From Ferrimonas kyonanensis DSM 18153 (GTDB taxonomy: Bacteria; Pseudomonadota; Gammaproteobacteria; Enterobacterales; Shewanellaceae), in the NCBI RefSeq assembly GCF_000425405.1, contig NZ_AUDJ01000042.1, positions 1 to 36,445 of the forward strand: a stretch of 36,445 bases of DNA. The letters are read 5' to 3'. Below are positions 1-36,445 of the stretch, one piece after another. Within the stretch, counting starts at the first letter, position 1. Every line of letters starts with the position of its first letter. A program made the position numbers and the translations under genes. The notes beneath the pieces were generated by a model. That model made no database searches. It had not been told where the DNA came from and saw nothing but the letters and a program-made list of their open reading frames with translations.

Positions 1-150
1 CCAGCGTGTAGGCTGCCAGGTTCGGACCACATTATGGCGCTACCTCGAGAAGGTAAAACAGACGCCGGATATACGTCCGCAAACCGACCTCATCAAAGTC
101 TTGCAGTTGCAGGGGCGTCCATATACGTCTTTTCTTAGGGAAATACCCAA

Positions 151-180
151 GCCACGTGCTCTCGCGTCCGCAAGGGCGAC
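151..180. repeat. Half copy of dispersed palindromic repeat
   Basis: The segment carries the right arm of the repeat family seen complete at 193-275 and 36319-36405: a GCCAC start followed by CTCGCG, then CGCAAGGGCGAC. The left arm is missing. The preceding 150 bases hold no gene I can support; they only contain two direct copies of ATATACGTC (about 70-78 and 122-130). Confidence 0.6.
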
Positions 181-192
181 AATTCCTCTTCT

Positions 193-275
193 GTCTTACT
201 CGCGAAGGCGGGTATCCAGTGGCTTTCTCGAGGTTAAAACCACAGCCACTGGGCCCTCGCGTTCGCAAGGGCGAC
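193..275. repeat. Complete dispersed palindromic repeat, copy A
   Basis: This 83-base unit begins GTCTTACTCGCGAAGGCGGG and ends CTCGCGTTCGCAAGGGCGAC. Each arm contains its own small palindrome (CGCGAANGCG and TCGCGTTCGCA-like), and the two arms are also complementary across TCCAGTGGCTT / AGCCACTGGG, so the whole can fold into a long hairpin. The same unit is at 36319-36405. Similarity continues about 35 bases past the right arm (GTGAGGATGGGG here, ATGAGGGTTAGG there), so the true element is probably longer than the hairpin. It resembles the REP or intergenic palindromic repeats common in proteobacteria; no transposase is present in the window. Confidence 0.8.
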
Positions 276-355
276 ATGGTGAGGATGGGGTGGTCGCGGT
301 ATGTTACTGGGCTCGCAGGGAAGTGTTGTTGGCACTAACCATCATACCGCCCTCC

Positions 356-392
356 GTCGTACCCGCGAACGCGGGTATCCAGCGTCTTTTCT
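356..392. repeat. Half copy of dispersed palindromic repeat
   Basis: The left arm of the repeat family (GTCGTACCCGCGAACGCGGG, then TATCCAGCG) lies here without a right arm. It sits immediately beyond the 3' end of the minus-strand gene ending at 406, where it could act as a transcript-stabilising hairpin or weak terminator. Confidence 0.65.
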
Positions 393-405
393 GGTACAGC
401 GGCCG

Positions 406-657
406 CTAGGCCTGGAAGCTCGACAGCGAACTGTGGCGGGTGTGTGAAGCGCTTTGAAACAACAGCAGTTCCCAGGCCAGGCTTTGCAAGGTGCCGGAAT
501 CGTTGCTGGTGAGCTCCTGCATGCAGATATCGCCAGCTTCCAGCATCTCCCTTAACTCTGACTCATTCAGGTGCAGCACCGGGCGTCCGGTCAGGGTATG
601 GAACACGGTCAGTTGGTTTGGGCTGTGATCCAGACGAGCATCAATGGTAAACAGCAT
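406..657 (-). CDS. Iron-regulated small protein of unknown function (83 aa)
   Basis: The product is an 83-residue soluble protein with no signal peptide or membrane segment. I do not recognise its family. The N-terminal half (MLFTIDARLDHSPNQLTVFH) looks like a small beta-rich fold, followed by an acidic helical stretch around residues 30-50 and a Ser/His-rich tail. ATG at 657 is chosen because GGAG lies about eight bases upstream on the coding strand. The gene stands alone: repeats follow it and a long AT-rich spacer precedes it. Its promoter is overlaid by a perfect palindromic Fur box (699-717), so expression should rise when iron is scarce. A role in iron handling is therefore inferred from regulation only. 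The good start, strong promoter and typical base composition make it a real gene. Confidence 0.75.
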   Translation of the reverse strand: MLFTIDARLDHSPNQLTVFHTLTGRPVLHLNESELREMLEAGDICMQELTSNDSGTLQSLAWELLLFQSASHTRHSSLSSFQA

Positions 658-698
658 AGTCAGGTCTCCAGAGGTCAGTTGCGAGTGAAGTTGATCTA

Positions 699-727
699 AA
701 TGATAATCATTATCATTGGGGTGTCAA
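699..727 (-). promoter_or_regulatory. Fur-repressed promoter
   Basis: Bases 699-717 read AATGATAATCATTATCATT, a perfect 9-1-9 palindrome that matches the classical Fur box. On the minus strand a perfect -35 hexamer TTGACA (722-727) is followed after 16 bases by TATCAT (700-705) as -10. The Fur box covers the spacer and the -10, the standard arrangement for repression by Fur-Fe(II). Transcription should start near 693 and read into the gene at 657. Confidence 0.9.
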
Positions 728-1272
728 GGGGAAAGTGCCAATTTGTGTCGAGGCCTGTGGTTTCCCCAGCTGACCTTACCCTGGTAAGAAATAAAACTAT
801 TATTATTCAGTTAAATAAAAGGAATGGTAATGTCCAGAGCGGCATCGAGTGTATCCGCAACAAGGATAACTTCATTTTCAAAATGAATCACATTATAACA
901 ATAAAAGAATAACCAGAATTGGTCAGTTGTGGTTTTGTTTATGTCATTAATATATAAAGGCATATCGATGGTGATAATAGTGAAAAACATTCGCTTTACA
1001 TCTTTGTCTATTCGCAAGGTGCTGATTTATAAGGAAATTAATCTTCTTTGCTTGAGTTGCTGTTTTGAGTCTCCAAATATAAAATCAATAACTTAAGCTG
1101 ACATTGCTCAAGTAAATTCTGAAATGGTTTGACCTGATAAAGTGTGATCGACTTAACGCTTCGTTTTGCACTTTGTTTTTATAACTGACTGTATTTTAAG
1201 ATCAATGAAAATTAATTAAATAAGTTCTTTTCATTTTAATTTGAACGGTATAACTTATACTCCGAATATGAC
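728..1272. other. AT-rich intergenic spacer
   Basis: About 545 bases of markedly AT-rich DNA lie between the Fur-controlled gene and the next gene. Short open frames occur on both strands, but none has both a ribosome binding site and believable composition, except a possible 18-codon frame at 830-886. I see no clear RNA gene or terminator. Confidence 0.5.
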
Positions 1273-1287
1273 TTGAAGGATTATAAG

Positions 1288-1554
1288 ATGGATTACGTAG
1301 TGTTTGGCCGGGCTAACGAAACCGATGCCGAAGAGAACTTTATCGGCTTCCATTTCGAACAGTTCGACGTTGTGGCCGATAGCGCAGAAGACGCATTGGA
1401 GCAGGCCGAAGCACAGATGTGTAGTCGACTTGATACTGTAAACCTTCTGGAGCACAAAGAGTTTCTGGGTTTTGAACTCACCGGTTTGAGTCAGAGCGAT
1501 TACCTGGCACTGAAGCCCGAGATCGAGTCTGGCGAGTTCGACCTGTTCAACTAA
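1288..1554 (+). CDS. Small acidic protein of unknown function (88 aa)
   Basis: The 88-residue product is strongly acidic and cytosolic, starting MDYVVFGRANETDAEENFIG. A predicted beta strand is followed by a helix rich in Glu and Ala around residues 30-45 and a C-terminal acidic helix. I do not recognise the family. A TTG codon at 1273 could extend it, but ATG at 1288 has GAAGGA seven bases upstream and is the better start. The gene is monocistronic: AT-rich DNA lies before it and an intrinsic terminator follows at 1697-1719. Codon use and GC content match the core genes of the window. Confidence 0.8.
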   Translation: MDYVVFGRANETDAEENFIGFHFEQFDVVADSAEDALEQAEAQMCSRLDTVNLLEHKEFLGFELTGLSQSDYLALKPEIESGEFDLFN

Positions 1555-1696
1555 CCACTCCAAGTGGACGTTTGGGGGACACCTTGCATTGAGGGTGGCA
1601 GGACGTCCGATAACAATAAAGGCAACATAATCAACAATATATTGCCGGACTGAGATGATACCTCTCGCGAGGGATGAAACAGTCAGTACTACCATG

Positions 1697-1719
1697 CCCC
1701 GGCTCTGCCGGGGTTTTTT
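1697..1719 (+). terminator. Rho-independent terminator
   Basis: CCCCGGC (1697-1703) pairs with GCCGGGG (1707-1713) around a TCT loop, followed by six T. It closes the transcript of the 88-residue gene and isolates it from the borosin locus. The 140 bases between stop codon and terminator contain further nested pairings (see findings). Confidence 0.9.
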
Positions 1720-1724
1720 CTAGC

Positions 1725-1762
1725 TGCTTTCCTACCGTTCAGTTGCTTTCCTACCCGTTCAG
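1725..1762. repeat. Tandem direct repeat, two 18/19-base units
   Basis: TGCTTTCCTACCGTTCAG (1725-1742) is followed one base later by TGCTTTCCTACCCGTTCAG (1744-1762), which differs by one inserted C. The pair lies about 50 bases before the -35 region of the borosin promoter, so it could be a pair of regulator binding sites spaced about two helical turns apart. It could also be a simple slippage duplication. Confidence 0.7.
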
Positions 1763-1809
1763 GCCTGTACGAGCCATCCCTCGATGTTGATGAAATGTTA
1801 TGCATTGGC

Positions 1810-1839
1810 TTTACCTTTGTCATAGACCATTGTTATGAT
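1810..1839 (+). promoter_or_regulatory. Putative promoter of the borosin operon
   Basis: An extended -10 element TGTTATGAT (1831-1839) lies 18 bases after a weak -35 TTTACC (1810-1815). Transcription would start near 1846 and leave a leader of about 75 bases before the precursor ATG. The leader contains a small hairpin (CCGGGT 1858-1863 with ACCTGG 1868-1873, loop CTGA). No other promoter is obvious before the methyltransferase gene, so this one probably serves the whole locus. Confidence 0.5.
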
Positions 1840-1919
1840 TTGAAAAGGTCACAGAAACCGGGTCTGAACCTGGTCAGGGTCCGCTACTGCATCGCACTAC
1901 ACTTTAGGGAATGGAAACC

Positions 1920-2135
1920 ATGTCGACACTGCTCAACTACATCAACGAATTGGATTGCAATGCCGACTTGCTGGCTGCTCATAACAAGAATCCTGTAAAA
2001 ACCATGAAGGATTTTGGTCTGAACGAAAAGCAAATTGAGGCATTTATGTCTGGAGATAAAATAAGGATTGCTAAAGAAGCAGGAATTACCGATCCAGAGT
2101 TCATAATTGTTGCTGCGCATGTACAGCAAAAGTAG
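1920..2135 (+). CDS. sonA: Borosin-type RiPP precursor peptide (LigA-like leader, SonA-like)
   Basis: This 71-residue peptide is the predicted substrate of the methyltransferase encoded at 4040. Residues 1-57 look like a LigA-type helical domain: an LLNYINELD start, then NPVKTMKDFGLNEKQIEAFMSGD, which matches the dP..al..yGLt..q..alls.GD pattern of that family. Split borosin precursors such as SonA of Shewanella oneidensis use this fold as the part bound by the methyltransferase. The short tail EFIIVAAHVQQK (60-71) would be the core; by position relative to SonA, Ile62, Ile63 or Val64 are the likely backbone N-methylation sites (inference). ATG at 1920 is preferred over ATG at 1911 because AGGGA lies nine bases before it. 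It is followed after 11 bases by the GGDEF gene. A degenerate paralogue lies at 4922-5155, sharing the HVQQ tail. Confidence 0.8.
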   Translation: MSTLLNYINELDCNADLLAAHNKNPVKTMKDFGLNEKQIEAFMSGDKIRIAKEAGITDPEFIIVAAHVQQK

Positions 2136-2146
2136 GAAATTGAAAG

Positions 2147-3970
2147 ATGCTGTCCTTTTCATTTAAGGACATGTTGATTCACGTTGTTATTTTGGCCTGC
2201 ATTATAATTGCAGGCCAAGCCGTTGCCATTGAAAACGAGTTAGAAGGCCAAGTGATGTCAATTCCTAACTTGGCTTATGAATCCCCAGAGGAAGTAAAGA
2301 AAATAATTGAGGAGCTGAAGTTAAAGGTTGATTTAATGGATGCAGAGTTGCTTGAGTACTTTATTCTGTACCAAGCTTATTATCACGCGGTTCATGAAGA
2401 ACAAGAATTAAGGTTGAGAGTTTTACAATCGTATGATTGGGAGACTTCCAAGCCGGAAGTTCAAGCAAGATATTATCAGCAAATGATAGAGATTTTTGTC
2501 AACCTTAATGATATGGATGAAGCTCTAAAATATCTGTCTTCCTCATTGGAGTTGCTCGAATTTATTGATGAACCTATGCCGAGAATGCTCATACTTCACT
2601 CTGGATACACTGTTTATTCTTCTCTTTACATGTATGAGCAAGCATTTAAGTATGCAGAAAGAATCTCTGATCTTGGCACCCAAACTAAATCGAAAAGAAT
2701 TGCTTGCTATGGAGGGGTTGATCGTGTGGAATCTCTTTTTTATTCAGGTGATTACTCAAGTGTATTGGAGCAGGTCAATGACGTAATCAACCTTTGTAAT
2801 AAAGGTATTGATCCTCTATCGTCAGATCTAATGGAAACGCTAAAAATGGTGGGTCAACTTGAGAAAGGCGAAGGAGACGCTCATTTAGCCATAGCTTTTT
2901 ATAATGAGAAAAGAAATAATAATTACGAGTACCTAGTGTATTTGGAAATGGCGATTGCAAATCATTACTTGGAGTTGTCCGATTTTGATGTCGCTGAAAG
3001 TTACTATTTGTGGGCGTATGAGAGAGTTGAGGCGTTTGGAATATTACGCCTTAAACCAAGAGTGTCTGAAGTGCTCGCCAACCTTTATCTTAAAGTGAAA
3101 GACTGGGATAAATATGTTAAATACATAAATGAGTCGATAGAATCTCATAAACAGTATGAGAAGGATCTATACGATAAGTCGCTTGTTTTTCATTTAGCAA
3201 AAATTAGTGCTTCAGATATTGAGGGGCAACTAAAGACAATTGAGGCTCAAAATAAAAGACTTCAATTGGAGAATGAATTGGCCGAAACAAAACTCGAGCA
3301 AACTCGTGTTTTACTTATTTGGTTCTCAGCAGCCTCCGTAATACTGGTGTTGGCTGTGTTGTTTGTACAAAAACAGAAGGCCAAAATTAAGGTCTCCATG
3401 GAGACTGACACCTTGACCAAAGTGTTGTCCCGGGTGAGTTTGATGGAGTCTTGTACCAAGGCGGTGGCGGAGGCGAAGCGACGGGAGCAACCGTTGTCTT
3501 TGGTCGTGTTTGATTTGGACCACTTTAAGCGGGTCAACGATACCTTCGGTCATGCAGTGGGGGACTGGGTACTGAAAACGGTGACCAGGGTGGTGCGCAA
3601 TAGCATTCGAGATAAGGATATTCTTGGCCGTTTGGGGGGCGAGGAGTTTGTTATTTGCCTGCCCAATACGGATATCGAGCAGGCCAGACTGTTGTCAGAG
3701 CGCTGCCGCGAGGGCTTAGAGCGGATCATCGCGCCTGTGGCCATCGAAAACCTGGACATCAGTGCCAGTTTCGGGGTGGCCAGGCTTGATGACAAGGTGA
3801 ACAGTCTGGATAAGCTGCTGATGACCGCCGACAAGTGCCTGTACCAGGCCAAGCACCTAGGGCGTAACCGGGTGGCGACGGTGCTGGAGGATAAGGATAT
3901 AGGGGCTTATAAGCCGTCGATGGGACTGTGTAGCCTGCAGGCGGAGCTGGGTCAGACACCACTGAAGTAG
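2147..3970 (+). CDS. Membrane sensor diguanylate cyclase (TPR-like sensor, GGDEF)
   Basis: The 607-residue protein should make cyclic di-GMP from two GTP at the inner membrane. Residues 1-28 form a signal peptide or first membrane anchor. Residues about 35-345 are an all-helical periplasmic region of TPR-like repeats. A coiled coil (about 355-386) leads to a transmembrane helix (about 388-408) and a cytoplasmic GGDEF domain (about 420-590). The active-site loop is GGEEF (497-501), an intact variant, and RDKD at 488-491 is a complete product-inhibition I-site. The DLDHFKRVND metal/substrate motif is present; there is no EAL domain. It starts 11 bases after the precursor gene, so the two are likely cotranscribed, and the methyltransferase follows after 69 bases. 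The first two thirds are AT-rich while the GGDEF part is GC-rich, with a sharp change near 3390. Confidence 0.92.
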   Translation: MLSFSFKDMLIHVVILACIIIAGQAVAIENELEGQVMSIPNLAYESPEEVKKIIEELKLKVDLMDAELLEYFILYQAYYHAVHEEQELRLRVLQSYDWETSKPEVQARYYQQMIEIFVNLNDMDEALKYLSSSLELLEFIDEPMPRMLILHSGYTVYSSLYMYEQAFKYAERISDLGTQTKSKRIACYGGVDRVESLFYSGDYSSVLEQVNDVINLCNKGIDPLSSDLMETLKMVGQLEKGEGDAHLAIAFYNEKRNNNYEYLVYLEMAIANHYLELSDFDVAESYYLWAYERVEAFGILRLKPRVSEVLANLYLKVKDWDKYVKYINESIESHKQYEKDLYDKSLVFHLAKISASDIEGQLKTIEAQNKRLQLENELAETKLEQTRVLLIWFSAASVILVLAVLFVQKQKAKIKVSMETDTLTKVLSRVSLMESCTKAVAEAKRREQPLSLVVFDLDHFKRVNDTFGHAVGDWVLKTVTRVVRNSIRDKDILGRLGGEEFVICLPNTDIEQARLLSERCREGLERIIAPVAIENLDISASFGVARLDDKVNSLDKLLMTADKCLYQAKHLGRNRVATVLEDKDIGAYKPSMGLCSLQAELGQTPLK

Positions 3971-4039
3971 GGACGCCATGGCCAGCGGTGACTTGTTTCC
4001 TGAGCCGGTTATATTTTTTAAATTTGAAGAGACTAAGTG

Positions 4040-4852
4040 ATGAGCAAACAAGGCAGTTTGGTTTGTGTGGGCTCGGGGATGCGGTTGGCGGGTCAGCTTA
4101 CCCCCAGAGCCAAGAGTTGTATTGAGCAGGCAGACGTGGTGCTGGCGGCGATGGCCAATCACCTTAGCCGACAATGGATCAAGGAGATGAGCAAGGAGTA
4201 TCGCTGTCTGCTGGATCTCTATGGTGAAGGGGGCGGTGAGGGTAAGCCGCGGGGCCAGACCTATGACGAGATGGCCGAGCGAATCATGGAGGAGGTGCGT
4301 AAGGGACGGAAGGTGTGTGCGGTGTTCTACGGCCATCCCTCGGTGTTCTCCTGCATCTCCAAGAAGGCGATCGACCTAGCTAGGGCAGAGGCGTTTCCGG
4401 CTCACATGGAACCGGGGATTTCGGCGGCGGATTGCCTGTATGCGGATCTGGAAATCGATCCGGCCAGCGCTGGCGAGCAGGCAATGGAGTGCACTCAGTT
4501 TATGATTCATCAGCGTCGCATCGATCCCAGCGCGCTGCTGATATTGTGGCAGCCCGGTGTGGCCGGGGATCTGTCCATGAAGCGTTTCGAGACTCATCAG
4601 GCGTATATCAAGTTGCTGGTGGAGAAGTTGTCCCGGAATTATCCGCTGGATCATGAGGTGATCCTCTATGAGGCGGCCACCTCACCGTTGGAGTCCACCC
4701 GCATAGAGCACCTGCCCCTAGGAAAGCTGCCCCAGGCCACCCTGAATCAGATCACTACCTTGGTGGTGCCTCCCTGCCAAGAGATGGCAACGGATAGCGT
4801 CATGCTGGACAAGCTGCAGATCCTGTCTGAATCGGTTTGGGAAACGGCTTAA
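4040..4852 (+). CDS. sonM: Borosin peptide backbone alpha-N-methyltransferase (SonM-like)
   Basis: The 270-residue enzyme belongs to the tetrapyrrole (corrin/porphyrin) methylase fold and matches the split-borosin N-methyltransferases that transfer methyl from SAM to backbone amides of a partner peptide. The N-terminus SLVCVGSGMRLAGQLTPRA (6-24) is the glycine-rich SAM loop. Tyr61, Arg71 and Tyr75 (DLY, KPR, QTY) correspond by motif to the catalytic Tyr/Arg/Tyr of OphMA, and YGHPSVF (97-103), MEPGISAADCLYADLEIDP (123-141) and LLILWQPGVAGD are family hallmarks. Unlike fungal OphMA there is no peptide core fused at the C-terminus; the protein ends after the methylase fold, as expected for a split system. 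ATG 4040 is chosen over GTG 4037 because GAAGAGA lies seven bases before it. Precursor-like sequences lie on both sides (1920 and 4922). Other tetrapyrrole methylases such as CobA or RsmI are unlikely given the motifs and context. Confidence 0.88.
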   Translation: MSKQGSLVCVGSGMRLAGQLTPRAKSCIEQADVVLAAMANHLSRQWIKEMSKEYRCLLDLYGEGGGEGKPRGQTYDEMAERIMEEVRKGRKVCAVFYGHPSVFSCISKKAIDLARAEAFPAHMEPGISAADCLYADLEIDPASAGEQAMECTQFMIHQRRIDPSALLILWQPGVAGDLSMKRFETHQAYIKLLVEKLSRNYPLDHEVILYEAATSPLESTRIEHLPLGKLPQATLNQITTLVVPPCQEMATDSVMLDKLQILSESVWETA

Positions 4853-4921
4853 ACCTAAGGACGAGTCACCGAATACAGACCCAATTATTCAAGGGGCAAC
4901 GCCCATTCTTTAAAGGCGTAA

Positions 4922-5155
4922 ATGATGGTCGAGCTGCTGATGTGCATTAATACGCTGGACAGCGATCCCATACTGGCAGAGCAGCATTAGCAGGTTCTAC
5001 AGCAGACCATGAGTGAGTATGGGGTGACCTTGGAGCAGCGGGAGCTGATGTTGCAGGAGAACTTGAAAAAGCTGTTGGGCGAAGTTTCTGATGAGGGGAC
5101 CGATAAGAAGTTGTTTGCCGTTCATGTCCAACAGAGTATCCAGACTACTGTCTAA
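4922..5155 (+). pseudogene. Decayed second borosin precursor with in-frame TAG
   Basis: Read in frame from ATG 4922/4925, this stretch gives a peptide parallel to the precursor at 1920: VELLMCINTLDSDPILAEQH, then a TAG stop at 4988-4990, then QVLQQTMSEYGVTLEQRELM and, at the end, KLFAVHVQQSIQTTV. Aligned features are LL-x2-IN-x-LD near the start, the M-x2-[YF]G turn in the middle and the A-x-HVQQ tail. An AAAGG site precedes the start by 5-8 bases. One base change at the TAG would restore 76 residues. A restart at ATG 5009 would make a 48-residue piece lacking the first helix. It lies 69 bases after the methyltransferase gene and ends just before the terminator at 5171. A sequencing error or stop readthrough are the alternatives to true decay. 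Confidence 0.75.
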
Positions 5156-5170
5156 AGCTATTATATTGAT

Positions 5171-5201
5171 AAAAAAGGGCAGCCCGATGGCTGCCCTTTT
5201 T
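5171..5201. terminator. Bidirectional intrinsic terminator
   Basis: GGGCAGCC (5177-5184) pairs perfectly with GGCTGCCC (5189-5196) around a CGAT loop, with AAAAAA before and TTTTT after. It can end both the plus-strand borosin operon (stop codon 5155) and the minus-strand his operon (stop codon 5224). Confidence 0.95.
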
Positions 5202-5223
5202 CCTTTCCAATTTCCCTGAATCT

Positions 5224-5820
5224 CTATTTATGCCGTTGTGCCAATTTGGCGATCACCTCGGGCAGAGGAACCTGTTGCTGCTGCAGCAGCACGGTGAGGT
5301 GGTACAGCAAATCGGCGCATTCATCCACCAGGTTGTCACGGTCGTTGGTGGCCGCCGCCAGGGCCACTTCCACTCCCTCTTCCCCGACTTTTTGCGCCAC
5401 CCGGCGCGGGTTACCATTGAGCAACTGGGCGGTGTAACTGCTTTGTGGGTCGGCGTCGGCCCGCTCGGCCACCACCTGGGCCAGTTTGCCCAGAAACGGC
5501 TGATTATCGAGGCCACTAAAGCAGCTGGTGGTGCCGAGGTGACAGGTGGGGCCCGCCGGAATCGCCTGCACCAGCAGGGCGTCGTTGTCGCAGTCAGTCG
5601 CCAGGTTGACCAGGGTCAGCACATTGCCGGAGCTCTCCCCCTTGGTCCATAACCGCTGCTTGGAGCGGCTGTAAAACGTCACCTTGCCGGTCTCCAGGGT
5701 AACCGCGACCGCTTCCGGGTTCATGTAGCCCAACATCAGAACCTGGCCGCTGTAGTGGTGTTGCACCACAACCGGAACCAGGTTGTCCATTTTGTTCCAG
5801 TCGATAGAGAGTGTGTTCAT
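5224..5820 (-). CDS. hisI: Bifunctional phosphoribosyl-AMP cyclohydrolase / phosphoribosyl-ATP pyrophosphatase
   Basis: This fused HisIE protein (198 aa; about 200 is usual in enterobacteria) performs steps two and three of histidine synthesis: hydrolysis of PR-ATP to PR-AMP and opening of the purine ring. Residues 1-110 are the cyclohydrolase domain, with [31 protein letters not shown] and the metal-binding [11 protein letters not shown] and [11 protein letters not shown] stretches. Residues about 112-198 are the pyrophosphatase domain with the [12 protein letters not shown] helix. It is the last gene of the operon; its ATG overlaps the hisF stop as ATGA, implying translational coupling. An open frame continues upstream of this Met in hisF antiframe, but homology begins at [13 protein letters not shown]. 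Confidence 0.97.
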
Positions 5821-6590
5821 ACGCGTACCTCGATCCCTTGTTGTTTCAGGTAGTGTTTCAGATCCATAATGTCGATCAGTTGTTTGTGGAAAACCGAGGC
5901 CGCCAGCGCACCGTCGACCCGCGCCTGGCTGAATACCTCGGCAAAGTGGGCCATGGTGCCGGCGCCACCGGAGGCGATCAGCGGCAGGTTGCAGGCCTGA
6001 CGAATGGCGCTGAGTTGGTCGACGTCGTAGCCGCGGCGTACGCCATCCTGATTCATGACATTGAGTACAATCTCTCCGGCGCCCCGACGCTCTACCTCTT
6101 CGGCCCAGTCCTGGGTGAACCACTGGGTCTGGCGGGTGGCGGTTTCGTCGCCGGTAAACTGGTACACCTTGTAGCTGTCGCCGTCGCGGTCGTACCAGGA
6201 GTCGATGCCCACCACCACGCACTGACGCCCAAAGGTGTCATTGAGGCGGTTGATTAGATCGGGGTCGGCCAGTGCCGGTGAGTTGACCGAGATCTTATCG
6301 GCGCCATCGGCCAGGATCTGGCGGGCATCGTCGATGGTCTTGATACCGCCGGCGACGCAGAAGGGGATATCCAATCTTTCCGCCACCGCACTGACCCAGC
6401 TTTTGTCGACGGTGCGACCGTCACTGGAGGCGGTAATGTCATAAAACACCAACTCGTCGGCGCCTTCGTTGGCGTAGCGACTGGCGAGGTTGAGAATGTC
6501 GCCCACCACCTCGTGGTTTCGAAACTGCACTCCTTTCACCACCTGGCCGGCTTTCACGTCCAGGCAGGGGATTATGCGTTTTGCCAGCAT
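5817..6590 (-). CDS. hisF: Imidazole glycerol phosphate synthase, cyclase subunit
   Basis: The 257-residue (beta/alpha)8 barrel uses ammonia from HisH to convert PRFAR into imidazole glycerol phosphate and AICAR. It begins [20 protein letters not shown], with catalytic Asp11 in CLDV; the second catalytic Asp is in [10 protein letters not shown]. Phosphate-binding GG motifs appear in AGGIKT and ASGGAG. The insert after GIDSWYD, ending in TQWFTQDW, is typical of gammaproteobacterial HisF. It overlaps the 3' end of hisA by 19 bases and the hisI start by a few bases, so the block is tightly coupled. Confidence 0.98.
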
Positions 6591-7309
6591 GCCAATGCCT
6601 CCTCAATGGTGAAACGGCCGGTGAGCAGCGCCTTGCCGATGATGATGCCGCCAATGCCGATGGCCTTGAGTTGGCGCAGATCCTCCAGTTCGGCAATGCC
6701 GCCGGAGGCCTGCCAGCACACTTGCGGGTACTGTTGAATCAGCCGGGCGTACAGGGCTACGTTGGGGCCGCTGAGCATGCCATCACGGTCGATGTCGGTG
6801 CACAGGACGTGTTTGAGTCCGGCCTGCAGCAACGGCGCAATCACCTCGTCGATGAGTTTGCCTGAGCCTTGTTGCCAGCCGTGGGTGGCCACCTGGGCGT
6901 TGCCGTCGGTGTCCAGCAGCAGATCCAGTGCCACGGTGATGCGCTCTGGCCCAAAGGCTTCGATCCAGCCGGCAACGGTCTGGGGCTCTCGGGCAGCCAG
7001 GGAGCCGATCACCACCTTGTCCACGCCAAGTGCCAGCAGCGATTCCACCTCCTGGCGATCGCGAATGCCACCGCCGACCTGCAGGGGGGCGTCCAGGCCC
7101 TGAGCCAGGGCGGTGATGGTGGCCAGCTGGCGCTGGGCGGGATCCTTGGCGCCATCCAGATCCACCAGGTGCAACTGGCGACTGCCAGCGTTCTGATAGG
7201 CCTGCAATTGAGCGAGAGGGTCGGTGTCGAACTGGGTGACCTGGTTAAAGTCGCCTTTTTTCAGGCGCACTACCTGGCCGTTAATGAGATCGATTGCAGG
7301 GATGATCAC
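6572..7309 (-). CDS. hisA: ProFAR isomerase (1-(5-phosphoribosyl)-5-[(phosphoribosylamino)methylideneamino]imidazole-4-carboxamide isomerase)
   Basis: HisA (245 aa, usual length) is a (beta/alpha)8 barrel that catalyses the Amadori rearrangement of ProFAR to PRFAR. The start [20 protein letters not shown] carries the catalytic Asp in AIDL, and the second catalytic Asp is in [11 protein letters not shown]. Phosphate sites VGGGIRD and ASGGIAEL are intact. The gene overlaps hisH by four bases (ATGA) and hisF by 19 bases. Confidence 0.98.
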
Positions 7310-7914
7310 GATGGCATCTCCAGAAAGTTTTGCAGTATTTTGGCGCCCACCGGGCCGCTGCGTTCGGGGTGGAACTGCACCCCCATCAGGTTGCCGCGAC
7401 CGACGGCGGCGGAAAACGTCTGTCCATAGTGACAGCGGGCCAGGGTCAGCTCCGACTCGGCCACGGCGTAGCTGTGAACAAAGTAGAGGTGGCTGCCGTC
7501 GGCAATGCCGGCAAACAGCGGGTGGTCGCCAGGGCTGATGGTGTTCCAGCCCATATGGGGCAGGGGTTGACCATCGGCCTTGAGCTTGCGACAGCGAAAC
7601 GGCAACAGGCCGGTGAGCCGGGCCTGGCCTTCGTCGCTGCTCTGGCCCAGCAGCTGCATGCCCAGACAGATCCCCAGTACAGGTTGGGTTAGCTGGCCCA
7701 GGGTCTCGAGGACACCGGAGTCACGCAGTGCCTGCATGCCCGCCGGCGCGCTGCCGACACCGGGCAGGATCACCCGGTCGCTGGCGAGGATCTGCGCCGG
7801 GTCGCGGCTGACCGTGACTTCGGCGCCCAGTCGCAGCAGCGCAAAGCGAACCGAGCTGAGGTTGGCACAGCCGGTGTCGATGATGGTAACCCGTTTCGGT
7901 TGAGACTGGCTCAT
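7306..7914 (-). CDS. hisH: Imidazole glycerol phosphate synthase, glutaminase subunit
   Basis: HisH (202 aa) is a class I glutamine amidotransferase that supplies ammonia to HisF. The triad is visible: Cys83 in GICLGMQLLG, His182 and Glu184 in VQFHPERSG. The oxyanion-strand PGVGSAPAG at 51-59 is typical. The start overlaps the hisB stop by one base (TAATG on the coding strand), and the end overlaps the hisA start by four, as expected for subunits made in fixed ratio. Confidence 0.98.
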   Translation of the reverse strand: MSQSQPKRVTIIDTGCANLSSVRFALLRLGAEVTVSRDPAQILASDRVILPGVGSAPAGMQALRDSGVLETLGQLTQPVLGICLGMQLLGQSSDEGQARLTGLLPFRCRKLKADGQPLPHMGWNTISPGDHPLFAGIADGSHLYFVHSYAVAESELTLARCHYGQTFSAAVGRGNLMGVQFHPERSGPVGAKILQNFLEMPS

Positions 7915-8984
7915 TACAGCACTCCTTTGGAGGAGGGCAACTGGTCACCTTCGATGGCGATGGCCTGACGCAGGGTGCGGCCAAACACCTTGAACAGCGC
8001 TTCCACCTTGTGGTGTTCGTTGTCGCCGTTTACCGACAGGTGCAGGGTGGCGCCCAGGCTGTCAGCCAGCGAGCGGAAAAAGTGCGGCACCATCTCGGTG
8101 CTGAGATCGCCCACCTTGTCACGGTTGAAGCTGGCCTCGAAACGCAGGTAAGGGCGGCCGGACAGATCCAGCAGGCATTGGGCCTGGGTTTCGTCCATCG
8201 GCAGGGCAAATCCGAACCGGCCAATGCCGCGCTTGTTGCCCAAGGCTTGTTTTAGCGCCGTCCCCAGGGTCAGGGCCACGTCTTCGACACTGTGGTGCTC
8301 GTCGATGTGCAGGTCGCCGCTCATGGTCAGCTCCATGGCGATGCCGCCGTGGGTGGCGATCTGCTCCAGCATGTGGTCAAAAAAGCCGACACCGGTGTTG
8401 ATCGACACCGGCCCATTGCTGTCCAGATCGACGCTGATGTTGATGTCGGTTTCCTTGGTGGTGCGGCGGGCACTGGCGCGGCGATCGCCCTGGGTTAACT
8501 GGCGAACGATGGCGTCCCAGCCATGGGTGTCACGGTCGTATTGAATGCCGGCAATGCCCATGGCCTCGGCCAGTTGCAGATCGGTGTTGCGGTCGCCGAT
8601 GACCGCCGAGCGGGTAAAGTCGATACGCCCCTGGGTCAGGAAGTCTCGAACCAGTCCCAGCTTGGGTTTGCGACAGCTGCAGTTGTCCTGATCAAAGTGG
8701 GGGCAGATCAGCACCTCATCGAAACGGACGCCCTGGCTGGTGAACAGGGCCATCATGGCGTTGTGGGGCGCATCGAAGTCCTGCTGGGGAAAGCTGTCTG
8801 TGCCCAGCCCGTCCTGGTTGGACACCATTACCAGCACATAGCCGGCTTGCTGCAGCGCCAGCAGGGCCGGTACTACACCGGGCTCAAATACCAGCTTTTC
8901 CAGTGAATCCAGCTGTTTGTCGATGGCAGGCTCCTCTACCAGAGTGCCATCGCGGTCGATAAAGAGGATGGGTTGTTGGCTCAT
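7914..8984 (-). CDS. hisB: Bifunctional histidinol-phosphatase / imidazoleglycerol-phosphate dehydratase
   Basis: The 356-residue fusion has an N-terminal HAD phosphatase domain (1-165) with the DRDGT nucleophile motif (Asp10, Asp12), a Zn-binding Cys/His cluster in [15 protein letters not shown], and the motif [10 protein letters not shown]. The C-terminal dehydratase domain (about 166-356) has [14 protein letters not shown] and [14 protein letters not shown] metal sites and a second [12 protein letters not shown] motif. It therefore catalyses both dehydration of IGP and dephosphorylation of histidinol phosphate. The fused form is characteristic of gammaproteobacteria. Three bases or fewer separate it from its neighbours. 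Confidence 0.98.
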
Positions 8985-8986
8985 TG

Positions 8987-10045
8987 TTATGCATCCTGTC
9001 GGGGTTGTTGTAGGGCGGGTTCCAGTGCGGCCATCAAGGTGGCCATCTCCGATTCACTGCCGATGCTGACCCTCAGCCAGCCTGGCAACGCCGAGTAGGC
9101 GCGGATCAAAATGCCTTTGCCGGCCAGCTCAGTCAGCAATGCGTCGGCGTTCTCGGCTTCAAACAGCACAAAGTTGCTGGCGGAGTCGAGGATGGTGCCG
9201 ACGCCGGGCAGGGCGTCCAGTGCCGTTATCAGTGCCTGGCGTCGGGCATTGAGTTGACTGACCTGACTCTGCATGCGGCGAATGCCGAAATTACTCAGGG
9301 TCTCCAGGGCCAGGTCGCTAACGGGGACCGGCACCGGATAGGGGGCGATCACCTTTTCCAACATGGCGATGATGTCGTCATTGGCAAGTACGAAGCCACA
9401 GCGGGCCCCGGCCAGGGCAAACGCCTTCGACAGGGTTCGCAGGATCACCAGGTTGGGAGTGGTGGCAATGGACTTGGCCAGGCTCTGCTGCGGACAGAAC
9501 TCGATGTAGGCTTCGTCAATGACCACCAGAGTGTCGGGCAGCGCCTGTGCCAGTTGCAGCAGTTCGGCGGTCGGCACCAGAGTACCGGTGGGATTGTTGG
9601 GATTGCAGACGAACAGCAATTTGGCGTCACGCCCAGCGTCCACCAGTGCCTGGGGCAGAGTGTACCCCTGCTGCCAGGGAATTGCCTGGTAGTCGACACC
9701 ACAGGTTTCGGCACTGATGCGGTACATGCCGTAACTGGGCGTCAGGCTGACGACCCTATCCTGGCCGGGCACACAAAAGGCTCGAATCAACAGCTCAATG
9801 CCTTCGTCGGCACCGCGGCTGATCAGCACTTGCGATGGGGCAATGGCGGCATAATCGGCGTAGGCCTGGCGCAGTTGCGGCGGTTGGCAGTCCGGATAGC
9901 GATTGATGCCGGCTACATTGGCATTGCGCCAGGGACTTTCGTTGGCATTAAGCCAGACGTTGCCACCGCTGGCACTACGCCGGGCAGAGGCGTAGGGCGT
10001 CAATTCCCTTAGCTGTGGGCAACAGAGTCGTTGGGCCAGGCTCAT
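8987..10045 (-). CDS. hisC: Histidinol-phosphate aminotransferase
   Basis: HisC (352 aa) is a PLP-dependent class I/II aminotransferase that moves the amino group from glutamate to imidazole-acetol phosphate. The PLP lysine is Lys207 in [25 protein letters not shown] (147-154) and DEAYIEF (177-183) bind the cofactor. The N-terminal LTPY motif and LNANESPW are typical of HisC. The start overlaps the hisD stop by four bases. Confidence 0.98.
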
Positions 10046-11340
10046 GAGTCGCTCCTTGCGGTTGATGGAGTTTGCAGGCGCAGGGCCACGGCATTGGCGT
10101 GGGCATCCAGGCCTTCGGCATCGGCCAGAGTCATCACGGTATTCGCCAGTCCCAGTAAGCCGTCTCGGCTGAGTTGCTGCACCGTATAACGGCGGCAGAA
10201 GTCGGCCAACGACAGGCTGGAAGCACTGCGGGAGGCACCGTAGGTGGGCAGGACGTGATTGGTACCACTGGCGTAGTCGCCCACAGATTCTGGTGACCAG
10301 CGGCCCAGGAAGATGGAGCCGGCGGCGCGCAGGGAGGGCAGCAGTGCCCGCGGGTCGTCGGTTTGCACTATCAAGTGCTCCGGACCGTAGCGATTGGAAA
10401 CGTCACAGGCCTGCGCCAGGGTGTCACAGATCAGAGTGCGGCTCTGGGCCAGGGCCTGGGTGGCGATCGCTCGTCGACTCAGCTTGGACAATTGGATTTG
10501 CAACTGAGCATCGACCTGGTTGGCAAACTGCTGGCTCAGGCACACCAGCATCGCCTGGCTGTCTTCCCCGTGCTCTGCCTGAGACAGCAGATCGGCCGCT
10601 ACAAACGCCGGGCTGGCGTTGTCATCGGCGATCACTAACACTTCGGAGGGCCCGGCGGGCATGTCGATGGCGGTGCCGCTGACGCTTACCTGAGTCTTGG
10701 CTTCGGTGACAAAGCGGTTGCCCGGGCCGAAAATCTTATCGACCCGAGGCACGGTTTCGGTACCGTAGGCCAGGGCTGCGATGGCCTGGGCACCGCCGAC
10801 CGGAAACAGCTGCTGAATGCCACAGCGCCAGGCGGCGTAGCAGATGGCGTCGGAAACCGGTGGTGGTGTCGCCATCACCCGAACGCGGCAACCGGCGATG
10901 CGGGCGGGCAGCGCCTGCATCAATACCGAGGAGACCAGTGGTGCACTGCCGCCGGGCACGTACAATCCGACTCGCTCGATGGCTTCACTGCGCAGCTCAC
11001 AGCGCACTCCGGGTTGGGTTTCCACCTCGACCGTGGTGAACGCCTGAGCGCGATGAAAGGCATCCAGGTTGTCGATGGCGGTGTCGATGGCCTGCTTGAG
11101 GCTGTCTTCGATACCGGCGCCGCGGCGAGCCAGTTCGTCACTGTCGTACACCAGTTGCTCCGGGCGCTGGCCGTCGAAGCGTTCACTGAGTTGCACCAGC
11201 GCTTGGTCCCCTTGCAGCCGAACCTGGCGCAAAATTGCGGTTACCGACTCGCTGAGGCTGGCATTTTGTACCTGCTCGGCGCGAGCCAGCACGGCGGCGC
11301 GGGTCTGAGGATCCAGTTGAGTCCAGTTGTAACTTTGCAT
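10042..11340 (-). CDS. hisD: Histidinol dehydrogenase
   Basis: The 432-residue enzyme oxidises histidinol to histidine in two NAD-dependent steps with a catalytic zinc. Recognisable motifs are GLYVPGGSAPLVSSVLM, VGGAQAIAALAYGTE, DMPAGPSEVLVIADD, the zinc-ligand stretch DLLSQAEHGEDS, and the catalytic Glu/His in YGPEHLIV. Length matches E. coli HisD (434). Only three bases separate it from the hisG stop. Confidence 0.98.
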   Translation of the reverse strand: MQSYNWTQLDPQTRAAVLARAEQVQNASLSESVTAILRQVRLQGDQALVQLSERFDGQRPEQLVYDSDELARRGAGIEDSLKQAIDTAIDNLDAFHRAQAFTTVEVETQPGVRCELRSEAIERVGLYVPGGSAPLVSSVLMQALPARIAGCRVRVMATPPPVSDAICYAAWRCGIQQLFPVGGAQAIAALAYGTETVPRVDKIFGPGNRFVTEAKTQVSVSGTAIDMPAGPSEVLVIADDNASPAFVAADLLSQAEHGEDSQAMLVCLSQQFANQVDAQLQIQLSKLSRRAIATQALAQSRTLICDTLAQACDVSNRYGPEHLIVQTDDPRALLPSLRAAGSIFLGRWSPESVGDYASGTNHVLPTYGASRSASSLSLADFCRRYTVQQLSRDGLLGLANTVMTLADAEGLDAHANAVALRLQTPSTARSDS

Positions 11341-11343
11341 GCC

Positions 11344-12240
11344 TTACCCCAGCATCTTCTCTATGGGCAATACCAGAATCGAGCTGGCACCCAGGGCTTT
11401 GAGCTGTTCCATGGTTTCCCAGAACAGGGTTTCGGAGCTGACGGCGTGCAGGGCGACCCGCTCGCTGTCTTGAGCCAGGGGCAGGATGGTGGGGTTTTCG
11501 GCCCCGGGCAGCAGTGCCACCACCTGATCTAAGGCCGCTTTGGGGGCGTGCAGCATGATGTACTTGCTTTCACGGGCCTGAATCACGCCGTTGATTCGGG
11601 TCAGCAGTTTGTCCACCAACTCTTGGTTGGCCTCCGTCAATGGACGTTGGCTCTGTATCAGGGTTGCCTTGGAGCGAAACATTACCTCACACTCCTTCAG
11701 GCCATTGGCTTCCAGGGTGGCGCCAGTGCTGACCAGATCGCAGATGGCGTCTGCCAGTCCGGCTCGGGGTGCCACTTCGACCGAGCCTTTGAGCATGCAG
11801 TCGCTGAAGGGAACGCCGGCTTGATCCATAAAGCGGGCCAGCAGATAGGGGTAGGAGGTGGCAATGCGGGTATTGGCCAGCGAGGCGGGACCGGTGTAAT
11901 CCATGTCCTTGTCCACGGCTAATGACAGGCGACAGCCACCAAAGTCCAGTCGCCGCAGAGTCGAGAATTCGGCCGGTCGGGTCATGGCCTGACGCTCCAG
12001 TCGCTCCTCTTCGAGGACGTTCTCACCGACGATGCCCAGATCAACCACGCCGTCCATCACCAGACCCGGAATGTCGTCATCGCGAACCCGCAAAATATCG
12101 ATGGGCAGGTTTTGACAGTGGCTCAGCAGGCGTTGATCCCGCAGGTTGAGCTTGAGTCCGGCGCCCTTGAGCAGGGTTTGGCATTCATCGGCCAGGCGGC
12201 CGGATTTTTGGATGGCGATGCGCAGTCGTTGTTGTGTCAT
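11344..12240 (-). CDS. hisG: ATP phosphoribosyltransferase (long form)
   Basis: HisG catalyses the first committed step, joining PRPP to ATP, and is the site of feedback inhibition by histidine. The 298-residue length and C-terminal ACT-like region (about 225-298, ending in LPIEKMLG) mark the long, allosteric form. Catalytic-domain motifs include [13 protein letters not shown] at the start, [20 protein letters not shown] text at 65-80 and the PRPP loop [27 protein letters not shown]. An open frame extends upstream to 12438, but [10 protein letters not shown] at 12240 is the conserved start and the extra segment covers the attenuator. Confidence 0.97.
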
Positions 12241-12261
12241 GTGTTCAGTCCTGTAGATACG

Positions 12262-12292
12262 AAAAAACCCTGGGCGCTGGCTCCAGGGTTTT
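12262..12292 (-). terminator. his attenuator terminator
   Basis: On the minus strand ACCCTGG pairs with CCAGGGT (plus 12283-12289 with 12267-12273) and is followed by six U (plus A 12262-12267). It lies between the leader peptide and hisG, where it ends transcription when charged His-tRNA is plentiful. Confidence 0.9.
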
Positions 12293-12349
12293 CGGGTATT
12301 CAGTTCTGAATCCGCTGGAGGGCGCCGTTTAAACAGCAGCCTTCCAGCG
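12281..12349 (-). promoter_or_regulatory. his leader pause and anti-terminator stems
   Basis: CGCTGGA (12313-12319) pairs with TCCAGCG (12343-12349) as the upstream pause hairpin. CTGGAG (12315-12320) can instead pair with CTCCAG (12281-12286), which would remove one arm of the terminator. The two pairings are mutually exclusive, as required for ribosome-mediated attenuation. Confidence 0.8.
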
Positions 12350-12362
12350 TTAATGCCAAAGG

Positions 12363-12410
12363 CTACCGCTTGGAATGGTGATGGTGGTGTAGCGCAGTAA
12401 ACTTCAGCAT
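12363..12410 (-). CDS. hisL: his operon leader peptide
   Basis: On the minus strand a 15-codon frame encodes [15 protein letters not shown], with five consecutive His codons, ending just before the pause hairpin. AAGGA lies nine bases upstream of the ATG. When His-tRNA is uncharged the ribosome stalls on the His run and frees the anti-terminator. The enterobacterial leader has seven His codons; five is within the known range. Confidence 0.93.
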
Positions 12411-12435
12411 TGGAACGTTTCCTTAAATTCTTGTG

Positions 12436-12448
12436 CACGATAATCGTG
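12436..12448. promoter_or_regulatory. 13-base palindrome upstream of hisL
   Basis: CACGAT-A-ATCGTG is a perfect 6-1-6 inverted repeat just upstream of the hisL ribosome binding site, in the region where the his promoter or transcript start must lie. It may be a regulator site or a short 5' hairpin. I could not fix the promoter hexamers with confidence. Confidence 0.4.
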
Positions 12449-12589
12449 GCGTGTTTTTAAGCTAACAGGAGCGCCGGGGAGATTGCAACACCCTGACGGC
12501 AGTTTTTTTTCTCAACTGGGCCAGAGGAAGGCGGGCATTGGTTTCGGCCTGTGCCATAATGGCTGCCGAATCCATTATTCAGGCGGCGT

Positions 12590-14503
12590 ATGGCCCGTTT
12601 CCCCAACAAAATCAAGCAGGCTTTTGCCGCGAACGGCCTGCTGGCTGAACAACTGCCGAACTTCAGTTACCGCCAGGCTCAGCAGCAATTGGCCCATGCA
12701 ATTGCTCGCAACCACAAGCCCGGTCAACGCCTGGTGGCCGAGGCGGGCACCGGCACAGGCAAAACCTTTGCCTATCTGTTGCCGGCCCTGCTCAGTGGCA
12801 AACGGGTGGCCATCAGCACTGGAACCAAAAATCTGCAGGATCAGTTGTTCTTCAAGGATCTCCCCAGCTTGTTGCCGCTGCTGGACAGCGGCATTCGGGT
12901 GGCCCTGCTCAAGGGACGCAGTAACTACCTGTGCCACTACCACCTGCACCGTCATCTTGCCGATACCGACAATCAGAGCCCCATCGAGATGGATCAGCTG
13001 ATTCGAATTCGCAGCTGGGCCAACGGCACCGGCAGCGGCGATATGGCCGAGATGGACTCGCTGGCGGAGGACGCACCGATTCTGCGCAAGGTCACCTCCA
13101 CCCATGACAACTGCCTGGGACGCAAATGCCCGGAGTTTGACCGTTGTTTTCTGAAGCGGGCCCGGGCTAAGGCGATGGCGGCGGACCTGGTGGTGATTAA
13201 TCATCATCTGTTTTTTGCCGATTCCGGCCTCAAAGAGGGCGGCTTTGGCGAACTGCTTCCGGAGTTGGATTGGTTGATCTTTGATGAAGCCCATCAATTG
13301 CCTGATATTGCGCTAAATCGGTTTGGTGAGCGGCTAACGTCGTCGAACTTTCATTATCTTGCGCGGGATATTCGGCGGCTGTACCAGCAGCTCAAAGACT
13401 GCAAAAGCCTGGATACCCGCGCCGATGATCTGCAGCGCCAGGCGGATGAACTCAGCGAGGCGCTACACGCCAACGGGGCACCCGCCTGGTTGGTGCAACT
13501 GAAGTATGCCCGGGTCACCGATGCCATGGCCGAGCTTGAACAGCAGTTGCAGGGATTGCACAAGGAGTTGGGCTATCATCTGGGCCGGGATGAGTTGGCG
13601 GATCTGTGTTTTGAGCGTTGTGCCCGTTTGATGGGGTTACTGGCGCATTTTGCCGAGCCCGATGCCAGTCAGGCCTATACTCTGGAGCGGCGTAAGCAGG
13701 GCTTTGCTCTGGTCTCCAGTCCACTGTCGGTGCGTGACAAACTCACCGAGTTGTACCAGCAGTACCACTGCGCCTGGGCTTTTACCTCTGCCACCCTGCA
13801 GGTGGCCGGAGATTTTGGCTATTTTACTCGCCAGATGGCCCTGGATGACGCCGAAACTCTGATTCTTGACAGCCCCTTTGATTATCCTCGACAGGCCCTG
13901 TTGTGCGTGCCCAGGGGCCTCCCCGAACCTCATGAAGCCGGGGTGGCGGATCACCTGGCGGCCGTTGCCAATGAGCTTATCGAGGCCGCCGATGGCCGCA
14001 CCTTCCTGCTGTTTACCAGTTACCACATGATGCATCAGGTGGGCGAACGGCTCAGTCGCCGGCAGTCGCGGCCTTTGCTGGTGCAGGGCATGGACTCCAA
14101 GCGACAGTTGTTGAGTCGGTTCCACGCCTATGGCAATGCGGTGCTGTTGGGAACCAGTGCGTTTTGGGAGGGGGTGGACGTTAGAGGCCGCGGCTTGTGT
14201 TGTGTTATGATCGATAAATTGCCCTTTGTGTCGCCGGATGATCCGCTTACCCAGGCCAGAGTCAGCGCCTGCCAGCGCAGTGGCCAGGACCCCTTTAGTC
14301 AGGTGCAACTGCCCCAGGCCATTTTGGCCCTTAAGCAGGGGGTCGGACGGTTGATTCGCAGCGAGCAAGACCAAGGGGTGCTGGTGATCAGCGATCCCCG
14401 GTTAGTTCATCGCCCTTATGGCGAACAGTTTATTGCCAGCTTGCCCGCCATGGCGCGTACCCGCGAGCTGGATAACGCATTAGCACGATTAAGAGAAGTT
14501 TGA
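12590..14503 (+). CDS. yoaA: DinG/XPD-family iron-sulfur DNA helicase YoaA
   Basis: The 637-residue protein matches YoaA (636 aa in E. coli), a 5'-to-3' helicase related to XPD that partners with the polymerase chi subunit in DNA repair. Walker A is EAGTGTGKT (51-59), the DEAH box is at 232-235, and motif VI QGVGRLIRSEQDQG is near 580. Four cysteines expected to hold a [4Fe-4S] cluster are Cys115, Cys175, Cys180 and Cys186 (LCHYH and CLGRKCPEFDRC). It is divergent from the his operon, and its stop overlaps the tsaB start (TGATG). Confidence 0.95.
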   Translation: MARFPNKIKQAFAANGLLAEQLPNFSYRQAQQQLAHAIARNHKPGQRLVAEAGTGTGKTFAYLLPALLSGKRVAISTGTKNLQDQLFFKDLPSLLPLLDSGIRVALLKGRSNYLCHYHLHRHLADTDNQSPIEMDQLIRIRSWANGTGSGDMAEMDSLAEDAPILRKVTSTHDNCLGRKCPEFDRCFLKRARAKAMAADLVVINHHLFFADSGLKEGGFGELLPELDWLIFDEAHQLPDIALNRFGERLTSSNFHYLARDIRRLYQQLKDCKSLDTRADDLQRQADELSEALHANGAPAWLVQLKYARVTDAMAELEQQLQGLHKELGYHLGRDELADLCFERCARLMGLLAHFAEPDASQAYTLERRKQGFALVSSPLSVRDKLTELYQQYHCAWAFTSATLQVAGDFGYFTRQMALDDAETLILDSPFDYPRQALLCVPRGLPEPHEAGVADHLAAVANELIEAADGRTFLLFTSYHMMHQVGERLSRRQSRPLLVQGMDSKRQLLSRFHAYGNAVLLGTSAFWEGVDVRGRGLCCVMIDKLPFVSPDDPLTQARVSACQRSGQDPFSQVQLPQAILALKQGVGRLIRSEQDQGVLVISDPRLVHRPYGEQFIASLPAMARTRELDNALARLREV

Positions 14504-15192
14504 TGTCTGCAAAGATTTTGATCATCGACACCGCCACCGAGAACTGCTCGGCGGCGCTGATCCTTGGCGACACCGTTACCGCCTTGTGTGAAGAGGCCCC
14601 CCGCGAGCACAGCCAGAAGATTCTGCCGTTTGTCAAGCAACTGATGGAGGACGCCGGACTGGCGCTGAACCAGTTGGATGCCATCGGTTTTGGTCGTGGT
14701 CCGGGCAGTTTTACCGGTATCCGTATTGGCACATCGATGATGCAAGGTTTGGCGCTGGGGGCGGAGTTGCCAGTGTTGCCGATCTCCAATCTGGCGGCCA
14801 TGGCACAGGGTGCCATCGATGCCGGTGCCACCTCAGTGATCGCCGCCATTGATGCTCGAATGGGCGAAGTCTACGCGGCCCGCTACGACGCCGAGCAGGG
14901 GTTGGCGGTACTGCAGGGGCAGGAGATGGTGATCGCACCTGAGCAGTTACTGCAGCTGGAACTGATGCAGGGAGAGGGGCTGGTGGCCGTAGGCACCGGT
15001 TTTGAAACCTATCCGCAACTGCTGGATGACGGTCGCCTGCAGCTTGCTGGCGATTGCCGATTGCCCAGTGCTAAGATGATGGTGCCTCTGGCACTGGCTC
15101 AGTTTAAGCAGGGGCTGGCACAACCGCTGGAGCAGGTTGAGCCGGTGTACCTGAGGGATAACGTGGCCTGGAAAAAGATGCCGGGCAAGTAG
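14503..15192 (+). CDS. tsaB: tRNA N6-threonylcarbamoyladenosine synthesis protein TsaB
   Basis: TsaB (229 aa; 231 in E. coli) is the ASKHA-fold partner that holds TsaD and TsaE together for t6A37 modification of ANN-decoding tRNAs. The N-terminal ILIIDTATENCSAALI and the GRGPGSFTGIRIG motif (about 65-77) are characteristic; it lacks the metal-binding His pair of TsaD. ATG 14503 overlaps the yoaA stop by one base, and a TTG three bases earlier is less likely. The yoaA-tsaB pairing is common in gammaproteobacteria. Confidence 0.97.
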   Translation: MSAKILIIDTATENCSAALILGDTVTALCEEAPREHSQKILPFVKQLMEDAGLALNQLDAIGFGRGPGSFTGIRIGTSMMQGLALGAELPVLPISNLAAMAQGAIDAGATSVIAAIDARMGEVYAARYDAEQGLAVLQGQEMVIAPEQLLQLELMQGEGLVAVGTGFETYPQLLDDGRLQLAGDCRLPSAKMMVPLALAQFKQGLAQPLEQVEPVYLRDNVAWKKMPGK

Positions 15193-15223
15193 TTCCACGT
15201 ATGGATAAAGGATGGATGCCGTG

Positions 15224-15499
15224 ATGCAGCCCGTTGGCTTACTTAGCCAAGTTCCGGCCCGGCCGGATGCAAAAATCAAGCGCGACCATGCGCCTGAGGA
15301 AGCGGCTGCGCCGACATCGGTGGCCTCTAAACTGGTGCTGCCTGCCGATGCCCAATCCTGGCAGCAGTGGCAGGCAGGCCGTGCCCGCTTAGTGGATGAC
15401 CACGCCAACTCCAATGCCATTGCCACCTACAACGAGATGGTCAATCAGCCATTGCGGCAGCAATTGCAATCGATGATCGGTGTCGACCTGTACGTCTGA
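15224..15499 (+). CDS. Small hypothetical protein downstream of tsaB (91 aa)
   Basis: I do not recognise a named family. The first 40 residues are Pro/Ala-rich and probably disordered. The rest is helical, with a Trp pair (SWQQWQAGRARLVDD) and a C-terminal LRQQLQSMIGVDLYV, so a short conserved C-terminal domain is plausible. ATG 15224 is preferred because AGGATGG lies 7-11 bases upstream; ATG 15212 would overlap that ribosome site and would give 95 residues. It follows tsaB by 31 bases and is probably in the yoaA-tsaB transcript. Confidence 0.75.
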   Translation: MQPVGLLSQVPARPDAKIKRDHAPEEAAAPTSVASKLVLPADAQSWQQWQAGRARLVDDHANSNAIATYNEMVNQPLRQQLQSMIGVDLYV

Positions 15500-15528
15500 T
15501 CGCGTCTTCCTGGGCGTTTGCAAAGATT

Positions 15529-15550
15529 TTGCAACAACTTAGCGTTGCAA
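15529..15550. promoter_or_regulatory. Inverted repeat before the exported methyltransferase gene
   Basis: TTGCAAC (15529-15535) and GTTGCAA (15544-15550) form a seven-base inverted repeat with an eight-base gap. No T run follows, so an operator is as likely as a terminator for the preceding gene. It lies about 77 bases before the ATG at 15627. Confidence 0.35.
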
Positions 15551-15626
15551 TCTCCTACCACGGCGATAGGGTATTAGCCTGTCTTCTACGCCGATTTCCC
15601 GCGTCCGTTCCAAGGAGGAACCCCCG

Positions 15627-16445
15627 ATGAAACCGATGTTGCTCGCCGCTGCAATGGCATTGATGCCGCTGGCCACTCTGGCCCATTCCGATACCTTCAC
15701 TGCCGACCTGAGCCACTGGGCCGAGGCTGACCATCGTTCTGAGGCTAATGTGGCTCGCAACCCGTACCGGCACCCGGTGCAAACGCTGGAATTTTTTGGA
15801 TTGCATCCGGACATGACGGTGATCGAGCTGTGGCCCGGTGGCGGTTGGTATACCGAAATCCTGGCGCCGTTTCTTCGTGACAATGGCACCTTCATCGCCG
15901 CCAGTTTTGAGACCGAGCCCAAACAGGATACCCCGCGCAATCGCTACCGGGCTGGTGCCGGAAAACGTTATCAGCAAAAGTTGGCGGCAACCCCGTCTCT
16001 GTATGACAAGGTGCAGGTGGTGACATTTGACCCACCAACCACGACCCGTCTGGGGGTGGAGGCCAGTGCTCACATGGTGCTGACCTTCCGTAACCTGCAT
16101 AACTGGGCCATGGCCGGGGATCTGCAAGCGGTGTTTGAAGCGGCGTTTGAGGTATTGACACCCGGAGGCGTCTTTGGGGTGGTGGAACACCGTGCTAACC
16201 CCGGAATGTCGGCAGAGTCTGGTTATATGGATCAGCAGCAGATGATTGATCTGGCAAAGAAAGTTGGATTTCGGTTGGCGGCCAGCAGCGAGATCAACGC
16301 CAATGCCAAAGACAGCAAGGATTATCCAAAAGGGGTGTGGACTTTGCCGCCGTCTCTTCGTCTCAAGGAGCAGGATAAACAGAAATACCTGGCCATCGGC
16401 GAGTCCGACCGTATGACGCTGAAATTCTACAAGCCCGAGATCTAA
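15627..16445 (+). CDS. Exported class I SAM-methyltransferase-like protein
   Basis: The 272-residue protein begins with a clear signal peptide (MKPMLLAAAMALMPLATLAHS, cleavage after about residue 19). The mature part has a Rossmann methyltransferase fold: motif I is VIELWPGGGWYTEIL (65-79), a post-I acidic region follows, and GVFGVVEHR (about 185-193) is a later strand. It resembles the predicted methyltransferases of the COG4798 group, whose substrate is not known. AAGGAGG eight bases before the ATG gives a strong start. A SAM-dependent enzyme in the periplasm would be odd, since SAM is cytosolic, so the protein may have lost activity or bind another ligand. Confidence 0.8.
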   Translation: MKPMLLAAAMALMPLATLAHSDTFTADLSHWAEADHRSEANVARNPYRHPVQTLEFFGLHPDMTVIELWPGGGWYTEILAPFLRDNGTFIAASFETEPKQDTPRNRYRAGAGKRYQQKLAATPSLYDKVQVVTFDPPTTTRLGVEASAHMVLTFRNLHNWAMAGDLQAVFEAAFEVLTPGGVFGVVEHRANPGMSAESGYMDQQQMIDLAKKVGFRLAASSEINANAKDSKDYPKGVWTLPPSLRLKEQDKQKYLAIGESDRMTLKFYKPEI

Positions 16446-16510
16446 CAATAGAGTAACTGCTCCAACCAGCGTGGTGAGCCGTGAAACCACAAGACAACAG
16501 AGGGATTGCT

Positions 16511-17398
16511 ATGGCACTCTTGCCGGCACCAGAAGAGACTTATTTTGCCCTGGACAGCATCGAGTTGGCCGGCCTGCGCTGGGGGGACCCGAATGCGCCG
16601 CTGGTGGTGGCGTTGCACGGTTGGCTCGATAACGGCAACAGTTTTGCTCCACTGGCACCGCACCTGGTGGCGGCGGGTTACCAGCTGCTGGCGCTGGAGT
16701 TTCCCGGCCATGGCCATTCACAGAATCGCCACCAGGGTAATTACTACCACTTTCTGGACTACCTGTATGAACTGCATCAGCTGTGGCCGCAGTTGCCTCG
16801 ACGTCCGGTTTTGGTGCTGGGCCACTCCATGGGCGGCATCATCGCCAGTCTGTTTGCTGCCCTGTATCCGCAGCAGGTAGCACGGCTGATGGTGGTGGAG
16901 GCCATGGGGCCGTTGACTGCGGCACCGGAACAGACTCTGGAGAAGATGCGCCAGGGGTTTGCCAGCCGCGACAAGCCGACTTCCCAGGCCAGCTATCGCG
17001 ATATTGATGCCCTGGTGACTGCACGTGCCAAGGCTGGCCAGTTTGACGTTGAGACTGCGCGGCTGCTGTTGCAGCGTAATCTGCACCAGCAGCCGGATGG
17101 CCGTTGGTGCTGGCGTTCTGATCCGAGATTGCGAATGCGCTCTCCCTGGATGATGACCGATGCGCAAGCGCAGAATTTGATGCAGGGGTTGATGACGCCC
17201 ACCTGCTTCGTACTGGGGCAGGGTGGCTTTGACGAGCTTCGGTCGGCCTGGCAGGCCCGGCGACACTGGTTTGCCGACGCCCGCCTCGAGTTGATCGAAG
17301 GGGGCCATCATTGCCATATGCAGCAGCCGCAGCAGCTGCTGAGGCTTATATTGCAATTTATTGATGTAAAAAGCAGCGAACACACCGGCTTAGACTAG
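16511..17398 (+). CDS. Alpha/beta hydrolase
   Basis: This 295-residue cytosolic protein has the alpha/beta hydrolase fold. The oxyanion HGWLDN is at 36-41, the nucleophile elbow GHSMGG puts Ser106 at the active site, and GGHHCHMQQP near the C-terminus supplies the catalytic His. It resembles the serine-hydrolase-like (SERHL) group of esterases; substrate is unknown. ATG 16511 is chosen over GTG 16481 because AGGGA lies five bases before it and the fold begins soon after. It follows the exported methyltransferase-like gene by 65 bases, with no terminator between. Confidence 0.88.
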   Translation: MALLPAPEETYFALDSIELAGLRWGDPNAPLVVALHGWLDNGNSFAPLAPHLVAAGYQLLALEFPGHGHSQNRHQGNYYHFLDYLYELHQLWPQLPRRPVLVLGHSMGGIIASLFAALYPQQVARLMVVEAMGPLTAAPEQTLEKMRQGFASRDKPTSQASYRDIDALVTARAKAGQFDVETARLLLQRNLHQQPDGRWCWRSDPRLRMRSPWMMTDAQAQNLMQGLMTPTCFVLGQGGFDELRSAWQARRHWFADARLELIEGGHHCHMQQPQQLLRLILQFIDVKSSEHTGLD

Positions 17399-17564
17399 GC
17401 ATTGGTGTGAATCACGCTATCATTGAAACCGTTTGTAACAGTCAACGAAGTCGGTAACGAATGCGCCGCGATCCGTCGCGACTAAGAGGCGAACCAGCCC
17501 GCGCCATGGACCGGCTTCGTTTACGTTTAGACCCAGGCAGTCCTGTTCGAGAAAGGAGAACAGT

Positions 17565-19244
17565 GTGGATAAGGCATGGCTTAACAGCTACCCCGCCGAT
17601 GTACCGGCAGAGATTCAACCCGATCAGTTTCGCAACCTGCTCGACCTGTTCGAGCGCAGCTGCAACCAGTACGCCGATCAGGTGGCGTTCATCAATATGG
17701 GGGCGGTACTGACCTATCGCCGGGTTGAGGAGCAGAGCCGGGCGTTTGCCGCTTACCTGCAAAACGAGCTGAAACTGCAAAAAGGCGATCGGGTGGCGCT
17801 GATGATGCCCAACCTGTTGCAGTACCCTGTGGCTCTGCTCGGGGTGCTGCGCGCCGGCATGGTGGCGGTGAACGTGAATCCCTTGTACACCCCGAGAGAA
17901 CTCAAACACCAGCTGTGCGACGCCGGGGCCAAGGCGATCGTGCTGGTCACCAACTTCGGTCAGAGTCTGCAGCAGATTGTCGACGACACGCCGGTGGAGC
18001 ATGTGATCCTGACCAAGATTGGCGATCACCTGTCGGCGCCAAAACGAACTGTGGTGAACTTTGTGGTGCAGTACATCAAGAAGATGGTGCCGAAATACCA
18101 CCTGCCGTACGCCGTTTCCATGCGCAAGGTCTTGTCGGTCGGTCGGCGATTGCAGTACATCAAGCCCAACGTTGACGGTGGGGACATCGCGGTATTGCAG
18201 TACACCGGCGGCACCACCGGGGTGGCCAAAGGGGCGATGCTGACTCATCGCTCGCTGTTGGCGAATATGCTGCAGGCCGATGCCTATTTCGGCCCCATCC
18301 TCAAAGATGGCGAAGAGATGGTGGTTACACCGTTGCCGCTGTATCACGTGTTTGCCAACACGGTCAATTTGCTGCTGTTCTTTAAGAAGGGCGGCCAGAA
18401 CCTGCTGATCACCAACCCCAGAGACATGCCGGCGTTTATTGGTGAGCTTAAAAAATACCCCTTTACCGCGTTGACCGGGGTTAACACCCTGTTTAATGCG
18501 CTGCTGAACAACGACGAATTCAAAGAAGCCAACTTCAGTCAGTTTAAGCTGACCATCGGCGGCGGCATGGCGGTGCAGCGTGCGGTGGCAGAGCGTTGGG
18601 AATCCCTGACCGGTTTGCCGCTCATCGAAGGCTACGGCTTGACCGAGTGTTCACCGGTAGCGGCGGCAGGCACCTACAATCAAACCGAGTACACCGGTGC
18701 CATTGGCTTGCCACTGCCCTCCACCGAGATGCGCGCCGTCGATGATGACGGTCAGCCAGTGGCGGCTGGAGAAACCGGTGAGCTTCAGGTTCGTGGTCCC
18801 CAGGTGATGCGTGGTTACTGGCAGCGCCCGGAAGAGACCGCCAAGGTCCTTACCGAAGATGGCTGGTTGTTTACCGGTGACATCGGCTACATGGACGACA
18901 AGGGACAGTTCTTCATTGTCGACCGTAAAAAGGACATGATTCTGGTGTCTGGATTCAATGTCTTCCCCAATGAAGTGGAAGACGTGGTAGCCAGCCATCC
19001 GAAAGTGGTGGAAGTGGCCGCGGTCGGTGTGCCCCACGCGGCCTCCGGTGAACTGGTGAAGATCTTCGTGGTGGCAAAAGACAACGCCCTGAGCGACAAA
19101 GAGCTGATCGCCCACTGTCGTAAACAGCTTACCGGCTACAAGGTCCCGAAACTGGTTGAGTTCAGGGACGAACTGCCAAAGAGCAACGTCGGTAAAATTC
19201 TGCGCCGTGAACTGCGCGATGAAGTGAAAGAGAACCAATCCTGA
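17565..19244 (+). CDS. fadD: Long-chain acyl-CoA synthetase, first paralogue
   Basis: The 559-residue enzyme activates fatty acids to acyl-CoA through an acyl-adenylate, coupling uptake to beta-oxidation. The AMP-binding P-loop [14 protein letters not shown] lies near 212-225, GYGLTEC near 358, and the FadD signature with [20 protein letters not shown] near 460-480. Length matches E. coli FadD (561). A GTG start at 17565 is supported by AGGAGAA just upstream; the encoded start [17 protein letters not shown] parallels the second paralogue ([17 protein letters not shown]). It overlaps rnd by one base, as in the fadD-rnd pair of enterobacteria. Confidence 0.95.
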
Positions 19245-20356
19245 TGAGCGAATTGTGCTGGCAGTGGATAGACACCGATGAACAACTGGCGCAACTGTGT
19301 GCCCAGTGCCGCCAGGCCGACGCCGTGGCGCTGGACACCGAGTTTGTGCGAACCCGAACCCTTTACGCCCAGTTGGGTCTGATTCAGATCTACGACGGCA
19401 CCACTCTGGCGTTGGTGGACCCACTGGCGATCAGCGATCTGAGCCCATTTTGGGATCTGCTGGCGGACGAATCTGTGGTTAAGGTTCTGCACTCCTGCAG
19501 CGAGGACTTGGAGATCTTTGCCCAGCAAGGGCGGGTTCAGCCTAAGCCGCTGTTTGATACCCAGATTGCCGGTGTGCTGCTGAATCAAGGGGTGGCCATG
19601 GGCTATGGCAAGATGGTCGCCGCCTATCTGGAGATTGAACTGGACAAGGGCGAGGCGCGTACCGATTGGCTGGCTCGGCCTCTGCGGGATAAGCAGTTGC
19701 ACTACGCCGCCGCCGATGTCTACTACCTGCTGACCATCTATCGCACCATGGCGAAAGAGATCACCGATGCCCAGCGTCTGCCTTGGTTGCTGGAGGAGGG
19801 GGAGCGGATTACCGAGGGGCGCTTGTCGCCGGTTAATCCAGATACCGCCTACCTGAAGGTGAAAAACGCCTATCAATTGCGGCCCGAACAATTGGCGATT
19901 CTGAAGTCACTGGCGGCTTGGCGCTTGCAGGTGGCGCAGCAGCGAGATTTGGCACTGAGCTTTGTGATCAAAGATGCTGCCCTGTTGCAACTGGCGAAAC
20001 GGGCGCCCCGTAGCATGGGCTACCTGACTCAGCTGGATTGTTTGACCGAGCGGGACGTGCAGCGCCACGGCCGCGCCATCCTCAAAGCCATCGCGTCTGC
20101 CGATGTGGCCAACCCGCCGGAACCGGTGGATCCCCTGAGCGCCGACCCGGCATTCAGAGATGCGGCGAAACGGGTGCGCAAGGCGCTGGTGGAAGTGTGC
20201 GAACAGCACCAGGTAGCGCAGGAGTTAATGGCATCAAAGAAGCTGGTGCATCAATATCTTAAGTGGCGTTTAGGCGCCAGTAGCGAGCAGCCTGTGGTGA
20301 CTCGTGGTTGGCGCGGAGAGTTGACGTCGGCGAAACTGGCGGCATTAAGCGTCTAA
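19244..20356 (+). CDS. rnd: Ribonuclease D
   Basis: RNase D (370 aa) is a 3'-to-5' exoribonuclease that trims tRNA and other small RNA ends. The DEDDy residues are visible: Asp31 and Glu33 in LDTEF, Asp88 in SCSEDLEIF, and Tyr154/Asp158 in HYAAADVYY. An HRDC domain follows at about 210-290. The ATG overlaps the fadD stop by one base, implying coupling, and an intrinsic terminator follows at 20394. Confidence 0.97.
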   Translation: MSELCWQWIDTDEQLAQLCAQCRQADAVALDTEFVRTRTLYAQLGLIQIYDGTTLALVDPLAISDLSPFWDLLADESVVKVLHSCSEDLEIFAQQGRVQPKPLFDTQIAGVLLNQGVAMGYGKMVAAYLEIELDKGEARTDWLARPLRDKQLHYAAADVYYLLTIYRTMAKEITDAQRLPWLLEEGERITEGRLSPVNPDTAYLKVKNAYQLRPEQLAILKSLAAWRLQVAQQRDLALSFVIKDAALLQLAKRAPRSMGYLTQLDCLTERDVQRHGRAILKAIASADVANPPEPVDPLSADPAFRDAAKRVRKALVEVCEQHQVAQELMASKKLVHQYLKWRLGASSEQPVVTRGWRGELTSAKLAALSV

Positions 20357-20393
20357 AAGCGGCAAAAAAAAGAAAAATCTTAAAATTGAAGTG

Positions 20394-20431
20394 AAAAGCG
20401 ACATTCCTCTGGCTGGCATGTCGCTTTTTTT
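20394..20431 (+). terminator. Rho-independent terminator after rnd
   Basis: AAAAGCGACAT (20394-20404) pairs with ATGTCGCTTTT (20418-20428), and the T run continues to 20431. It ends the fadD-rnd transcript. Confidence 0.9.
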
Positions 20432-20585
20432 ATGATTCGGTAGCTTTCGCCGTAAACACCTGCATTTCCTCTGTCATTACCCGGATTTGCCATCACAACC
20501 TCTGCCAGCCCCCTGCCTGTTCTGGCCAAAAAAAACACAACAATGGTTAATTTGTTAGCTGGGCATGGCTGACATCTTCAATCAG

Positions 20586-20607
20586 TTATGTGATGATGTT
20601 CACGTTT
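20586..20607. promoter_or_regulatory. CRP-like site upstream of second fadD
   Basis: TGTGA (20589-20593), six bases, TCACG (20600-20604) match nine of ten conserved positions of the CRP consensus, with AT-rich flanks. It lies about 85 bases before the ATG. Candidate -10 elements TAATAC (20619-20624) or TTAAAT (20631-20636) follow. The rest of the 20432-20680 gap shows nothing else clear; no FadR site was found. Confidence 0.6.
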
Positions 20608-20680
20608 ATACGGTTGTTTAATACAGCTGATTAAATACCAGAAGCGGAAAGGACTAAGCCGTCAGGAGAAGGAGCGACAC

Positions 20681-22351
20681 ATGGAAAAGGTCTGGTTAAC
20701 GAGTTATCCGGAAGGGGTGCCGGCGGAGATTGATGCCGATAAGTTTGCCTCTCTGGTGGACCTGTTCGAACAATCGGTCTCTCGTTATGGGGATAAACCT
20801 GCCTTTATCAATATGGGGAAATCGATTACCTATAACGAATTGGACAGGCTCAGCCGCGATTTTGCTGCCTACTTGCAGCAGGAGTTGAAGCTGAAAAAAG
20901 GCGACCGGGTAGCCATAATGATGCCCAACCTGATTCAATATCCGGTGGCCCTGTTTGGCGTATTGCGTGCCGGCCTGGTGGTGGTCAACGTCAACCCGCT
21001 GTATACCGCTCGAGAATTAAAACATCAGCTTAATGACAGTGGTGCCAAAGCCATTGTGGTGGTGTCTAACTTTGCCTCAACTTTGGAAGAGGTGGTAGAC
21101 GAGACCCCCATTGAGCATGTGATTTTGACCAAACTCGGTGACCAATTGTCGCCGTTTAAACGGACGCTGGTGAACTTTGTCGTCAAATACGTCAAAAAGA
21201 TGGTACCTAAATATCATCTGCCGGATGCCCATTCCATGCGCAGTGCCCTGTATAAAGGCGCCAAACTGGAGCTGGAAAAGCCGAAGATCGATAACGGCGA
21301 TCTGGCCTTTTTGCAATACACCGGAGGCACCACCGGGGTGGCCAAAGGCGCGATGCTGACGCACCGGAACATGGTGGCTAACCTTGAGCAGGTGAGTTCG
21401 TGGATTGGCCCGACGTTGAGCGAAGGTGAGGAGTTGGTGATTACCGCTCTGCCTCTGTATCACATTTTTGCCTTGACCTGTAACTGCCTGACTTTCATGA
21501 AGCTTGGTGGCACCAACCTGATGATCACCAACCCCAGGGACATGCCGCTGTTCATCAAGACCATTAAGAGTTACCCCTTTACCGCCATTACCGGCGTGAA
21601 TACCCTGTTTAATGGACTGCTGAACACACCAGGATTTGACGAGATCGATTTCAGTAAGCTCAAAATTGCTCTGGGCGGCGGCATGGCGGTGCAGGCCGCG
21701 GTTGCCGACAAATGGCAGAAAGTGACCGGTTCGCGGTTGCTGGAGGGCTTTGGACTGACAGAGAGTGCGCCAGTGGCGTCGGTAGCCCCGTATGACAGCA
21801 AGGGGTATGACGGCACCATTGGGTTGCCGCTGCCTTCGTGTTCCATTCGTCTGATTGATGATGACGGTAAGGTGATCACCAATGGCGATCGCGGTGAGTT
21901 GCAGATTCTTGGCCCTCAGGTAATGAAGGGCTATTGGCAGCGACCGGAAGCCACCGAAGAGGTGATCTGCTCCGAAGGTTGGCTGTCCACCGGTGACATC
22001 GCCACCATGGATGAGCGTGGATACTTCAAGATTGTCGATCGTAAGAAGGACATGATTCTGGTCTCCGGCTTTAACGTGTTCCCCAACGAGATTGAAGACG
22101 TGGTGGTGATGCACGATGACGTGGTGGAAGCCGCGGCCATCGGAGTGCCGAACCCGGTATCTGGTGAAGTGGTGAAAGTGTTCGTGGTTGCCAAGCCAGG
22201 AGTCAGTGAAAAGGCGATCATAGACCACTGCAAGCAGCATCTTACCGGCTATAAAATCCCGAAGATTATCGAGTTTCGTGACGATCTGCCTAAGACCAAT
22301 GTCGGCAAAATTTTGCGACGGGCGTTGCGGGAAGAGGAACAGGCTGCCTGA
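20681..22351 (+). CDS. fadD: Long-chain acyl-CoA synthetase, second paralogue
   Basis: The 556-residue enzyme has the same architecture as the gene at 17565: P-loop [14 protein letters not shown] near 212, EGFGLTES near 355, [20 protein letters not shown] near 460, and a C-terminal [14 protein letters not shown] with the catalytic Lys. By eye the two proteins are alike along their whole length, so this is a duplication rather than a fusion remnant. The base composition is slightly more AT-rich than the first copy. It has its own promoter region with a CRP-like site and its own terminator, so the two ligases can be regulated separately. Confidence 0.95.
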
Positions 22352-22370
22352 TTCTGAGCAACCCAAACTG

Positions 22371-22396
22371 CGCCGCCCAATGGGCGGCGTTTTTTA
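22371..22396 (+). terminator. Rho-independent terminator after second fadD
   Basis: CGCCGCC and GGCGGCG pair around a small CAATG loop (22371-22389) and are followed by a run of T. It lies 20 bases after the fadD stop codon. Confidence 0.9.
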
Positions 22397-22429
22397 TTGC
22401 GACTGCCATGGTTCTGTCACACCCGGTTG

Positions 22430-22519
22430 GTAGAGTTATCGGCGTTGGAGAGTCTGTATTTACTGCCAACGTCCTCGAGATTGATTTTCGGCACCTTCCC
22501 TCAGGTGCCGTTTTTTTTT
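22430..22519 (+). ncRNA. Candidate small RNA ending in an orphan terminator
   Basis: A second strong intrinsic terminator, CGGCACCT / AGGTGCCG with a TCCCTC loop (22489-22510) and nine T, stands about 100 bases after the fadD terminator with no gene between. Just before it CGTTGG (22443-22448) can pair with CCAACG (22467-22472). A terminator with a preceding stem and no open frame is the usual look of a small RNA, but I could not find a convincing promoter. It may only be a second terminator for fadD readthrough. Confidence 0.35.
22489..22519 (+). terminator. Second strong Rho-independent terminator
   Basis: Eight perfect base pairs, a six-base loop and nine T. It has no gene immediately before it. 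Confidence 0.9.
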
Positions 22520-22687
22520 GTTCAGAGACTTGGATCTGCATCAATAGTTTGCTGCTGTATTTTTAACAATCAGCCGACGGGTTCACGGCTTGGAATTGGT
22601 TCCTAATTTATAACCACCGGGCTAATTCCATCTTCGTTATTCGGTGCCCCACGGCGAAGAACTGTTTGTTATTTAAGGAAACTATCT

Positions 22688-24598
22688 GTGAACTCCTTGG
22701 GTCTGAAAAAGAGCATCACCCTCTATATCGTGGCATTGGTCACCTTTACTTTGTTGGTCGCCAATGGCCTCTCCTACGTAACCCTGAGGGATGACACCAC
22801 CGCGGCCATCGATATGAGGATGAGCGCGCGGGTGCGATCGGACGCGACTCAGGTGCAGCGATGGTTTAAGACCCGGGCTGAAGCGGTGTCTGCAACTGCG
22901 GATCATTATCGTCAGGGTACCTATGACCAGGCCTATGTGGCGGTGTCTCGATTGATGACCGACAGCCTGGGGTTGTACTCGATGTTTTTCGCTTTTGATG
23001 ATGGCAGTGCCTTTGCCAGCGTGGCTGAGGATGACATCTGGAAGCAGGGAGTGGCGGATCCCGCGAAGTACGATCCTCGGCCCCGAGGCTGGTATAAGCA
23101 GGGACGGACGTCGACGGAGCCGGAACTGACCGGCATCTACAACGACATGGTGACCGGCAACCCGGTGATCTCCATCGTTACCAACCTGGGTGATGGCGTG
23201 CTCTCCGGTGACATCGGTTTGTCGATTCTGTCCGATACGGTTAACAGCATTCACAGTGACGGCGTAGTGGCGTTTATTGTTGACGCCCAGGGCAAGGCGC
23301 TGGCGTCGACTTCGCCGGTGATTGCTATCGGCGATACTCTGTCCGATACCGGTCTGCAAGCGATTCAACAGGGAATGCAGAACGAGCGTGACGCCAAGAT
23401 CCAGTATCGCATCAATGGAGTGGACAAGCTGGCGTATACCAGCGCCATTGAGCTGATTAATAATCAGCGCTGGTACCTGATTGTGGGGGTGGACACCTCG
23501 GTTGCGTACGCCTCGGTCGCGGCGGCGGCCACCGAGGCGTTTTGGACCTCGGCTGTGATGATGGTGCTGGCGGTGGTGATGGCGGTGGTGGTACTCAACG
23601 TACTGTATCGGCCGGTGCTGGCATTGAAATCCATGGTGCTGGATCTGTCTCAGGGCAATGCCGATCTGACCCGGCGTTTGTCGGTGCAGGGCAATGATGA
23701 TCTGGCCCAGATTGCCGATGGCATCAATGGCTTTATTGCTCATCTGCAGTCGTTAATGACTCAGTTGTATCAGTCTTCGCAAACCATCTCCGGCAGCATT
23801 GGCCGGCTGGAACAGCAGACTCAAACCAATGCCGGCCACCTGAGTGACCATTGCCGGGAAACAGAGCAGGTAGTCACCGCCATTCAGGAGATGAATGCCA
23901 CAGCTCAGGATGTGGCCCGCAATACCACCAGTGCCTCACAATTTACCCATGAGACCAATCAGCAGGTTGCCGATTCCGGCACGTTAGTGGCGGGCGCCAG
24001 TGACAGCGTATCGGCGCTCTCCGGTGACATTTCGCTGAGCTCGCAGCGAATCACCGACATCGAGAATGACACCTCGAAAATCACCGACATCATTCGGGTG
24101 ATCAGTGAGATTGCCGATCAAACCAATCTGCTGGCCTTGAATGCCGCCATCGAAGCGGCCCGTGCCGGCGACCAGGGCCGGGGGTTCGCAGTGGTGGCCG
24201 ATGAGGTTCGCGCCTTGGCGGCACGCACTCGCTCCAGCACCGCGGAGATCGAGGAGAACCTGTTGCGATTGCGCCAGGGATCGGAGCAGGCCATCGAGTC
24301 GATGGTGGCGACCCGCAGCAGCTGTGAAGCGACCACCAGCAACACCGATAAGGTGGCCACAGCGCTGCAGGAAATCGCCAAGTCCGTGGCACATATTAAT
24401 GATCTTAACAGTCAGATAGCCACGGCCTCAGAACAACAAAGCAGTGTGTCTGATGAACTGTCGCGCAATATGACCGCGATTCAGACTCTGGTGGCCGAAT
24501 TGACAGCCAGCGGTGAAGCTACGGTGGATGAGACGCGGGCCCTGAACGATGCCAATGCCCGCTTTATGGCGGTCGTCAGCCAGTTTAAATTGGCGTAA
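22688..24598 (+). CDS. Methyl-accepting chemotaxis protein with dCache amino-acid sensor
   Basis: The 636-residue chemoreceptor has a transmembrane helix at about 9-30, a periplasmic double-Cache sensor (about 35-275), a second transmembrane helix (about 277-302), a HAMP linker and a cytoplasmic signalling domain. The hairpin tip contains [37 protein letters not shown]. In the sensor, Tyr128, Arg133, Trp135, Tyr136, Tyr151 and Asp175 follow the spacing of the universal amino-acid-binding dCache motif (Y-x4-R-x-WY, then Y 15 residues later, then D), so an amino acid ligand is predicted. GTG at 22688 is supported by AAGGAA seven bases before it. There is no CheR-binding pentapeptide at the C-terminus. 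It is monocistronic. Confidence 0.95.
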
Positions 24599-24609
24599 CG
24601 CCGGTTAGA

Positions 24610-24632
24610 GGGCGGCGCAACCTGTGCCGCCC
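24610..24632. terminator. Stem-loop between convergent genes
   Basis: GGGCGGC (24610-24616) pairs with GCCGCCC (24626-24632). There is no T run on either side, so it is at best a weak terminator for the converging chemoreceptor and the minus-strand gene ending at 24640. Confidence 0.35.
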
Positions 24633-24639
24633 ATCTCGA

Positions 24640-25554
24640 CTAGTACGGCCACAGCACGGCGGTGGCTGGCTTCATTCCTCCCCTGAAGATAGCCCGTATC
24701 TCAGTGGCCACATCGTGGCAAATTTCATCGGTTAGCATTCGGGTCAGTTGCGCCAGTCGATCCCCTTGAGCCTGTTCCAATTGCACCTCAACCTGTTGAA
24801 TCACAGAGGCTGGATTGAGATTCGCCAACCCTCGTTCATGGCTTTGCCAATGATCCGTAAGCCGGTGATGAAGGCTGTGGGCGGCGTACAGGCGCAGGAA
24901 GTGATTCACAAACGCCAGATCATCCAGCGGGTCATGCAGGCTTCTTGGGGGAGACACAAGCACGGGCGGGCAGGCATCGGTGGGTAGGCTCAGCAGGCAG
25001 GCGCTGAGCTGCGCAAACAGCCTAGGGTCATCGCTGTTAGCCAGTAAGCAGTGCAAAGCCTGGCTAAACTCCTGCTCCTGGCCTCGGATTCCAGAAGCGA
25101 TGGCGTCGCACAGCAGGGCGGGCGTAACTACCCCCATTGGCGCGAGCAGAGTCATCAGCCAGGCGGCCCACTGTTGGTTGTCAGTGAAATTCAGGGACTG
25201 ATTGGGACCGCAGAAATAGTTGTAACGGTTGACCGCTTCCAAATAGCGCTGCAGCAGAGGCTGGCTGTATTTGTCGGCGGCCAGGGCGGTAAACAGCGAC
25301 TTGGATCCGTCGCTGGTCGACTGTTGGGTTCCGGCCACCACGAACTGGCAATGGTGGCTAATTGAATGAGGTTGCTGCAGCACAAGCGTCTGGCGAAGCT
25401 GCTCCAGGGCCAGCTCCAACGTCGGTTGGTGATCTGGGTGAAACTCGATGGTAATGGGTGTCATGGTGTCAGTGAGTCCTTCAACCGGCGTGAGAGGTAG
25501 ACGGAGGGGGGCCGGTTCGATCCGTTGAATTTCTTCTGACAAATTGATCAGCAT
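24640..25554 (-). CDS. Hypothetical protein (304 aa)
   Basis: I do not recognise the family. The protein is soluble, with no signal peptide or membrane span, and is rich in Leu, Gln and His. The first 110 residues look mixed alpha/beta (TPITIEFHPDHQPTLELALEQL); the remainder looks all-helical, with a helix-rich C-terminal half ending IRAIFRGGMKPATAVLWPY. No catalytic motif stands out. ATG 25554 has only a weak AGG ribosome site nine bases upstream, and Met30 is an alternative. It is divergent from the AraC-type regulator at 26016 across a 460-base AT-rich gap, so the regulator may control it. Confidence 0.75.
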   Translation of the reverse strand: MLINLSEEIQRIEPAPLRLPLTPVEGLTDTMTPITIEFHPDHQPTLELALEQLRQTLVLQQPHSISHHCQFVVAGTQQSTSDGSKSLFTALAADKYSQPLLQRYLEAVNRYNYFCGPNQSLNFTDNQQWAAWLMTLLAPMGVVTPALLCDAIASGIRGQEQEFSQALHCLLANSDDPRLFAQLSACLLSLPTDACPPVLVSPPRSLHDPLDDLAFVNHFLRLYAAHSLHHRLTDHWQSHERGLANLNPASVIQQVEVQLEQAQGDRLAQLTRMLTDEICHDVATEIRAIFRGGMKPATAVLWPY

Positions 25555-26015
25555 GGTAAACCTGTTTCACAAAGTGGCCATTGTGGTCTCTTAGTACTGG
25601 CTTGAACGCCAGCGAACCAGGACATTGTGTGAACACCAACATGTATACGTTTGAATTATATATGCTTATTTTGGTTTTTCGTTGCTGATGGTCAGTGGCC
25701 AGTGAGAAAATACAGTATAGGGATATGATATCTGCTTGAACGGATTAATAAAGGCAAGCGTTTGATCTAACGTCATAAAATATGCACATCATGGTGATTA
25801 TTATTCATGATCTTCGAGGCAGTCCTCATTCGCTGACATCGCCTTACTCGGTTGTTCATTGTGTGACTCGTGACCATCATTCGTAATAAAATTTCATTTA
25901 AGATCTCAAAGACTACTTTTTTGCGGGCTGGTAATGGTGGCCCACGTCGATTATGGTTGCTTTCTGTCGGTAACTTTGATCGAATGAACCGGTACTGAAT
26001 GTAAGTCGGAGCGCG
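25555..26015. other. AT-rich divergent intergenic region
   Basis: About 460 bases separate the divergent hypothetical gene and the AraC-type regulator. The DNA is AT-rich and must contain both promoters, but I could not assign hexamers or operators with confidence. No open frame or terminator is evident. Confidence 0.5.
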
Positions 26016-27053
26016 ATGATGGCGGACAAACGGTTTCCTCTGGATACCAAACTAAGGCGTGTTTTCAGTAGGTTGGGAATTGATCCTCAGCCGGTGTTCG
26101 CGCGTGCAGGGGTGGATGTCGCCCTGCTCAGCAATCCGGATGCTCGCCTTAACAGCCACCAATATCTGGCACTGTGGTCGGCACTGGAGGAACAGTTCGA
26201 GCCCGCTGATCTGGCTCGCACTTTGGTGCAGTTATGCAACAGCGATGACTTCTCGGCGCCGATGATGGCGGGTCTGTGTTGCAGTGATCTGCTGTCTGCC
26301 ATACGCCGACTGCAACGCTTTAAAGGGCTGCTGGGGCCGCAGCAGTTGAGAGTAACCGAAGCCGATGACTGGGTCAGAGTCGAGGTGGTATCCGACATGC
26401 CGGTATCGTCCTTGCCGGTATCGATGATTGTTACCGAGTGGTACTTGATTTTGAATCTGGCCTACATGGCAACCAAGGTGGAGTTACCGGTACAGTCCTT
26501 GCGCCTCCATGAGGTTAGCGATGATGCACTGGCATTGGCGCGCCAGCATGGTATTGAATTGGAACTGGGTGACGGCAACGCCATTGAGTTCCGCCGCGAG
26601 GATTGCTTGCGCCCGTTTTTACCCCTGAATGACGGTATGTGGCAGTTCTTTGAACCGACCCTGTTGCGACTGATCCGCAAGCTGCATGCGCAGCCAGAGA
26701 CCGCCAGTCAGGTCAAAGCCACGCTGGTTGAGAGTTTGCCGTCTGGGCTGGCGGATAAGGAACATGTGGCACAGCGGATGGGGATCAGTCCCAGGACCCT
26801 GCAAAAGCGGCTGTGTTCGGAGAAGAAACCGTTCCAGACGGTATTGGCCGAAGCCCGTAAGGAGTTGGCCTGCCACTACCTGCGGCAGTGTCATTTGACC
26901 CATATGGAGATCAGCTTGTTACTGGGGTTTGATGAGGTCACCAGTTTCTATCGCGGCTGTCAGCGTTGGTTTGGCTTGACGCCGGAAGCGATCCGTAAAA
27001 ATGAACAGGCCGGCATAGAGCCGGCCTGGGAAAAGGAGTGCAACCAGGGTTAG
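26016..27053 (+). CDS. AraC-family transcriptional regulator (OruR/ToxR-type N-terminal domain)
   Basis: The 345-residue protein has an N-terminal ligand-binding-like domain of the Arabinose_bd/PF12625 type (about 15-205) and a C-terminal double helix-turn-helix of the AraC family (about 240-335). The first HTH is around [16 protein letters not shown]; the second contains [32 protein letters not shown], the classical signature. Such regulators often control neighbouring metabolic genes in response to small molecules. GGAG lies four bases before ATG 26016 and seven before ATG 26019, so the second Met may be the true start. Its stop codon overlaps the end of rimO on the other strand by four bases. 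Confidence 0.93.
27007..27027 (-). terminator. Hairpin at the araC-type/rimO convergence
   Basis: AGGCCGG (27007-27013) and CCGGCCT (27021-27027) form a perfect seven-pair stem inside the 3' end of the regulator gene. On the minus strand it is followed by GTTCATTTTT, a poor U tract, so it may serve as the rimO terminator. Confidence 0.35.
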
Positions 27054-28498
27054 CCCAGGTCTTCGATCTCGTCATTGTCGTCACGGACGATGGTGGCGTA
27101 CAGATCGTAGTCGTTGGCAAACTCGATGGAGGCCCACACCATCTGGCCAACCTCGACATCAAATTCGCCTCCCAGAATCACCTTGCCGTCAATTTCCGGT
27201 GCGTCCGAATAGGCGCGGGCTACCGCCCCTTCGTCATTGAGCTCATCGACAATCACCCGCATCTCGGTGCCCACACGGGCCTGCAGGCGCTCGGCGCTGA
27301 TTCGGGCTGCCACTGCCATAAAGCGCTGGTAACGGTCTTCCATTACCTCGTCATCGATCAATTCAGCCAGATCATTGGCGACGGCACCGTCCACCGGGCT
27401 GTATTTGAAACAGCCGACCCGATCCAACTGAGCTTGTTCCAGCCAGTCCAGCAATAGCTGAAAATCTTCCTCGGTTTCGCCGGGGAAGCCGACGATGAAG
27501 GTGGAACGGATCACCAGATCGGGACAGATCTCACGCCACTTTTTGATCTGTTCCAACGTGCGCTCGGCCTTGCCGGGGCGTTTCATCGCCTTCAGGACTT
27601 TGGGGGAGGCGTGCTGGAAGGGGATGTCCAGGTAAGGCAGGATTTTGCCTTCGGCCATCATCGGAATCACTTCGTCCACGTGCGGGTATGGGTAGACGTA
27701 ATGCAGTCGTACCCAGATCCCCATCTCGGCCAGTTTTTCACACAGTTCGGTCATACGGGTTTTCACCGGCATGCCGTTCCAGAAACCGGTCTTGTGCTTC
27801 ACATCCAGACCGTAGGCGCTGGTGTCCTGGCTGATCACCAGCAGTTCCTTAACGCCAGCCTCTTTCAGGCGTTTGGCTTCATCCAGTACCTCACCGATGG
27901 GACGGCTGACCAGATCGCCACGCAGGGCCGGAATAATGCAGAAGGTACAACGGTTGTTGCAGCCTTCGGAGATCTTCAAGTAGGCGTAGTGACGTGGGGT
28001 CAGTTTAACGCCATGATCCGGGATCAGCGCCGTCAGGGGATCGTGCTCCGGCTTAGGCAGGTGATTGTGAACCTGCTCCAGCACCATTTCATAGGCGTGG
28101 GGGCCGGTGATGCCCAGCACCTTGGGGTGGACCTCTCGAATTTCGTCCTCTTTGGCACCGAGACACCCGGTGACCAACACCTTGCCGTTTTCATTCAGCG
28201 CTTCGCCGATGGTATCCAGGGATTCCTGTACCGCGCTGTCGATAAAGCCGCAGGTGTTAACGATCACCAGGTCGGCGCCGTCGTAGGAGTTGACCACGTC
28301 GTAACCTTCGGTCCGCAGTTGGGTCAGGATGCGCTCGCTGTCCACCAGGTTCTTGGGGCAACCCAGAGAGATGAAACCGATGCGGGTTCCGGTGCCGCGT
28401 CCCTGGCCCATGGCCGGGGCCACCTTAGTGGCGTGGGTGGTATTCGGTTGCACCGCTTTTGGCGTGTCATTGCCGGGATCAAAGGTTTCGACGGTCAT
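27050..28498 (-). CDS. rimO: Ribosomal protein S12 methylthiotransferase RimO
   Basis: RimO is a radical-SAM enzyme that adds a methylthio group to the conserved Asp of ribosomal protein S12. The N-terminal MTTase domain holds Cys47, Cys83 and Cys112 (SLGCPKN, VNTCGF, TGCLG) for one [4Fe-4S] cluster. The radical-SAM motif CNNRCTFC (Cys180, Cys184, Cys187) holds the other, and a TRAM domain lies at about 410-475. At 482 residues it is about 40 longer than E. coli RimO because of an N-terminal tail of low complexity. ATG 28498 has AGGA five bases upstream; Met30 would give a more usual length. Confidence 0.96.
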
Positions 28499-28537
28499 GG
28501 CATCCTGTATTCAGTTGGTAAGTTTCGAAGTGCGCGG

Positions 28538-28565
28538 ATTATACCTGAGTCAGGGAAAATGTGCA
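28538..28565 (-). promoter_or_regulatory. rimO promoter
   Basis: On the minus strand a perfect -10 TATAAT (28538-28543) is preceded after 16 bases by TGCACA (28560-28565) as a weak -35. Transcription would start near 28530, about 30 bases before the rimO ATG. Confidence 0.6.
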
Positions 28566-29050
28566 GGGCGAAAAATTGTCCAAGCCTCGTTCTTCGGGGT
28601 GATCACCGCTGGTTACATTGCCTCTGATTACTAAGTCACTATTTTGCTAGAGTTTACAGCGGAACGGGGTTGAGAGGCGAGGGAGCGCCTCAGCTTACAG
28701 ATCCTGGCATCACAGATGATTTGACTGTGGGGGAATCACCCTGAGTGGTGTAAGCCTTTGTCTTTGGCAGTTGCTGGTCCGCCTCTAAATATAGGTTGAG
28801 TTACTCAATCAATGAATGGGGGGGAGTTCGAATAAAGTGATTAAATATCAATTTGATAGGATGTTAATCCAATGTCGGTGGTCGGCAGGCGAGGATGAGT
28901 AAACGTTACCTTTCGTATTTTGTTGAGTACGGTTGAATGGACTCGCTGAAAAAGTAATGCAATCAATAATTGCCTTGTATTTATTAGGCCCTCCTGTGCA
29001 ACTTATAAGAAAGACTTATAAAAAGTAAATTGGCATTGGGGAAACCGTGA
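28566..29050. other. Intergenic region between rimO and exported-protein operon
   Basis: About 485 bases without a supportable gene. A hairpin GAGGCG (28674-28679) / CGCCTC (28686-28691) is present without a T run. The 28800-29040 part is AT-rich and presumably carries the promoter for the gene at 29051, but no hexamer pair is convincing. Confidence 0.45.
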
Positions 29051-30349
29051 ATGGGTGGCTATAGACATATTCTGGTTGGTGTTTTTATATCACTGGTGAT
29101 TTCAACGTGGGCGAAAGCAAAGCCGTTAACCGTGGCAACGTATAACATTAAATATTTAACCGCCTGTGTTAATTCCGTTCGAGAAAGTCATCTTCGTCAG
29201 GTTATTGAATTGGCGGATTTTGACCTGTGGGCTTTACAGGAGGTGAAAGACCGCAGGGCGCTGATCTATTTTTTTCCTGAAGAAGACTGGAACATTGTTA
29301 TAGATGACCAAAGTACGGACGACCAAAATCTGGCTTTTGTTATCAAAAAAGACGTTAAATATCGACTGGAGTCAGGCAATACACACGATGCTGGCAAACT
29401 GGACTTTCTATTTCCCGACTCTTCCAATTTTCCGGATAAGCGTGATGTGCTCAAAGTGTACCTTGAGGTTGCCGAGTTGAGTGATGAGATCGTGGTGCTG
29501 AATCATCACGCCAAATCGCGTTACAACGGTCGCCTGACTTCTGAGCCGGTACGAATAGGGGCCAGCCTGGAGATTGTTGATTATCTGTCATCCAGCGCAG
29601 AGCAGTATGTGGTGCTGCTGGGCGATTTCAATGACACCGGCGATGACGCTTCACTGAACACTTTGGAAAATGGTGTGAAATCGATAATAGAGCTGGAGAA
29701 TAACACCGGTTCGTTTATGGAGAATCTAACGGAATCACTGCTGTCGGTGGATGCGGTAACCTACGGACTGAACTCCAGAGCCATCGACAGTATGGACCGT
29801 AGCCGTCTGAACCCGACAATCTCAGGGAGCAGGCAGGACAATGTTTTAAATTACGACGATGGCTATGTGGTGAAGCGGGCGCTTTATGATCAGATCCTGG
29901 TCTCTCCGGCATTAAAAGACCACGCTATGGTGAATTCTGCCGATGTCTTTGCCGGGGCGGTATCGGTAGCGGGAAACAGTGACACACGAGCGTCTGATCA
30001 TGTTCCATTGTTTACGACTCTATTTGATGCGGCTTCCAAAATAGAGTCACTGTCGATTAAGAGGGTACTGGCTAATCCGGATGGGGCGGATAATGACAAT
30101 GAATTGTTGGTTATTAACTCATCTTTACATTACACATTTAAGGGAGTGATAACGCTCAGGGATGAGTATGGCAGTGACTATCTGGCTTCGGTGGACATTC
30201 AACCGTTGGATGAGATTACTGTCAGGCCACTAGCGACGGCATTTTCTCTCAACAACGACCAGGAAACAATTTCACTCTATATCTCGGGAAAGGAGGTGGA
30301 TCGCATAAGCTATTCCAATGCCGCTTCAGGAGAGTGGCAAATATTTTGA
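29051..30349 (+). CDS. Exported DNase I-fold nuclease/phosphatase with lamin-tail-like domain
   Basis: The 432-residue protein has a signal peptide (1 to about 22, ending AKA) and an endonuclease/exonuclease/phosphatase domain (about 25-328). All usual active-site residues are seen: Asn32 (TYNIKY), Glu64 (LQEV), His152/His153 (LNHHAKSR), Asp192 and Asn194 (GDFND), and Asp316-His317 (SDHVPL). The last 100 residues (IKRVLANPDGADNDNELLVIN onward) resemble a lamin-tail domain, common in secreted bacterial nucleases. A role in extracellular DNA or phosphoester breakdown is likely, though the exact substrate is not. It heads a three-gene set; the next start is only 21 bases after its stop. Confidence 0.9.
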   Translation: MGGYRHILVGVFISLVISTWAKAKPLTVATYNIKYLTACVNSVRESHLRQVIELADFDLWALQEVKDRRALIYFFPEEDWNIVIDDQSTDDQNLAFVIKKDVKYRLESGNTHDAGKLDFLFPDSSNFPDKRDVLKVYLEVAELSDEIVVLNHHAKSRYNGRLTSEPVRIGASLEIVDYLSSSAEQYVVLLGDFNDTGDDASLNTLENGVKSIIELENNTGSFMENLTESLLSVDAVTYGLNSRAIDSMDRSRLNPTISGSRQDNVLNYDDGYVVKRALYDQILVSPALKDHAMVNSADVFAGAVSVAGNSDTRASDHVPLFTTLFDAASKIESLSIKRVLANPDGADNDNELLVINSSLHYTFKGVITLRDEYGSDYLASVDIQPLDEITVRPLATAFSLNNDQETISLYISGKEVDRISYSNAASGEWQIF

Positions 30350-30370
30350 GTGCGTTATAGGAGACTAAAC

Positions 30371-31174
30371 ATGACACGGATGTTGTATTTGGCTCTGATG
30401 ATATTTTCCATTTCATCTTATGCCTTGGATTTTTCGGAATATGACCCCTACAGCTTCAACGAGAACTATCGCCGCGGTGAGATTGTCAGCGAATCTAACC
30501 ATCTTTGGGTTGCGCGACTGCCCGGTCGCGGTCATCCACCGGCAAAAAGCCGGTTCCATTGGGTGAGAGTCGACATCGGCCACCCTGAGCCATGGCGGTC
30601 GGGACGGTTTTACGTGTTGGGCAAGGTGGTGAGTTTCGGCAACCAATTTTATCTGGCTAAAGGGGTCGGGTTCGCTCAGCCGGATTCTGGGCGGGACTGC
30701 TGCCAGTGGCAAGTGTTCACCCATCCTGGTATTGGCACCGATCTGCCGTTAGTGGATTCGGACGATGCCAAACAAGGCCTTGAAGGTATCGACAGCAACT
30801 TCAACGGCATTCGTGATGACTACGAAGTTGCCGTGGTAATGGAAAGCCCTTCTGAAGCCGTGCGTCAGGCGGGGCTGGGGGCGGCGTCGGCGTATAAACA
30901 GATGGTGTCGATGGCCACTTCGGCTGACAGCGAGGTGACGCCGGTTGCGGCGGCCGAACTTGTGGATGAGTTATTGACTGTCTCCGCCTGTTTTCGCAGC
31001 CTGGCTGGCGAGCATCAGGGCGTGAGTGGTTTCCAGCACCGTTATTTTAATACCTTTGAGCGAATGGAAGCCTATCTGGAAGCGGAGTCCCGTTTGTATC
31101 AGGCATTGGGTGACGATTATCAGCCAGTACTGGTTGATCTTCCTTGTCAACAGATGAGTCCGGTGGAGGAGTGA
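30371..31174 (+). CDS. Exported protein with carbohydrate-binding-module-like repeats
   Basis: The 267-residue protein starts with a signal peptide (1 to about 18, ending SYA). Residues about 22-118 hold two copies of a Tyr/Trp-rich pattern typical of CBM5/12 chitin-binding modules: YRRGEIVSESNHLWVAR...FHWVRV and WRSGRFYVLGKVVSFGNQFYLAKG...CCQWQVF. A Ca-binding-like loop DSNFNGIRDDYE follows at 141-152. The C-terminal 110 residues are helical and unrecognised. ATG 30371 has AGGAGA six bases before it; the in-frame GTG at 30350 is less likely. The stop overlaps the next gene's region (TGATGATG), so translation is coupled. Confidence 0.8.
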   Translation: MTRMLYLALMIFSISSYALDFSEYDPYSFNENYRRGEIVSESNHLWVARLPGRGHPPAKSRFHWVRVDIGHPEPWRSGRFYVLGKVVSFGNQFYLAKGVGFAQPDSGRDCCQWQVFTHPGIGTDLPLVDSDDAKQGLEGIDSNFNGIRDDYEVAVVMESPSEAVRQAGLGAASAYKQMVSMATSADSEVTPVAAAELVDELLTVSACFRSLAGEHQGVSGFQHRYFNTFERMEAYLEAESRLYQALGDDYQPVLVDLPCQQMSPVEE

Positions 31175-31176
31175 TG

Positions 31177-32274
31177 ATGAAATTTCCGTTAGCTGTCCTG
31201 TTGCTGTGTTTTGGCTGCCACGCCATGGCGGCACCTGCTGAATGCGCCCGCCAGGTCGATACCCTGCGCCTGTTTTACATCAATGGGATGTTCACCAAAT
31301 ACAGTGCCTATCTGGATAACCGTTTGGCATTGCAGGCATTCCAGACGCGTTACCTGAGTGACACGTACCCGAGCGCCGGGGCGGTTGTGGGTTCTTACAA
31401 TGAGAGTGAATCGGTGACGCGTCAGTTTTTACAAGTGGCAAAGCAAAAGATGCAAGATCGCGCCGAGTCATCTTCCATCTTTGATAAATGGGTGGAGGGG
31501 CTGAGCCAGGTCATTACCGGTGGAGTGTTGACGCTGGTGCCAAACCAGGAGGTGCTGATCCAGATTATCGCCGAGTCCTATGCTGCCGTGTCGCCCGGGG
31601 TTCAGGGAGAGGAGGATTACCTCGGTGCAGCGTCGGCATTGAAGCGGACAATGGATGGCTGCAGTAGAACCATATTGGTGACTCACTCTCAGGGAAACTT
31701 CTATGGCAATGCGGTCTTTGATGAGTTGTACCGCGGCTATGCTTTTCCTGGCAATTGGCCCATGAGGGATTACCCCATGCTGGCCCAGATGAGCATCGCC
31801 AATCCTGCGGATTCGGTCGGCGGTAACGCCGGTGCCGAGTTTGAGCAGATGGTGGCGCACATCACCAATGATACGGACGCGATTATGGGGTTAGTCCGTG
31901 AGCTTCTGGGGTCGATTGATGCCAATTACCAAGCGGATTTCACCGACAGTGATGTGAGTGGTCATGGCCTGGTTACCTCTTATCTGGAGTCGCCCGGGCA
32001 GGCAGCAACAATCGCCGCTGAAATGCTGGCGATGGCCGATCAAATGGTACCGATGCCCATGTTCAATCAATGGCCGTCGGCGTCTTCGGCGTTTTCTTCC
32101 CATGGCGCATCGACAAAGAGTGGCATTCTTGATTTGAACTTTACCTACGGTGGCCCCTACCGCTATCAACAGCTTTCGGAGTCGGTGATCGAGTCGTTTC
32201 TCGGCGCCGAGTCTCAGGGAAGCTTCTTTAACGCCAATATCCGTGGTGTCTATCCCTATCGCAAGATTGAGTAG
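31177..32274 (+). CDS. Exported alpha/beta hydrolase-like protein with HSQGN motif
   Basis: The 366-residue protein has a signal peptide (1 to about 19, ending AMA; a Cys at 14 makes a lipoprotein possible but the lipobox is poor). YINGMF near 34-39 fits the first strand and oxyanion region, and THSQGN (169-174) is a nucleophile elbow with Ser171; His263 in SGHGLVTSYL is the likely triad His. This variant elbow is common in lipase/PGAP1-like hydrolases of unknown substrate. GGAGGAG precedes ATG 31177 by five bases; ATG 31174 is also possible. It is the last gene of the exported trio and is followed by an intrinsic terminator. Confidence 0.8.
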   Translation: MKFPLAVLLLCFGCHAMAAPAECARQVDTLRLFYINGMFTKYSAYLDNRLALQAFQTRYLSDTYPSAGAVVGSYNESESVTRQFLQVAKQKMQDRAESSSIFDKWVEGLSQVITGGVLTLVPNQEVLIQIIAESYAAVSPGVQGEEDYLGAASALKRTMDGCSRTILVTHSQGNFYGNAVFDELYRGYAFPGNWPMRDYPMLAQMSIANPADSVGGNAGAEFEQMVAHITNDTDAIMGLVRELLGSIDANYQADFTDSDVSGHGLVTSYLESPGQAATIAAEMLAMADQMVPMPMFNQWPSASSAFSSHGASTKSGILDLNFTYGGPYRYQQLSESVIESFLGAESQGSFFNANIRGVYPYRKIE

Positions 32275-32291
32275 CACCTGAATTTAGCTGT

Positions 32292-32314
32292 AGGCGCCGA
32301 ACGGCGCCTTTTTT
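32292..32314 (+). terminator. Rho-independent terminator
   Basis: AGGCGCC (32292-32298) pairs with GGCGCCT (32303-32309) around GAAC, followed by six T. It ends the exported-protein operon. Confidence 0.92.
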
Positions 32315-32480
32315 GTGGCCAGCCGTTCAGCGAATGATGTGGGTTACCGGTGTTGCCGTCGCGGCAGGTGGAATTTGCCTAATTGGGGTTCGGGGCGCAC
32401 TATTAGAGGTAGGCTGCCTTTACACGGAGTGTTTTTAGGTTGTCATCTCAGCGAGATAGAAGACGCCGGGAGGGCGCACA

Positions 32481-33935
32481 ATGACAATGACCCTGGCTTT
32501 TCTTGGTGCCGCCGGCGAAGTGACCGGCTCCTGTCATTTGCTGACCGTTGATGGATGGCGGTTGCTGCTGGATTGCGGATTGATTCAGGGAGGAAAAAAG
32601 GAAGCCGCCCGCAATCGCGAGCCGTTTGATTTCATTCCCTCCAACATCGATGCGGTAATACTCAGCCATGCCCATATTGACCACTCAGGGCGCTTGCCGA
32701 TGCTGGTCAAAGAGGGCTTTGATGGTCCCATTTTTACCCACAAAGCTACCCGTGAACTGTGTGACATCATGCTTCGGGATGCGGCAATGCTGCAGTTGCG
32801 ACAAACCGAGCGGGCCAACGAAAAACGCCAACTACGAGGCGAGTCATTGCTGGAGCCGTTGTTCACCGAGGCGGATGTGGACGCGGCGATGGCGTTATTT
32901 GTGGATCTGGAGTACGAGCAACTGACGGAAGTGAGTCCGGCGGTGACGGTTCAGTTGCGCGATGCTGGCCACATTCTCGGTTCTGCCATCATCGAGCTGT
33001 GGCTGAATTCCGGTTCCTTTCGCAAAAAGTTGGTGTTCAGCGGTGATCTGGGCCGTTGTGACATGCCGGTGATTCGGGACCCCAGCTTTATTGACCAGGC
33101 GGATCTGGTGGTGATGGAGAGCACCTACGGCGATCGGGTGCACCGTGGCTGGCAGGAGACGCTGGACGAATTGAAAGCGATCTTCGCTCGGGCACTGAAA
33201 TCCAGCCAGGGTAACATTCTGATCCCGGCGTTTTCCGTGGGTCGGGCTCAGGAACTGCTGTATCTGTTTCACCTGTATGGCAAAGAGTGGGATCTGAGCC
33301 GCTGGTCTGTTTATCTGGATAGCCCGATGGCCACCCAGGCGACCGGCGTGTACGTACGCAACAGCAACCTGTGTGACGCCGAATTTCACCAGTATCGGCG
33401 ACATCATCCCAGCCAGCATCCACTGCTGACCAAGGTCAATTTTGTGCAAACTACCGAAGAGTCTATGGCCCTCAATGAGATAGATCGAGGTTTGATCATT
33501 ATTGCCGGCAGTGGCATGTGTAATGGGGGGCGCATTCGCTGTCACCTGGAGCACAACTTATGGCGCCAGGAAGCGGACATCATCATCTGTGGCTATCAGG
33601 CTGTCGGTACGCCCGGCCGCTTGCTGGTGGATGGGGCTCAGGAGCTGAAAATTCGCGGACAGTCGGTGGAAGCCCGGGCCAGAATTCACACCATCGGCGG
33701 CCTGTCTGCCCACGCCGATCAGCAGGAGTTGATTCACTGGTATCGACAGTTTTCCTCGGCGCCGCCCTTGGTGCTGGTTCACGGTGAACCCGAGGCCCAG
33801 AAAACCTTGCTCAGCCATCTCCAACCCCACTGCTCTCATGCCGTAATTGCTCACAGAACCGACACTCTGGATTTGAGTCAACTGCCTGAATTGGTGTGGT
33901 TGGCACCGCAATGCTGCCCGGAAACTACTCTGTGA
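32481..33935 (+). CDS. MBL-fold beta-CASP RNA exonuclease-like protein
   Basis: The 484-residue protein belongs to the metallo-beta-lactamase/beta-CASP RNA-processing family (YsfB/CPSF73-like). The zinc motif SHAHIDHSG gives His63, His65, Asp67 and His68; further ligands are in DAGHILGSA and FSGDLGR. The beta-CASP insert includes IPAFSVGRAQELL and SGMCNGGR, and the C-terminal motifs GLSAHADQQEL and VHGEPEAQ are conserved. It probably degrades or matures RNA in the cytosol. ATG 32481 has GGAGG seven bases before it. Its gene is isolated between a terminator and a long spacer. Confidence 0.93.
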   Translation: MTMTLAFLGAAGEVTGSCHLLTVDGWRLLLDCGLIQGGKKEAARNREPFDFIPSNIDAVILSHAHIDHSGRLPMLVKEGFDGPIFTHKATRELCDIMLRDAAMLQLRQTERANEKRQLRGESLLEPLFTEADVDAAMALFVDLEYEQLTEVSPAVTVQLRDAGHILGSAIIELWLNSGSFRKKLVFSGDLGRCDMPVIRDPSFIDQADLVVMESTYGDRVHRGWQETLDELKAIFARALKSSQGNILIPAFSVGRAQELLYLFHLYGKEWDLSRWSVYLDSPMATQATGVYVRNSNLCDAEFHQYRRHHPSQHPLLTKVNFVQTTEESMALNEIDRGLIIIAGSGMCNGGRIRCHLEHNLWRQEADIIICGYQAVGTPGRLLVDGAQELKIRGQSVEARARIHTIGGLSAHADQQELIHWYRQFSSAPPLVLVHGEPEAQKTLLSHLQPHCSHAVIAHRTDTLDLSQLPELVWLAPQCCPETTL

Positions 33936-33990
33936 GTAGTTGGAATATAAAGACAAATTCAGATTGTTGAGCCTTATTCAGCGCTGGCGC

Positions 33991-34018
33991 TAAAGCTGCT
34001 GATGTTACAGGCCGATAA
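33991..34018 (+). promoter_or_regulatory. Sigma-28 (FliA)-type promoter
   Basis: TAAA (33991-33994) is followed after 16 bases by GCCGATAA (34011-34018), a perfect match to the flagellar sigma -10 element; the consensus spacing from TAAA is 15. Transcription would start near 34025 and reach the chemoreceptor after a leader of about 250 bases. Confidence 0.65.
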
Positions 34019-34167
34019 CAGCCATAGTGGTGTGACAGCGGTTGTGTTTGCTCTGGGTCTGAATCCTGTTTGCCCAAATATCCTTTCAGATGTGTACAAC
34101 AATTACATAAATGCTGTGGAATAACCGTACTTTGGGTGAGTGCGGCCACAAATCGCCCCGCTTTATG

Positions 34168-34183
34168 TGTGATCAGGATTACA
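34168..34183. promoter_or_regulatory. CRP-like site
   Basis: TGTGA, six bases, TTACA matches nine of ten conserved CRP positions. It lies about 90 bases before the chemoreceptor ATG, downstream of the sigma-28-like promoter, so it would serve a second promoter or act as a roadblock. Confidence 0.4.
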
Positions 34184-34275
34184 GACTTGTAAATAAATTA
34201 AAAGGTAGTATTGTCCGGCACATACTTAGGGTCACAGTTTTAGTCTGACAAATGTTAACGCCAGTATAAGGCGGA

Positions 34276-35745
34276 ATGAGGCAGCGGATGAGAGAAGTAG
34301 AATTCAGAACCATTGACCGCTTGTTTATCAAGCTGACATTGAATGAGAAGTTTTGGCTGCTGTTTCTGATGGCAGCACTGGCTGTAATGGGGATGGCCAC
34401 CAATCATTATCTCGATGCCCGGTTGCAGGCCCAGTTGCAGTCTGAACAAGTGGTTCAGGCACGATTGGCGGGCGTGGTATCCGTGTTAAACGAACTGCCG
34501 GCAGACAGTGATGCTCGAAGCCGGTTGATGGCCCGTGAGGGGATTCAGCTGGTTCCCGCTCCCACAGCCACCGAGCGTCGCGGCGATCGCATTACGGTCA
34601 GCCAGCCCTTTGATGGTGGTGCGGCCTCCCTCACAGTGACTGCACCCGAGGCCGAAGCTCAGGCTCGTAGTGAGGCATTGTCGAGCCTGGGATTGACCAC
34701 CTTATGGCTGCTTCCTCTGGCGCTGTTGTGTTACTGGCTGGCGACCTTCCTCGGAGGCGCGTTGTGGGTGATGAATCAGGCCATTAACCGTCTGGCGGAC
34801 GGTGATTTGACCTCTCGATTGGGTTTTCATGTGGGCCGAGAGGAGTTCGGCATCATCGGTCATGGCTTGGATCGGACCATGGACACCATCAGTGAGTTGG
34901 TGGGTACGGTGAAAAGCAGTTCGGCGACTCTGAATCAGACTGCCTCCGGTTTCCGCCAGGACAGCCAGAACAACGAAAGCCAGATCAATCAGCAGTACAG
35001 CTCCTTGGATTCGGTGGCCACGGCCATGGAGGAGATGAGTGCTACCGCCAAGGATATTTCCAACCTGGCCCAGAAAACTTCGGCACAGCTGGAGCAGGAT
35101 GGTGCCATGGTGGAGCAGAGCAATCAGAAAGTGCAGAACGCCATCATCGAAACCACTGAGCTGGCGGACAAGACCGATGCGGCATCGGTAACGGTCAATA
35201 ATCTCAATGCCAAGGCCACCGAGATTAACGAAGTGATTACCACCATTAATGCCATCTCCGAGCAGACCAATTTGTTGGCGCTGAATGCGGCTATCGAGGC
35301 GGCTCGAGCCGGTGAACAGGGACGGGGCTTCGCGGTGGTGGCCGACGAGGTACGTACTCTGGCTTCCCGAACACAGCAGGCCACGGTCGAGATTCAGATG
35401 ATGATCGATAAGTTGCAGACCGAAACTCAGGGCATCTCTGAGATCACTTCTCATACCCTGAAGCAGGCCCATCAGAGCCGAGAACTGATCAATGAGATTG
35501 GTCAGGACGTGACCGCCATTGCCGACTCGGCCAAGGCGGTGATGGACATGAGTGCTCAGATTGTCAGTGCGGTTGAGCAGCAGACGGCGGCGGCCAACGA
35601 CATCGCTTCGGAGTTGTATGATATTCGCGGTCAGTCCAATGCCATACGCAACAGCTCAGAGCAATCGGCGGTCAGCGTTCAGGAGTTGTTTGATAGCTCT
35701 CAGTCTCTTGGGCAGATTTTGCATAAGTATCGCACCGCCGAATAG
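34276..35745 (+). CDS. Methyl-accepting chemotaxis protein with small periplasmic domain
   Basis: The 489-residue chemoreceptor has a transmembrane helix at about 27-44, a short periplasmic region of about 90 residues, a second membrane helix (about 140-165), HAMP and a signalling domain with [40 protein letters not shown]. The sensor is too small for a double Cache domain and I do not recognise its type. AAGG lies four bases before ATG 34276; ATG 34288 is an alternative with AGG six bases upstream. There is no CheR pentapeptide. It is a single-gene unit with a sigma-28-type promoter and a terminator at 35776. Confidence 0.93.
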
Positions 35746-35775
35746 AGTTAACACTGGACCAAAGCAACATCATTG

Positions 35776-35800
35776 AAGGGGAGGTGACTCCCCTTTTGTT
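35776..35800 (+). terminator. Rho-independent terminator
   Basis: AAGGGGAG (35776-35783) pairs with CTCCCCTT (35788-35795) around GTGA, followed by TTGTT. It ends the chemoreceptor transcript. Confidence 0.85.
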
Positions 35801-35859
35801 TGCCTGGGACCTGGCGGCGCTGTACCCTGCGCAGAGTTCCTAGAAACAGGTCAAAAACG

Positions 35860-36303
35860 ATGAAGATATGGGTTGATGCCGATGCCTGCCCGGTGGTGAT
35901 TAAAGAGATTCTGTTTCGCGCCGCCGAACGCACGCAAGTGCACACCAAGCTGGTGGCTAACCACGCCATGCGGACACCGCCGTCGCAGTACATCAGTGCC
36001 ATGGTGGTCCCCGCAGGCTTTGATGTGGCGGATAATGAGATTGTGAAACTCACTGAGGCGGGGGATCTGGTGATCACCAGTGATATTCCGCTGGCGGCCG
36101 AAGTGATTGAGAAAGGAGCCTTGGCGCTAAGTCCTCGGGGGGAGTTGTACACCACCAGCAATATTCGCTCACGGCTGAACATGCGTGATTTTATGGATAC
36201 CATGCGTGCCAGTGGTGTGGATACAGGCGGGCCGCCGCCTCTGAGCCAACAGGACCGCCAAGCATTTGCCAATCATTTGGATCGCATCCTGGCCCAACGT
36301 TGA
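35860..36303 (+). CDS. yaiI: UPF0178 (YaiI/YqxD) family protein
   Basis: The 147-residue protein starts [18 protein letters not shown], the hallmark of the UPF0178/DUF188 family (about 150 residues), whose fold is related to PIN/NYN-like nucleases. Conserved acidic residues appear in WVDADACP, at ADNEIV and in VITSDIPLA, consistent with a metal site, but the biochemical role is not established. The frame is open upstream to 35800, but conserved sequence begins at ATG 35860, with AGG nine bases before. It stands alone after the chemoreceptor terminator. Confidence 0.93.
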
Positions 36304-36318
36304 TGGTTTAAGCGCCCT

Positions 36319-36405
36319 GTCGTGCCCGCGAACGCGGGTAGCCAGTAGCTTTTTTGCACTTACTTAAAATCAAAGCCACTAGGCCCTCGCGTTCGCAAGG
36401 GCGAC
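36319..36405. repeat. Complete dispersed palindromic repeat, copy B
   Basis: This 87-base copy (GTCGTGCCCGCGAACGCGGG ... CTCGCGTTCGCAAGGGCGAC) is in the same orientation as the copy at 193-275, with the same arm order and an inner TAGCTTTT / CAAAGCCACTA pairing. Similarity to copy A continues to the window edge. It follows the yaiI-family stop codon by 16 bases. Confidence 0.8.
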
Positions 36406-36445
36406 ACGATGAGGGTTAGGTGTTGGCGGCGGTAGTGGTGGCCGC

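Follow-up and report, generated by a model that had tools for sequence, protein, structure and literature searches.

The split-borosin locus near the start of the window (the whole 36,445-nucleotide stretch of DNA analyzed here) is probably a peptide-signal cassette that carries its own receptor, in which a periplasmic tetratricopeptide repeat (TPR) domain would read a methylated peptide and control c-di-GMP. The end of the peptide and the outer part of the sensor are swapped together in relatives, a pattern suggestive of a bacterial signal paired with its receptor. At the level of sequence, the gene content, conservation, topology motifs, module exchange and co-segregation described below are established. 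The initial annotation treated positions 1920 to 5155 as a two-part locus of precursor and peptide backbone N-methyltransferase; both parts are present, but a gene for a TPR, transmembrane (TM) and GGDEF protein and a broken SonA-like gene had been missed (Table 1). A two-part biosynthetic reading that leaves out the TPR-GGDEF gene probably leaves out the function too. The locus belongs to the genome of a marine Ferrimonas.

Table 1 Features of the split-borosin locus (positions of the window)
Feature	Position	Strand	Basis
SonA-like split-borosin precursor, 71 aa	1920..2135	+	phmmer match to SonA (7ltc_B); placement of SonA-like ORF before TPR gene
Hypervariable module, from about codon 22 of sonA to the TM region of the cyclase gene	1950..3400	+	DNA identity profile
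Sensor diguanylate cyclase, 607 aa: N-terminal hydrophobic signal/anchor, TPR domain, one TM helix, GGDEF	2147..3970	+	Pfam; hydrophobic stretches
TPR sensor domain, aa 28-385, with conserved C187 and C217	2228..3301	+	AF2 model; Foldseek; Cys conservation
GGDEF output domain, about aa 420-575	3404..3871	+	Pfam; conservation between Ferrimonas species
SonM-like peptide backbone N-methyltransferase, 270 aa	4040..4852	+	Match to 7ltc_A; Y61/R71/Y75; Pfam TP_methylase 7.1e-23
Relic of second SonA-like precursor, in-frame TAG at 4988-4990	4922..5154	+	Pieces match L025 sonA2 and the SonA profile

The enzyme matches SonM of Shewanella oneidensis MR-1 (PDB 7ltc, chain A; PMC8429565) with E = 1.5e-72 and fungal OphMA with about 1e-38, and its best match among tetrapyrrole methylases (2.8e-5) is far below both. 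It is a discrete protein of the SonM/OphMA-type tetrapyrrole-methylase fold with no fused core, and its residues Y61, R71 and Y75 align with Y58, R67 and Y71 of SonM, the catalytic roles of which are described in PMC8429565. The SonM-like enzyme with Tyr/Arg/Tyr and no fused core that had been proposed is thereby borne out, and both its sequence and its catalytic residues give good support to its assignment to the SonM/SonA-like split borosins. A cobalamin or siroheme methylase was considered and rejected, as the SonM and OphMA matches are far stronger, and the sequence comparison did not group the enzyme with cobalamin or RsmI methylases.

The proposed 71-residue precursor also stands: SonA (7ltc_B) aligns with it without gaps, residues 1–67 on 1–67 (phmmer, E = 3.7e-5). 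The peptide ends in EFIIVAAHVQQK, and its predicted layout, a helical leader of the borosin-binding kind (about residues 1–58) followed by a hydrophobic core or tail, PEFIIVAAHVQQK (residues 59–71), is that of a separate type IV split-borosin precursor. Other details required revision. The Pfam LigA profile gave no match to this peptide, which had been described as LigA-like; the SonA of one further locus (L143) matches Pfam LigA at exactly its cut-off, 25.3 bits. The methylated L63 and I65 of SonA align with I63 and A65, so homology points to these as the probable sites rather than to Ile62–Val64, a shift of about one residue. Together, the precursor and the enzyme make up a type IV split borosin pair, with N-methylation predicted. 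The statement that the final product of these loci is unknown agrees with PMC8429565 (2021), in which the final product of type IV split borosins is given as still missing, but is at least partly outdated by Crone et al. (RSC Chem Biol 2023), whose title announces a bacterial borosin natural product.

The pair resembles SonM/SonA in its separate enzyme, precursor of about 71 residues, identical spacing and catalytic Tyr/Arg/Tyr, whereas its core (FIIVAAHVQQK) differs from that of S. oneidensis SonA (SYLVISHGNGD), as does the gene order: sonA, TPR-GGDEF, sonM, with the broken second sonA after sonM. Searched separately, the pieces of the latter match L025 sonA2 at 2.9e-8 and 9.3e-10. As in the window, the locus with a SonM 100% identical to the crystallized SonM has a TPR-GGDEF gene directly after sonA (order SonM–SonA–TPR-GGDEF), the cyclase ORF starting at the base right after the sonA stop. 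The main text of PMC8429565 does not mention this sensor gene (GGDEF, TPR, tetratricopeptide and diguanylate are all absent). GGDEF is listed as a domain of borosin architectures in one figure legend of PMC11395268, so this gene neighborhood is at least partly in print already; among openly licensed PMC papers, none joined borosins with diguanylate cyclases or c-di-GMP.

In the 607-residue sensor, Pfam detects GGDEF at 5.6e-42, with GGEEF and RDKD motifs within residues 488–501, and a TPR match (TPR_12, 1.1e-5) under its cut-off. Hydrophobic stretches cover residues 1–32 and 385–409, and C187 and C217 are kept in 70 of 71 homologues; the signal/anchor and these two cysteines suggest that the TPR domain is placed outside the cytoplasm. 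The AF2 model of residues 28–395 (pLDDT 87.5) gave eukaryotic LGN as its top Foldseek matches (TM-scores mostly 0.5–0.6), and the best non-eukaryotic matches were Rap (phage, Bacillus) and NprR, several of them pheromone-bound. TPR folds look alike, which calls for caution over these matches.

What stays constant beside SonM is the TPR sensor, and its output domain is exchangeable. Of the 72 SonM loci in the first set, 71 contain a TPR-domain protein longer than 300 residues (within 1 kb in 68, 67 of those on the same strand), and one is likewise present at 13/13 further SonM loci and at 20/20 Shewanella loci. A SonA-like ORF lies directly upstream of the TPR gene in 61/72 loci, the 11 in which none was found directly beside it being counted as misses. 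Across 394 genomes, which are not independent, a TPR domain at E ≤ 1e-20 (five candidates scored per genome) was found in 87 of 95 with SonM (best E below 1e-30) versus 7 of 299 others. Genome G007, with a marginal methylase match (2.4e-4), is not counted as having SonM. Five of the eight SonM-positive genomes missing the TPR domain at this threshold were inspected, and all five have one beside SonM. Ferrimonas yielded 11 full-length TPR matches. With the TPR domain retained, the output varies between GGDEF (67/71 first-set partners), HisKA/HATPase, a hybrid kinase with receivers, and TPR alone. The cyclase gene is broken into two ORFs in four loci (L103, L147, L149 and L150), and can thus be lost.

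Within this conserved arrangement, the 3′ part of sonA and the TPR domain form a hypervariable stretch of about 1.4 kb. DNA identity to three sister Ferrimonas species is 37–67% in bins 2100–3150 versus 70–95% in bins 3450–4650, with GGDEF and SonM on the high-identity side and one module boundary falling within sonA and the other where the cyclase gene encodes its TM region. At this locus (locus a), identities are 91–96% for SonM, 85–93% for residues 420–607 with GGDEF, 21–43% for the TPR domain and 15–46% for the tail; synonymous differences per site are 0.74–0.87 in the TPR part versus 0.29–0.52 in SonM. A paralogous cassette (locus b) has no identity dip, its TPR domains being 91% and 95% identical in the two profiled pairs (L011/L029 and L032/L033); a third copy (L031) is 68–69% identical in TPR and 86% in SonM. 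The 91% and 95% values, together with synonymous differences far higher than those of SonM, rule out low module identity as a general trait of the sensor family.

The core and the TPR class co-segregate. In the S. oneidensis-like group, the two TPR classes and the two adjacent core types (assigned by eye) agree in 16/16 loci and SonM is unsorted; the cores are short and near-constant inside each class, and the TPR domains of L161 and L162 are 100% identical. The flank tree shows four switches of TPR class, and an AU test rejects a single class II clade (p-AU 3.6e-42), which rules out plain species descent for the TPR classes. That core and TPR move in step at 4/4 switches follows from one shared label for TPR class and core type, and with only four independent switches resolved a sign test gives p = 0.125. 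Among 15 disjoint pairs with SonM at least 90% identical, 6 of them drawn from this same group, TPR below 60% coincides with tail below 60% in 7/7 and TPR of at least 60% with tail of at least 60% in 8/8. Partial Mantel tests, in which false positives are common, gave r = 0.45 for tail–TPR, −0.01 for tail–SonM and 0.24 for leader–SonM over 59 loci (13/72 lacking one of four parts were left out and missing tail distances set to the mean). The leader also tracks TPR (partial r = 0.32; rho 0.78 versus 0.73 for the tail in disjoint pairs), so linkage accounts for part of the tail–TPR signal. With Ferrimonas removed the tail also weakly tracks GGDEF (r = 0.13, p = 0.0035), and in Ferrimonas alone (n = 12) tail–SonM is 0.61 and tail–TPR 0.64. 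Tail–TPR covariation falls short of significance in the 20 loci of subtype 2, which have conserved VC..PAED-like cores (r = 0.155, p = 0.14); subtypes were assigned by pattern, and L063 and L071, subtype 2-like, fell into subtype 1. Apart from that subtype, the sequences point to a polymorphic, co-segregating peptide and sensor region with a conserved output, as in ComQXPA and agr.

The same data bear on other readings of the locus. It is unlikely, although conceivable, that this is an ordinary type IV split borosin natural-product locus whose TPR-diguanylate cyclase is a co-transcribed regulator sensing something else, such as envelope or redox state. Such a role would suit the TPR-GGDEF genes at all seven hand-picked and inspected places (L133–L139), where neither SonA nor SonM was detected, and the non-significant covariation in subtype 2; the agreement of TPR class with core type in 16/16 loci, a pattern SonM does not follow, the module edges inside sonA and at the TM region, and the swapping of outputs while TPR and SonA persist all argue against it. 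A slightly poorer prospect is polymorphic antagonism, with the methylated peptide as a bacteriocin-like effector on close kin, the TPR protein as an immunity or danger-sensing partner, and the diversity and displaced copies as marks of warfare. Module polymorphism also fits effector–immunity evolution, all three two-copy loci of the 16-locus group hold a displaced SonA of the other class, and TPR-only proteins occur in tandem arrays (L125 and L126), yet most partners carry a signaling output, GGDEF or, elsewhere, a kinase, and each class has short cores that hardly vary. The tandem arrays are themselves a poor fit to a receptor role.

TPR domains commonly bind protein C-termini, and the SonA and TPR genes often abut directly. 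Both observations, and the tracking of TPR by the leader as well, would fit a TPR domain that handles the precursor itself (as chaperone, anchor or export adaptor for SonA), with GGDEF reporting precursor load and no extracellular peptide; we regard this as very improbable, since the signal/anchor and the cysteines kept in 70/71 suggest a TPR domain outside the cytoplasm, apart from SonA and SonM, and the tail tracks TPR, not SonM, over the 59 loci. That the window copy is decaying and inactive, as its broken second precursor might suggest, is hardly credible, given that the first precursor, the cyclase (with its GGEEF intact) and SonM all have open frames and that SonM pN/pS is 0.07–0.10 in the four pairs that include the window.

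In the signal–receptor reading, SonM would bind the helical leader of SonA and N-methylate backbone amides near its C-terminal end, at I63 and A65 by homology. The core would then be cleaved off and exit the cytoplasm, and the periplasmic TPR superhelix would bind the mature peptide and gate the cytoplasmic GGDEF, so that the peptide controls c-di-GMP. Neither an exporter nor a maturation protease was recognized in the window cassette (ORF list of positions 1–12000; families scanned for selected proteins). The end of sonA that encodes the core and the half of the cyclase gene that encodes the TPR domain travel together as a single polymorphic module, and its exchange would yield specificity groups like agr or ComX pherotypes, with SonM and GGDEF constant.

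Parallels exist in known systems. Receptors of the RRNPP family act in the cytoplasm of Gram-positive bacteria (or come from phages) and have an HTH or phosphatase function. Rap and NprR share with the modeled sensor a TPR superhelix of similar length, but the window TPR is predicted to be periplasmic and is TM-joined to GGDEF or, in the family, kinase outputs; it would work like an RRNPP receptor and is not a member. In agr, the peptide C terminus and the receptor N-terminal domain vary and the cytoplasmic part is conserved. The same pattern is described for ComQXPA in PMC4008528, and both systems likewise combine a small precursor, a modifying enzyme and a membrane receptor. Here, however, the modification would be backbone N-methylation rather than isoprenylation or a thiolactone, the gene for the enzyme is not part of the variable module, the output is mostly a cyclase and the hosts are Gram-negative; with SonM, SonA and TPR-GGDEF in place of homologous ComQ/ComP/ComA or AgrB/C/D, the locus appears to work like these systems without belonging to them. 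In RcbB of Vibrio vulnificus, as described in PMC12282931, an N-terminal TPR likewise controls a C-terminal GGDEF, but the partner named there is another TPR protein, RcbA, and borosin genes do not feature in that account.

We give an even chance to the broader proposal that peptide communication among Gram-negative bacteria has a class of its own in the split borosins of Shewanella, Ferrimonas and relatives. In it, ribosomal pheromones with N-methylated backbones would be sensed by periplasmic TPR receptors that feed into c-di-GMP or histidine kinases, and exchangeable signal–receptor modules would set specificity groups between otherwise near-identical strains. Type IV split borosins, the enzymology of which is studied in detail, would thereby gain a proposed function. 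Backbone methylation would then provide a protease-resistant, perhaps membrane-permeable, signal. Near-identical strains would belong to one or the other of two communication groups, a prediction open to direct test with the class I and class II loci found in the S. oneidensis-like group. If the proposal is true, methylated ribosomal peptides are the means by which Shewanella and Ferrimonas communicate; they would set c-di-GMP and, through it, probably the choice between biofilm and motility.

The initial annotation had claimed a split borosin in the window, with a LigA-like precursor and a SonM-like N-methyltransferase carrying Tyr/Arg/Tyr catalytic motifs, and both genes were confirmed; window residues Y61, R71 and Y75 correspond to the SonM residues to which catalysis is assigned in PMC8429565. 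The methylated SonA residues described in that paper (L63 and I65) align without gaps with window I63 and A65, the sites predicted by homology. By membership, the locus is a type IV split borosin, and the two parts already named are correct and ordinary for the family; the sensor gene between them was overlooked. In its 607-aa product, the most hydrophobic 19-mer, marking the TM helix, begins at aa 389, and the GGDEF domain carries a GGEEF motif with an upstream RDKD that resembles a product-inhibition site. The nearest named relatives of the window genome (assembly 4.93 Mb) are F. sediminum, F. futtsuensis and F. sediminicola. At the position after SonM, where the window has a broken SonA-like gene, the related locus L025 has an intact sonA2 as well as a third copy, which is broken.

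Features of the window cassette and of compared loci
Feature	Stretch	Coordinates	Strand	Remarks
Small ORF	window	406-657	-	Ferrimonas relatives have a close counterpart 5' of their cassette; no Pfam match
Small ORF	window	1288-1554	+	Ferrimonas relatives have a close counterpart 5' of their cassette; no Pfam match
19-bp unit	window	1725-1762		tandem pair, some 160 bp 5' of sonA
SonA-like precursor	window	1920-2135		
Sensor cyclase	window			between SonA-like and SonM-like genes; N-terminal hydrophobic stretch, TPR domain, TM helix, GGDEF
SonM-like enzyme	window	4040-4852		
Second SonA-like gene	window			3' of SonM; broken by TAG
Second cassette (locus b) of the window genome	L011	G000:C12:18000-37000		same three genes: SonA, TPR-GGDEF, SonM
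SonM of the second cassette	L011	G000:C12:27216-27980		36% identical to window SonM
Pepsin-like aspartyl protease	L063	2994-4277		near SonM; Pfam Asp 1.1e-18
GNAT acetyltransferase	L063	4610-5164		near SonM
Precursor-like ORF	L108, oriented	6228-6662		tandem near-copies of ALIITPKAQASHK
TPR-only array	L125	3917-8721	-	four tandem copies adjacent to SonA and SonM; no output domain
TPR-only array	L126	4389-7910	+	three tandem copies adjacent to SonA and SonM; no output domain (Pfam: two copies)

A first set of 72 SonM loci comprised the window, the second locus of its genome, 10 Ferrimonas loci and 60 other stretches, the last mostly from higher-scoring SonM matches. In 71 of the 72 (the exception is L096) there is a protein longer than 300 aa with a TPR domain, lying at most 1 kb from SonM in 68/72 and on the same strand in 67 of these 68; SonA lies directly upstream of it (at most 400 bp, same strand) in 61/72. 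GGDEF is present in 67 of the 71 partners. The non-GGDEF partner at L111 is a TPR-hybrid kinase and those at L079 and L081 are TPR alone; at L103 the cyclase gene is split into two ORFs. A TPR partner is also present at all of 13 further SonM loci, five of which were selected for coming from genomes missed by the TPR profile: hybrid kinases (L122, L123, L124, L127), kinases (L128, L129, L130, L132), TPR-only proteins (L125, L126, L131) and GGDEF proteins (L140, L141). Output domains were checked with Pfam for L111, L122, L124, L126 and L128-L132, and L123 and L127 were judged by length and C-terminal end. SonM, SonA and the TPR protein are all present in 20/20 Shewanella loci, three of which (L147, L149, L150) have the cyclase gene over two ORFs. 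At L143, also one of the 20, where SonM is 100% identical to the crystallised enzyme over residues 2-258 and SonA agrees with the 67 printed residues of 7ltc_B, the TPR-GGDEF ORF starts at the base right after the sonA stop. Loci L133-L139 hold TPR-GGDEF genes that belong to this sensor family, and no SonA or SonM was detected nearby.

Among 14 Ferrimonas genomes, 11 TPR-domain matches cover at least 338 of 371 positions, each at a SonM locus. The set contains 12 SonM loci, in six genomes; the twelfth (G001 locus b, L030) was missed by the TPR profile, and a TPR-GGDEF ORF is present there. In the remaining eight genomes TPR matches cover only 268 positions or fewer. Across 394 genomes of the order, the TPR domain was found at E ≤ 1e-20 in 87/95 genomes with a strong SonM versus 7/299 others (Fisher p about 1e-68, uncorrected for relatedness).

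Two cysteines are conserved in 70/71 TPR domains, a pair that would fit a periplasmic disulfide. For an AF2 model of the TPR domain (four-row alignment, pLDDT 87.5), the 50 structure matches listed are headed by eukaryotic LGN and are otherwise mainly Rap and NprR; they include 8rsv (phage Rap with pheromone, E = 1.5e-5), 4gyo (3.0e-5) and 4gpk (1.6e-4). As most TM-scores lie at 0.5-0.6 and TPR folds are mutually alike, the matches support peptide binding by the modelled domain without proving it.

Across five Ferrimonas species, the window-type cassette (locus a) is conserved in SonM (91-96% identity), in aa 420-607 of the cyclase with GGDEF (85-93%) and in HisF (89-99%), and variable in the TPR domain (21-43%), the SonA leader (47-74%) and the tail (15-46%). 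The TPR part has 0.74-0.87 synonymous differences per site, SonM 0.29-0.52; given this excess, the variability of the module seems to reflect replacement by old, divergent alleles and not fast evolution alone. DNA identity between the window and locus L024 is 91-97% upstream, apart from one bin at 75%, drops to 39-51% over bins 2100-3150 and is back to 94% at 3450; a second drop (8-39%, bins 4800-5100) lies between sonM and the his genes and holds the broken precursor. At locus b the two profiled pairs show no identity dip (TPR 91% and 95%), and their locus-a counterparts have TPR identities of 27% (window/L024) and 28% (L025/L026). Dips also occur in the pairs L063/L065, L069/L071, L075/L082, L143/L144, L152/L151 and L156/L157.

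Two TPR classes occur in the S. oneidensis-like group, 16 loci whose SonM proteins share at least 84% identity with one another and 88-100% with that of L143. TPR identity is 65-97% within class I, 76-99% within class II and 46-57% between them, with SonM identity across classes of up to 99%. Judged by eye, 9/9 class I loci have a SYLVISHGNGD-type core in the adjacent SonA, and 7/7 class II loci an [AT]F[LVI]LVNHGNN-type core. TPR class switches four times on a tree of upstream-flank and SonM DNA. Class II as a single clade was rejected (p-AU 3.6e-42). Core type switches with TPR class in 4/4 independent pairs, too few for the sign test (p = 0.125). L147, L085 and L154 carry an extra SonA near SonM, its core like that of the other class in 3/3 and its C terminus altered and longer; this copy looks like a displaced former allele, a possible footprint of module replacement. 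In 15 disjoint pairs with SonM at least 90% identical, six of them from this group, TPR and tail fall on the same side of 60% in 15/15. Partial Mantel tests over 59 loci link the tail with TPR (r = 0.45, p = 0.0005; tail-SonM r = −0.01) and give r = 0.24 for leader-SonM and 0.32 for leader-TPR. Other results count against co-segregation: the tail-TPR link is not significant in subtype 2, the loci with VC..PAED-like cores (partial Mantel r = 0.155); in the 12 Ferrimonas loci the tail is linked with SonM too (r = 0.61); with Ferrimonas left out, it also follows GGDEF weakly (r = 0.13); and over the 25 disjoint pairs the leader tracks TPR as closely as the tail (rho with TPR 0.78 and 0.73, respectively).

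Genes similar to the protease and acetyltransferase of L063 occur in 21 and 29 of 112 loci scanned, mostly those with VC..PAED-like cores; L137, one of the 21 protease loci, is without SonM. Both are candidates for maturation enzymes, and neither was seen in the window cassette. The repeat-bearing ORF of L108 looks like a multi-core precursor and could define the mature peptide unit.

In ComQXPA, variability lies in the C terminus of ComX and in the N-terminal domain of ComP, and the cytoplasmic part is conserved (PMC4008528). The window cassette resembles it in working principle, with a variable peptide end and sensor region and a conserved cytoplasmic part, but departs from it in modification chemistry, receptor fold and location, and output, and in having its modifying enzyme outside the variable module. 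That borosin architectures can include a GGDEF domain has been published, in at least a figure label of PMC11395268; no statement of a co-segregating core and sensor was found in the papers searched, a search outside which key subscription papers lie. The middle sensor gene and the exchangeable core-sensor module make it possible to test these loci as a peptide signal with its own receptor, a reading that we consider reasonably probable.
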